From the NCBI GenBank assembly GCA_902576765.1, contig CACGWH010000005.1, positions 1 through 64,000 of the forward strand: DNA of 64,000 nucleotides. The letters are read 5' to 3'. Shown here one piece after another: positions 1-64,000 of the stretch (positions within the stretch are counted from its first letter, which is position 1; each line of letters starts with the position of its first letter). A program made the position numbers and the translations under genes. The notes beneath the pieces are model-generated. The model was not told the DNA's origin, did no database searches, and saw only the letters and a list, made by a program, of their open reading frames with translations. The stretch comes from an uncultured Pelagibacteraceae bacterium. Its GTDB lineage: Bacteria; Pseudomonadota; Alphaproteobacteria; Pelagibacterales; Pelagibacteraceae.

Positions 1-502
1 CCCACTTGTTTACTAAAGAACTTAAATCAAGTGTTGTTTGTGTAACAAAATCTTTATAAATAGTTTTATATGCTGGTCCTAATTTAATTCCACCATAAGT
101 ATTAAAAGATAAAATATTTTTCTTTGATAAACTTATAATTTTTCTTCTTACAGTTTCCCTAGGAAGCTGTAATACTTCTGCAATACTAGCAAAAGTTAAT
201 TTACGTTTATTCAAATAGTTTTTTTCTGTAATTTTTTCCATTTGTTCTTCTAAATCTGAAAAAGATTTTGTTCCTAACTTATTTGTTTCATACAATGAAT
301 GACTTACTACAACTTGTAAAATTACAAATGATTCAAAATCTATATTTAATTTTTCTTTAACTCTCGTATACAACGAAAGTATAAACATTACCCAATGATA
401 TAATCCTTTAGAGAATACAGGTTCTTTAGCACCCCTGTCTTTGACTATTTCCTCTAAAGAAACAATCTTATTAGCACCCATTATAGTTTTTTCATTACTC
501 AT
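1..502 (-). CDS. Putative helix-turn-helix transcriptional regulator, 3'-truncated by window edge
   Basis: Manual reverse-strand reading from ATG at 502 gives an open frame to the window edge (MSNEKTIMGANKIVSLEEIVKDRG...KRKLTFASIAEVLQLPRETVRRKIISLSKKNILSF...); 'ASIAEVLQLPRETVRRKI' resembles an HTH recognition segment. Not in the ORF track because it runs off the edge. Confidence 0.65.
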   Translation of the reverse strand, partial: MSNEKTIMGANKIVSLEEIVKDRGAKEPVFSKGLYHWVMFILSLYTRVKEKLNIDFESFVILQVVVSHSLYETNKLGTKSFSDLEEQMEKITEKNYLNKRKLTFASIAEVLQLPRETVRRKIISLSKKNILSFNTYGGIKLGPAYKTIYKDFVTQTTLDLSSLVNKW

Positions 503-605
503 ACTAGTTTATATTTTCCCTATCATAGGTATATTACAACCTAAAATAGGTATGATCAATCTTTATCCTTATTTACTTATCATAAGATAGTTTATTTAAA
601 TCATT

Positions 606-2057
606 ATGAAACTTTGGCTTAAAAAATATTTAATTAGAGTATTGATAATAAATTTCTTTTCATTATTCTATTTAATTCAAACACCAGTTTTCGATACCGG
701 TTTTTTTTCAATTCAATCAATTTTTTATTCTATTAACATTTATTTATTATACCTTTTTATTTTTCTAGAAGCAAAATCATCTTTTCTTTCAATATACGGT
801 TTAGACTTCGGTTTTTACAAACTTATAATTAATAATTTAGGTAATCTTAACTTTAAATATATATTTTACATTGCCTTTCAAAATATAAATATTTTCTATT
901 TTTTATTTTTCTCTTTAGGTACCTTACTTTTTATTGAAAAAATAAATTATAATTTTGTATTTAAAAAAGATTTATTTAATCCCAGAAAAAAATTTTTCTC
1001 TTCAATCCTTGTTATTATTTTTATCTTAACTTGTTTCAATCCGAGTAATACTCATTTGACTTTGATAGAAAGATATAAACACTTAACTAACTCATGGACT
1101 CCAAATGATTTAATTTTGAATGAAGTCAAATATATTTCACAGTATATTAAAAATGATTTTTTTAGAAACGATAACTGGTTTAATACAATTAAATATACTT
1201 ATTTATATTTTGATAGTCATCCTTCTGGTGAGAGAAAACTTTCACAATTTGATAAAAATTTAGAATTCAAAAGTTTTAGGAATTTTAGTGGAATAATAAC
1301 TAAAAGTGATTATGACAGTATTTATGTAATCATAAATGAGTCTTACCCTAATTTTAGAAATAAAAAACTTAAAGAAAACTTATTAGAAAAAATTAAAATA
1401 GGAAATGATGATTTAATAATTCAAAATTTTAAAAAAAAATGGAATAGATCCTTAACAACTCAAGGAGCTGAAATGGAATTTTTCTGTAACAAAGATGTTA
1501 ATTTTGAAAAATATATTGTCAGTGAATTAAAATATTTTATTGAAAAAAATAATTGTTGGATTAATTCAATGAAAGATAAAAACTTAATTTATATACACAG
1601 CTATGAAGAATCTTTTTTTAACAGATCTAGATATAAAAGTTTTTTTAATAAAACATTTTTCAAAAAAGAATTAAGTGATTTAAATTTTAAAATTTGTAAT
1701 CAAAAGTATAGTGGAATATGTGATCATACAATCTTAGATAATTTAGATAAAATCATTAAAGATAAAAAAAATAATTTTATTATTTTCTTAACAGTAAATA
1801 ATCATATTCCAGTAGAACCCGTTTACAATATTTCATACATAGATTGTAAAAAGAATTTTCCATTAAATATCAGTGAACAATTTTGTAAAATTTATAACAA
1901 CCAAATGTTATTTAATGAGAGTATTTCAAAATTTATTAAAAATATGAATAAAAATGATTTGTTAGTTTTATTTTCAGACACACCACCTATGTTTAATTCT
2001 AAAAGAAGGGTTCATTTCGAAGATTTAATCGATGTTTACTTTTTTTCTAAAAAATAA
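606..2057 (+). CDS. Membrane protein with sulfatase/alkaline-phosphatase-superfamily-like domain
   Basis: N-terminal hydrophobic helices; 'SLTTQGAEMEFFC' (possible Thr nucleophile context), 'FIIFLTVNNHIPVEP' and 'LLVLFSDTPP' resemble the LtaS/EptA/sulfatase layout. Confidence 0.55.
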   Translation: MKLWLKKYLIRVLIINFFSLFYLIQTPVFDTGFFSIQSIFYSINIYLLYLFIFLEAKSSFLSIYGLDFGFYKLIINNLGNLNFKYIFYIAFQNINIFYFLFFSLGTLLFIEKINYNFVFKKDLFNPRKKFFSSILVIIFILTCFNPSNTHLTLIERYKHLTNSWTPNDLILNEVKYISQYIKNDFFRNDNWFNTIKYTYLYFDSHPSGERKLSQFDKNLEFKSFRNFSGIITKSDYDSIYVIINESYPNFRNKKLKENLLEKIKIGNDDLIIQNFKKKWNRSLTTQGAEMEFFCNKDVNFEKYIVSELKYFIEKNNCWINSMKDKNLIYIHSYEESFFNRSRYKSFFNKTFFKKELSDLNFKICNQKYSGICDHTILDNLDKIIKDKKNNFIIFLTVNNHIPVEPVYNISYIDCKKNFPLNISEQFCKIYNNQMLFNESISKFIKNMNKNDLLVLFSDTPPMFNSKRRVHFEDLIDVYFFSKK

Positions 2058-2059
2058 AT

Positions 2060-2377
2060 TTAATTTGGATCGCCTCTTATATCCGTATTAAGTTCTTGAT
2101 ATATGAGTACTGAGATGGTTCTTAAGTTGTCAATTACTCTTTCATAGTCCCATTCTAGATAAACATCATTACAATTTAATTCTCTATAAACATAATACTT
2201 TGCATTTCCTAATGAAGGATCAATATTTTCTGTAATAACATTTAACTGCTGGGTTTTCTTTTCTAACGCAAAGTTATACTTACAGACATTTGAAGTGGCC
2301 CAGTAAAGTATTGAACTAATTAATATAGCAAAAAAAATCATTACTTTAGGAACACTCATCATTTTATTTTCCGTCAA
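2060..2377 (-). CDS. Small hypothetical protein with one N-terminal TM helix
   Basis: 105 aa ORF overlapping the end of the GAF-PP2C gene; hydrophobic segment VMIFFAILISSILYWA. Confidence 0.55.
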   Translation of the reverse strand: MTENKMMSVPKVMIFFAILISSILYWATSNVCKYNFALEKKTQQLNVITENIDPSLGNAKYYVYRELNCNDVYLEWDYERVIDNLRTISVLIYQELNTDIRGDPN

Positions 2378-3644
2378 TTACAACTATTGTCAAATCATCT
2401 TTTTGAATTTTTCCAGACTTTACAATGTCCTCGATGATAACTTTCAACCTATTGTTATTAGGTGTGGATTGGTATTTCTTAATATAATTTTGGAAACCTT
2501 CAGCACCTAACATCTCTCCATCTGGATCTTTAATTTCTGTGACACCATCAGTAAAAATGTACATTGAGCTTTCAGAAAAAGATATTGAACTTTCTTTGTA
2601 GGTAATATTTGGCATGATACCTAATGGCGGACCTGCTTCTGTATGATTTGAAAATTTTCCATCTTTTGAATAAATCAATGGAGGTTCATGTCCAGCATTT
2701 GAAATTAATAATTCTTTTTTATTACTATCATAAATTCCAACCAACATAGTCACAAACATACCTCTAGCTGCAGTTTCACAAATTTCTTTATTTAATAAAT
2801 TTAACAAGTCAGATGCTGAGAACATTGTTTTACTTAGACATCGATAAAGACTTGAGGCTTTTGACATCAACAATGATGACTTAATTCCTTTTCCAGACAC
2901 ATCTGCAACACCAAATCCATATTTGCCATCTCCTAAGTCAGAAAAGTTATAAAAATCTCCCGAGACTACTTTTGCAGGAATATTTATCCCAGCTATTGGA
3001 AAAGGGTCTTCTTTATTTTTAGATAATAAAGTTTTTTGGATCTCTCCAACAATTTCTATTTCCTTCTGCATTCTGTTTTTATCAACAAGCTCTTTAGCCA
3101 TTCGAGCATTTCTAATTGCAAGCGCCGCTGGTGTAGCTAGTGTTTCTAAAAGTTTTCTATCACTCTCTTCAAAGAGCTTATTAGCTGTTTTTTTATTTAA
3201 ACAATGAAGAACACCAATGCATTCATTGGCAGCAATAAGAGGTGCGCATAATACAGAGTATGTTGTAAAATTTGTTTTGTTATCTAAATCAAAATAAAAT
3301 TCTGCAATTTCTCTTACATCTTTTCTTACATCTCCAACTCGAATACATTTTTTTTGTAAAACTGCTTTACCCATCACTCCTTGAGTTAAAGGAATTTCAT
3401 AATCTTCCAAGTATGCTTGGTGTTTTGATGCAATGCATTGGAAAACTTGTTTTTTTTCTTCTATTAAAAAAACATTGGCTGCTTGTGCATTAATTCTTTT
3501 TATAATGACATCAAGCGAATTTTGTAGTGTCTCACTTAGATCAAGAGAAGTAGCAAACTCTTGACTTAGTTTAGTAATAATTTGAAAATCTTCTATTCTC
3601 GAGTCTTCTTTGGCTATTTCGGGTTTTTTTGATTTAAAAAACAT
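2364..3644 (-). CDS. GAF domain / PP2C (SpoIIE/RsbU-type) serine phosphatase
   Basis: GAF-like N-terminus; C-terminal 'VVSGDFYNFSDLGDGKYGFGVADVSGKGIKSSLLM', 'ISNAGHEPPLIYS' and 'YIFTDGVTEIKD' are SpoIIE/PP2C motifs. Confidence 0.88.
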   Translation of the reverse strand: MFFKSKKPEIAKEDSRIEDFQIITKLSQEFATSLDLSETLQNSLDVIIKRINAQAANVFLIEEKKQVFQCIASKHQAYLEDYEIPLTQGVMGKAVLQKKCIRVGDVRKDVREIAEFYFDLDNKTNFTTYSVLCAPLIAANECIGVLHCLNKKTANKLFEESDRKLLETLATPAALAIRNARMAKELVDKNRMQKEIEIVGEIQKTLLSKNKEDPFPIAGINIPAKVVSGDFYNFSDLGDGKYGFGVADVSGKGIKSSLLMSKASSLYRCLSKTMFSASDLLNLLNKEICETAARGMFVTMLVGIYDSNKKELLISNAGHEPPLIYSKDGKFSNHTEAGPPLGIMPNITYKESSISFSESSMYIFTDGVTEIKDPDGEMLGAEGFQNYIKKYQSTPNNNRLKVIIEDIVKSGKIQKDDLTIVVIDGK

Positions 3645-3733
3645 ATTTTATATTTTGCATTTTACATCTTTTTTGATAATTTTAACAAGAATGGAAATTG
3701 TTATATACGCACCTAATTTTTACTTACACATTC

Positions 3734-3790
3734 AAGATGCAGTGGTGTTTATACAATACTGTATAAATGGAGTTCTTGAGCTCGCATCTT
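3734..3790. repeat. Nested inverted repeats upstream of pilD
   Basis: Outer AAGATGC (3734-3740)/GCATCTT (3784-3790); inner TTTATACA (3748-3755)/TGTATAAA (3760-3767) with 4-nt loop. Confidence 0.6.
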
Positions 3791-3807
3791 ACATAAAAAT
3801 ATAATTC

Positions 3808-4572
3808 GTGTTTTATACTCTTGCTTTTATACTTGGAAGTATCTGGGGTAGCTTTTGCAATGTCTGTATTTATCGTCTACCATTGGAGCAAAATGTAATG
3901 AAAGGGAGATCTTTCTGCCCTTCATGCAAAGAACAAATAAGATGGTTTGATAATATCCCTTTTTTTTCTTTTCTATTCTTAAAAGGAAAATGTAGAAAAT
4001 GTAATATTAAAATAAGTATACAATATTTTATAGTAGAATTAATTTCAGCATTAAGTTTTCTTTTAATATTTTACATGTATGGAATTTCGATTACTACATT
4101 ATTACTAATAATCTTAAGTATTTTTTTTATCATAATATTTTTTATTGACTTAAAGCATTATATCATTCCAAATGAATTAACATTTCCTTTAATGTTAATT
4201 GGTTTTGTTAAATCTTTTGATCCAAATTTAAATCAATCTTTATTTCCAAATTATATAAATTCTTTAATTGGAGGATTGTTTGGTTATGCAATTATTTGGT
4301 TAATCATTTTTTTTTATAAAACGTTAAGAAATAAAGAGGGTATGGGACTTGGTGATGCAAAGTTAATTGCTGTTGTTGGTTTTTGGTTTGGCTGGTTTAG
4401 CATACCTTTTACAATTTTTATTTCCTCAGTTGTTGCTTTAGTTTATTCTATTCCGTCATTAATGAATAAAAGCAGAGATTTGTCTACACAAATTCCTTTC
4501 GGGCCTTTTATAATTATTGGCTGTTTAATTTATGTAACATTTGCAAACCAAATAAAAACTCTTTTTCTATAA
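3808..4572 (+). CDS. pilD: Prepilin peptidase (A24 leader peptidase / N-methyltransferase)
   Basis: GTG start; CPSC...CRKC zinc motif, 'FFIDLKHYIIPNELTFPLMLIG' and 'GMGLGDAKLIAVVGFWFGW' aspartyl motifs. Confidence 0.93.
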   Translation: MFYTLAFILGSIWGSFCNVCIYRLPLEQNVMKGRSFCPSCKEQIRWFDNIPFFSFLFLKGKCRKCNIKISIQYFIVELISALSFLLIFYMYGISITTLLLIILSIFFIIIFFIDLKHYIIPNELTFPLMLIGFVKSFDPNLNQSLFPNYINSLIGGLFGYAIIWLIIFFYKTLRNKEGMGLGDAKLIAVVGFWFGWFSIPFTIFISSVVALVYSIPSLMNKSRDLSTQIPFGPFIIIGCLIYVTFANQIKTLFL

Positions 4573-4772
4573 TGGATAAATTTCTTTTTTTTAATATTTC
4601 CCTTCTCGCATTTAATATTTTTATAATTGTTTATGCTTATTCATTAAATTTTTTTCCAAAAAAATGGCGTAAGAAAGTTAATCAAGATACTTTAGTTGGT
4701 CTAGCTCTTATATTTGTAACAATGTTTACAATGTTTGCTTGGATAATTTATTATTATCTAAAAGTTTTCTAA
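4572..4772 (+). CDS. Small membrane protein, hypothetical
   Basis: 66 aa, two TM segments, starts at the pilD stop. Confidence 0.5.
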   Translation: MDKFLFFNISLLAFNIFIIVYAYSLNFFPKKWRKKVNQDTLVGLALIFVTMFTMFAWIIYYYLKVF

Positions 4773-4776
4773 ATAA

Positions 4777-7700
4777 TTAGAAACCAGATTCTCTCCAGTT
4801 ACTTTTGTCTATGGTAACCTCTCCAGCGGCAGCTAAAACTGAATAGAGTGTTTCAGCATCTTCTTTAGGTCCTGCAACGTTTGCGAATAATTTATCTCCA
4901 AAGATTACAAGCTCTGACAAAATACCTTCTCTTACAAATTGGCAAGCTTTTCCATTTGCAGCACTACCTCTGGATAAAAGGTGAGAGTTATTTGATCCGC
5001 ATTCATCATCTGCAACACAAATAAATGCATTACCAATGTTGCATGGATTGGCTCCTTGAGGAGGTTCGTATATTGGAAAGTATACTTGGCCTTTAAATAA
5101 AGTAGGTGCAGCTGATAATTTTCTAAAACTATTATTGCTATTTTCATTTGGACCTTTACCATCCGGTGTATCTAAATGAACTACCCATGCTTGCTGCCCG
5201 CTTGTAGGTCCATCTTCACAACTTATTTTACCCGTAGTATCTTTACAGACAACCGCATTATCAATACTTGCTGCATTATTAGCACCCTTGTGTGCTTGAG
5301 CTAAAAATGTGTCCTCAGATTCTCTTGGGACGTGCGCACCATTTAAATGGTCAAAATACGGATAATCTGGATCTTTAACACCATACAAAATATTATCCAT
5401 AAATCTAGAACCGCCACCTATATCATTAAAGTTTCCTGTACCACCAAATAACCAGAAGTCTCTTGTTGTTTGTCCAATTCCTGCATCCATTGAAAAATAG
5501 CTATATCTTTTATTAATTGTGTTAGCATCCAATCTAAATAAAGTAGTTTGATCAAAAAGTTCTGCTTCATTTTTTGTAGAACTTGTTAAATTTAATTTTG
5601 TGATTTTTCCTTCAAGATCATTAAAATAAACCATTGCGCCTCGCCAAGGAATATTAAATGCTGTATCTGGAGTTATAACGACTGCTGAAGCAGGTAAAGA
5701 ATTTCCAATGTCGCTACCGTTAGGAGTTTGCTCACCAGCCGCTGAAGTTGGAACTGTATCTACAATCGTAATCGGACCTCCATTGGTTGTAGCTCCAAAA
5801 ATAGTTCCAGGTTCAATACCTTCTTGATCATCTCTATCTAAATTAACTAGAAATACTGCTGAACCAGCACACAAATTTGTGGCACCCATACCAGCTCCCA
5901 TCACTGCAACATATCTGTCTTTGCTTGGATTATTTCTATAAGCAATCGTTTCTGATGGAATTCTAAATATTCTTGGAGCTGACCATGTTTCTCCTAATTG
6001 GCTATAATCATATTGCACTGGTATATCAGTAGCTGCAGTACATGATGTTGCGACTGTAAACTGATTGGTCAGTGAAGTTTCAAGAGGACTACCCCCAGCA
6101 TTATAAGTTTTCTCAGTAGGAAACGTTATTACTAAATTGTCATTTTCATATTTTGCACTTGTAAAATCTATTGTTTGTAAAGTTCCATCAACTCTTTCAG
6201 TTACTTTTAATGATGACTTGGGTACAGTTCCATCAGCACTTGCTTGAGGTTTTAAATCAGAAAATCTAAATTCTGTACCTTTGAAGCACGAAGCTGTTCC
6301 TGCTGCATCTGAATGAAATAGACCAGTGGTCGTCATTACATCTGTATCATTAAGTTGACAGACTGCTATAGCATCTTGATTAGTGCAATTTTGTATTACA
6401 TCAGGGTCATCTGCGCTATCACAGTAAGAGGAATGATCTGGGTCTAGAGAGTCATCACCTCCATCTGCTGTAAAAGCTGTGTCCAAATTTTCACCAGCTT
6501 TAATTGCCTCTAGTGAGTCTTGAATACTGACAGAGCCTGATGAGTAAGGGTATGTTGTAATTGTACCTTCGTGGTCAGCCATATAAACAGTACTGTTAAT
6601 CGCGTCATTATAGACACTAAACATATGTATAGGTCCCAAATTATCTTTTAAAATTGGATTGGTAACATCTAAAACAGAAAATCCAGCACCACCTCTTCCA
6701 TATGGAACAAATAAAATAGTATGCCAACTTTTTTGATCTTCTAGTTCTCCCTGTGCATTAATTCCTTTAATTAAAACATCATGTACTACTGGTGATCCAT
6801 CAACACCAAAAATTGCATTAGTTCCACCTTTTTTACTATCAATTTTTCCACTAAGGTCAGCATTCATTAATGAAGGAAGCAATCCAGCAATGAATGGTGG
6901 AATAAAGCCCCACTCCTCTGCACCAGTTTCAGCATTAATAGCATGAAGCACACCACTATTTGCACCTGCATAGATTACATTTCTTCTTGAGGCATGTTTT
7001 TGCATAAAACTTTGATAGTTGTTTGTTGCTCTATAATATGCTTCTTCATTAGCTCCAGTAAAATCTATACTTGCATCAGGTGGGCCTACTTCTATCAATT
7101 GTGAGTGATAAATATCCCCAAGAACATGGCTTCTTACTTCTGTAACATCACAATCTCCGTCATAATCAAAGTAATCCGTTCCTTTCATAAAATTTATCAA
7201 CCCTAAAAGATCATCAGACGTTCCGTTGTCACCCACATATCCATTTGATGCACAGTAGGAAGTTGCATTATGGTAGTCAGCAATATTAAAACCAAATAAT
7301 TCAAATAATTCAGTAATATCATCTGAGTTGTCTGTGTTGAAGTTGTCCCAATTTCCAATGTAAGGCGATCCAGGTATCGCACTCCATAAATTTCTTGTAT
7401 CAGCCGCATCAGCAGGTGTAGCTTGTTTTCTAATTTCTACCGATGCATCCCAGTTCCCGGGTGAATCCATTTCATGAATAACAGTTCCGTCTGCGTTTAA
7501 AGTTTTTCTCAAAATTGTTCCTTGCCATTCTCCGAATTGTTCATAAGCAAACTGTGCTTGATATAAAGAACCCCCTTCTTGGACAGTAGCTGTGATCGAA
7601 GGAGCGGTAAATGATAATCGTTCAGCAAGTATCTGTCTGATTTTTGCTGTCAATTGAGTTTTTAAAGACTCTGGTGTGTCAGCAACTATTGTTGGTTCAC

Positions 7701-9552
7701 AATCAGGGCTGTTTGCGTCTCCCCCTGGACAAGATCCAGCTACAGCCATTGCATCAAAAATTTCCATTCCTCTAGCATTAATACCTCCGCCATAAGCAAC
7801 AAATAAAGTTTTAACTGGATTTGTTTTATCTCTTAAAGCCGCAATTCTAGGAATAGCAGAAGCATTGTTTCTCATCATTCCATCACCAATTACAATAACA
7901 TAATTTAATTGACACTCTGAGTTCTCATCGTAAGCCTCAAAATCATTATTAAAATAATCAAGAGCCATAATAGAGTATGCGTTCGCGTCAGTACCCCAAG
8001 CTAAACCCTGAGGAATTAGATTGTCTAGAATTCTTGTGTACCCTTCAGCACTTATCCCTACATTCAAACATGAGTCTCTGTTACATTGTACCGATTGTCC
8101 GTCTGGATGATCACCATTCCATCCACCATAGTAAGTGCAACCATCATTAAAATGACAGAATCTTCCACCTCTAGGTCCTGTTCTTCGTCCACCTGTTTCT
8201 CCAGCATTCCAGTGTCCATAACCAAAGTGAGCACCACTGGTCAAAGTTGTGTCACTTATAATTGCACTCATTGCTTTTTTAACACCAACCCATCTTGATA
8301 CGACTCCACCACCCATTTGTAGAAGCCAAGAAGTATCTCTATTTTCTGCAGTAAATAAATTTTCATTGAAAACATCTATGGTTCCTCTTGTTGTTCCAAC
8401 TAAAATTCTATCCGATGTTACATGAATACCAATTGGTTGGTTAAATCTAACGTTGTTAGCTGAAAGAGCTCCAGAAGCTTCAATATTTGCTCCATTATTT
8501 CGTCTTCCAGTCCCTGCTCTTGCTAATATTGTATAAGTTGTATTTGTATCAAGCCGAACTTTTTGAATTACATGTCTTCTTGTTGAAGTTATATATAAAA
8601 TATCATCATCATCAGGTGAAACATCGATACCTATTACGTCTGCTAATTGTGTATCTAAATTTCCACGATTTACTCTAGTATAAAGTCTGGTGGCCGCATT
8701 GTTAGTAATTCGATATGCGTCGCCACTTTTTTCCATGGTATACCCGAATATATGAACTCGGCCTAAATATAACATTGAGGCATCACTGTTAACTGCAATT
8801 CTCCAAGTAAGTCTACCCATACGTGCAAATGAATTATTGGCATTCCCTCCAAATACCTGCACACCACTGCTGTTACCTGTATTTAAATTAAATGATACAA
8901 AGGCAGATTGATTTCCAGCTCTACCAGTAACAAATAGAAAATGTTCACCATCAATTAATTGAAGATCCATTCCTTGAATTGTAAGTCCAAGCTCTAAGTA
9001 CATCAGACAATCCTGTCCGTCCTCAGAATATCCAACAATTGCTTGATCATCTCTTAGTTGACGTTCATTAGACCTGAAAAAAATTATGTCTCGATTAGTA
9101 AATACTCCATTGTCAGTACTTAATTCTGTTGCAAATCTAATATCCGCAGTATGTCGAGCAACTGTATTTTTAGTTATTTCACCGTTATAACCCATTCCTG
9201 TAGATGACAGGGTACATGTGTCTGATGCATTACCAGTGTATCTTCCAACATTGTCATTAAATTCCCTGTTTCTAGATCCATCAGAATTAAATTTTACTAT
9301 TCCATTATTTCTAAACTGCGCTGCAAGAATATCTCCATTTGAATCGTAAATTGCGTTAGGAACATATTGAATGGCATCTCTATTACTCATTCTTCGTCTC
9401 ATACTTGCTGAACTATCAATTAATATCAAAATGTTAGCAGGAACATCTCCCTCTCCTGAACCAGGAGGAACTGGTTTTGCATCAACTTTAGATACAAAAG
9501 CAATTTCTAGTAAAATGAATAAGAATAGAAAATATTTTGCAAAATGTTTCAT
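4777..9552 (-). CDS. pilY1: PilY1-like type IV pilus tip/adhesin protein (VWA plus C-terminal beta-propeller)
   Basis: Signal peptide, 'NILILIDSSASM' MIDAS, 'HVLGDIYHSQLIEVGPP', 'RRNVIYAGANSGVLHAINAETGAEEWGFIPPFI' and 'DYDGDCDVTE' (Ca-binding-like loop) are typical of PilY1/PilC. Confidence 0.88.
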   Translation of the reverse strand: MKHFAKYFLFLFILLEIAFVSKVDAKPVPPGSGEGDVPANILILIDSSASMRRRMSNRDAIQYVPNAIYDSNGDILAAQFRNNGIVKFNSDGSRNREFNDNVGRYTGNASDTCTLSSTGMGYNGEITKNTVARHTADIRFATELSTDNGVFTNRDIIFFRSNERQLRDDQAIVGYSEDGQDCLMYLELGLTIQGMDLQLIDGEHFLFVTGRAGNQSAFVSFNLNTGNSSGVQVFGGNANNSFARMGRLTWRIAVNSDASMLYLGRVHIFGYTMEKSGDAYRITNNAATRLYTRVNRGNLDTQLADVIGIDVSPDDDDILYITSTRRHVIQKVRLDTNTTYTILARAGTGRRNNGANIEASGALSANNVRFNQPIGIHVTSDRILVGTTRGTIDVFNENLFTAENRDTSWLLQMGGGVVSRWVGVKKAMSAIISDTTLTSGAHFGYGHWNAGETGGRRTGPRGGRFCHFNDGCTYYGGWNGDHPDGQSVQCNRDSCLNVGISAEGYTRILDNLIPQGLAWGTDANAYSIMALDYFNNDFEAYDENSECQLNYVIVIGDGMMRNNASAIPRIAALRDKTNPVKTLFVAYGGGINARGMEIFDAMAVAGSCPGGDANSPDCEPTIVADTPESLKTQLTAKIRQILAERLSFTAPSITATVQEGGSLYQAQFAYEQFGEWQGTILRKTLNADGTVIHEMDSPGNWDASVEIRKQATPADAADTRNLWSAIPGSPYIGNWDNFNTDNSDDITELFELFGFNIADYHNATSYCASNGYVGDNGTSDDLLGLINFMKGTDYFDYDGDCDVTEVRSHVLGDIYHSQLIEVGPPDASIDFTGANEEAYYRATNNYQSFMQKHASRRNVIYAGANSGVLHAINAETGAEEWGFIPPFIAGLLPSLMNADLSGKIDSKKGGTNAIFGVDGSPVVHDVLIKGINAQGELEDQKSWHTILFVPYGRGGAGFSVLDVTNPILKDNLGPIHMFSVYNDAINSTVYMADHEGTITTYPYSSGSVSIQDSLEAIKAGENLDTAFTADGGDDSLDPDHSSYCDSADDPDVIQNCTNQDAIAVCQLNDTDVMTTTGLFHSDAAGTASCFKGTEFRFSDLKPQASADGTVPKSSLKVTERVDGTLQTIDFTSAKYENDNLVITFPTEKTYNAGGSPLETSLTNQFTVATSCTAATDIPVQYDYSQLGETWSAPRIFRIPSETIAYRNNPSKDRYVAVMGAGMGATNLCAGSAVFLVNLDRDDQEGIEPGTIFGATTNGGPITIVDTVPTSAAGEQTPNGSDIGNSLPASAVVITPDTAFNIPWRGAMVYFNDLEGKITKLNLTSSTKNEAELFDQTTLFRLDANTINKRYSYFSMDAGIGQTTRDFWLFGGTGNFNDIGGGSRFMDNILYGVKDPDYPYFDHLNGAHVPRESEDTFLAQAHKGANNAASIDNAVVCKDTTGKISCEDGPTSGQQAWVVHLDTPDGKGPNENSNNSFRKLSAAPTLFKGQVYFPIYEPPQGANPCNIGNAFICVADDECGSNNSHLLSRGSAANGKACQFVREGILSELVIFGDKLFANVAGPKEDAETLYSVLAAAGEVTIDKSNWRESGF

Positions 9553-9555
9553 AAT

Positions 9556-10068
9556 TTAATTTACCGCTAAAATAACCTCTTCTCCTATTGTAAAATCTAT
9601 TAATTCCTCTGTCGAAATATCAAGAGTTTCTATCGCGCCGTTAAAATCTTTATTTTTTGCATAAAGTATTTTGTCTTGACCAACACTAATATCTTTATAG
9701 CCAAACCAATTTTTATTCTCAATTTCCTTGCTTAAATTTCCATAGGTAACTTTGGCAAATTTATATATTTCATTTTCATTTATTGCAGCATCCATAGTTT
9801 CTAATCGGATCCCAACAATTTTTGATTGATAAACAAAGACATGGATGTAAGAATTTTCTAAGTTACTTTTTGGACAATAATCTGCGGCATAACCCACGTA
9901 TTGAACAGTATTCCATTCATCAAAATTTTCTTCTGAGTATCCATCAATAATAAAAAAAGTTTTTTTTGCGCTTGAAACCTTAGTGCCTGTTAATTTAAGT
10001 GCATCACAAGCTAAAGAGTTGTTGGTAAATAAAATAAAAACAAAAATTATAATAAAATTTTTATTCAT
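9556..10068 (-). CDS. Hypothetical secreted protein in minor-pilin operon
   Basis: Track ORF starts at 10167, but a signal peptide begins at MNKNFIIIFVFILFTNNSLAC (10068), which also removes the overlap with the upstream gene. Confidence 0.65.
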   Translation of the reverse strand: MNKNFIIIFVFILFTNNSLACDALKLTGTKVSSAKKTFFIIDGYSEENFDEWNTVQYVGYAADYCPKSNLENSYIHVFVYQSKIVGIRLETMDAAINENEIYKFAKVTYGNLSKEIENKNWFGYKDISVGQDKILYAKNKDFNGAIETLDISTEELIDFTIGEEVILAVN

Positions 10069-10138
10069 AAAAATATTATAAAATTTTGAGTTAATCTTTA
10101 AAAGATTCTTTTTATATAAATTACTTATTTTGAGCATA

Positions 10139-10984
10139 TTAATTTGGCAAAACAACCACAGATTCAAGGGCTACTAGGATATCTGGTGTCTTTCCATCAA
10201 TTTCAGCCCAACCTTCAGCAGTAAAACCCGAGCCAATTTCACTGCTACTTTTTGAGTGGCTTTTATCCATCATATAGCCACAGCCATAAATCTTATACGC
10301 GGTACCTGTTGATTGGGTATTAGTAGTAGTTTTTTTTAAACTAGCTCCTGCACCACGAAAACTTGCACTCCCAATATTAACGATAAAATACTCATACCTG
10401 AATCTATCCATATGGGCCTTTTCTTTTGTAATGGTGTCTGCATCAGTTAAATTATCAAGAGAAGAATCCGTAAAAACTTGTTGTATTAATGATCCAAAGT
10501 TTAAATTTACTGCATGGATCGAAACTGCCAATGTATTTGAATGATTAGTGCCATCTATTTCGACATTACTCTTTACAATATTTCTATAACTATTAAAGCA
10601 AGGAGTTTTTGTAACCACAGTTCTATTAGCAGGCAAATCTCTTTGATCAACATATCTTGACATTCCTTGAACTGCAGTAGTTTTCATTTGATTAACCATC
10701 AACTCCCAACTTGATTTTTCATCTTCAGTCATTCCTGTAGTGTCTTCAGACTCAACTGTTGCTGTTGAAATCCAAGGACCCATATTTTGGTTGATTAAAT
10801 ATTTTTCTCCTTCAAGCAAAGCAGTCTCAGCTACATAAAAAGTTTGCTGGTATTCATCACTTGAATTGTTACTTTGGTGGTCAGTTGATGAAATAACAAT
10901 AAGCGCACCTCCCATCAAAGACATTACAAGTAAAAGTAAAAGTGACAAAACTAATGCAAATCCTTTTTCATTTTTACGTTTCAT
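10139..10984 (-). CDS. pilX: PilX-like minor pilin/assembly protein
   Basis: MKRKNEKG^FALVLSLLLLLVMSLMGGALIVIS leader-type N-terminus; lies between pilW-like and pilY1-like genes. Confidence 0.75.
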   Translation of the reverse strand: MKRKNEKGFALVLSLLLLLVMSLMGGALIVISSTDHQSNNSSDEYQQTFYVAETALLEGEKYLINQNMGPWISTATVESEDTTGMTEDEKSSWELMVNQMKTTAVQGMSRYVDQRDLPANRTVVTKTPCFNSYRNIVKSNVEIDGTNHSNTLAVSIHAVNLNFGSLIQQVFTDSSLDNLTDADTITKEKAHMDRFRYEYFIVNIGSASFRGAGASLKKTTTNTQSTGTAYKIYGCGYMMDKSHSKSSSEIGSGFTAEGWAEIDGKTPDILVALESVVVLPN

Positions 10985-10986
10985 AA

Positions 10987-11910
10987 TTATATCCCGCCCA
11001 GTATATTTCTCGTATGGATAGTAACAACAACTGAGTCTCTCAATTTAGTATCATCGAAATTTTGTCCTCTATCTCCCAAACCTTTTACGTAACGAGGTTT
11101 GTCTGCTGTCGATTTAAATTTATAGAAATTACTTTTTGATCTAAAAGTAATTATTAGATCGACTGCTCTAATTTTATAAAGATTGTCTCTGGCTGCAATA
11201 TTTTCACCCGGACGAGGCAATGGATTAAGTACTCTGCCTTCAGAATCCAGTGGAACAAATTCCATATCCACTATGTGATCACGAATTTTTTGTCCAACAT
11301 AACATTCTGTACAATCATCTACCCAAGTACCACTGTCAGAGTCTATTGGTTGAGACCAGCTTCTAAGAGATTTATATGCAGCATACCTTTGTCCATCGCC
11401 GTCAGTTATTGGTGCAGCATAATAGGTAATTTTATATCTCTTATATGGTTGGGTTGTATCATTTTGATTAAAATCATCATAAACTATATGTATCCTGTCA
11501 CAACATTTACTACCTTCGTCCGGGTGACCTTGAATTTCTATTTTATTAGTATTTGAACCTTCCGATGGTCCTAAAGCACTATCACCTTTTTCTATAATTA
11601 TTGGATCATGACTTTCTGCAATAGTAGTATTACCACCTACAAACTGTAAATAACTTCTGTTAGGAAAACCAAGTGTGTTATTTCCTAAAATATATCTAAA
11701 ACCAGCCATTCTAATATCTCTCATCATCATTTCCACAATGTCTCTACCAGATCGACTAATTTTTGCCCTCTCCGTTACTTGGCTGTAGCTATTATTAACA
11801 ACTGAATAAGTAGTATAAATTGCTCCCATCATTATCGATGAAATAACAACTCCAATAAGCATCTCTAAAAGAGTTAAACCTGCAATATTTTTAAATCTAT
11901 TTTTTTTCAT
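10987..11910 (-). CDS. pilW: PilW-like minor pilin
   Basis: N-methylation motif AGLTLLEMLIGVVISSIMMGAIYTTY; RDIRMAGF motif typical of PilW. Confidence 0.8.
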   Translation of the reverse strand: MKKNRFKNIAGLTLLEMLIGVVISSIMMGAIYTTYSVVNNSYSQVTERAKISRSGRDIVEMMMRDIRMAGFRYILGNNTLGFPNRSYLQFVGGNTTIAESHDPIIIEKGDSALGPSEGSNTNKIEIQGHPDEGSKCCDRIHIVYDDFNQNDTTQPYKRYKITYYAAPITDGDGQRYAAYKSLRSWSQPIDSDSGTWVDDCTECYVGQKIRDHIVDMEFVPLDSEGRVLNPLPRPGENIAARDNLYKIRAVDLIITFRSKSNFYKFKSTADKPRYVKGLGDRGQNFDDTKLRDSVVVTIHTRNILGGI

Positions 11911-12617
11911 TTTCTTGTGTTGTAATCAGCTTGAAAGTATAAAAACTTTCTTTTTTTTCCATTATTTAAATTAAATTGAATTCTTCCAATATACATTCCG
12001 TTATCATTAATTCGGGCGTCAGTATAATTTTGACAGGTATCATCCCATCTACAAATTTTATACATTTTTATTTTTTTGATATCTCTATCACCTCTACATT
12101 TTAAATAACGATCCTCACCTAATATTGCCATCCATTTCTGCTCTTTATTTTGTGGACCATCTGAAAATTGTGAGTCGTAAATACTAGTTGGCGCACTTGG
12201 TGAATTTCCTTGCTCTTGTGAATTTTCTTGTTGTTGTGTTGAGCCAGTATCAGCGGTAGCCATATTTGAAGACCCACATGCTCCCGTAAAAAATGCCGTA
12301 TTATCTTTAGCTAAATGATCCGTAAATTTTCTTGCATTATCATTTTCTTCACCATTAACTCTTACAGTCCCATCAATGTCTATAACAACTTTATCTTGGA
12401 ATGGATTTACATTGAAAACAGATTCTCTATGACCAATAATATCCTCAGCAATCATGCTAACCAAATAATTTGCTTTAGTTCTTTCTCCAGATGTATCAAT
12501 TGATTGTACTGAATAATTTACCATTTGAAGTATAGCAATAAAACCAATGCCAACAATTGCTGTTGAAATAAGTCCTTCTAAAATTGTTAAACCTAAAATA
12601 TTTTTTATTTTTTTCAT
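11907..12617 (-). CDS. pilV: PilV-like minor pilin
   Basis: MKKIKNILGLTILEGLISTAIVGIGFIAILQMV; position in operon. Confidence 0.7.
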   Translation of the reverse strand: MKKIKNILGLTILEGLISTAIVGIGFIAILQMVNYSVQSIDTSGERTKANYLVSMIAEDIIGHRESVFNVNPFQDKVVIDIDGTVRVNGEENDNARKFTDHLAKDNTAFFTGACGSSNMATADTGSTQQQENSQEQGNSPSAPTSIYDSQFSDGPQNKEQKWMAILGEDRYLKCRGDRDIKKIKMYKICRWDDTCQNYTDARINDNGMYIGRIQFNLNNGKKRKFLYFQADYNTRK

Positions 12618-12618
12618 A

Positions 12619-13335
12619 TTATTGCATAACCCATTCTAACTTTTTACTGCTCCATTTGTCTAAAGTTATTTCTCCAAATCTAGTCCAATCTAAAGAATAC
12701 ATCAAATTATCTTCTGAGTCAGTAGGTTCACCAGTCGCGCTAAGTTGACATTCATTGTCACCATCTCTTTTACATATTATTAAACTTTCATCGACTGCAG
12801 TATCATTGCCTGCACCACTGAGTAAATCTCCAGCTCCACTAAACCACCGAGCATTTTTTGCAAAGCATACTGCAGAATCAGATTTTAGATTAGTAGTAAT
12901 ATCATTGAATGTTACTGACTGAACTTCGATATCATTTGCCGTTGAACCATCAACATCCCAATAATCTGTTGTAGTCATATCACATCTTGAAGATATAGTC
13001 GTGTTCCAAGCACTATCACCATCATTAATTTTTTGAGCAAGAGTATCCGTTTTCATACCTCTAGTTGTAAGAGTAACATTATCATCATTTACACCAATGA
13101 GAACTTGCACAAATGCAAATTGACCTCTTTGGACCTGAGCATTAATACCCTCAAATATTTTTTTTGCTTTAAGTGCATCAGTTCTTACCTCTCTACTTTG
13201 TTTCCAGCTTGAGAACTTTGGATATGCTGCAGCAGATATGACGCCGATGATTGCTAGAACAACGATCAACTCTAGTATATTAAAACCTTTAATGTTCTTT
13301 TCCTGCACCTGCATCAATTTTTCCTGCTTTAACAA
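12619..13335 (-). CDS. Type IV pilin-like protein (prepilin N-terminus)
   Basis: 'IKG^FNILELIVVLAIIGVISAAAYPKF'; start may be the internal Met (MQVQEKNIKG). Confidence 0.8.
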   Translation of the reverse strand: MLKQEKLMQVQEKNIKGFNILELIVVLAIIGVISAAAYPKFSSWKQSREVRTDALKAKKIFEGINAQVQRGQFAFVQVLIGVNDDNVTLTTRGMKTDTLAQKINDGDSAWNTTISSRCDMTTTDYWDVDGSTANDIEVQSVTFNDITTNLKSDSAVCFAKNARWFSGAGDLLSGAGNDTAVDESLIICKRDGDNECQLSATGEPTDSEDNLMYSLDWTRFGEITLDKWSSKKLEWVMQ

Positions 13336-14302
13336 GTTCTTCTAATGATTTCTGCATCGTTATCATTCCTTCTTTGACAGCAGTTTGCATGATGCTTGGG
13401 ATTTGATGAATTTTCGACTCTCTTATTAAGTTTTGAATTGGGGCTGTACACTTCATCACCTCAAAAGCACCACAACGACCCTGGCCATCTTTTGTTTTTA
13501 AAAGTCTTTGAGTAACAACCATCTTTAACGACGTTGAAATTTGTGCTCGAATTTGAGCTTGTTGCTCTGGTGGAAACACGTCGATAATCCTGTTGATAGT
13601 ATTTGGTGCACCACTTGTGTGCAATGTTCCAAAAACCAGGTGACCTGTTTCTGCAGCAGTTAAAGCTAATGAAACTGTTTCTAAATCTCTCATCTCACCA
13701 ACTAGAATTACATCTGGATCTTCTCGAAGTGCCGCTTTTAATGCACTTGCAAAAGTTTTGGTTTGTTTACCTACTTCTCTATGAGAGACAATGCTTTTTA
13801 CATCTTTATGAATAAATTCAACTGGGTCTTCAACAGTAATAATGTTTGCAGTTCTGGTTTTATTAATTTCATTTATGATGGCTGCAAGGGTTGTTGATTT
13901 ACCAGATCCTGTTGGACCTGTAACAAGAACAAGACCTTTATGCATATCAATAATATCATATAATACCTGTGGTAAATCGAACTGACCCATTTCAGGAATA
14001 ACACTTTCTACTCTTCTTAGTACTGCAGCAGGACCTGTGATAGTTTTATAAAAGTTAGCTCTAAATCTTAATCCACTAAGAGTAACAGAAGAGTCTAACT
14101 CATGTGTTTCTGTAAACCTTTTCATTTCAACTTCATTACAATTAGTTGATAATAAATCTTGAAGATCTTGAGCTTTAACAATTACTTCTGGGATTTTATG
14201 AATTTCTCCTGTTTGTCTGAATGCTAATGGCCACCCGCTTCTAATATGGAAATCTGAAATTTTCTTATTATTTTTAGCTAGCTCTTCTAATTTTTCAAAC
14301 AT
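13289..14302 (-). CDS. pilT: Twitching motility ATPase PilT
   Basis: Walker A GPTGSGKSTT, 'AALREDPDVILVGEMRDLETVSLALTAAETGHLVFGTLHT'. Confidence 0.95.
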   Translation of the reverse strand: MFEKLEELAKNNKKISDFHIRSGWPLAFRQTGEIHKIPEVIVKAQDLQDLLSTNCNEVEMKRFTETHELDSSVTLSGLRFRANFYKTITGPAAVLRRVESVIPEMGQFDLPQVLYDIIDMHKGLVLVTGPTGSGKSTTLAAIINEINKTRTANIITVEDPVEFIHKDVKSIVSHREVGKQTKTFASALKAALREDPDVILVGEMRDLETVSLALTAAETGHLVFGTLHTSGAPNTINRIIDVFPPEQQAQIRAQISTSLKMVVTQRLLKTKDGQGRCGAFEVMKCTAPIQNLIRESKIHQIPSIMQTAVKEGMITMQKSLEELVKAGKIDAGAGKEH

Positions 14303-14341
14303 ATTAAATTTTATCTAGAAATTTGTATAAAAAACAAGATT

Positions 14342-14423
14342 ATACCTTTTTCTATAAACACAAAGGTATCAAAATGCCCAATATGGTTGGAAAATCTAAT
14401 AATTTCAGACCAAATTTGGGCAT
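14342..14423. repeat. Two successive inverted repeats in the pilT/autotransporter divergent intergenic region
   Basis: ATACCTTT (14342-14349)/AAAGGTAT (14362-14369); ATGCCCAA-ta-TGGT (14374-14387)/ACCA-aat-TTGGGCAT (14409-14423). Confidence 0.6.
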
Positions 14424-14465
14424 AATTCTTGATGAATAAAATTTATAATGATTTAAAAAATCTCA

Positions 14466-16256
14466 ATGAATAGAATAAAGATTATTCTAATTAATCTGTT
14501 GTTGTTAACATATATTAGCATCTCATATGCTGCTGATGTAGATGAGGATACAACCTTCTCAACAACTGCAACAGCTCAACAAGTAGTTACTGAAAATGAT
14601 GTTGATATTATCATAACCAATAATGCTTCCATAACTAGAACTGGTCAAAAAGCAATTAAAAATACTGACGATGAAGTAACAGGTACTACCATTACAATAC
14701 ACTCTGGTTCATCTGTAACATCTACAGGTAATAATACTATTTCAACTGAGGGAGGTGAATTAACAATAACTAACTCGGGAACAATTCAAGCTTTAGGTGC
14801 TAGTGGTGCTAACTCAAAAGCAATTAATATTAGCAACTCTGATGGAGGAGTAACAATTACAAACAACAGCGGTGGAATAATCGCATCTCCTGGAAACACT
14901 ATTCTTGGAAATGCAGGCACTGGTGGAGATAACACAACAATTGAAAATAGTGGTCAAATAACATCAACCAATACTTCTTCTTCAAGTAGTGCAATAATTT
15001 ACAAGGACAATGATACTGGTAATACTATTACAAATAATGCAGGGGGAGAAATAACCAGTAAAGGTACTAAATCAACTATAATAGTTGGTGCAAGCTCTAC
15101 AATAACTAACAGTGGAACAATAAAAAATAATAAATCTGTTAGTAAAAATGCGATCCAACTTAAAGGAGATAACAATACAGTAACCTTAAAAGATGAGGGA
15201 ATAGTAGTAGGTATTATTAAAGCTGCAAATGGTACAACAGGAAATACATTAAAAATTAATCACGGAGTTGGAAAAAGTTATTATTATAATACAGGTGGTG
15301 ATTTTACTTTACAGGACTTAGACGGTAATCAAATTGTTAATGGATCTGCAGGTTCTGTTGGTCAAGGTGGGAGTGAAATTCTGGATGATGTACTGGGAAG
15401 AAAATCTTTAAACTTAAGACAATCGTTTGCAAGATACAAAAGCACAAAAGAAGATTTAGGTAAGCCACAAAGTTGGGGTGAAATTAATTTTTCTACATTT
15501 AAAAAAAAACAAAATAGTCAAAATTTATCTCTTGGTTTAAACTCTGCAGATTTATCAATTAATTTAATGTATCCTAATCAAGATAAAGATTTTATCTTAT
15601 CTTTAGGTACTGGAAGTCAAAAATTCACTAAAGATCATAGCATTAATAGATATTCTGTTCATTCAGGATTTCTTTTTAAAGATAACCCAATTTTAAATAT
15701 GTTCGGTGATGAAAGTTTTGTTTTAGGTGGAATTAATTTACAAACTAGTGAAAGAGAAATTTTAACTAACACAAGATCCTCTGGTAAATTAAGTATTGGA
15801 GACAATTATGAAACTTATGATCTTCTTGCTGGTACAAAGATAAATAATGATTTTTTAATTCCCAATATTGGGGCTACAGTTGGTTTATCTTATACACCTA
15901 GTCATAATGAAAGTGATTATTATAGTTGGGATAATAAAGGTGTTAGTAATTTATCTGTATACCTTGATGATAGCTATAAATTAAATTTAGGAAATAATTA
16001 TCAAATTAATTTAGGATGGATTGTCGATGTAAGAAAAATGGTTTTAGGTAAAGATCAAGATTATGAAATTAATGGCACAGCTGCAACTTTTTCACAAGAT
16101 GCTGATACAACACAAGAAGTAACTCTAGCAACCAACCTTGGTTTTGATAAAAAAATAACTGATGACCATTTTTTTAAGTTTAATTTAGATAGCACTATAA
16201 GCACACAAGAACTGACAAGTTTTACCGGAAATTTCGCATACAAATTTGCCTTTTGA
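14466..16256 (+). CDS. Autotransporter-like outer membrane protein with Asn/Thr-rich beta-helix-like passenger
   Basis: Signal peptide; repeated 'TITNSGTI/TITNNAGGEI' passenger; barrel-like C-terminus ending in Phe (FTGNFAYKFAF). Confidence 0.8.
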   Translation: MNRIKIILINLLLLTYISISYAADVDEDTTFSTTATAQQVVTENDVDIIITNNASITRTGQKAIKNTDDEVTGTTITIHSGSSVTSTGNNTISTEGGELTITNSGTIQALGASGANSKAINISNSDGGVTITNNSGGIIASPGNTILGNAGTGGDNTTIENSGQITSTNTSSSSSAIIYKDNDTGNTITNNAGGEITSKGTKSTIIVGASSTITNSGTIKNNKSVSKNAIQLKGDNNTVTLKDEGIVVGIIKAANGTTGNTLKINHGVGKSYYYNTGGDFTLQDLDGNQIVNGSAGSVGQGGSEILDDVLGRKSLNLRQSFARYKSTKEDLGKPQSWGEINFSTFKKKQNSQNLSLGLNSADLSINLMYPNQDKDFILSLGTGSQKFTKDHSINRYSVHSGFLFKDNPILNMFGDESFVLGGINLQTSEREILTNTRSSGKLSIGDNYETYDLLAGTKINNDFLIPNIGATVGLSYTPSHNESDYYSWDNKGVSNLSVYLDDSYKLNLGNNYQINLGWIVDVRKMVLGKDQDYEINGTAATFSQDADTTQEVTLATNLGFDKKITDDHFFKFNLDSTISTQELTSFTGNFAYKFAF

Positions 16257-16320
16257 CCAATAACCAATTTTGGGTACATTTGAGGATGAATTAGAAAAAG
16301 ATTCATGTAAAAAAACTCAA

Positions 16321-18648
16321 ATGTCTTTGATAAAAAAAATACTATTAATATTTTTTCTATTATTTCCTATATCCAAATCTTTTGGAGATATATATCGAGT
16401 AACTGAAGTCACTTTTAATCAAAAGCAAACAATTAACACTCAAGGTGATGAAGATGCAGGTACTCTATCTGATAATACTGATTTTGGACTTGCAGCTGGT
16501 ATAGAGTTCAACGCAGATGGAACTAAAATGTTTGTAAGTTTTGCCCAAACTGATCCTGATAGTAAAGATCTTACTCGAGTTATAAATACCTACGATTTAA
16601 GTACCCCATACGATGTTTCAACAGAAACTTTCGCTGGTGATAGTGAAAGGTGTGAATTTGAAGTTGATAGTGGAGATCACAGTCATCAAATATATGACTT
16701 AGAATTAAGTAGTGATGGAATGAAAATACTTTTAGTTACTAGAGTTAGACACTCTAGTGCAGATCACGATAAGGCTTATGTATTAGATTTAACTACTGCT
16801 TATGATATCTCTACTTGTAGTAGAAGTTCAGCAACTACAGATATCGACAGTGATACTTTTACAAGTGGAAGTAATGCTGGGGAACATGACGGTACAACTG
16901 AACATATGCTTCAAGGTATAGAAGTTAATGAAGATGGGAGTAAGGTATTTTTACTTTTTAATAATCGAAATTGTAATAGTGGCGAGGCTGGTGCAAGATT
17001 GTATGAGTATACACTTTCAACCCCATATGACTTAACTACGATGTCTCTTGTACTTAATGCAGGTATAAGATTTGATTGTCTTGAAACAGGTGGTGTAAAA
17101 AATGGTGCTGCAATGAGATTTAGCCCAAACGGGAAAAGACTGTTTATCACAAATCATGATACACAACAGAGAGGTGTTACTCAAATTTCACTAGCAATTG
17201 CTTATGATACATCTTCATTTAAAATGGATGGCAGAGTGGTTCTTGGTGGAGCATTTGATAATATGTCTGATGGTAATGATCAACCAAGAGGAATTGCATT
17301 TAATTCAAATGGCTTAAAAATGTATTTAACCAGTGATCGAACCCAAGGCAGTAAAGATGAGATATACGAATACGATTTGAATTGTCCATTTAATATAATT
17401 GAGGGAAATTGCTCTTTTACAACTAATAATTCTGATCGGACTGCAATAATTGAAGCTCAAATAGAAATTGCTAAAAAAACTATAGATCATTCAACTGATA
17501 CAGCTCTTAATAGACTTAAGTGGATTAGAAGAAATAAAGACAAACAGAATTTAACCAACTTAAATTTGAATATTAATTTTACTAATCAAAAATTAGCTTC
17601 ATTAACTGAAGTTGTTAGAACTTCTGCTGCTAAGAATAAATCAAAAGATAAAGATAAAGAAGAAGACCTTTTTTATTGGAGTGAAGGAAGTTTAGCAGTT
17701 GGAAGAATTGGCGATACCAGTATTTCATCTACAAAAAAAATTGGAACTGATGCTATTACTTTTGGTGTAGATAAATTTGTTAAAAATAATGAAATAAAAG
17801 GTCTAGCATTTAGAGTAGGGAGAAATAATGTTGATGTCGGAAGTGCTGGAAGTAATTTAGACACAGACACTTATAATATTACTTATTATGCTACCTCTCC
17901 TATAAAAGATGATACAAAATTTGTAGATACAATAGTTGGATTTGGAAAAATTCGGTCAAAATATTTAACTATTGCCAATAAAATTAGTCATACAGCAAAT
18001 AGAACTGGTCAACAGATTTATTTCACCCGTAAAATTAAAGATGAAATAAAAAAAAATAATTTTACATTAATTCCATCAGGACAGTTTGATTTTGGTCAAA
18101 CAATATTAAATGGTTATTCAGAAACAGGATTAACAGGAATAACTTTTGAAAAACAACATGTAAGGACGAGAAATTTAAGGGGCGCAATTGCTATAGTTGA
18201 AGATCTATCAAATGAAAATATTTCTTTTAAAAGACATGGAAAACTTGAATACTCTGCTGACCTTTCACGATCCTCAAATTTAGAATATAGATATAATTCT
18301 GGTAGCGATACAATTCATACAACTTTACACTCAGGTTCAATTCACAATTTAAAAGGTGAGATTGGTATTGATATAATTCTACCTAATAACTTTAGTGTAT
18401 TCTTTATTTATGAACGTAATCAAGCCCTAAACGTTGGACACACCGATAAAATTCATATTGCTATTGGATATTTACCTAACAAAGAGACAAATTATGTATT
18501 TTCAATAGATGGGTCTGATGAATTTAAATCAAATTATGTATTAAGTAAAAATATAAATGATTACTTAATTGATTTTAAATTAACAAATGATCTGATGACC
18601 CCGACAGACTATGATGAGGCCTCTTTTAATCTTATTCGAAAGTTTTAA
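16321..18648 (+). CDS. Outer-membrane autotransporter-like protein with beta-propeller-like repeats
   Basis: Track ORF starts at 16270; MSLIKKILLIFFLLFPISKSFGD at 16321 gives a signal peptide. Five repeats like 'GIEFNADGTKMFVSF...YDLSTPYDVST'; barrel-like C-terminus ending SFNLIRKF. Confidence 0.75.
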   Translation: MSLIKKILLIFFLLFPISKSFGDIYRVTEVTFNQKQTINTQGDEDAGTLSDNTDFGLAAGIEFNADGTKMFVSFAQTDPDSKDLTRVINTYDLSTPYDVSTETFAGDSERCEFEVDSGDHSHQIYDLELSSDGMKILLVTRVRHSSADHDKAYVLDLTTAYDISTCSRSSATTDIDSDTFTSGSNAGEHDGTTEHMLQGIEVNEDGSKVFLLFNNRNCNSGEAGARLYEYTLSTPYDLTTMSLVLNAGIRFDCLETGGVKNGAAMRFSPNGKRLFITNHDTQQRGVTQISLAIAYDTSSFKMDGRVVLGGAFDNMSDGNDQPRGIAFNSNGLKMYLTSDRTQGSKDEIYEYDLNCPFNIIEGNCSFTTNNSDRTAIIEAQIEIAKKTIDHSTDTALNRLKWIRRNKDKQNLTNLNLNINFTNQKLASLTEVVRTSAAKNKSKDKDKEEDLFYWSEGSLAVGRIGDTSISSTKKIGTDAITFGVDKFVKNNEIKGLAFRVGRNNVDVGSAGSNLDTDTYNITYYATSPIKDDTKFVDTIVGFGKIRSKYLTIANKISHTANRTGQQIYFTRKIKDEIKKNNFTLIPSGQFDFGQTILNGYSETGLTGITFEKQHVRTRNLRGAIAIVEDLSNENISFKRHGKLEYSADLSRSSNLEYRYNSGSDTIHTTLHSGSIHNLKGEIGIDIILPNNFSVFFIYERNQALNVGHTDKIHIAIGYLPNKETNYVFSIDGSDEFKSNYVLSKNINDYLIDFKLTNDLMTPTDYDEASFNLIRKF
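16498..17400 (+). repeat. In-gene repeats encoding five beta-propeller-like blades
   Basis: Protein repeats GIEFNADGTKMFVSF, LELSSDGMKILLVT, GIEVNEDGSKVFLLF, AMRFSPNGKRLFIT, GIAFNSNGLKMYLTS, several followed by YDLSTPYD-like strands. Confidence 0.7.
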
Positions 18649-18990
18649 TTAAAAAAAAATATAATAAATCACTAAAGCGAATAGAGAGTACTCAAGTACA
18701 GATTTAGCTAGTAAAAGATTTTTTTCACTGAATTTTGCAGCTAAAAATTTCTTTAAGAGATTAAAACCTATATGAACAAGTATTATTCCAACAACGATAC
18801 CTATAATTGTGTATTGAATTGAAAAGTTTTTATATCCAAAATAACAAGCTGCAATAAATGTCAGCCAAGAAACTTTTGATATTAATACTTTAAATATAAA
18901 ACCAGCTTTTTTACTAAAGACAGATTGTGTTTTAATAATCGAATACGACCAAACAATACCAATTAAAAAACTTAAATATTTTATAATCAT
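18649..18990 (-). CDS. Hypothetical small membrane protein
   Basis: 113 aa, multiple hydrophobic segments; overlaps the next gene by 4 bp. Confidence 0.6.
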   Translation of the reverse strand: MIIKYLSFLIGIVWSYSIIKTQSVFSKKAGFIFKVLISKVSWLTFIAACYFGYKNFSIQYTIIGIVVGIILVHIGFNLLKKFLAAKFSEKNLLLAKSVLEYSLFALVIYYIFF

Positions 18991-19331
18991 TCGATTACTT
19001 CAATTTCTTCTATAATACTTACTATTTTTGAGCCTTTAATGACTGCATTAACTCGAGCACATTCATAATAAGCAAATGAAGTTTCTTCGGCAATTGCTTT
19101 CATTTCTAAACATTTTGATCTGCCTGAAGTAAATAAATGTTCTGTTAGTTCTGGAGGATTACCTAGGTACATCATTAGACCAATTACCTCATCTTCTTTT
19201 TCAAAACCTGCTAATTCCTCTATTTTAGCTACCCTATCTCCAACACCGATCTCAAAATCTCTAAATGCTTCGTAGCCTTTATAAACAGCAAAAATTATTA
19301 TTAAATAAAGAACTATTTTAATCTTACTCAT
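18987..19331 (-). CDS. Hypothetical protein with N-terminal signal/TM
   Basis: 114 aa ORF in an operon-like arrangement. Confidence 0.6.
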   Translation of the reverse strand: MSKIKIVLYLIIIFAVYKGYEAFRDFEIGVGDRVAKIEELAGFEKEDEVIGLMMYLGNPPELTEHLFTSGRSKCLEMKAIAEETSFAYYECARVNAVIKGSKIVSIIEEIEVIE

Positions 19332-19341
19332 ATTTAATTCT

Positions 19342-19713
19342 TTATTTTACCTCTTTAAAAACTAAGCACACACCATTATTGCAATATCTTTTTCCCGTAG
19401 GTTGCGGTCCATCATCAAATATGTGTCCATGATGGGCATTACAATTTTTACAATGATACTCGGTTCTAGCATATCCTAATAGATGATCTGTTTTAGTTTC
19501 AAAAACATCTGGTAAGGATTGAAAAAATGAAGGCCAACCAGATCCACTTTCGTATTTTGTATTAGAGTCGAATAATTTTATATCACAATTGGCACAATGA
19601 TAACTTCCTTCTCTTTTTTCATGATTGAGTTCACTAGTCCCAGGCGGTTCTGTTCCATCCTCAAACATAACTAATTTTTGCTCAGCAGTTAAATTCGGAT
19701 TCTTTTTGCTCAT
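19342..19713 (-). CDS. msrB: Peptide-methionine (R)-S-oxide reductase MsrB
   Basis: 'GEGSYHCANCDIKLF'-like CxxC, 'SGSGWPSF', 'CKNCNAHHGHIFDDGPQPTGKRYCNNG'. Confidence 0.93.
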   Translation of the reverse strand: MSKKNPNLTAEQKLVMFEDGTEPPGTSELNHEKREGSYHCANCDIKLFDSNTKYESGSGWPSFFQSLPDVFETKTDHLLGYARTEYHCKNCNAHHGHIFDDGPQPTGKRYCNNGVCLVFKEVK

Positions 19714-19718
19714 TTTTT

Positions 19719-20612
19719 TTATAATAATTTAGCACATGATTGGTGTAAAAAAGAGTGTAATTCAACTAACTTATCAAAGTCTTTATTATATCCTCCGCCT
19801 AAAACTCCACAAAGAGGAACACCTTTAGAAAAGAAATTTTCTGTAACAATCTCATCTCTTTTTTTTATACCTAGATCTGAAATTTTTAATTTTCCCAAAC
19901 GATCATTAAAATGAATATCGACACCTGCAATATAAAATACATAATCAAAATTTTCTTCGTTTAATTGATTTAAATAGAATTTGAGTAATTTAATATATTG
20001 CTCATCTTCCATATTGTCTTCAAGCTCTACATCTAAATCACTAATAGATTTTTTAGCAGGATAATTTGATTTTGAATGCATACTAAAAGTAAATACATTT
20101 CTATTGTCTTGAAAAATATCAGCACTACCATTACCTTGATGGACATCTAGATCAACGATCAATATCTTTCCAGCTAAACCTCTATCAAGTAAATATTGAG
20201 CAGCTACCGCTACATCATTAAAGACACAATAACCTGCGCCGCCTTCATAATTTGCATGATGACTTCCCCCAGCAGTATTACAGGCAATTCCATTTGTAAT
20301 AGCTAGTTTGGATGCAAGCACTGTGCCACCTGTAGCTACCAAAGATCTTTGTACTACACTATCTACTAATGGAAACCCAATTTTTTTCACGGTGTTTTCA
20401 TCGAGAGTTTTATTTTTTACATTCTTAATATAAATCTCTGAGTGAGCTCTTTTTAAAGTCTCATCAGAACAAGCATATGGTTTATGAAATTTTTTAACTA
20501 TCTTTTTTTTTAATAGATAATTAGCAAGCTCACCAAATTTATTGATTGGGAATTTATGGTCATCACCAATTTTTGCAAAATAATCTTCATGATTTACAAC
20601 AGATAAATCCAT
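19719..20612 (-). CDS. Histone deacetylase family / acetylpolyamine amidohydrolase-like
   Basis: 'GGSHHANYEGGAGYCVFNDVAVAAQYLL', 'ILIVDLDVHQGNGSADIF' motifs. Confidence 0.9.
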   Translation of the reverse strand: MDLSVVNHEDYFAKIGDDHKFPINKFGELANYLLKKKIVKKFHKPYACSDETLKRAHSEIYIKNVKNKTLDENTVKKIGFPLVDSVVQRSLVATGGTVLASKLAITNGIACNTAGGSHHANYEGGAGYCVFNDVAVAAQYLLDRGLAGKILIVDLDVHQGNGSADIFQDNRNVFTFSMHSKSNYPAKKSISDLDVELEDNMEDEQYIKLLKFYLNQLNEENFDYVFYIAGVDIHFNDRLGKLKISDLGIKKRDEIVTENFFSKGVPLCGVLGGGYNKDFDKLVELHSFLHQSCAKLL

Positions 20613-20614
20613 AA

Positions 20615-21565
20615 TTACTCAATAACACGAATAGGTTTTCCATTCACGCAGGCTTCAAGGGACTCGATCATTTGATTGTAGAAAATGTTATAGTTTTCTG
20701 CAGTCACATAACCAATGTGAGGAGTTAATAATGCATTAGGTAGAAATCTTAACTTATTATTTTCTGGCAAAGGTTCTTTCTCATAAACATCAAGGCCTGC
20801 ACCAGCAATTTCGTTTGTAGATAATGCAATAATTAGATCATCCTCATTCACAATGGGGCCTCTTGAGGTATTAATTAAGAATGCTGTTTTTTTCATTTTA
20901 TCTAATTCTTTAAGGGTTATACAATCTTTGTAACGCTCACCACCTTGTACATGAATTGATAAAAAATCAGAATTCTTTATTAAATCTTCTTTACTGCAAG
21001 GAAGTACATCAAGTTCTTTACATTTATCTAAATTTAAGTTTTCACTCCAAGCCATCACCTGCATGTCAAATGCCTTTCCAATTTTAGCAACTTGAGAGCC
21101 TACTCTTCCTAATCCAATTAAACCTAATATTTTTCCTTTAAGCTCTACCCCTACTGTTGTTTGCCAGTATCCTTGATACATATTATCAATTTCTTCTTTA
21201 AAATTTCTTGCTAGTCCTAAAATTAATCCCCACGTTAATTCAGGTGTAGGATTAATATTTATTTCAGTACCACTTACTATAATTTTTCTTTTTTTAGCAG
21301 CTTCTAAATCTATTGCTTTATTTCTTGTTCCACTAGTCACTATAAACTTTAATTTATTTAAATTATCAATTAAGTTTTTTGTGATCGGTGTTCTCTCTCT
21401 CATTATTAACAATGCTTCAAAATCAGCTAATTGCTCTATTGCTTCAGCTTCTTCGATAAATGGTTCACTAAAAATTTTTATTTCATATTTTCCTGATAGT
21501 TTCTCTAAATCAACAAATTGTTGAGAAACATTTTGATAGTCATCTAAGATCGCTACTTTAAGCAT
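20615..21565 (-). CDS. D-isomer-specific 2-hydroxyacid dehydrogenase
   Basis: 'GKILGLIGLGRVGSQVAKIGKAF', 'FLINTSRGPIVNEDDL', 'GAGLDVYEKEPLP...NALLTPHIGY'. Confidence 0.93.
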   Translation of the reverse strand: MLKVAILDDYQNVSQQFVDLEKLSGKYEIKIFSEPFIEEAEAIEQLADFEALLIMRERTPITKNLIDNLNKLKFIVTSGTRNKAIDLEAAKKRKIIVSGTEININPTPELTWGLILGLARNFKEEIDNMYQGYWQTTVGVELKGKILGLIGLGRVGSQVAKIGKAFDMQVMAWSENLNLDKCKELDVLPCSKEDLIKNSDFLSIHVQGGERYKDCITLKELDKMKKTAFLINTSRGPIVNEDDLIIALSTNEIAGAGLDVYEKEPLPENNKLRFLPNALLTPHIGYVTAENYNIFYNQMIESLEACVNGKPIRVIE

Positions 21566-22451
21566 TTTTAGTTTCCTTATTTGATAAAAATAAACCTAAT
21601 ATAATCAAAATTGCTCCAATCAAATGAAAAAATTGAAACACTTCATCATAAATTACTATAGCCATGATTGAGCTAAATAAAGGTATTAAAGATAATGAAA
21701 TTCCAGCCCTGTTAGCACCAATGATAGATACTGCCCCAGCCCAACAGTAATAAGACCCAATGCTAGGAAAAAGAGCCAAAAATATTAAAGTATAAACTAA
21801 ATTTATATCAAAATTTATCGCTTGTCCGCTCGAGAGCTCATATAAAAATTGAGGAAAAACACTAATCAAACCTAATGTACAGATAACATGAACTAAAGTT
21901 AATAACGGAAGAGTAAATTTTTTTTTCTTTAAAAGAGTTGAGTAAATTCCCCAAGTAAGAACACCTCCGATCATTATTAAATCTCCTTTATTGAAATTAA
22001 GTGAGAGTAGAATGTCTAGTTTAAGTTTGGTAACAATTGCTAAAATTCCACCCACTGAAATAATCAGACCTAAAATCTGAAATTTATTTGTTTTTTCAAT
22101 TTTAAATAAGAAACAAAGTAAAATTATAATAGCTGGGATAGCTGCATTAAAAAGAGATGCATTTATAACCTGAGTATGAACTAAAGATAAATATGTGAAA
22201 GAATTAAATAAACCAACACTTGTTAGTCCTAAAAAAAATAATATGGGTAAATTATTTAAAATTGTGTTTTTGTATTTAATGATTTCTTTATAAGTAAAAG
22301 GTAACAGTATAATCCAAACAAGAGACCAACGATAAAATACCAAAGTCAACGGTGGAATTTCAGAAAAAAATGCATACTTTCCTATCATAAAATTTCCAGC
22401 CCAAAATAAGGATGCACATACCAGCATTACATATGCTTTAATGTTTTGCAT
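21558..22451 (-). CDS. EamA/DMT family transporter
   Basis: About 10 TM segments; duplicated EamA-like architecture. Confidence 0.85.
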   Translation of the reverse strand: MQNIKAYVMLVCASLFWAGNFMIGKYAFFSEIPPLTLVFYRWSLVWIILLPFTYKEIIKYKNTILNNLPILFFLGLTSVGLFNSFTYLSLVHTQVINASLFNAAIPAIIILLCFLFKIEKTNKFQILGLIISVGGILAIVTKLKLDILLSLNFNKGDLIMIGGVLTWGIYSTLLKKKKFTLPLLTLVHVICTLGLISVFPQFLYELSSGQAINFDINLVYTLIFLALFPSIGSYYCWAGAVSIIGANRAGISLSLIPLFSSIMAIVIYDEVFQFFHLIGAILIILGLFLSNKETKNA

Positions 22452-22454
22452 GAA

Positions 22455-23696
22455 CTAATTAAATCTTATTGAGCTATAAGGATCTAAATTTAGATTGGTG
22501 TTTTCTTTAGCTATCATTCCAGAAACAATCTTTCCAGAAATTGGTCCCAATGTCCATCCTAAATGATGGTGACCAAAACAATAAAAAACGTTTTTATATT
22601 TCTTAGATGGACCCATAACAGGTAAAAAATCTGGCAGAGTTGGTCTAAAACCTAACCATTCATCTTCATGTTCTGGAAGATCTCCCAACATATATTTAGC
22701 GTTATTAATTAAATTTTTTATTCTAGATTTTGATAAAGGATTTTCTAAACCACCAAACTCAACTGTGCCCACCACTCTTAATCCTTGCTCCATTGGAGTA
22801 ATACCAAAACCTCTATTTGAAAAAATAACTGGTCTGCTTAAAAGATGATCACAATTTTTGAAATGAACATGATAACCTCTTTCAGTATCAAGTGGTATTT
22901 TTTCACCTAAATTATCTGTTAATCTTTTTGAAAAAGCTCCACACGCAATCACAATTCTATCAAAAGTATATTTTTCATTTTCTGATACAAAAACAGGTTT
23001 CTCAGTATCAAATTGAATATTATTAATATTTTCCTTTTTAAACTTGCCACCTTTTTTTAGAAATAACTCAAAAAACTTTAATAAAATCTTTCTAGGATTT
23101 CTTGCATGTCTAGCGTAAGGATAATAAACACCTGCGTGGTAGAATGGTTTGATATTTGGTTCTAAATCATGAATTTCATCTTTAGAAACTAATTGTTGTT
23201 TTACTCCAAGCTCATCTCTTACTCTTATTTCTAAATCTCTACTCTTTAAATCTTTATCATTCCAAATATATAAAATACCCTTATTTTCAACCAAGCCATC
23301 TAACTCAATTTCATCAAACAGTTCATCATAAGCAGGTAAAGCTAGATCTAAGATTTGATGCATATTTTTTGCAGTATGCATCATTTTGTTTTTAGAGGTA
23401 TTTAGGATAAATTTAAAAAACCATGGCAACATCTTTGGTACATAGTTCCATTTCAGTGCCAAAGGTCCTGTGGAGCTTAATAACATTGCAGGCACATCAG
23501 CAAGTACGTCTGTTCTATTTAATGATAATGATGCATAAGGTGAAAAATGACCAGCATTACCATAAGAGGCAGCTGGACTTCCTGGCTCATCTCTATCAAA
23601 TATTGTTACGTCAAAGCCTTTTTTTTGTAGAAATAATGCATTCGAAATTCCTTGAATACCAGCACCAACTATTCCGATGTCTAATTTTTTACTCAT
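22455..23696 (-). CDS. FAD-dependent oxidoreductase, D-amino-acid dehydrogenase (DadA)-like
   Basis: 'DIGIVGAGIQGISNALFLQKKGFDVTIFDRDEPGSPAASYGNAGHFSP'; C-terminal 'GHHHLGWTLGPISGKIVS'. Confidence 0.85.
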   Translation of the reverse strand: MSKKLDIGIVGAGIQGISNALFLQKKGFDVTIFDRDEPGSPAASYGNAGHFSPYASLSLNRTDVLADVPAMLLSSTGPLALKWNYVPKMLPWFFKFILNTSKNKMMHTAKNMHQILDLALPAYDELFDEIELDGLVENKGILYIWNDKDLKSRDLEIRVRDELGVKQQLVSKDEIHDLEPNIKPFYHAGVYYPYARHARNPRKILLKFFELFLKKGGKFKKENINNIQFDTEKPVFVSENEKYTFDRIVIACGAFSKRLTDNLGEKIPLDTERGYHVHFKNCDHLLSRPVIFSNRGFGITPMEQGLRVVGTVEFGGLENPLSKSRIKNLINNAKYMLGDLPEHEDEWLGFRPTLPDFLPVMGPSKKYKNVFYCFGHHHLGWTLGPISGKIVSGMIAKENTNLNLDPYSSIRFN

Positions 23697-23747
23697 AGGA
23701 AAATTTATACAATTTATCTTTAAATAAAGTTAAGCGACAAATTATAC

Positions 23748-24875
23748 TTAAGCAATCAATTGTTGATTATGAACTCTAGCGCTCATAACTATTCCAAAAC
23801 CAATCATAGTTGCAAGCATTGAGGATCCACCATAAGACATAATAGGAAGGGGAGAACCAACTATAGGTAGTAAACCTAAAACCATGCTCATATTAATTGT
23901 AATGAAAACGAAGATTGCAGCTCCAAAACTGTAACAAAAAATCTTTGCGAAATAACTTCTGCAATTGGCACCAATAGCAACAATTCTGTAAATAATTATC
24001 ACATAGATGACCAAAAGGAGAGCTGAGCCAACAAAACCAAACTCTTCAGAAAAAAGTGTAAAAATAAAGTCAGTATGCTTTTCAGGTAAAAATTCTAAAT
24101 AACTTTGTGTTCCTTTTAAAAAGCCTTTACCAAATATTCCACCAGATCCCACAGCAATTTTTGATTGGATTATTTGGTATCCCGCACCTAAAGGATCTCT
24201 ATCGGGGTTTAAAAAAGTTAAAACTCTTAATTTTTGATATGGTTTCAAAAACGCAATAATAAATGGTAATGAAATTACAAAACCTAACATAGTATAAATA
24301 AAATATTTATGATTAATACCAGCAAACCATAAGACAGCTATACCACTTATAGCAATAAGAAGAGATGTTCCTAAATCTGGTTGTACAATTACTAAACCCA
24401 TTGGTAACATAATTATGATTAAAGATGTTAATATTGTGTAAATTGAATTTACATTTTCTAATTTCATTCTATGAAAATATTTTGCTAGACATAAAATTAT
24501 AACAATCTTCATAAGCTCTGAAGGCTGTAGATTAATAAAATAAAGATTAATCCATCTTTGAGAACCAGATGAGGTTATGCCAAATAAATAAGTAGCAACT
24601 AACAAACCAATAACTGCTAAATAAGAAAGGTAGCCTATTGAAAACCAGTATTTGATATTAATAAATGACATTATTAACATCATAATTGTAAAGACAACTA
24701 ATTTTGTAAAATGACTTTTGGTATGAAATAAAATTTCCCCACCATCAGTTGAGTACATTGTTGCTAAACTGATGAAACCTAATAATAAGATACAAAATAA
24801 TAAGATATAATCATAATTTCTAAATTTTTGAAAAAAATTTAGTCTATTTGTCGTTAATCTTGTGTGTTGATACAT
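23748..24875 (-). CDS. rodA: Rod shape-determining protein RodA
   Basis: FtsW/RodA/SpoVE family; 'GSGGIFGKGFLKGTQSYLEFLPEKHTDFIFTLFSEEFGFVG', 'PIMSYGGSSML'. Confidence 0.95.
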   Translation of the reverse strand: MYQHTRLTTNRLNFFQKFRNYDYILLFCILLLGFISLATMYSTDGGEILFHTKSHFTKLVVFTIMMLIMSFINIKYWFSIGYLSYLAVIGLLVATYLFGITSSGSQRWINLYFINLQPSELMKIVIILCLAKYFHRMKLENVNSIYTILTSLIIIMLPMGLVIVQPDLGTSLLIAISGIAVLWFAGINHKYFIYTMLGFVISLPFIIAFLKPYQKLRVLTFLNPDRDPLGAGYQIIQSKIAVGSGGIFGKGFLKGTQSYLEFLPEKHTDFIFTLFSEEFGFVGSALLLVIYVIIIYRIVAIGANCRSYFAKIFCYSFGAAIFVFITINMSMVLGLLPIVGSPLPIMSYGGSSMLATMIGFGIVMSARVHNQQLIA

Positions 24876-26759
24876 TTATATCTCCAAATATTTTTTATCA
24901 TTGATTGATTGTCTCATTTTGTGTCGATCAATTACTAATTTAAATAATTTTGTTGCCATTGGTGCTGCGGTAGCACTTCCGCTACCTCCATGTTCAACAA
25001 TTACACTAAGAGCATATCTTGGATTTTTATATGGACCATATGCTACGTAAAGAGCATGATCTCTTTCTTCGTAAGGAATTTCAAAAGTCTTTAAATCCAA
25101 TTCACGATCTCTTGCAGTAATCTTTTTTACTTGCGCCGTTCCAGTTTTTCCAGCAAATTGATATTTTAAATCATCAATTCTAGATTTGTAAGATGTTCCC
25201 CTTACTTCATTCGTTGAAGCAAACATTGCATCTTGAACAATTTTGATATTTTTTGAGTTCGTATAAAGTGGAGAAAATTTATCCATAGGAGCTACCTTAT
25301 TTTCATCATTGATCACTATTCTTGGATAAATCTTATGACCTCCATTACCAATTTGAGCACTCATTAAGCATAATTGTATAGGAGTTGTTTGAATATAACC
25401 TTGGCCAATTCCAGTTATTATTGTTTCTCCTAATAACCATCCTTGTCCTAATGCATTTTTTTTCCATTGTGTATTTGGAACTAAACCACTCTTTTCAATA
25501 CTGAATAGATCTCCGAAAACTTCTTTTCCTAATCCAAATTTTTTGGCTGTTTCACTTAATTTATCAACCCCAAGTTTACGAGCTATTTCGTAAAAATATA
25601 TGTCACAAGATTGTTTCATGGCATTCCTTAAATTCATAAATCCATGTCCCTCTTTTTTCCAACAATGATAAGATTGACCATATAATTCTAAAGGATGTTT
25701 GTGTCCTCTACATTGAACCGTAAAATTAGTATTAATAATTCCATTCTCTAAGGCTGATAAAGCAACGATGGGTTTAATTGTTGAACCAGGAGAGTAGTTT
25801 CCTTGTAAAGTCTTGTTTACTAAAGGCTTCATAGGATCATTACGGATTAATTGCCAGTCATCTTTACTAATACCAAATACAAACAAATTAGGATCAAATG
25901 ATGGAGATGAATGCATGGCTATCACATCTCCTGTATAAATATCCATCACACAAATAGAGCCAGCTTGATCTTTAAGGAGTTCGTTTGCTAATTTTTGTAC
26001 TTCTGTATCAATAGTTAGTCTTAAATTTTTTCCTTTTTCACCTTTCTGAAATTCTAATTGACTGATTCTTCTTCCGTAAGCATTAACCTCATATCTTTCA
26101 ATATCATTACTACCAATCAATTTTTTTTCAAAAGATTTTTCCAAACCAACTTTTCCTACCTTAAGCCCTGGAACGAAATTTTTCTTTATCACCTCTGTAT
26201 TTTCAATGTCATTTTGATTGGCTTGGCTGACATAGCCAATTAAATGTGTAAAATTTTCTTTAAATGGATAATTTCTTGAAATTGAAATAACAGGTTTAAC
26301 ACCATTCAAATCATATAAATGATTATTGATTTTAGAAAATTTTTGCCAACTCAAGTTATCTGAAACAATTAGGGTTTCCCATGGTTTTATTTGACTTTTC
26401 TTTTTTAGTACTTTTTTAAATTCTTTGTCAGATAACTCTAACAAGTCTTTTATTCGATAAATTACATATCTAAAATCATCAACTTGCTCAGGAATAATAT
26501 GAAGCTGATAAGCTTCAAAATTTCCAGCAATAACATTGCCAAAATAATCATGAAATTCACCTCTGACTGGAGCTAATTTCCATTCTCTAATTCTGTTTTT
26601 GTCTGAGAGTGTTAAATATTTTTTATTTTCTTTTACTTGTAAAAAAAATAGCCTGCTTATAATTCCCATCATGATAAAAAATTTTAAAGAGCCAGTGATA
26701 AACATTCTTCTATTAATAGAATTAAGTTTTTTTACACTGTCACTTGAAGAATTAATCAT
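24876..26759 (-). CDS. mrdA: Penicillin-binding protein 2 (MrdA)
   Basis: 'NYSPGSTIKPI' SxxK, 'AGKTGTAQV', position between rodA and mreD. Confidence 0.95.
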   Translation of the reverse strand: MINSSSDSVKKLNSINRRMFITGSLKFFIMMGIISRLFFLQVKENKKYLTLSDKNRIREWKLAPVRGEFHDYFGNVIAGNFEAYQLHIIPEQVDDFRYVIYRIKDLLELSDKEFKKVLKKKSQIKPWETLIVSDNLSWQKFSKINNHLYDLNGVKPVISISRNYPFKENFTHLIGYVSQANQNDIENTEVIKKNFVPGLKVGKVGLEKSFEKKLIGSNDIERYEVNAYGRRISQLEFQKGEKGKNLRLTIDTEVQKLANELLKDQAGSICVMDIYTGDVIAMHSSPSFDPNLFVFGISKDDWQLIRNDPMKPLVNKTLQGNYSPGSTIKPIVALSALENGIINTNFTVQCRGHKHPLELYGQSYHCWKKEGHGFMNLRNAMKQSCDIYFYEIARKLGVDKLSETAKKFGLGKEVFGDLFSIEKSGLVPNTQWKKNALGQGWLLGETIITGIGQGYIQTTPIQLCLMSAQIGNGGHKIYPRIVINDENKVAPMDKFSPLYTNSKNIKIVQDAMFASTNEVRGTSYKSRIDDLKYQFAGKTGTAQVKKITARDRELDLKTFEIPYEERDHALYVAYGPYKNPRYALSVIVEHGGSGSATAAPMATKLFKLVIDRHKMRQSINDKKYLEI

Positions 26760-27258
26760 TTAAACCTCTTAGGTAGTATTTAAACAAGGATGTAAAGACA
26801 ATATAAAATGAGAAAGTAAAAAAAGTATTAACTAAATAATTCATTAAAATTAAATCTAATGAAAAAAACAAAGTTAAAATTGAATAATTAAGAGAATTGA
26901 TTAAACTTATGATCAATAAAAAATAAAACCAATCTTTCATAGGATTTGGTCTAATTGTGATATTTCTTAAATAAGCCGTAGATATACATATTAAGGTGTA
27001 TGATAAGCTACTTATTCCCAAAGGTAGGCCAACTACAGTGTCATTAAATAAACCTGCGATGAATACAAGAATGTAATCAAAATGTTTGAAATCTTTTAAA
27101 GTAAAGAAAAAAATTAAAATAAATGGAAAATTGAAAGAAAAGTATTCTAGATTTAGATAATTTAAATCAAATTCATTCAACACAGATATATATAAAATGA
27201 GTATAGGTAACCAACCATAAAGCTTTAAAAAAGATCCTTTTGTTCTTAAACTAACCAT
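26752..27258 (-). CDS. mreD: Rod shape-determining protein MreD
   Basis: Small polytopic protein in mre operon. Confidence 0.8.
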   Translation of the reverse strand: MVSLRTKGSFLKLYGWLPILILYISVLNEFDLNYLNLEYFSFNFPFILIFFFTLKDFKHFDYILVFIAGLFNDTVVGLPLGISSLSYTLICISTAYLRNITIRPNPMKDWFYFLLIISLINSLNYSILTLFFSLDLILMNYLVNTFFTFSFYIVFTSLFKYYLRGLND

Positions 27259-28477
27259 CGATTTTTCCTTTGCTCAAAACACAATTCTTATATCCCGCAG
27301 TTCCCACAGTAAAACCTTTATTATTAAATAAAGATTTTCTACACTTATGACCATATTCTAAATTAAGTTTTAAAAATTTTAATTCTTCTGTATCCAAATT
27401 AAATTGGCTTATTGTTCTTTTTTGAGATGAAATTTCATTATTTAAATTTAAGACTTTATAATTAAGATTATTTATTTCGCTTTTCAAATTTTCATTTTCT
27501 TTTTGGAATTTTTTATTTGACTCTTCAATGATGCTTAATTCATCCTCTAAAATCTTTAATTTAGCATCTAATGGATTGTTTTCCTCAATGTTGTTATCGG
27601 TATCTGTTACATTTTTTGGAATTTCAGTTTCAGTAATTATTTCTGCAAAAACATACTTTAATTGAGAAAAATCACTGTAAAATTCAACTTGGTATTCATT
27701 TACTGAGCTTTCTCCAAAAGATTGAAGCTTTCCTATTGGAACACCACTTTTAAAAATAGCTCCAGTACCTGATGTGTATACGATGCTGTCATCTACTAAT
27801 TGATCTGAAAAACCTGACTTAATATACTTTATTTGACCATTATCTAATCCACTACCTGTTACGATGGCCTGGATATTTTGAGGAGCAATAGTCACTGGAA
27901 CATTTGAGTTTAAGTCAGACAATAATAACACTCTTGATGTTTTATAATTTACCTCGATCACTCTCCCAACTAGATAAGATTGATCATAAATATTTGTTCC
28001 AATTTTAATATTATCTTTACTACCTTTGTTAATAATTATACTTTTTAAAAAAGGGCTATCGTGATCAACAATAATTTTAGCTAATATTTTATCAGAGCTT
28101 GATACATAATCATTTATTAATTCTTTTAATTCTCTATTTTCATATTCAGTGATTTCATTTGATACATAACTTGATTTAAGACTTTCCAATTCATCGACAT
28201 TTTTTTTATATTTGTTAAAAAAAGTTGTATAGTCTTTTACTTGTATAAAGGTATCTTTAATCAAATTTTCTGGCACTGAAACGATAAATGATGATCTGTA
28301 TACCAATTCATTTATTACTGCTTTTGAGTATTTAATTACTTTAAAATCTAAACTTGAAAGAACGACTATAAATAATGAAAAAAATACTAAAGTAAGTAAT
28401 GAAAATTTTTGTTGAGTACTCTTTTTTAAAAAAGCAGATCTAATTGCAATTATAAAATCATCTCTGCTTGATGCCAT
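27251..28477 (-). CDS. mreC: Rod shape-determining protein MreC
   Basis: N-terminal TM, coiled coil, 'GSKDNIKIGTNIYDQSYLVGRVIEVNYKTSRVLLLSDLNSNVPV'. Confidence 0.92.
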   Translation of the reverse strand: MASSRDDFIIAIRSAFLKKSTQQKFSLLTLVFFSLFIVVLSSLDFKVIKYSKAVINELVYRSSFIVSVPENLIKDTFIQVKDYTTFFNKYKKNVDELESLKSSYVSNEITEYENRELKELINDYVSSSDKILAKIIVDHDSPFLKSIIINKGSKDNIKIGTNIYDQSYLVGRVIEVNYKTSRVLLLSDLNSNVPVTIAPQNIQAIVTGSGLDNGQIKYIKSGFSDQLVDDSIVYTSGTGAIFKSGVPIGKLQSFGESSVNEYQVEFYSDFSQLKYVFAEIITETEIPKNVTDTDNNIEENNPLDAKLKILEDELSIIEESNKKFQKENENLKSEINNLNYKVLNLNNEISSQKRTISQFNLDTEELKFLKLNLEYGHKCRKSLFNNKGFTVGTAGYKNCVLSKGKIDG

Positions 28478-28482
28478 CGCTT

Positions 28483-29517
<1,035 letters not shown>

Positions 29518-31092
29518 TTAAATACCTCTCATTTTTTCTTCTTGTTGCTCCATCATTGGCGCAGTTTTTTCTCTTTTTAAAATCATTTTGTTCAAAGCAG
29601 CAATATAAGCATTTGCTGAAGCGACCAATGTATCCGTATCTGCTGCTTGACCAACAGTTGTTTTACCATTTTCCTCAATACGAACACTTACAGTGGCTTG
29701 AGCGTCAGTTCCTTCTGTCACAGCATGAACTTGATATAATTGAAGATTAACATCATGAGGATATAAGCTCTTTATACATTTAAAGATAGCATCCACTGGA
29801 CCATCACCTGTCTCTGTAGCTGATTTAATTTGTCCATTAACATCTAATGTCATATCTGCTTTTTGAGGCTCACCTGTGCCCGCAAACACCTTTAACGATT
29901 TTAATACTAAATTGTTAGCTTTGTTATCTAATACTAAGCTGTCATCAACTAAAGCTATAATATCCTCATCATAGATATGTTTTTTCTTATCAGCTAATAC
30001 TTTAAATTTTCCAAAGGCATTTTCTATTACATCATCTGTTAGGTCAGCATAGCCAAGGCTTATCAATTTATCTTTAAAAGCATGTCTACCAGAATGTTTT
30101 CCCATAACTAATGAAGTCTGTTTAACTCCAACACTTTCTGGTGTCATAATTTCATAAGTATTTCTATTTTTTAACATACCATCTTGATGAATTCCTGACT
30201 CGTGAGCAAAAGCATTTTTACCAACTATTGCTTTATTAAATTGAACTGGAAAACCAGTTACATTTGAGACTAATTTTGAGGCTTTACTCAATAATGTTGT
30301 GTTGATACCTGTTTCATATGGCATTAAATCGTTTCTTGTTCTAATTGCCATCACAACTTCTTCTAAAGCAGCATTACCTGCCCTTTCACCTATCCCATTA
30401 ATAGTACACTCTATTTGTCTAGCACCAGCCTGAATACCTGCCAAAGAGTTTGCAACTGCTAAACCTAAATCGTTATGGCAATGTGTTGATAAAATTGCTT
30501 TATCTATATTTGGTACTTTATTTAACAAAGTTTCAATAATTTTTGTAAACTCTGAAGGAACGGTATATCCAACAGTATCTGGAATATTAATTGTTTTTGC
30601 TCCTGATTTAATAGCAAGCTCAACAGTTTTGCACATATAATCCATGTCAGTTCTTGTTCCATCTTCACAAGACCACTCCACATCATCAGTTAAATTTCTT
30701 GCATATGTAACATGTTCTTTAATTGAATCATAAACTTGCTCTGGCGTTTTATTAAGTTTATGTTTCATATGAAGCGGACTAGTAGAAATAAAAGTATGAA
30801 TTCTAAATCTTGGTGCATGTTTTAATGCTTCATAACATCTATCAATATCTTTTTTTGAGTGTCTAGCTAATCCACAAGGAATAGATTTTTTTAAAACTTT
30901 ACTAATTGCTGATACCGCCTCAAAATCCCCTGGAGAAGCAATTGGAAATCCTGCTTCAATAATATCAATACCTAATTCATCGAAGACTCTTGAAATTTGA
31001 ATTTTTTCTTCAAGACTCATAGATGCACCTGGTGACTGCTCACCATCACGCATCGTAGTATCAAATATAAAAACTTTATCTTTATCGGCCAT
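29518..31092 (-). CDS. leuA: 2-isopropylmalate synthase
   Basis: 'VFIFDTTMRDGEQSPGASM', 'STHCHNDLGLAVANSLAGIQAGARQIECTINGIGERAGN'. Confidence 0.97.
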   Translation of the reverse strand: MADKDKVFIFDTTMRDGEQSPGASMSLEEKIQISRVFDELGIDIIEAGFPIASPGDFEAVSAISKVLKKSIPCGLARHSKKDIDRCYEALKHAPRFRIHTFISTSPLHMKHKLNKTPEQVYDSIKEHVTYARNLTDDVEWSCEDGTRTDMDYMCKTVELAIKSGAKTINIPDTVGYTVPSEFTKIIETLLNKVPNIDKAILSTHCHNDLGLAVANSLAGIQAGARQIECTINGIGERAGNAALEEVVMAIRTRNDLMPYETGINTTLLSKASKLVSNVTGFPVQFNKAIVGKNAFAHESGIHQDGMLKNRNTYEIMTPESVGVKQTSLVMGKHSGRHAFKDKLISLGYADLTDDVIENAFGKFKVLADKKKHIYDEDIIALVDDSLVLDNKANNLVLKSLKVFAGTGEPQKADMTLDVNGQIKSATETGDGPVDAIFKCIKSLYPHDVNLQLYQVHAVTEGTDAQATVSVRIEENGKTTVGQAADTDTLVASANAYIAALNKMILKREKTAPMMEQQEEKMRGI

Positions 31093-31169
31093 AACTAATA
31101 AAATTTGGAAGATCTATAATACAATCTCTATTAGAAATTGCAAAATATTTATGAATTTAAAACTTAAAT

Positions 31170-32201
<1,032 letters not shown>

Positions 32202-32205
32202 CTAA

Positions 32206-32754
32206 TTAATTAAATACTTTATCTCCCCTCGTCATAGCAACAGCACCTGTTCTAGATATGCTTACTAGTCCAAATTTTTTTAAATTTTTTGCCATTTTAT
32301 CAATTTCTCTTCTAAGTGCAGTAATTTGAATAACATTAGATTTTTTTGTTTTATCCAATATTACAGCATTATATTTTTTACAAGCATTAATAGCTTTTTT
32401 TATTTTTGATGTATTGCCTACAACTTTAAATAAGGCCATTTCTTTAAAAATCACACCCCTATCATCTCTTTTAAAATCAGCAACTTTATGAACTGGTACA
32501 AGTTTCTTTAGCTGAAGTTTGATTTGATCAATTACTTGTGGCGTACCAGTAGTTACAATCGTAATTCTAGATATATTTTTTTTTGCATCAACTTCAGCAA
32601 CAGCCAATGATTCAATATTGTAACCTCTTCCAGAAAATAAACCAACTACTCTTGCTAATACTCCTGCTTCATTGTCAACCCACACCACAATTATATGTGT
32701 ATCCGATTTTTCTTTTTTTGTTGAGACACTATAAGCTGATTTTGGATTTGCCAT
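32206..32754 (-). CDS. ilvH: Acetolactate synthase small subunit
   Basis: ACT domain 'VDNEAGVLARVVGLFSGRGYNIESLAV'. Confidence 0.95.
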   Translation of the reverse strand: MANPKSAYSVSTKKEKSDTHIIVVWVDNEAGVLARVVGLFSGRGYNIESLAVAEVDAKKNISRITIVTTGTPQVIDQIKLQLKKLVPVHKVADFKRDDRGVIFKEMALFKVVGNTSKIKKAINACKKYNAVILDKTKKSNVIQITALRREIDKMAKNLKKFGLVSISRTGAVAMTRGDKVFN

Positions 32755-32756
32755 GA

Positions 32757-34523
32757 TTAAACTAATGCTTTGCCTTTTCCAGTAATTTTATTTTCCTCTT
32801 TATCAGTTGGACCTAATATCATTTGATTATGAGGTTTTCCTGATGGTATCATTGGAAAACAATTTTCATTTGGATCTACACGACAATCGAAAATGACAGG
32901 ACCATCAAACTGAACCATTTCCTTAATTTTTTCATCAAGTTCATTTGGATTATCAGCTTTAATACCTTTACATCCGTAAGCTTCCGCAAGTTTTATAAAA
33001 TCAGGTAATGCCTCAGAATAACTCTCTGAGTAATTTTTTTCATGTAATAATTCCTGCCATTGTCTTACCATTCCCATATATTGATTATTTAGAATAAAAA
33101 TCTTAATTGGTAAGTTGTATTGAACGGCAGTTGACATTTCTTGCATAGTCATCAAAACAGATGCTTCACCAGCTATATCAATAACTAATTTTTTGGGATG
33201 AGCTATTTGAACACCCACTGCAGCTGGTAGCCCATAACCCATTGTGCCTAATCCACCAGAGGTCATCCAACGATTAGGTTTATTAAATTTATAGTGTTGA
33301 GCTGCCCACATTTGATGCTGACCAACCTCAGTAGTAATGAATGTATCTTTATCTTTTGTCAACTCATAAAGCCTTTGAACAGCATGTTGTGGTTTTATTG
33401 TTTCATCGCTGTTATTAAAGTGTAAAGAGTTCTTTGTTCTCCATTTTTGAATTTGCTCCCACCATTTAGATATTTTTTGTTTATTTGATTTTTTAAAATC
33501 ACTATTTTTCTTTTTAAATGTTTTATTGATACCTTTTAAAACATCTTTAACATCTCCAACTAAAGCTAAATCTACTTTTATAATTTTGTTTATCGACGAA
33601 GGATCAATATCAATATGAACTTTTTTTGATTTAGGTGAAAACTCATCAATCTTTCCAGTTATCCTATCATCAAATCTTGCCCCAATATTGATTAAAAGAT
33701 CACAATCATGCATAGCATTATTTGCCTCGTAAGTTCCATGCATTCCTAACATTCCTAAAAATTGATTATCATCACCAGGATAAGCTCCAAGACCTTGTAG
33801 GGTGGATGTTATCGGAAAACCAGTTAATTGAACAAGCTCTCTTAAGACTTCACTGGCTTCAGGACCAGAATTTATAACACCTCCACCAGAATAAATGATC
33901 GGTTTTTTTGATTTGTTCATCAAATCAATTAATTTATCTACATCTTTCTGAGAAAAATAATTTAATGACTTGCCGTTCAATTTTTTTATAGGTTTTGGTT
34001 TTGAATACCCTATTTTTGCAAACTGAATATCTTTTGGTATATCAACCAACACTGGGCCTGGCCTTCCAGTTGTTGCAACTTTAAAAGCCTCATGAATTAT
34101 GTTTGATAAATCTTTAATATCTTTTACTAACCAATTATGTTTGGTGCATGGTCTAGTAATCCCGGTGGTGTCGCATTCTTGAAAAGCATCAGTACCAATT
34201 AAATGAGTTGGTACTTGTCCAGAAATACAAACTAAAGGAACAGAGTCCATATACGCATCTGTTAAAGCTGTGACAACATTGGTTGCTCCGGGACCAGAGG
34301 TCACTAAAACTACTCCAGGTTTGCCAGATGACCTGGCATAGCCTTCTGCAGCATGTCCCGCTCCTTGTTCATGTCTAACTAAAATATGTTTTATTGAAGA
34401 ATGATTTTTTAATTCATCATAAATTGGAAGTACAGCTCCTCCAGGATATCCAAAAATAAATTCAACATCTTGATCCTCAAGACATTTGAATACAATTTCA
34501 GCTCCTGTATATAATTTAGACAT
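32757..34523 (-). CDS. ilvI: Acetolactate synthase large subunit
   Basis: ThDP enzyme; 'FGYPGGAVLPIYDEL', 'RHEQGAGHAAEGYARSSGKPGVVLVTSGPGATN'. Confidence 0.96.
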   Translation of the reverse strand: MSKLYTGAEIVFKCLEDQDVEFIFGYPGGAVLPIYDELKNHSSIKHILVRHEQGAGHAAEGYARSSGKPGVVLVTSGPGATNVVTALTDAYMDSVPLVCISGQVPTHLIGTDAFQECDTTGITRPCTKHNWLVKDIKDLSNIIHEAFKVATTGRPGPVLVDIPKDIQFAKIGYSKPKPIKKLNGKSLNYFSQKDVDKLIDLMNKSKKPIIYSGGGVINSGPEASEVLRELVQLTGFPITSTLQGLGAYPGDDNQFLGMLGMHGTYEANNAMHDCDLLINIGARFDDRITGKIDEFSPKSKKVHIDIDPSSINKIIKVDLALVGDVKDVLKGINKTFKKKNSDFKKSNKQKISKWWEQIQKWRTKNSLHFNNSDETIKPQHAVQRLYELTKDKDTFITTEVGQHQMWAAQHYKFNKPNRWMTSGGLGTMGYGLPAAVGVQIAHPKKLVIDIAGEASVLMTMQEMSTAVQYNLPIKIFILNNQYMGMVRQWQELLHEKNYSESYSEALPDFIKLAEAYGCKGIKADNPNELDEKIKEMVQFDGPVIFDCRVDPNENCFPMIPSGKPHNQMILGPTDKEENKITGKGKALV

Positions 34524-34576
34524 TCATCCAATCTAGCTGAAGTTGTGCTAATTGGTCAAGAACTACTCTAAAATTT

Positions 34577-35486
34577 CTAAATTTTTTTTAAAAACTGATT
34601 TAGGCTTTTTGACTTTATTTTGTTCCAATCTGACATGTGACCTCTACCCCATGTCGTCTGTCTTTTGGCATATTGTCTAGTCTTTATTGATATTTTTTCA
34701 ATTAACTCTGAAATTTGAATTTTTTTGTTAAGAAATTCACTTATCTCATTTAGACCAATAGCTTTTGATGCAGTCTTGTTTTTTGGAACTTTGAGCTTGA
34801 GAAATCTTTTAGCCTCTAAAATTGCTCCCTCACCAATCATTTGACTAGTTCTAAAACTAATTTGTTTAATTAACTCATCCCTTGGATAATCAATATAAAT
34901 TTTATAAAAGTCCTTTTTTTCATAATTTGATTTTGTATTTTTAAACCATTCATACATAGATCTTTTTGTGAATAATTTAATTTCAAAAGCTCGCATTACT
35001 CTTTGTGAGTCTGTGAGATTTAATTTTTTTTTGATTAGGGGATCTAGTTTAATTAATTTTGAATAAAACTTTCTTGGTCCAATTTTTTTTATGCAAAGAT
35101 CTTACTTGATTTCTATATTCATTGGGAATATTAGGAATTTTTACTAAGCCCTCTGTCAAAGCCTTGAAATATAAGCCAGTTCCTCCAACCAGAATAGGTA
35201 TTTTTTTTCTTTTTCTAATCTCTAAAATTTTCTTGTTTGCAAGTTTCAACCAATGACCAGTTGAAAATTTTTTTTTTACATTTTGAAATCCATATAAATG
35301 ATGTCGTATTTTTTTATAATCTTTTTGATATGGTCTTGCTGATAGAATCTTTAGTTCCTTATATACTTGCATACTATCTGCATTAATAATTTCGCCATTG
35401 ATCTTTTTAGCAAGATTTAATGCAAATTTAGATTTACCAGATGCTGTTGGACCATAAATTAAAATAATTTTGGATTTTAAATCCAT
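34577..35486 (-). CDS. miaA: tRNA dimethylallyltransferase MiaA, interrupted by an apparent single-base frameshift
   Basis: N-terminal part 'IILIYGPTASGKSKFALNLAKKINGEIINADSMQVYKELKILSARP' (35049-35486) and C-terminal part 'MRAFEIKLFTKRSMYEWF...' (34577-34996) are in different frames; dropping one A from the A8 run at 35083-35090 joins them as HKKIGPRKFYSKLIKLDPLIKKKLNLTDSQRVMRAFEI. Confidence 0.88.
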
Positions 35487-35489
35487 GAA

Positions 35490-36896
35490 TCAGTCTAATT
35501 TAACACCAATATATCTTCTTTGATTTTGGCTGTTATAAATTACTAATAGAATAGTCTTTTGATTGCTTTTTAAAACTTGTTCAACCATTTGATTTAAATC
35601 ATTTGAATTTCTTATTTTTTTCTTTTGCGCCTCTAAAATTATACTATTTAACTCAATTGTATTATTTAAAGGACTATCGCTATCTATTTGAGTTATAACT
35701 AAACCAGAAGTTTGATTTGGTAGATTTCTGGTCTTAATATCTTCTTTAGACAGTTGCTTAACTGTTATTTTGAGTTTTTCAATTCTTTCTTCTTTTAATG
35801 GGGTATTTTTTTCAGCAACTTTGAAATCCTCTGAAGTTTCAAGTCTTCCAAGTGTAATTGTCTTAATTATTTCTTTTTTATTTCTCCAAATTTTAACTTT
35901 TACTTTTTTTCCAACTTCAGTTCTTGCAACTATTATTGGAAGCTCTTTCATCTCTTGAATTTTCTCTCCATTAAATTCTAGAATTATATCGCCCGCTTTT
36001 ACGCCTGCTTTTTCTGATGGACTATTAGGCGCTACACTAGCTACAAGTGCTCCTCTAGGTTCATCCAGATTTTCAACTTCAGCAATCTCTTTTGTTACAT
36101 CTTGTATTCTAACACCAAGCCATCCTCTTTTAGTTTCACCAAATTCAATTAACTGATCAATAACAATTTTTGCGCTGTTAGATGGTATTGAAAAACCAAT
36201 TCCAATAGAGCCGCTTCGACCTAAAATAGCAGTATTAATTCCTATTACATCTCCGTTCATATCAAACAAAGGTCCACCTGAATTTCCAGAATTTATTGAA
36301 GCATCAGTTTGAATATAATCCTCATATCTTGATAATCCAATTGAACGATTTCGTGCAGAAATAATTCCTGAAGTCACTGTTCCTCCTAATCCAAATGGAT
36401 TTCCTATTGCTATAACCCAATCACCAATTCGAGCCTTGTCTGAGTCACCAAATTTTACTGGCACAAACTTTTCTGTTGTCTCTAATTGTAGAACAGCAAT
36501 ATCAGAAAGAGGATCTGCACCTATAACTTTTGCTTTAAACTCTTTGTCGCCATTTACTCGAACAATAATATCTTCTGCATCTGTAATGACATGATTATTA
36601 GTAACAACCACACCTTTTTCATCAATAATAAATCCTGAACCAAGAGCAGACGATTGTCTTTCTTGTGGTACACCAAACTCTCTAAACATATCTTCAAATG
36701 GTGATCCTGGAGGAAATTGAAAAGGAAAAGGATTTGAACGAGTAGTAATGGTAGTAGTTGTTGAGATATTAACTACTGAAGGCATTAATCTTTCAGCTAA
36801 ATCAGCAAATGATGCTGGAACACTCTGAGAGTTAGAACTATTGGATAAACTTAGAGTAAAAATAAAAAATAATAATAATGACTTAACTTTTCTCAT
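35490..36896 (-). CDS. degQ: DegP/DegQ-family serine endoprotease
   Basis: 'GSGFIIDEKGVVVTNNHVI', 'DIAVLQLE', 'NSGNSGGPLF', two PDZ-like regions. Confidence 0.94.
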   Translation of the reverse strand: MRKVKSLLLFFIFTLSLSNSSNSQSVPASFADLAERLMPSVVNISTTTTITTRSNPFPFQFPPGSPFEDMFREFGVPQERQSSALGSGFIIDEKGVVVTNNHVITDAEDIIVRVNGDKEFKAKVIGADPLSDIAVLQLETTEKFVPVKFGDSDKARIGDWVIAIGNPFGLGGTVTSGIISARNRSIGLSRYEDYIQTDASINSGNSGGPLFDMNGDVIGINTAILGRSGSIGIGFSIPSNSAKIVIDQLIEFGETKRGWLGVRIQDVTKEIAEVENLDEPRGALVASVAPNSPSEKAGVKAGDIILEFNGEKIQEMKELPIIVARTEVGKKVKVKIWRNKKEIIKTITLGRLETSEDFKVAEKNTPLKEERIEKLKITVKQLSKEDIKTRNLPNQTSGLVITQIDSDSPLNNTIELNSIILEAQKKKIRNSNDLNQMVEQVLKSNQKTILLVIYNSQNQRRYIGVKLD

Positions 36897-36897
36897 A

Positions 36898-37083
36898 TTA
36901 ATTCATTTTAAAATATATAATTACAAATCCTATAATCATAAAAATTAATCCACCAATTCTTAGCTGACCATCGCTTATTAATTCAAGTTTTTTTAACATA
37001 CTTTTCATTTTTGCTGGAAATATGGCATACAAAATACCCTCAATAAATAAGAATAGACCAAATGCAATGATCAATTCTTTCAT
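36898..37083 (-). CDS. DUF2065-like small membrane protein
   Basis: 61 aa with 'LFLFIEGILYAIFPAKMKSMLKKL', between degQ and hflC. Confidence 0.75.
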   Translation of the reverse strand: MKELIIAFGLFLFIEGILYAIFPAKMKSMLKKLELISDGQLRIGGLIFMIIGFVIIYFKMN

Positions 37084-37089
37084 GAAAGT

Positions 37090-37959
37090 TTACTCTGTTT
37101 GAGGTTTTATATTTCCAAAGAATTTAAAGAATTCACTGTCAGGTGATAATATAAGAGATGTTTCTCCTCCGATTAATGCTTTTTCATAAGCTTGCATGGC
37201 TCTATAGAATGCAAAAAATTCAGGATCTTGACCAAAAGCATCAGCAAAAATTTTATTTCTTTGACCATCTCCTTCACCTTTCATAATTTCTGATTTCTTT
37301 TGAGCATCTGCTAAAATTACTGTCACTTCTTTATCTGCTGTTGAAGTAATAGTAACTGCCATCTCTGCACCACGTGCTCTAAACTCTTTGGCTTCTCTTT
37401 CCCTTTCGGTCTGCATTCTTCTAAAAATAGCATCACTGTTTGCCTGAGGAAGATCAGCTCTTTTAATTCTTACATCAACAATCTTAATTCCAAAATTTTC
37501 TGCTTCAGTATTTACACCTTCTTGTATTAAAGCCATTTGCTTTGTTCTATCCTCTGAAAGAAGAGTTTGTAATTCTTGTTGACCTAAAACATTTCTGATT
37601 CTTGAATTTATAATTGTTGCTAATCTTGATCTTGCTACTCTTTCATTTCCAACTGATATATAAAATTTAAGAGGATCTACAATTTGAAATCTTGCAAAAG
37701 CATCCACAATTAATCTTTTTTGATCTGATGCAATAACTTCCTCTGGTGGTGTATCTAAATTTAAAATTCTTTTATCCAAATAAACTACATTTTGAATGAA
37801 AGGGATTTTAAAATTTAATCCTGGTTTTAAAATTATTCTTTTTGGGTCACCAAATTGAAGTACAATTGCTTGATTAACTTCTTTTACGATAAATATTGAA
37901 AAAAAAACCGTCGCAGCTATCGCAACAATTATTCCAGCTATAATTTTTCCTGCATTCAT
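37090..37959 (-). CDS. hflC: HflC, FtsH protease modulator
   Basis: SPFH/Band 7; 'VNQAIVLQFGDPKRIILKPGLNFKIPFIQNVVYLDKRIL'. Confidence 0.94.
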   Translation of the reverse strand: MNAGKIIAGIIVAIAATVFFSIFIVKEVNQAIVLQFGDPKRIILKPGLNFKIPFIQNVVYLDKRILNLDTPPEEVIASDQKRLIVDAFARFQIVDPLKFYISVGNERVARSRLATIINSRIRNVLGQQELQTLLSEDRTKQMALIQEGVNTEAENFGIKIVDVRIKRADLPQANSDAIFRRMQTEREREAKEFRARGAEMAVTITSTADKEVTVILADAQKKSEIMKGEGDGQRNKIFADAFGQDPEFFAFYRAMQAYEKALIGGETSLILSPDSEFFKFFGNIKPQTE

Positions 37960-37960
37960 T

Positions 37961-39067
37961 TTAGTTAATCGCTTTCTTTTTTTGTAATTCAGGTAATGGT
38001 AGATATGGAACTACTCCTGAACCCGCATTTTTCTCTATTATGACTTTATCAATATCTGCAAGAACTTTTTCCATTGTTTCTAGATACATTCTTTCTTGAG
38101 TTACAGATTTTGCATTTTTATATTCATTATAAATTGCTAAAAATCTACTAGCTTCACCCTCTGCTTTGGCTACAACTTCTTTTTTATAAGCTTCAGCTGC
38201 TTGCAAAATTTTTGCAGCTTCTCCTCGAGCTCTTGGTATTACGTCATTTGCATAAGCTTCAGCTTCATTTTTTGATCTTTCCATATCAGCTCTTGCTGCT
38301 TGAACATCTCTAAATGCGTCAATAACTTGATCTGGTGGATCTGCTTTCTGAGTTTGTACTTGTGTAATTTGAATACCACTAGTGTACTCATCTAAAATTT
38401 TTTGAATAATTTCTTGTGTGTCAGTTTCAATTACTGATCTACCTTCTGTTAAAATTGGTTGAATATCTGATCTTGCTATTACCTCTCTCATTGCTGTTTC
38501 TGCTGCAGCTTTTACGGTTCCTTCAGGATCTTGAATTTTAAATAAAAAATTTCCCGCATCTTTAATTACCCAAAAAACAGAAAAATCGATGTTCACAATG
38601 TTTTCGTCACCAGTAAGCATTAAACTTTCTTGCGGTACATCTGCGACTCCACCTGAAGAGGAAAATCCACTATCTCTCTCAGACCTAAAACCAATATCTA
38701 TTCTATTAACTTTTGTAACCTTGGGTGTTAGCACTGACTCAACAGGGAAAGGAATGTGATAATTCAATCCTGGTTGAGTAGTTTTCACAAATTTTCCAAA
38801 TCTTAAAACTACACCTTGTTCATCTGGTAAAACTCTGTAAAGACCACTTGCAAGCCATACAAAACCTAAAATTATTAAAACTAAAATAGCTTGTTTACCT
38901 CCTGATGAACTACCACCAGGTAGAAATTTTTTAATCTTTTCTTGAAACTCTTTTATAATTTTATCGACATCCGGGGGTGTTGGTCCTCTTCCAGATCCAT
39001 TGCCACTGCCACCTCCTGGGGGTGATCCCCAAGGGCTTCCTCCTCTTTGTTGAAAATCGTCAGACAT
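37961..39067 (-). CDS. hflK: HflK, FtsH protease modulator
   Basis: Gly-rich N-terminus, 'SGLYRVLPDEQGVVLRFGKFVKTTQPGLNYHIPFPVE'. Confidence 0.95.
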   Translation of the reverse strand: MSDDFQQRGGSPWGSPPGGGSGNGSGRGPTPPDVDKIIKEFQEKIKKFLPGGSSSGGKQAILVLIILGFVWLASGLYRVLPDEQGVVLRFGKFVKTTQPGLNYHIPFPVESVLTPKVTKVNRIDIGFRSERDSGFSSSGGVADVPQESLMLTGDENIVNIDFSVFWVIKDAGNFLFKIQDPEGTVKAAAETAMREVIARSDIQPILTEGRSVIETDTQEIIQKILDEYTSGIQITQVQTQKADPPDQVIDAFRDVQAARADMERSKNEAEAYANDVIPRARGEAAKILQAAEAYKKEVVAKAEGEASRFLAIYNEYKNAKSVTQERMYLETMEKVLADIDKVIIEKNAGSGVVPYLPLPELQKKKAIN

Positions 39068-39117
39068 ACACTATCTATATAGTGTCTAATTCTTTAAAAA
39101 CAAGTTAAGATCAATTT

Positions 39118-39945
39118 ATGACAGATAAAAAGCCTGAACTTAGTGCCGCAATGAAAAAGAGGGTTGAACCAAAGGTTTTTAAAAAGAATCCAATTCTCGG
39201 AACAAGGTATACCATTGCTATTTCAAGTGCAAAAGGTGGGGTTGGAAAATCGACTTTTGCAACTAACCTTGCTTTAGCTTTAAAACAAACTGGTTGTAAA
39301 GTTGGATTATTGGATGCTGACATTTATGGTCCATCAATACCTAAAATGTTTGGGATTGAGGAAAAGCCAAAAAGTGATGGTCAAAAATTAGATCCCATAA
39401 TTAAGTACGATATTCAATGTATGTCTATTGGTTTTTTAACTGATCAACAAACGCCCATGATTTGGCGTGGACCTATGGTAACAAGTGCAATTAAAACTTT
39501 CACTCAAAAAGTAAATTGGAAAGATTTAGACTTCATTATAGTTGACATGCCACCAGGAACAGGAGATACCCAGCTCACGTTTTCACAGGAAATCAAAATG
39601 GATGGAGCAATAATAGTATCAACCCCTCAAGAAGTTGCTCTATTAGATGTTAAAAGAGGTATCAAGATGTTTGATAAACTTGGTGTAAAAATTTTAGGTT
39701 TAATTGATAACATGAGTTTTTTTATTGGTGATGATGGAAAAAAATATTCTATTTTTGGAGAAGGTGGAGTGAAGAAAACAGCTGATGAATTTAATAAAGA
39801 ATTTTTAGGCGAAATACCAATTGATCCTGAAGTTGGAAAATTAGGTGACAAAGGAAAACCTATAGTCGAAAGTAATCCAGAAAATCAAATTTCAAAAATT
39901 TATCTAAATATCGCTAACAAAATTAAAAAAGATTTTTCTAATTAA
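39118..39945 (+). CDS. mrp: Mrp/ApbC/NBP35-type Fe-S carrier P-loop ATPase
   Basis: 'AISSAKGGVGKSTFATNLALAL', 'DFIIVDMPPGTGDTQLT'. Confidence 0.93.
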   Translation: MTDKKPELSAAMKKRVEPKVFKKNPILGTRYTIAISSAKGGVGKSTFATNLALALKQTGCKVGLLDADIYGPSIPKMFGIEEKPKSDGQKLDPIIKYDIQCMSIGFLTDQQTPMIWRGPMVTSAIKTFTQKVNWKDLDFIIVDMPPGTGDTQLTFSQEIKMDGAIIVSTPQEVALLDVKRGIKMFDKLGVKILGLIDNMSFFIGDDGKKYSIFGEGGVKKTADEFNKEFLGEIPIDPEVGKLGDKGKPIVESNPENQISKIYLNIANKIKKDFSN

Positions 39946-39948
39946 AAA

Positions 39949-41168
39949 TTATTTTAAAAATAAAAATAATCCATTATTGAGTTTATCAAATATTGAACCT
40001 TTATTTCCAACAATATGAGCAGGTGGTAAATAAAATAATATAAAATATGATATAATAAAAAATGAATATTTAAATTTATCAATTAAAGTTGATTTAGATA
40101 TCTTGTAATTTTCATGAGGTAAAAATAAATAAAATCCAATCATGTGAATAAGAAATATATGAAATAATCTTCCATAATCAAAAGACAAAATAATAAAGAA
40201 GATTAAAATGAAAAAAGAAAAAACATTTAATAAAATAATTAAACCTTTGCGATAATTGTCAATAAATGCATTCTTTTTTATAAGGGTAAAAAATACCAAT
40301 AAATAAATAGGAATAGAAAAAATAAATATAAATAACAATTGAAATAATTGAGAAAAATTGGAATTTTTAAATAATACCAAAGTCTGGCCTAATTGTAAAT
40401 TGATGTTTCCAGTAAGTATTGTTACAGGTGTATACTTTTCACTTATTCCAGGTAAAAATTTTTCCAAAGAATAATTGATTTTATCTATAGTTCCTAGTGA
40501 TTCAGGAAATAAAAAAAATAAAAATATTAGGAATAATATAAAATATGATAAAAAAAATTTTTTATTATCTTTATATCTTAAAATAAATAAATTTATAAAT
40601 ATATGAAAAAAAATTAAAAAAAATTGAAATTCATGTATTAACAAACTAATTATCAAACCTGGCAATATAATAAATAAAAATTGTTTTTTATAAAAATTTA
40701 CTGATTTTTTTTTTGAATAGTTTGCTGCGCAATACAAACATGATAAAAAAAAACTATAAAAAAAAATATTTCTTTCCTAAAAAGAGCATTAAAATCAAAT
40801 AGTGGAAAGAAAAGAGTACTTGGACTTATAAAAATAAATAAAAATAAATATGGATTTATCGCCCAAATCTTTTCTAGAATTTTATAAAATAAAATTATGA
40901 ATAGAAAATATGCGCTTAAATAAATACAAATAATTATCTTAATATGATTTACTCCAGTGTAGTAATTAAGCTTAAATATTATATCTCCTAGCAAACCTCT
41001 TCTTACAAAACCACCTTGATAATTAATCAAATTTTCTATTAAAACATATTCTGCTAAGGATATTTTAAATTCCAAAACTGATAATATGTATAAAATTAAT
41101 ATTAAAAATAAAGATGCTATAGGAACTAGATTAATTAATTTTAAATCTCTTTTTATTAAATATTCCAT
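39949..41168 (-). CDS. Polytopic membrane protein of unknown function, apparently frameshifted
   Basis: ORFs 40698-41168 and 39949-40737 are consecutive, overlapping, both hydrophobic; adding one A at the A10 run (40705-40714) makes one reading frame (...QQTIQKKKSVNFYKKQF...). Confidence 0.6.
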
Positions 41169-41215
41169 TGAGATAATTACTATTAATAAAAAATTTTCTT
41201 ATATCTTTTGAGTTA

Positions 41216-42162
41216 TTAAATAATTTTACTTTTTAATTCAAAAGCTGTCATGAGTTCATTCCATTCTCTTTTTGATAATCCAGAATTTTCTAATGATATT
41301 TCCTCACCTTTAATAAGTTTTTGAAGAACTACTTTACCTTTTGCAGAAACTTCTGTTCCACCTACTCTGTAATCCATAAACGCATCATAAGTAATTGGAA
41401 CCCACTTTTTTAATGTATCTAACATTATATCTGCATAAACTCTTATTTCATATTGAGCATGACTATCTGCTCTTAATCTTAAAAAATTCATTAAATTTAA
41501 AAGATCAGTTTTCCAATACCACTGTGTATAAGTATTTAAAGTTAAATTCATTCTAGCCAATTCCCTTGCTAAGCCTTTTTTATTTTCATCAATAGTTGAG
41601 CCATCATATTTTTCATTTAGCATTGTTTCATAATTTGCATAAGTTCTTTCAGCGTCACTTTTTAACAGTTCTAAAACTTCTTGCGCTTGTTTTCCCTCCA
41701 ATACATCTCCTCTGCCTTGTCTATTGGTCTGAGATTGAGCAGCTAAATTTTCAGTTTTTGGCAAATAAAATTCTTTATCCAAAATTGAATATCTTGCAGA
41801 ATATTCATTTACGTTCGCTGTTCTATGTCTAATCCATTGTCTAGCAATAAATATTGGTAATTTGATATGATATTTGATCTCACACATTTCAAATGGAGTG
41901 CTGTGCCAATGACGCATCAAATATTTTATTAGTCCCGAATCCGTAGAAACCTGTTTAGTACCTTTTCCATATGAAACTCTTGCAGCTTGAACTATTGAGG
42001 TGTCATCACCCATATAATCGACTACTCTGACAAAACCGTGATCTAAAGCAGGTATTGCTTCATATAAAACTTTTTCTAACTCAGGGGATACAACTCTTTT
42101 AGTATTACTGATCTGTGATTGTTGAAATTTGATTTCTTCTTGTTGTTCTTTAGTTAATTTCA
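41216..42162 (-). CDS. thyX: Flavin-dependent thymidylate synthase ThyX
   Basis: '[19 protein letters not shown]' ThyX motif. Start reassigned to 42162 ([10 protein letters not shown]) because the track's N-terminal extension is antisense tmRNA acceptor sequence. Confidence 0.93.
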
Positions 42163-42224
42163 TGATTGTTATTGAATCTTTAGTAATTACTTTTATATTA
42201 ATAAAGTTGGTTTTCCAACTATGA

Positions 42225-42465
42225 CGATAAACGAATTTCGTAATAACCATTGCGGACGTGGGGGCAGTACCCACCACCTCCACCATTTACAACTTATGGG
42301 GGTGAACTAGATTCGACGGGTGACTAAAGGCTATTCTTTCGTTCGGAATTGTTCCTCCGTAAAGGGCTAATTTATAATTGCTAACGAAAGTTACGCACTT
42401 GCTGCTTAATTAACTTCGTTAATTAAGTAAACGGGGTTTGGGGCACCTGGCAACAGAACGCCCCT
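42225..42465 (+). ncRNA. ssrA: Permuted two-piece alphaproteobacterial tmRNA (acceptor piece, linker, coding piece)
   Basis: Acceptor piece ending ...GTGGGGGCAGTACCCACCACCTCCACCA (to 42285), linker TTTACAACTTAT, coding piece from 42298 (GGGGGTGAACTAGATTCGACGG). GGGGGTG (42298-42304) pairs with CACCTCC (42275-42281). Tag ORF 42380-42409 = ANESYALAA*. Outer ends are approximate. Confidence 0.93.
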
Positions 42466-42478
42466 AAAAATAAAAATT

Positions 42479-43108
42479 ATGTTTAAATATAAAATCATAG
42501 ATAACTTTTTAAATGAGGATGATTTTATTAAATTAAATTCTATTAAACTCGACGAAATTTCACAAAATTCGATAAAAATTTACCACAATGAGATAGACAG
42601 AGATAATAAGATTATAACAAACTCTTTAGACCAAGAAATAATAAAAGGTTTACATAAAAATTATCATGCGAAAGCATTCAAGATTTTAGAGGAATTGAAT
42701 TATGAAAAATCCCAACTTTATGAGTATTCTGATTTTACAATTATCAAAACAGGTAAAAATTATAGATTTCCAATCCATGATGATACCCCGAACAAAATAT
42801 TGAGTGGAGTAATTTATTTAAGTCCTAAGATAAACACTGGCACAATTTTATATGATGATAAACAAGGTAATAATAAACATACCATCGAGTGGAAACGAAA
42901 TCGTTCATTATTTTTTTCAAGAAGAGAAAGGGAGAGTTGGCATTCATATGAAGGTAATAATATTTCAGATAGAATTGCTTTAGTTTACAATTTGATGACT
43001 ACACAAATTAAAAAAGTTTACGAAATAGAGAAAAAAAGCTACATTCTAGGTAATTTAAGATGGAGGTTAAACCCTCACTTATATAATTATTTTAAACTAT
43101 ACTTTTGA
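42479..43108 (+). CDS. 2OG-Fe(II) oxygenase-like protein
   Basis: 'RFPIHDDTPNKILSGVIYLSPKINTGTILYD...NRSLFFSRRERESWHSYEG...RIALVYNLM' with HxD...H pattern. Confidence 0.65.
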   Translation: MFKYKIIDNFLNEDDFIKLNSIKLDEISQNSIKIYHNEIDRDNKIITNSLDQEIIKGLHKNYHAKAFKILEELNYEKSQLYEYSDFTIIKTGKNYRFPIHDDTPNKILSGVIYLSPKINTGTILYDDKQGNNKHTIEWKRNRSLFFSRRERESWHSYEGNNISDRIALVYNLMTTQIKKVYEIEKKSYILGNLRWRLNPHLYNYFKLYF

Positions 43109-43968
43109 TTAAAAAATTTTCATTTATAATATTTAAATTAATAGAATTTATTGATTTTATTTTAAAAAAAACAATCAATAAAACATTTATTGTTTATTTA
43201 AATGGACTCCTGATCAGGAAAACTTATAAAAGTAAAAATATATTGGGAAAAAAAATAAACTTTTTTACTCCTAATGAACTCACATATTCAAGAGTAGTTA
43301 ATTTTTTTAACTCTGAGCCAGAAACATTAGAGTGGATTGATAGTTTTGATAAAGATGAAAAAATAATCTTTTGGGATATTGGTGCAAATATAGGACTTTA
43401 CTCTATCTATAATACTCTAAAGAATAAACATTCTGAGACGATATCTTTTGAACCATCAAGTTCAAATTTAAGAATATTTACTAGGAATATCTCAATTAAT
43501 AATTTAGAAAATAATATTAAACTATTCCCCATACCTCTTACTAATAAACAGAACTCGTTTCAAATTATGAACGAGGGTGACTTCATTGAAGGAGGAGCAC
43601 TTAACTCTTTTGGAGAAAGATTTAATTTTGAAGGAAAAAAATTTGAAAGTAAGATGAAGTATAATTTATATGGAACATCAATTAATTATTTAATTAATAA
43701 TAAAATTCTTAAGGTTCCTAACTATATTAAAATCGATGTTGATGGAATTGAACATTTAATTCTTGAGGGTGCAGATCAATATTTGAGTGATAGTAGAATA
43801 AAAAGCTTATCAATAGAAATAAATGAAAATTTTAATGATCAATTAAATAAAGTATTAGATATCATGAAAAAAAATAAATTTAAAATACTTCATAAAAAAC
43901 AAAATAAAGAACTTTCTTTAGATGATGGAAAATTTAGTAAAACATTTAATTATATTTTCATTAGATAG
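43105..43968 (+). CDS. FkbM-family methyltransferase
   Basis: 'IIFWDIGANIGLYSIYNTLKNKHSETISFEPSSSNLRIFTRNISINNLENNI', 'PNYIKIDVDGIEHLILEGA'. Confidence 0.85.
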   Translation: MIKKFSFIIFKLIEFIDFILKKTINKTFIVYLNGLLIRKTYKSKNILGKKINFFTPNELTYSRVVNFFNSEPETLEWIDSFDKDEKIIFWDIGANIGLYSIYNTLKNKHSETISFEPSSSNLRIFTRNISINNLENNIKLFPIPLTNKQNSFQIMNEGDFIEGGALNSFGERFNFEGKKFESKMKYNLYGTSINYLINNKILKVPNYIKIDVDGIEHLILEGADQYLSDSRIKSLSIEINENFNDQLNKVLDIMKKNKFKILHKKQNKELSLDDGKFSKTFNYIFIR

Positions 43969-43988
43969 GTAATAAAAAACCTTTGCAC

Positions 43989-46649
43989 CTAATCTTTGTA
44001 TAATTCAGCTTGTGCGGCTGCTAATCTTGCAATCGGAACTCTATAAGGTGAACAAGAAACATAATTTAAACCTACCTTTGAACAAAATTTTATACTTTTT
44101 GGATCACCTCCGTGTTCACCACAAATACCCAGTTTTATTTCCTTGTTTTGTTTTTTTCCTTTATAAACTGCGATTTCAATTAAGTCCTCAACTCCTTCAT
44201 CAATTGATACGAAAGGATCAATAGAAAAAATCTTGTTATCAATATAATCATTTAAAAACTTTCCACTATCATCACGACTAATTCCGAAAGTTGTTTGAGT
44301 TAAATCATTTGTTCCGAAACTAAAAAATTCAGCATGTTTTGCTATTTCTTTTGCTTTGATTGCTGCTCTAGGTAGCTCAATCATTGTGCCTACAAGATAA
44401 TCTACTTTTACTTTATTTTCTTTTTCTACTTGCCCTGCTACTCTAATGACTAAATTTTTCATAATCTTTATCTCTGCCTCAGTAGAGACAAGTGGAATCA
44501 TAATTTCTGGAAATGCAAATTTTTGTTTATTTTTTTTTAACTCAGATAATGCTTCAAAAATTGCACGACATTGCATTTCATAAATTTCAGGAAATGAAAT
44601 ACCTAATCTACATCCTCTATGACCTAACATGGGATTTTGTTCATGGAGTTCGTCAATTCTGCTTTTTACATCATTTAAGTCTGTTTCAACTACTTTTGAA
44701 ACTTCAAAAATTTCTTTTTCTGATCTTGGTAAAAATTCATGTAAAGGTGGATCAAGTAATCTAACTGTGACAGGCAGACCATGCATGATCTTAAATATTT
44801 CCATAAAATCTTTTTTTTGATGTGGTAAAAGTTTCCTAAGTGCCTTAGCTCTATCTTCTTGAGTTTTTGATAAAATCATTTCTCTAACTGATAAAATTCT
44901 CTCTTCATCAAAAAACATATGTTCTGTTCTACAAAGACCAATTCCCTCCGCGCCAAAATCCCTTGCTATTTTTGTATCTATAGGAGTTTCAGAGTTCGTT
45001 CTAACTTTTAATTTTCTAATATTATCTGCCCAACTCATTAATTTTGAGAAATCACCTGAAATTTCTGGTTTTACAGTAGGTACTTCACCTAAAATTATTC
45101 TTCCAGTAGATCCATCAATAGTAATTACATCTCCTTCTCTAACTTCAACTGATGGAGTTTTGAAAGTTTTTTTTTCATAATTAATATCAATTTCACTCGA
45201 ACCCGAAACACAAGGCCTTCCCATTCCTCTTGCCACTACAGCAGCATGACTAGTCATTCCACCTCTTGCAGTCAAAATTCCTTTTGCTGCGTGCATCCCT
45301 TGAATATCTTCAGGTGATGTCTCTACTCGCACTAAGATTGTATCTTGCATCATATCATTCAATCTCTCAGCTTCTTCAGAAGTAAAAACTACTTTACCAC
45401 TGGCCGCTCCCGGAGATGCTGGAAGCCCAGTTGCTATTACCTCAATTTTACTTTTTTCGTCTAGCGTTGGGTGTAATAATGTGTCTAGAGAATTGGGATC
45501 AATTCTTAAAATTGCATCTTTTTTTGAAATCAAATTTTCTTTAACCATATCAACTGCAATTTTTACAGCTGATTTTGAGGTTCTTTTGCCTGACCGAGTT
45601 TGTAATATCCAAAGATTATTATTTTCAACTGTAAACTCTACGTCTTGCATATCTTTATAATGTTTTTCTAATTTCTTTAGAATTTTATACAACTCTTTAA
45701 AAACTTTAGGCATCGACTGTTCCATTGATGCTTCTTTAACTTTTGCATCTTTTTTTGCTTTGTTAGTTATGTATTGTGGTGTTCTAGTTCCTGCTACAAC
45801 ATCTTCACCTTGAGCATTAATTAGGTATTCACCATAAATTTCATTTGATCCATCTGAGGGATTTCTTGTAAATACAACACCTGTTGCACAATCATTTCCC
45901 ATATTTCCAAAAACCATAGATTGAACATTTACTGCTGTTCCCCATTCAGAAGGTATCTGGTTTATTTTTCTATAAATTTTTGCACGATTGCTTTCCCAAG
46001 ATAAAAACACTGCGCTTATAGCACCCAATAATTGCTGGAAAACATCTTGAGGAAAATCTTTTTTAGATTTTTCTTTAACAACATTTTTAAAATCTTTTAT
46101 TAATCCATCCCAATCATCTTCATCTAAATCTGTATCTAAAAGAACTCCTTTAGTTAATTTATAATTTTCAATCAATTCCTCAAAATGATAGCTTTCAACA
46201 CCCATAACTACATTTCCGTACATTTGAATAAATCTTCTATAGCTATCTTTAGCAAATCTTCCATTTGATGTTTTTTTTGCTAGAGCATTGACTGTTTTAT
46301 CATTTAAACCAAGATTCAAAATTGTATCCATCATACCTGGCATTGATACTCTAGCTCCTGATCTAACTGATAAAAGGAGTGGATTCTTTAAATCACCAAA
46401 TTTTTTAAAAACATCTTTTTCTATTACTTTTAGTTCTTTCTTTATTTGATGAATTAATCTTGAATTTAACTTTTTTTTATTCTTAAAAAATATTTCACAA
46501 ACTTTCGTGGATATGGTAAATCCTGGTGGCACGGGTAGACCCATTCTACCCATTTCAGATAAATTAGCACCTTTGCCGCCTAAAAAGTTTTTTGGATTTT
46601 TTATTTTTTTGGAATCTTTAGACTTAAAGTTTAAAATTAACTTATTCAT
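43989..46649 (-). CDS. ppdK: Pyruvate, phosphate dikinase
   Basis: 'LGGKGANLSEMGRMGLPVPPGFTIST', 'GILTARGGMTSHAAVVARGMGRPCVSG', 'LGICGEHGGDPKSIKFC'. Confidence 0.97.
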   Translation of the reverse strand: MNKLILNFKSKDSKKIKNPKNFLGGKGANLSEMGRMGLPVPPGFTISTKVCEIFFKNKKKLNSRLIHQIKKELKVIEKDVFKKFGDLKNPLLLSVRSGARVSMPGMMDTILNLGLNDKTVNALAKKTSNGRFAKDSYRRFIQMYGNVVMGVESYHFEELIENYKLTKGVLLDTDLDEDDWDGLIKDFKNVVKEKSKKDFPQDVFQQLLGAISAVFLSWESNRAKIYRKINQIPSEWGTAVNVQSMVFGNMGNDCATGVVFTRNPSDGSNEIYGEYLINAQGEDVVAGTRTPQYITNKAKKDAKVKEASMEQSMPKVFKELYKILKKLEKHYKDMQDVEFTVENNNLWILQTRSGKRTSKSAVKIAVDMVKENLISKKDAILRIDPNSLDTLLHPTLDEKSKIEVIATGLPASPGAASGKVVFTSEEAERLNDMMQDTILVRVETSPEDIQGMHAAKGILTARGGMTSHAAVVARGMGRPCVSGSSEIDINYEKKTFKTPSVEVREGDVITIDGSTGRIILGEVPTVKPEISGDFSKLMSWADNIRKLKVRTNSETPIDTKIARDFGAEGIGLCRTEHMFFDEERILSVREMILSKTQEDRAKALRKLLPHQKKDFMEIFKIMHGLPVTVRLLDPPLHEFLPRSEKEIFEVSKVVETDLNDVKSRIDELHEQNPMLGHRGCRLGISFPEIYEMQCRAIFEALSELKKNKQKFAFPEIMIPLVSTEAEIKIMKNLVIRVAGQVEKENKVKVDYLVGTMIELPRAAIKAKEIAKHAEFFSFGTNDLTQTTFGISRDDSGKFLNDYIDNKIFSIDPFVSIDEGVEDLIEIAVYKGKKQNKEIKLGICGEHGGDPKSIKFCSKVGLNYVSCSPYRVPIARLAAAQAELYKD

Positions 46650-48714
46650 TATTGGCTTTTAAAAATTGAAAATTTATATAATTCTGAAACGTTTTACATA
46701 ACATATTAATAAGTTCCAAACGGTTTTTTCGTAAAATTTCGTTATCTTCATTAACTTTTACGTTATCAAAAAATTCAAAAACTTCTTTTTTAGTTTCAGA
46801 AAGGATTAATAATGATTTCTCATAGTTTTCATTGCTGTGAACATTAGAAAAATATTTCTTAATATCATTAATCTTTTTGTATAAATTTTTTTCAAAATCA
46901 CTTTTAAAAATTCCAGGATCAGTTTCATCATTTATTTCAATTTCATTATTCCTCATCTCATGATCTAAAATGTTGGAAGCTCTCTTATAACTCGAATTAA
47001 TGTCCATACCAATTTGACTATTAATTACTTTGTTAAGACATTTTGCTTTTTCAAAAGATGAAAATAATTTATTTAATGAAAATGATGATAAAGTAGCATC
47101 AATTATATCGTAACGTATTTCTTTCTCTTTAAGATAGTATCTAAATCTATCTTTTAAAAAATTGTTTAATTCTTTTAGTAAATCTTTGTTATCAAGATTG
47201 TAACCTTGATCTTCGAACAAACGTGAGGAATAATTCAAGAGATCATCTATTTTTAAATTTTTTTTGTTTTCTATTGTAGTTCTTATAATACCTAGAGCTA
47301 TTCTCCTTAATGCTAATGGATCTTTTGAACTTGTGGGTTTTTCATTTATACCAAAAAAACCAACTAAGGTATCAATTTTGTCTGTAATTGATAACGCAAT
47401 ACTGAATGGTTTTTTTGGGACCATCGAATTGAGGCCAATCGGTAAATATTGCTCAGAAATGGCCACAGAAATATCTTTATCAAATCCTTGATATTTAGAA
47501 AAATACCCTCCCATAAGTCCTTGGAGTTCAGGAAATTCACCTACAAGATCTGAAGTAAGATCAGTCTTACAAATTGATGCTGTCAATTCTATTTTTTCTT
47601 TACTAATTAACAATTCATCTGATATCAATCCTCCAATTTTTCTCATTCGCTGAACTTTATCGAAATAAGATCCTAGACCTTTAAAAAAATTCATTGATTT
47701 TAATTCTGATACCTTTTTAACTAAATTTTGAGTTTTATCTTTATTCCAAAAGAATTCAGCATCACTTAATCTTGCATCAACCACTCTTTCATTGCCAATT
47801 TTAATAAGTCCTTTTTGGTCTTTTTTATTTGTTACAATCAAAAACTCATTCGTTATTTCATTTTTATCATTAAATGTTGGAAAATATTTTTGATGAAACT
47901 CCATTGTTAAGGTTAAAATCTCTTTAGGAACTGATAAAAATTTCTTATCAAACTTACATAATAAAACATTTGGGCTATCTACTAAATTAATCACCTCATC
48001 CATTAATTTAGGATTTTCATTAATTTTTAATCCTTTTTTTTCTAGTATTTTTGAAAAAGATTTATTTATTATTTTTAATCTTTTATTTTGATTAATAATA
48101 ATTCCATTATTTTCAAAAAATTTTTCATATTTCTTAAAATTTTCAAAAGATTTTTTTTTATCTTCAAAATCTTTATCTAAAAAAGTCAGATTAGAGGAAA
48201 CTAAATGATGAAATTTGAAACTTATAATTTTTTTATCAAATATTGATAAAATTGATTTTAATGGTCTTCCCCAATTTAAATCAAATTCGCCCCATTTCAT
48301 TGACTTTTTCCATTGGTAATTGCTTAAAATTTTTGGAATAAATTCAGTGAGTAAATCATGTGTTTTTAGTGATGTTGCCAAAGTTTTGTAAAAATAAAAT
48401 TCATCCTTTTCAGTTTTTTTTTTAAATACATCCTTTTTGTCAATTTTATTTGATCTCAAAAATCCTTCCAATGCTTGTTCTGGAGCGCTAGTTTTAGGAC
48501 CTCTTATCTCTTTAGATTTAATTTTGATTTTTTTATCTAAACCTTCAAAGACTAAAACTAATCTGTTTGGAGTTGAAAAAGAAAAACTTTTTTTTGATTT
48601 AATTGATTTTTCATCAAATAAATTTTTAAAATCCTCAAAAATTTTTTCTCTTAAATGTTTCTGGAGCCCAGCAGGAATTTCCTCACTAAATAACTCTAAA
48701 AAAAATTCTGACAT
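46642..48714 (-). CDS. glyS: Glycine--tRNA ligase beta subunit
   Basis: 'FFLELFSEEIPAGLQ', 'RRIALGIIRTTIEN'; adjacent to glyQ. Confidence 0.95.
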   Translation of the reverse strand: MSEFFLELFSEEIPAGLQKHLREKIFEDFKNLFDEKSIKSKKSFSFSTPNRLVLVFEGLDKKIKIKSKEIRGPKTSAPEQALEGFLRSNKIDKKDVFKKKTEKDEFYFYKTLATSLKTHDLLTEFIPKILSNYQWKKSMKWGEFDLNWGRPLKSILSIFDKKIISFKFHHLVSSNLTFLDKDFEDKKKSFENFKKYEKFFENNGIIINQNKRLKIINKSFSKILEKKGLKINENPKLMDEVINLVDSPNVLLCKFDKKFLSVPKEILTLTMEFHQKYFPTFNDKNEITNEFLIVTNKKDQKGLIKIGNERVVDARLSDAEFFWNKDKTQNLVKKVSELKSMNFFKGLGSYFDKVQRMRKIGGLISDELLISKEKIELTASICKTDLTSDLVGEFPELQGLMGGYFSKYQGFDKDISVAISEQYLPIGLNSMVPKKPFSIALSITDKIDTLVGFFGINEKPTSSKDPLALRRIALGIIRTTIENKKNLKIDDLLNYSSRLFEDQGYNLDNKDLLKELNNFLKDRFRYYLKEKEIRYDIIDATLSSFSLNKLFSSFEKAKCLNKVINSQIGMDINSSYKRASNILDHEMRNNEIEINDETDPGIFKSDFEKNLYKKINDIKKYFSNVHSNENYEKSLLILSETKKEVFEFFDNVKVNEDNEILRKNRLELINMLCKTFQNYINFQFLKANNE

Positions 48715-48715
48715 T

Positions 48716-49597
48716 TTATGTTTGTGTCTCTACCCAAATTGCAGCAGCTTGTTTTGTGATTTCTCTTATTCGACCTATATATTCAGCTCTTTGAGCAACA
48801 CTGATAGCTCCACGAGCATCTAATACATTAAATATGTGGCTTGCTTTCAAACATTGGTCATATGCAGGTAAAGATACTCCTTTTTCAACTAATGATTTTG
48901 CCTCATCTTCATGCATATCAAATATCTTAAATAAATTTTCTGTATTAGCATGCTCGAAGTTATAAGCTGAAAACTCTTTTTCTGATTGATGAAAAACTTT
49001 TCTATATTCAATACCTTCATTATTCCAAACTAAATCATAAACGTTTTTTTTCTGTTGGGTAAACATACAAATTCTTTCAAGACCGTAAGTTATTTCTACT
49101 GAAACAGGTTTGCATTCAAAACCTGCCATTTGTTGAAAATATGTAAATTGAGATATTTCCATTCCATCACACCATACTTCCCAACCAAGACCTGCGGCTC
49201 CTAGTGTTGGACTTTCCCAATCATCTTCAACAAATCTAATATCATGGTCTTTATGATTAATTCCTATTACCGACAAACTATTTAAATAAAGTTTTTTAAT
49301 ATTTAATGGAGAAGGTTTAATTATAACTTGAAATTGATAATAATGCTGAAGTCTGTTTGGGTTATCTCCATATCTTCCATCTGTGGGTCTTCGTGAAGGT
49401 TGGACATAGGCTGCTTTCCATGGCTTAGGCCCAAGTGATCTTAAAGTAGTAGCTGGATGAAATGTTCCAGCTCCAACTTCCATATCATAAGGTTGTAAAA
49501 TTACACACCCATTTTTACTCCAAAACTTTTGTAAATTAATAATTGTATCTTGGAAAGTTTGAAATTTTGGTTTTTTTTTATTTCTATTAGAGGCCAT
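48716..49597 (-). CDS. glyQ: Glycine--tRNA ligase alpha subunit
   Basis: '[68 protein letters not shown]'. Confidence 0.98.
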
Positions 49598-50393
49598 ATT
49601 TTTGCCAAACTGATTTTTCCTCTAATATATTTGCTAATTGATCAACATGGTCATTTGAAGACGCTAATTTTTTACTAAGCCAACTTTTTGACTTTTCAAA
49701 TTTTTTAATAATGATATCTTCTCCAAATCTTTCTCTTAATATCTGATTTGCATTTCCAATCTCATCTATCAAACCAAGATCTTTAGCTTTTCTTCCTGAC
49801 CAAAACTCGCCTGAAAATAATTCTACATCAGATTTTTTCAGTTTTGATGACCTACTTTTTTCGACCACTTCTATAAAATCTTTGTGTAAATCTAATTGGA
49901 TATTTTTTAATCTTTCGATGTCCTCTTTTTTTTCATCTAGAAATGGGTCTAATGTACTTTTATTTTTCCCAGCAGTATGCACTCTTCTCTCGACACCTAT
50001 CTTTTTTATCAACTCTGTAAAACCAAAAGAAGAGTAGATAACTCCTATCGAGCCTATTATTGAGCTTGAGTTTGCATAAATTTCATCACCAGCACATGCA
50101 ATCAGATATCCACCTGAAGCCGCTACATCCTCAGCAAAAACTATCACTTTTTTTTTATTTTTTTTTGCCTGATGTCTAATTAGACTATAAATTAGATGAG
50201 ATTGAACAGGAGAACCTCCAGGAGAGTTTATTGTAATAGCCACACATGGTGCTTTTTTAACTGAAAAAGCTTTTGAAATAATCTCCTCTTGACCAGAAAA
50301 ATCTATACCTTGTTTAAATTTACCAACATTTCCAATCACACCACTTAGCTTTATATGTGGAATAATTTTTTTCTTTTTAAATAAAGAGAACAT
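49587..50393 (-). CDS. S49-family peptidase (SppA/SohB-like)
   Basis: '[17 protein letters not shown]', '[36 protein letters not shown]'. Confidence 0.9.
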
Positions 50394-50506
50394 TTTTAAT
50401 ATTTATAGAATTTTTTTATGAATATAAAGACACCTTATAATTGAAGATTCAGGTGCGTCAATTGATAAGTATCAATAGAAACCTATTGTACTAATTTGCT
50501 CGATAA

Positions 50507-51520
50507 ATGGGAAGTGTAATACAATTAAAAAACAAAATTAATAATTCATATTTTCAACTAAAAAATTCAGTTGAGGACAAATTGATGTTAGTTGAAGAAA
50601 AAATTAAGTCTAAATTAGAGAGCAATGTAGACTTAGTTGAGAAAATGACAAACTATCATCTAGATACGGGTGGAAAAAGATTAAGGGCCTTACTAACTCT
50701 AGGTTCTGCAAAATTATGTGGATATGGAAAAGGGACTAGGGATATAAATTTAGCTGCTTGTGTAGAACTTATTCACTCAGCAACTTTAATGCACGATGAT
50801 GTAATAGATAATGGATTTATTAGAAGAGGCAGAAAAACTTTAAACAAAGTTTGGGATAACCATTCTTCTGTTTTAGTTGGAGATTATTTACTTAGTAGGT
50901 GTTTTGAAATGATGGTAGATGATGGAAATATTGAAGTTTTAAAATTATTATCTTCAACTTCTTCTAAAATTGCTCAAGGTGAAGTTCTACAGTTACAACA
51001 TAGAGGTGAGGTGGATATGTTAGAGGAAACTTATTTAAGAATAATTTCTGCAAAAACTGCTGAATTATTTGCTGCAGCTACCAAAGTTGGTGCAATTCTG
51101 TCAGATGTGACATCAAAAGAAAAAGAGGCTTTAGAATTTTATGGAAAGAATTTGGGATTAACTTTTCAAATAGCTGATGATACTTTAGATTACAATTCAG
51201 AGTCAAAATTATTTGGAAAAAAAATTGGCAAAGATTTTTATGAAGGAAAAATTACTCTGCCAATAATCTTGTTATTTCAAAGAGCAAATCTTCATGAAAA
51301 GGAAAGTCTTAAAGGTATTTTTTTAAAAGATAGTAGAGATGAAAATGATTTTAATTATACATTATCTTTAATTAAGCAATATGAAATTATTAAAAAATGT
51401 TATCAAAAAGCAAATCATTATATAAATTTAGCGTCAAACTCATTATCAATATTTAAAGACTGTAATGAAAAAAATATTTTTGAAAATTTGACTTCATTTA
51501 GTTTGTCAAGAGATTTTTAG
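50507..51520 (+). CDS. ispB: Polyprenyl diphosphate synthase (octaprenyl/decaprenyl type)
   Basis: 'GGKRLRALLTLGSAKLCGY', 'LMHDDVIDNGFIRRGRKTLN', 'FQIADDTLDY'. Confidence 0.9.
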   Translation: MGSVIQLKNKINNSYFQLKNSVEDKLMLVEEKIKSKLESNVDLVEKMTNYHLDTGGKRLRALLTLGSAKLCGYGKGTRDINLAACVELIHSATLMHDDVIDNGFIRRGRKTLNKVWDNHSSVLVGDYLLSRCFEMMVDDGNIEVLKLLSSTSSKIAQGEVLQLQHRGEVDMLEETYLRIISAKTAELFAAATKVGAILSDVTSKEKEALEFYGKNLGLTFQIADDTLDYNSESKLFGKKIGKDFYEGKITLPIILLFQRANLHEKESLKGIFLKDSRDENDFNYTLSLIKQYEIIKKCYQKANHYINLASNSLSIFKDCNEKNIFENLTSFSLSRDF

Positions 51521-52143
51521 GGACTTAAAAGATTTTTTGTCCAACTACCATTTTTATCTAAAGAATACTTTAATCTTTCATGTATTCTATTATCTCCATC
51601 TAACCAAAATTCAATTGTGGAAGGTGTTAAATTCCAACCAGACCAATGGCTTGGTCTAGGTACATTATCTTTATCATTATATTTTTTTTTATAATTCTCT
51701 AAAGCATCTAAAAGTTCATCTCTAGTTTGGAGAATACTGCTTTGTTTTGAGGCCCAAGCACCTATTCTGCTATCATATGCTCTAGAGTTATAGTACTCAT
51801 CGGCAGTTTGATCATCTACTTGTTTCAACGTTCCAACTATCCTTATTTGTCTTAGTAGACTTTTCCAATGAAAGCACATTGTAGCATTTGGGTTTTCTTT
51901 AATTTCATTTCCTTTCTGACTGTTTAAATTTGTATAAAAAACAAATCCTTTTTCACTATGACCTTTGAGTAGAACCATTCTTACTGAGGGAATTCCCTCT
52001 TTATTTGCGGTACCAAGTGCTAAAGCATTTGGATCATTAATTTCTTTTTTTTTAGCTTCCTCGAACCATCTTTGAAATAGTTCAAATGGATTATCTAGAT
52101 CTAAGAAGCATTTATTAAGCCCAAGTGAGTTTTTTTGATTCAT
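51517..52143 (-). CDS. pdxH: Pyridoxamine 5'-phosphate oxidase
   Basis: 'NALALGTANKEGIPSVRMVLLKGHSEKGFVFYTNLNSQKGNEI', 'RPSHWSGWNLTPSTIEFW'. Confidence 0.95.
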   Translation of the reverse strand: MNQKNSLGLNKCFLDLDNPFELFQRWFEEAKKKEINDPNALALGTANKEGIPSVRMVLLKGHSEKGFVFYTNLNSQKGNEIKENPNATMCFHWKSLLRQIRIVGTLKQVDDQTADEYYNSRAYDSRIGAWASKQSSILQTRDELLDALENYKKKYNDKDNVPRPSHWSGWNLTPSTIEFWLDGDNRIHERLKYSLDKNGSWTKNLLSP

Positions 52144-52176
52144 AATTTTAACAAAATAATCTATACAATATAAATA

Positions 52177-53260
52177 ATGTCATTTAATACTTTTGGAAAG
52201 TCTTTTCGTTTTACAACTTGGGGAGAATCCCATGGTCCAGCTATTGGGTGTATTATAGATGGGTGTCCACCACTAATACCATTAAAAGAAGCTGATATTC
52301 AAAAAGAATTAAATAAACGAAAACCAGGGCAATCTAAATTTACTACTCAAAGAAAGGAAAGTGACAGAGTTCAAATTCTTTCAGGAGTTTTCGAAGGAAA
52401 AACGACTGGAACTCCAATATCATTAATAATTTACAATGAGGATATGCGTACAAAGGATTATAATGATATTAAAGATAAATTTAGACCAGGACACGCTGAT
52501 TTTACATATTTTAAGAAATATGGAATAAGAGACTACAGAGGTGGTGGTAGATCATCTGCTAGAGAAACAGCTACAAGAGTTGCAGCGGGTGCTGTGGCAA
52601 AAAAAGTTTTAGAAAATAAATTAGGAAAAAAATTTAAAATTACCGGAGCTGTAACCCAACTTGGAATATTAGGGTGTGATACCAATAAATGGGATAATAA
52701 AATAATTTCTAAAAACCCATTTTTTTGCCCAGATAAATCAATGTTAAAAATTTGGGAAAAATATCTATTAAACATTAGAAAAGCTGGCTCATCATGTGGG
52801 GCAATAATTGAAGTAAGAGCAAATGGTATTCCTGCTGGATTAGGTGCACCTATATACTCAAAATTAGACTCAGACATTGCATCAGCTATGATGAGTATAA
52901 ATGCTGTAAAAGGAGTTAATATTGGTTCAGGTATGAACTCAGCACAATTGTCGGGTGAGGAAAATTCAGATGAAATTTCTCAAAATAGAAAAAAAACAAA
53001 GTTTAAATCTAATAATGCTGGAGGTATTCTGGGGGGGCATTTCCTCAGGTCAAGAAATAATTGTTTCTTTTGCTGTAAAGCCAACCTCCTCAATTTTAAA
53101 AAGTAGAAAAACAATTAACAAGTTTGGAAAGAATACAAATATATCAGTAAAAGGTAGACATGATCCGTGTGTGGGTATTAGAGCTGTGCCTGTAGGTGAA
53201 GCAATGTTATCGTGTGTTCTATTAGATCATTATCTTCTACATAAAGCTCAGTGTGGTTAA
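52177..53260 (+). CDS. aroC: Chorismate synthase AroC, interrupted by an apparent single-base frameshift
   Basis: '[27 protein letters not shown]', '[30 protein letters not shown]'; frame changes at the G7 run 53031-53037, after which '[21 protein letters not shown]...[17 protein letters not shown]' continues in the next frame. Confidence 0.92.
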
Positions 53261-53263
53261 TTT

Positions 53264-55177
53264 TTAATTTTGTTTTTTCAAAACTATATTAGAGTTTAGT
53301 AAATCTAAAACTTTCTCCTCAATTGAAACTGAGTCAAGATTTGCAACTTTATACATTTTCTCTGGAGTATCTTGATCAATAAAAATATCTGGTAAAGTTA
53401 ATGATCTAAATTTTAAATTAGAGTCCATTAACCCTTTTTTTGTCAAAAAATTTACCACATGAGATCCAAATCCACCGATTGAACCCTCCTCAATAGTCAT
53501 AATCGCTTCATGAGTTGTAGCTAATTGCCAAATGAGATTTTCATCTAAAGGTTTTGCAAATCTAGCATCAACAACTGTTATTGGCACACCTTTTTTTGAT
53601 AAACTTTCAGCAGCCTTCAAAGTCTCATTCAATCTTGCTCCAAAATTTAGGATAGCTAATTTTTTTCCCTCTTTGATAATTTTAGATTTTCCTATCTCAA
53701 TTTTTTCGTTTATTGAGGGCAAAATTGAACCTAATCCTGTGCCTCTTGGATATCTGAATGCGCAGGGTCTATCATTAATCTCTGTTGATGTATTTATCAT
53801 TCTTACAAGCTCAGCTTCATCACTTGCTGCCATAACAATAAAATTTGGTAAAGTAGTTAAATATGTTGTATCAAAACTTCCAGCATGTGTTGGTCCATCA
53901 GCCCCAACAAGTCCTGCTCTGTCTATTGCAAACCTAACAGGTAAACTTTGAATTGCTACATCATGGACTACTTGATCATAAGCTCTTTGAAGAAAAGTAG
54001 AATAAATAGCTGCATAGGGTTTAAAGTTTTCGGTAGCTAAACCTGCTGCAAATGTAACTGCATGTTGCTCTGCAATCCCAACATCAAAAGTTCTATCTGG
54101 GAACTCTTTACGAAAAATATCAAGACCGGTACCATCAGGCATTGCAGCTGTAATAGCTACAATTTTACTGTCTTTTTTTGCATGTTGAATTAAAGTATTT
54201 GCGAAAACCTTTGTATATGATGGTAATTTACTTGTACTTTTTAGTTGTTCACCAGTTTTGACATTAAATTTTGATACTCCATGATAATGGTCCTTTGCTT
54301 CCTCAGCAAAAGTGTAACCTTTTCCTTTTTTTGTTTTAATATGTATTAAAATTGGTCCCTCATGCTTAGAATCTTTAGCATTCTTTAAAATAGGAATTAG
54401 TGAATTTAAATCATGACCATCTATGGGGCCAATATAATAAAATCCTAGTGAACTAAACAAAGTTCCACCTGTAACAGCTGATCTAAGTAAATCCTCTGCT
54501 TTACCTGCCTTTGCACTAAATCTTTTTGAAAAGGCTGACATAATTAATTTGATTGTCTCTCTTAAACTAAAATAAATCTTACCTGAAAAGATTTTTGCTA
54601 AATAAGTGCTCATTGCTCCTACCGGCCGAGCAATTGACATATCATTATCATTTAAAATTACGATCATCTTAGTTTTTGAAGCACCGGCATTATTCATTGC
54701 TTCATATGCCATTCCTGCACTGATTGCACCGTCACCAATTACTGCAATTACATTGTCTGATTTATTAGATAGTTTATTTGCCTCTGCTATACCTAGTGCT
54801 GATGAAATAGATGTTGAGCTATGTGCAGCACCAAAAGGATCATATTCACTTTCTGACCTTTTTGTGAAACCAGAAAGACCATTTCCTTGTCTTAGGGTTC
54901 TTATTCTATCTTTTCTACCAGTTAAAATTTTATGTGGATAACACTGATGACCCACATCCCAGATTAACTTATCATTAGGTGTATTAAAAATATAATGTAA
55001 AGCAACAGTTAATTCTACAACACCAAGACTTGCTCCCAAATGACCACCAGTCACTGATACAGCATCAATCATTTCCTCTCTTAATTCATCAGCAACTTTT
55101 TTTAGTTTTGATTCAGGTATCTTTTTTAAATCTGATGGAAAATTTATCTCATCTAACAGTTCATATTTTTTTTTCAT
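53264..55177 (-). CDS. dxs: 1-deoxy-D-xylulose-5-phosphate synthase
   Basis: '[45 protein letters not shown]', '[18 protein letters not shown]'. Confidence 0.97.
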
Positions 55178-56049
55178 TTGTTTCTATTCAAAATATAGTT
55201 TAATGTTTCAGACAAATTTCTCGATCTAGACCCATAATTTTTTAATTTGCCATTAATTTTTAAAATTAAGTTATTAGCATATTTAATAGTATTTTTATAT
55301 CCTAGTAAACTAATTAAAGTTGCTTTTCCTTTTTTTTTATCCTTACCAGTTTTTTTTCCTGCAACTATTAAACTTCCTTTATAATCAATCAAATCATCTG
55401 CAACCTGAAATAATAAACCTATGTCAGCACCAATATTTTCAAATTTCTTAATGTCATTTTTGTTTTTTTTCTTAATTATTAATGGTGCTGCACAACAAAA
55501 ACTAAAAAGTCTTCCAGTTTTTTTTATTTCCATCTCTTCAATCTTTCTTTGAGAAATTTTCTTTCTTTCATAATTTAAATCTAGATATTGTCCTCCCGCA
55601 ATTCCAAGATGACCTGAGCTTTCAGAAATTTTATTAATTAAATCAATCTTAGTTTTTTCATTAATTCCTAGGTCTTTATGACTTAAAATTTCAAAAGCCA
55701 TTGTTAAAAGTGAATTTCCAGCTAAAACTGCAGTTGCCTCTCCAAATTTTACATGTGTTGATGGTTTGCCTCTTCTTATAGTGTCGTCATCCATACAAGG
55801 TAAATCATCATGTATTAATGAATACGCATGAATACATTCGACTGCCGCACCAATAATAATAAGTGTTTTATAATCTAACTTAAATAGAGATCCAACATCA
55901 ATTAAAATTTTTGATCTTATTTTTTTTCCTCCAGAAAACAGACCATATTTCATTGCAATTATCAAATTTGTTTTTTTTTGTTTGGAAATAAATCTTTTTA
56001 AAAATAAATTTGTGTCTTTTGCAATTTTATTCAATTTTTTTTGTATCAT
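55174..56049 (-). CDS. ispA: Farnesyl/geranyl diphosphate synthase
   Basis: '[14 protein letters not shown]', '[22 protein letters not shown]', '[10 protein letters not shown]'. Confidence 0.93.
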
Positions 56050-56282
56050 TTTTTTTTAATAATTTTGGATATCTTTACTTTTGTTTTTTCATTTATATCT
56101 TTAATGTTTTTTTGAAATTTTTTTTCAATTATATTATTGAGTTTAATTAAATTTTGATAATTGTCTAAAGAGTTTCCTAAATCCTTTTTATTTTCTAATT
56201 CTTCAATCATTTTATTTGCCTCAGTGGTTAATTCCTCAAGAGATAATGAATTATAATCATTTGGTAAATTTTTATCTTTCAT
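56046..56282 (-). CDS. xseB: Exodeoxyribonuclease VII small subunit
   Basis: 78 aa; 'DYNSLSLEELTTEANKMIEELENKKDLGNSLDNYQNLIKL', upstream of ispA-dxs. Confidence 0.75.
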   Translation of the reverse strand: MKDKNLPNDYNSLSLEELTTEANKMIEELENKKDLGNSLDNYQNLIKLNNIIEKKFQKNIKDINEKTKVKISKIIKKK

Positions 56283-56302
56283 ATAATACTCTCAAATAAT
56301 AC

Positions 56303-57235
56303 ATGAAAATTAATCTTGCAAATATTAAAAAAGCGAAGAATCTCTTAAATAAATCAGAGTGTGTTGCTATACCCACTGAAACTGTTTACGGTATTGCGGG
56401 GAATGCATATTCTGATTCAGCATGTAAAAAAATATTTAAATTAAAAAAAAGACCAACAAATAATCCTCTAATTATTCATTATTATAATTTGAAAAAGTTA
56501 AAGGGCGATTGTGATTTAAATGGTGATTTTCTAAAATTATATAAAAGATTTTGCCCTGGCCCAATAACATTTATTTTAAATCAAAAAAAAACATCAAAAA
56601 TTTCGAAAATTGCAACAAATAAAAAAAGTACTCTTGCTGTGAGATTTCCAAAACATCCTGTAGTAAGAAGTTTGTTAAAATATTTAAGATTTCCTATTGC
56701 AGCACCTAGTGCAAATATTTCCTCAAGAGTTAGTGCAGTAACTTCTTCAGATGTAAAAGATGATTTTGGAAAAAAAATTAAGTATATACTTGAAGGTGGG
56801 AGATCATCGGTTGGAGTTGAGTCTACAATTATAGATCTCAGAAAAAAACCAAAAATTTTAAGATTGGGTGGTTTAGAAGTTAAAGTTATCCAAAAAATAT
56901 TAAAGAAAAAAATTTCTATAAAGATAAATCCTTCCAACATTTCAGCTCCTGGGCAATTAAGAATTCATTATTCACCTGGAATTCCAATAAGACTCAATGC
57001 TAAAGAAATTAAAAAAGATGAAGCTTTATTGTTAATTAAAAAAAGTAAAATTAACAAACCAAATTATTATTTTTTATCAAAAAAAGGCAATTTAAAAGAA
57101 GCTACAAAAAATCTTTACACTATTTTAAGAAAAATAAAGAAAGATAATTATAAATCAATAGCTGTAGGCAAAATCCCAAATAAAGGATTTGGCAAAACTA
57201 TAAATGATAGATTAATGAGGGCTTCAAAATTTTAA
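56303..57235 (+). CDS. L-threonylcarbamoyladenylate synthase (Sua5/YrdC/YwlC)
   Basis: 'ECVAIPTETVYGIAGNAYSD', 'KRPTNNPLIIHYYN', 'RFPIAAPSANISSRVSAV', C-terminal Sua5 domain 'SAPGQLRIHYSPGIPI'. Confidence 0.94.
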   Translation: MKINLANIKKAKNLLNKSECVAIPTETVYGIAGNAYSDSACKKIFKLKKRPTNNPLIIHYYNLKKLKGDCDLNGDFLKLYKRFCPGPITFILNQKKTSKISKIATNKKSTLAVRFPKHPVVRSLLKYLRFPIAAPSANISSRVSAVTSSDVKDDFGKKIKYILEGGRSSVGVESTIIDLRKKPKILRLGGLEVKVIQKILKKKISIKINPSNISAPGQLRIHYSPGIPIRLNAKEIKKDEALLLIKKSKINKPNYYFLSKKGNLKEATKNLYTILRKIKKDNYKSIAVGKIPNKGFGKTINDRLMRASKF

Positions 57236-57963
57236 TGACTATTCCTCTTGAAATAATCAACTTATCAAAATCATATGACTTAAAAGAAGCAGTTCGAAAT
57301 ATTTCTTTTAAAGTAAATGAAAATGAAATCATTGGAATTCTTGGACCTAATGGATGCGGTAAAACTACAACAATAGGTATGATCCTTGGTTTGCTTAAGC
57401 CTTCTAAAGGAAGGGTTCTAATAAATGGCATTGAAATAGAAAAACAAAGAGTTGACTTGTTAAATGAATTAAATTTTATTTCACCATATATTGAGCTACC
57501 AAAAAAATTAACTGTAAAGCAAAATCTAGAAGTTTATGGAAGACTTTACGATGTAAAAGAACTTGAAAATAAAATAGATTATCTTAGTGAAAAATTAAGA
57601 CTTAATGAATTTATTAATAAAATAACAGGTGATCTTTCCTCTGGTCAAAAAAATAGAGTTAGTCTGGCTAAATCTATTATTAATGATCCCTCAGTTCTTC
57701 TTCTTGATGAACCAACTGCGTCTCTAGATCCTGAAACAGGAGATTTTGTTAGAAGTTTTTTGGAAGAGTATCAAAAAGAAAAGAAAACTTCTATTCTTCT
57801 TGCTTCACACAACATGGCGGAAGTTGAAAGATTATGTTCATCGGTTCTTATGATGAACAAAGGATCTATTATTGACCAAGGAACCCCCGAGGAATTAATA
57901 AAAAAACATGGACGGAGAAATATGGAGGAAGTTTTTTTAAAACTTACAAGAGATTTAATATGA
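57235..57963 (+). CDS. ABC transporter ATP-binding protein
   Basis: 'GILGPNGCGKTTTIGMILGLLKPSKGRV', 'LSSGQKNRVSLAKSIINDPSVLLLDEPTASLDPET'. Confidence 0.95.
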   Translation: MTIPLEIINLSKSYDLKEAVRNISFKVNENEIIGILGPNGCGKTTTIGMILGLLKPSKGRVLINGIEIEKQRVDLLNELNFISPYIELPKKLTVKQNLEVYGRLYDVKELENKIDYLSEKLRLNEFINKITGDLSSGQKNRVSLAKSIINDPSVLLLDEPTASLDPETGDFVRSFLEEYQKEKKTSILLASHNMAEVERLCSSVLMMNKGSIIDQGTPEELIKKHGRRNMEEVFLKLTRDLI

Positions 57964-58751
57964 ACCTAAATAAAATGTATGGTCTTTTTTTAAGGCATTT
58001 TTATCTGATAAAAAGTTCTTTGCCAAGAGTTTTGGATTTGATTTATTGGCCAACAATACAAATTATTCTTTGGGGTTTTATTTCCAAATTTTTTTCAATC
58101 TATAGTGATTATTACAATAATACACTTGGAATAATTCTTACATGCGCAATTCTTTACGATATTCTTTTTAGATCAAGTATTAGTTTTAATATGCTTTTTT
58201 TAGAGGAAATCTGGAGTAGAAATTTTACAAATTTATTTATTGCTCCTTTAAAGCTTAAAGAAATAATATTATCTTTAATTTTTACTGCTTTGATTAGGAC
58301 ATTAATTGGTCTGGTGCCTGCAATTATTTTAACATCTCCATTGTTTGGAGTTTCAATTTTAAAATTAGGTTTTCCGTTACTAATATTATTTTTAAGTTTA
58401 TATATATTTGGTATTACATTAGGTTTATTTGTGAGCTCAGGTTTAATGAGATTCGGACCATCCTTTGAAAATATAGCTTGGTCATCATTGTTTTTACTTG
58501 CTCCATTAGGTTGTATCTACTATCCAATAGAAATTCTTCCTGAATTTTTTCAGTTAATTGCAAAGGGTTTGCCATTGGTTTACATTTTTGATGAAACAAG
58601 AAATATTTTAATAAATGGTTTAGTAAATTATGAAAATATAAAACAAGCTTATTTATTAAATTTAGTTTATTTAATTTTTGGAATAGGATTGTTTTATCTA
58701 TCTTTTTTGAGAGCAAGAATAAAAGGAACATTAATAAATATGGGTGAATAA
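57960..58751 (+). CDS. ABC-2 type transporter permease
   Basis: Six-TM protein overlapping the ATPase gene by 4 bp; 'PLGCIYYPIEILPEFFQLIAKGLPLVYIFD'. Confidence 0.88.
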   Translation: MNLNKMYGLFLRHFYLIKSSLPRVLDLIYWPTIQIILWGFISKFFSIYSDYYNNTLGIILTCAILYDILFRSSISFNMLFLEEIWSRNFTNLFIAPLKLKEIILSLIFTALIRTLIGLVPAIILTSPLFGVSILKLGFPLLILFLSLYIFGITLGLFVSSGLMRFGPSFENIAWSSLFLLAPLGCIYYPIEILPEFFQLIAKGLPLVYIFDETRNILINGLVNYENIKQAYLLNLVYLIFGIGLFYLSFLRARIKGTLINMGE

Positions 58752-58752
58752 A

Positions 58753-58829
58753 TGGTGCGCCTGCTAGGAGTCGAACCCAGAACCTCCTGATCCGAAGTCA
58801 GGCGCTCTATCCAGTTGAGCTACAAGCGC
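58753..58829 (-). tRNA. tRNA-Arg (anticodon TCG)
   Basis: Reverse complement GCGCTTGTAGCTCAACTGGATAGAGCGCCTGACTTCGGATCAGGAGGTTCTGGGTTCGACTCCTAGCAGGCGCACCA folds as a cloverleaf; anticodon loop CTTCGGA; CCA encoded. Confidence 0.95.
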
Positions 58830-58852
58830 ATATCATATTAATATATCATTTT

Positions 58853-59833
58853 ATGGAAAAAAAAATAAATTTGACAGTTGATAAGACCGAAAATGAACTC
58901 CGTGTTGATATTTTCATTAAAAAGAGAGAAGATATTATTAGTCGAACACGAATTAAAAGTCTTATTCTAGATAATAAATTAAAAATAAATAATAAGGTAA
59001 TAAATGATCCATCTAAAAAAATTTTTTTTAATGATGAAATAAAATTGATTATACCTGAACCAAAAAAGGCTTCCTTAAAACCTTACAAGTTTAATTTGGA
59101 TATAGTATTTGAAGATAAAGATTTAATTGTTTTAAACAAACCTTCTGGAATAGTAATGCATCCTGGTGCAGGTAATTTTGATAATACAATTGTAAATGCA
59201 CTTATGAATTATAGTAAAAATTCTTTTTCTAATATTGGAGGTGAGCTAAGACCTGGAATAGTACATAGAATTGATAAAAATACATCTGGATTAATTGTTA
59301 TTGCAAAAAATAATCAAACTCACGAACATCTCTCTAATCAATTTAATAAACATACAATCCAAAGAGTTTACCAATTACTAATCTGGGGTAAGGTTAGACC
59401 ATCTCAAGGTAAAATAGAAACTTACATTAAAAGAAGTTCAAAGAATAGACAAATGATGGAAGTAAGCAACAGTAGTGGGAAAAAAGCAATTACAAATTAC
59501 AAAACTGTAGAAATTTTTGAAAATAAAAATATACCAACTTTTAGTTTGTTGGAGTGTAAACTAGAAACTGGTCGAACTCATCAAATAAGAGTTCATATGA
59601 ATTATTTAGGTAATAGTATAGTTGGTGATGATAAATATAAAAAAATATTTAAAAAATTCAAAGATATAGATCCATCATTAGAAAGAATTTTGACCAAATT
59701 AAATAGACAATTTCTGCACGCTAAAACGTTGGGCTTTATACATCCAAAGAAAAATAAACAGATGATTTTTGACTCAATTTTACCTAATGAACTTGAAATA
59801 ATTCTAAAAACACTCAGAAATATAGGTAAATAA
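58853..59833 (+). CDS. rluD: Ribosomal large subunit pseudouridine synthase RluD-like
   Basis: S4-like N-terminus, 'RPGIVHRIDKNTSGLIVIAKN', 'LETGRTHQIRVHMNYLGNSIVGD'. Confidence 0.93.
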   Translation: MEKKINLTVDKTENELRVDIFIKKREDIISRTRIKSLILDNKLKINNKVINDPSKKIFFNDEIKLIIPEPKKASLKPYKFNLDIVFEDKDLIVLNKPSGIVMHPGAGNFDNTIVNALMNYSKNSFSNIGGELRPGIVHRIDKNTSGLIVIAKNNQTHEHLSNQFNKHTIQRVYQLLIWGKVRPSQGKIETYIKRSSKNRQMMEVSNSSGKKAITNYKTVEIFENKNIPTFSLLECKLETGRTHQIRVHMNYLGNSIVGDDKYKKIFKKFKDIDPSLERILTKLNRQFLHAKTLGFIHPKKNKQMIFDSILPNELEIILKTLRNIGK

Positions 59834-59873
59834 AACATTGAAAAATTTTTAATATTAATTAGATAAACTGTTT

Positions 59874-62868
<2,995 letters not shown>

Positions 62869-62869
62869 A

Positions 62870-64000
62870 TTATTTTATTTTTTTTTGAATAATATTTATA
62901 CATTTCGTTAAAAGTTTTTTGTTCTCACTTTCACCCATTATTCTTATTTTTGACTCTGTCCCAGACTTTCTTACTAAAATTCTTCCTTGACCTTTAATAA
63001 ATTTAGTTGCTAATTTAATCGACTTTTTAATTTCTAGTCTGTTTATTATATTTTTGTCCTTTACTTCAATATTTTTTAAAATCTGAGGTATTTTTTCATA
63101 TTTATAAAAAAATTTACTAGCTTTTTTTCCTTTTCTTAACGCAAATAAACACTCTAGTGCAACAAGTAAACCATCTCCTGTAGTTGCAAATTTACCCAAA
63201 ATAATATGGCCCGACTGTTCACCACCTAAATTAAATTTATTTTTTTGCATTTTTTCTTTAACATACCTGTCACCGACATTAGCTCGTATAAATTTAATAT
63301 TCTCTTTTTTTAAATAATTTTCTAACCCATAATTAGACATCAATGTTCCAACAACACCTCCTCTTAACATTTTTTTATTTTTCCATCTTGTAGCTAATGC
63401 AGCAATTATTTGATCACCATCTATAATGTTACTTTTTTCATCACACATTATTATCCGGTCAGCGTCTCCATCTAAAGAAATGCCCAAATGTGCTTTATAT
63501 TTTTTTACTGCAGACTTAATTTTTTCAGGATACATCGAACCACAATTTTTGTTGATATTTAGTCCATTTGGGTTGACACCTATTGCAATGACTTTTGCAC
63601 CCAAAGATTTTAATAATTCAGGTCCAGCTTTATATCCTGCTCCATTTGCACAGTCGATTACAATTCTTAGTCCCCTTAAATTAAATTCTTTTGTAAAATT
63701 TCTTTTTAAAATTTTAATGTAATTTTTTGTTCCAGTTTCTAACCTTTTTACTCTTCCTAATTTTTCTGGTTCTGATAAATTTTTTGTAATTTTTTTGTCA
63801 ATCAAGCTTTCAATTTTTTTTTCTATCTTATCCGATAATTTCATTCCATCAGGACCAAACAATTTTAATCCATTATCATCGTGTGGATTGTGAGAGGCAG
63901 TGATCATTATACCCATATTTGCCTTCATGACTTTTGTAAGCATCGCTAATCCGTTTGTTGGCAAAGGTCCTAAAGTATATACATGCATTCCAGCCGACGC
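62870..64000 (-). CDS. glmM: Phosphoglucosamine mutase, N-terminus truncated by window edge
   Basis: 'GIMITASHNPHDDNGLKLFGPDGMKLS', 'HLGISLDGDADRIIMCDE', 'LGGEQSGHIILGKFATTGDGLLVAL'; frame stays open past the track's Met at 63988. Confidence 0.94.
   Translation of the reverse strand, partial: ASAGMHVYTLGPLPTNGLAMLTKVMKANMGIMITASHNPHDDNGLKLFGPDGMKLSDKIEKKIESLIDKKITKNLSEPEKLGRVKRLETGTKNYIKILKRNFTKEFNLRGLRIVIDCANGAGYKAGPELLKSLGAKVIAIGVNPNGLNINKNCGSMYPEKIKSAVKKYKAHLGISLDGDADRIIMCDEKSNIIDGDQIIAALATRWKNKKMLRGGVVGTLMSNYGLENYLKKENIKFIRANVGDRYVKEKMQKNKFNLGGEQSGHIILGKFATTGDGLLVALECLFALRKGKKASKFFYKYEKIPQILKNIEVKDKNIINRLEIKKSIKLATKFIKGQGRILVRKSGTESKIRIMGESENKKLLTKCINIIQKKIK

Follow-up and report, generated by a model that had tools for sequence, protein, structure and literature searches.

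The PilY1-like protein encoded in the window (the whole 64,000-nucleotide stretch of DNA analysed) is predicted to carry, inside a VWA domain with an intact MIDAS site, a second beta-propeller of the NHL type that is distinct from the C-terminal propeller. This conclusion is supported by structure models and by structural and profile searches. The open reading frame (positions 4777-9552, reverse strand, 1591 amino acids) is a PilY1 of a Pelagibacteraceae (SAR11) cell and ends a minor-pilin operon. The window is contig 5 of a genome of 829 kb that is 65% complete, and among its named relatives the closest are single-cell genomes of SAR11 that carry the annotation Pelagibacteraceae.

In a search of the whole genome, the protein matched PF05567 with 36.2 bits (cut-off 28.1). 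Sub-region searches of its C-terminal part gave 34.6 and 36.1 bits; the C-terminal propeller region lies at 4780-7122 (reverse strand), with a match of 36 bits at 6658-7122. A full-length hmmscan of the same protein missed PF05567, so the protein is assigned to the PilY1 family on the basis of synteny and of the searches with the genome and with the sub-regions. Pfam and NCBIfam were little informative when used on the window protein alone. The C-terminal region of one relative (L014) had a single PDB match by phmmer, to the Pseudomonas aeruginosa PilY1 structure 3HX6 (E 4.5e-15). An acidic loop, DYDGDCDVTE, at the start of the C-terminal propeller (7138-7167, reverse strand) resembles a calcium site and is putatively one. 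At the other end of the protein, a basic start, a hydrophobic stretch and an A-K-P boundary predict a signal peptide from residue 1 to about residue 25 (9478-9552, reverse strand). From what is known of the family, the protein would be a type IVa pilus adhesin located at the pilus tip.

The original prediction proposed that the VWA domain was split by an insertion of about 360 residues, and this was confirmed, with the insertion at residues 52-418 (8299-9399), essentially where it had been placed. Strand 1 and the MIDAS loop DxSxS (D46, S48 and S50) occupy residues 40-51 (9400-9435, reverse strand; NILILIDSSASM), and helix 1 and strand 2 follow only after the insert, at residues 419-451 (8200-8298, reverse strand; WVGVKKAMSAIISDTTLTSGAHFGYGHW). 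Alignment and the AF2 model place the rest of the domain, with a Cys-rich loop (Cys 466, 472, 490 and 495), at 7600-8199 on the same strand, and the remaining MIDAS residues were located by alignment as T521 (7990-7992) and D557 (7882-7884), both also on the reverse strand. All five MIDAS residues were invariant in 18 of 18 and then in 50 of 50 aligned relatives, and the helix 1/strand 2 segment was the best-conserved stretch beyond strand 1. From family knowledge, the VWA domain is inferred to bind a divalent metal through this site.

An AF2 model of residues 25-651, built with 50 sequences, had a mean pLDDT of 89.4 and a pTM of 0.75. In segment numbering, its elements run from strand 1 (15-22) through beta strands (42-390) to helix 1 (396-409), strand 2 (417-424) and the remaining VWA elements, an order that matches the alternating Rossmann-type beta/alpha fold of a VWA domain. 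The delayed helix 1 and strand 2 that had been predicted behind the MIDAS strand were thus seen in the model. Nine of the 18 relatives had a Pfam VWA or VWA_2 match (E up to 1) that stayed under the curated cut-offs, and in one of them, L013, the VWA_2 match begins at the MIDAS strand. The element order, the invariant MIDAS and an insert length conserved in 108 sequences together argue that the split is not a chance arrangement.

The insert between the MIDAS strand and the delayed helix 1 is 367 residues long. Modelled alone with AF2 it gave a pLDDT of 93.8 and a pTM of 0.92, and it is therefore predicted to be an independent domain. A Foldseek search of the insert against the PDB returned 510 matches (E up to 0.001). 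The 50 matches listed all appear to be beta-propellers and have NHL propellers on top; Thin's NHL domain ranked first, with a TM score of 0.65 by target length, and the NHL domains of TRIM71 and TRIM2 also ranked near the top. As the TM score to known NHL domains is moderate, the blade geometry of the insert is probably not canonical. Hand counts of six strand groups in the AF2 model and six repeats in the sequence suggest six blades. In both fold and repeat pattern the insert resembles the six-bladed NHL propellers of TRIM71, Thin and the PknD sensor. Those propellers form separate domains in other proteins and lie outside any VWA.

A profile of the relatives also retrieved NHL propellers from the PDB, using sequence only (E 4.3e-9). 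Pfam NHL was found in six of 18 relatives, mostly below curated cut-offs, and NHL and VWA matches occurred in the same relatives. The short-type SAR11 insert aligned with itself at an offset of one blade (E 5e-8). The window protein on its own gave only weak propeller matches, and the case for a propeller is therefore built on the relatives and the models. These agree on an extra propeller nested in the VWA and separate from the C-terminal one, as had been suggested, and the structural check put it between strand 1 and helix 1. An origin of the insert as a copy of the C-terminal propeller was not detectable (hhalign probability 0.7% and 12.6%).

The same loop was examined in 40 PilY1 loci from other Pseudomonadota, 11 of which had both landmarks measurable. 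Nine of these 11 had a gap of 106-359 aa between the MIDAS and helix 1, and two had 0-9 aa. The expectation that helix 1 follows strand 1 directly in PilY1 proteins thus did not hold; the delay is unusual for VWA domains generally, not for PilY1 proteins. In seven of the nine long-gap proteins the gap ends in N[FI]ANW[YF]xxYRxR. Like the SAR11 proteins, PilY1s with the motif LDDSGSM (for example L148, L156 and L166) have an insert in the same loop and then a delayed helix 1, which in them reads NFANWYxxYRxR, but their insert is of unrelated sequence and has no propeller match. Scanning this region of ten such PilY1s for propeller families gave no match. Profile comparison found no homology of the SAR11 insert with these ordinary PilY1 inserts (hhalign probability 0.3%), while the later part of the VWA aligns. 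Since the gaps in other PilY1s are filled with unrelated sequence, the loop appears to be a customary insertion site that a propeller has filled in the SAR11 lineage. What is special to SAR11 is that the loop insert is a propeller, not that an insert is present. Two PilY1s from other Pseudomonadota (L186 and L174) have helix 1 soon after strand 1 and a large, jelly-roll-like extra sequence further on, which marks another insertion point in the PilY1 VWA.

Within SAR11 the insert recurs at this loop in every PilY1 that could be measured (108 of 108, 297-389 aa), as the original prediction had proposed to check. Its length in these sequences is bimodal, either ~300 or about 355-389 aa. A further 21 SAR11 sequences fell outside the count, as the helix 1 landmark was unrecognised or the contig ended. 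The short-type profile matched 98 of the 297 genomes sampled from the order, covering two families and six genera. Outside SAR11, a search of 399 genomes across the phylum Pseudomonadota found no protein that covers both modules, and its matches were partial ones to either an NHL-like or a VWA-like part. A search of the class gave weak matches to NHL alone and a single match, at the end of a contig, to the VWA alone. Two apparent exceptions, L091 ('Nitrosomonadales') and L092 (an unspecified alphaproteobacterial MAG), are probably misbinned, as their neighbouring genes are SAR11-like. Viral or plasmid carriage was rejected because no relatives were found in the viral contigs and plasmids searched.

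The pilY1 gene and a pilT-like gene co-occur in 19 of 61 genomes. One complete SAR11 genome of 1.34 Mb (G012) has pilT, pilB and pilQ and no recognisable PilY1. Some other SAR11 genomes (L242, L243, L244 and L245) have two or three PilY1 copies. In the multi-copy genomes one PilY1 lies in the minor-pilin operon and the others outside it, in tandem in L245, as if pilus tips were exchangeable.

Upstream of pilY1 in the window, on the same reverse strand, are genes for a PilT/PilU-type ATPase (13289-14302; PF00437, 3.2e-50), which co-occurs with pilY1 in relatives, and for minor pilins resembling FimT/FimU (12619-13335; N-methylation motif, below cut-off), PilV (11907-12617; assigned by position and a prepilin-like N-terminal sequence, without a Pfam match), PilW (10987-11910; PF07963, 9.8e-6) and PilX (10139-10984; PF14341, 3.7e-7). 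Homologues of PilX, PilW, PilV, FimT and PilT adjoin pilY1 in all 55 long SAR11 loci. Between pilX and pilY1 (9556-10167, reverse strand) is a gene for a hypothetical protein of 203 aa, syntenic in 52 of the 55 long loci and with no family match. The protein looks secreted and is a candidate for a new component of the tip complex or a PilY1 chaperone. The prepilin peptidase gene pilD is at 3808-4572 on the forward strand (PF01478, 3e-24; PF06750, 6e-33), and another contig of the same genome (C19) encodes pilins, PilB, PilC, the secretin PilQ, PilP, PilO and PilM/N.

Several other neighbours were recorded. An autotransporter of 792 aa (16270-18648, forward strand; PF03797, 5.5e-19) adjoins the pilus operon, and related genes are present in 17 of the 55 long loci. 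Its passenger resembles a WD40/PD40-type propeller and is possibly a second surface-displayed propeller. Beside pilT, a forward-strand gene (14466-16256) encodes a protein of 596 aa with T/S/N-rich repeats and a barrel-like C-terminus, without a Pfam match. Autotransporter adhesin genes have been reported beside SAR11 type IV pilus genes (PMC12636525), and this protein may be related to them. A GAF-SpoIIE phosphatase gene (2364-3644, reverse strand) lies beside pilD and pilY1, and in another locus a STAS-like and HATPase-like pair (L190:1764-2569, forward strand) lies beside pilins; together they look like pilus-tied partner-switching signalling.

The insert evolves faster than the domain that holds it. 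Mean column entropy over 50 sequences was 2.16 bits in the insert versus 1.33 in the VWA core, and among ten close relatives dN/dS was 0.19 for the insert versus 0.07 for the remaining VWA. No positive selection on the insert was found, and no pair among these relatives exceeded a dN/dS of 0.31. The insert thus keeps its fold and length, varies more freely in sequence and is subject to purifying selection. A recognition head that meets shifting demands would be expected to diverge faster and yet keep its length, and the dN/dS of the insert could also mean relaxed constraint only.

In this family, PilY1 occupies the tip of the pilus, where minor pilins carry it, and roles in adhesion and in the sensing of surfaces have been ascribed to its VWA (PMC11891296, PMC8806160). 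We lean, by a modest degree, towards the SAR11 protein being a PilY1-type tip adhesin with a propeller recognition head at the MIDAS face, where force or binding tunes the metal site or the signal to the pilus. The C-terminal propeller would attach to the tip complex formed by the minor pilins of the same operon, leaving the VWA and the nested propeller outermost on the tip. The insert begins immediately behind the DxSxSM metal loop, which should place the nested propeller at the MIDAS face or next to it. It may be the primary recognition head. Load on a bound ligand might then reach the VWA by way of strand 1 and helix 1, which adjoin the metal site, and binding and force might adjust either the affinity of the MIDAS or the signal that goes to the pilus.

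The main rival of a recognition head is a passive spacer or structural elaboration that stabilises or shields the MIDAS and binds nothing, with adhesion left to the VWA or the C-terminal domain. In other bacteria, PilY1s extend this loop with 106-359 aa of unrelated, non-propeller sequence, which is consistent with a spacer, as is the faster evolution of the insert relative to the VWA. However, a whole propeller fold of conserved length in more than 100 proteins exceeds the needs of a loop, and propellers are usually binding platforms, so we consider a spacer unlikely, if still a serious contender. Rather more doubtful is a role as a decoy or escape surface, in which an exposed, diversifying module at the tip would be under selection from phages that have the pilus as their receptor. 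That the insert diverges so strongly between close relatives would suit such a role, and extra PilY1 copies could be exchanged, but pairwise dN/dS gave no sign of positive selection and a literature search found no paper in which SAR11 pili are named as the receptor of a phage. Finally, the length of the separation alone might suggest that the N-terminal DSSAS is a false MIDAS and that the VWA begins after the propeller with nothing nested, but this is most improbable given the confident strand at residues 39-46 in the AF2 model, helix 1 and strand 2 after the insert, the joint invariance of the DxSxS, T and D residues, and the start of the VWA_2 match in L013. Of these readings, we think the most likely is a recognition head with an added tuning effect on the metal site. 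A stronger form of it, which we offer tentatively and hold to be the less probable, is that SAR11 tips act as an 'inside-out integrin', in which ligand tension on strand 1 and helix 1 switches the metal site and so makes a force-gated attachment or uptake pilus.

The PilY1 of P. aeruginosa, which has an N-terminal VWA with a MIDAS (reported as DxSxS..T..D, PMC8806160) and a C-terminal propeller (3HX6), shares with the SAR11 protein a homologous C-terminal propeller and the minor-pilin operon; unlike in SAR11, no propeller inside its VWA has been described. Integrin alpha subunits that contain an I domain likewise unite a propeller with a MIDAS-bearing VWA through insertion (PMC10659397). There the VWA is inside the propeller, whereas in the SAR11 PilY1 the propeller is inside the VWA, and the likeness is one of analogy only. 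PilB of Streptococcus sanguinis is a pilus-borne VWA adhesin with a MIDAS (PMC8179133); its VWA is fused to a pilin and, unlike that of SAR11 PilY1, is without a propeller. In a 2026 survey of PilY1 proteins, VWA and DUF4114 are the only N-terminal domains named (PMC13190605), and a literature search for a PilY1 with an NHL repeat found no paper. As far as we found, a propeller in the metal-binding corner of a PilY1 VWA therefore appears to be undescribed for the family. A catalogue of 68 PilC/PilY1 architectures also exists (PMC8179133), so priority is not certain.

The nesting is a clean case of a VWA accepting a whole domain beside its metal site. With it, the tip protein would be a two-headed gripping or sensing device. 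SAR11 are the most abundant cells in the ocean and dominate its surface. Surface adhesion is unreported for them (PMC12636525), though many encode a type IV pilus. What a pilus holds is expected to be determined by its tip protein, and with a two-module tip conserved across the order, the binding of the SAR11 pilus becomes testable with one recombinant domain. If the 'inside-out integrin' were true, an ultra-streamlined planktonic cell would possess a force-gated pilus for attachment or uptake.
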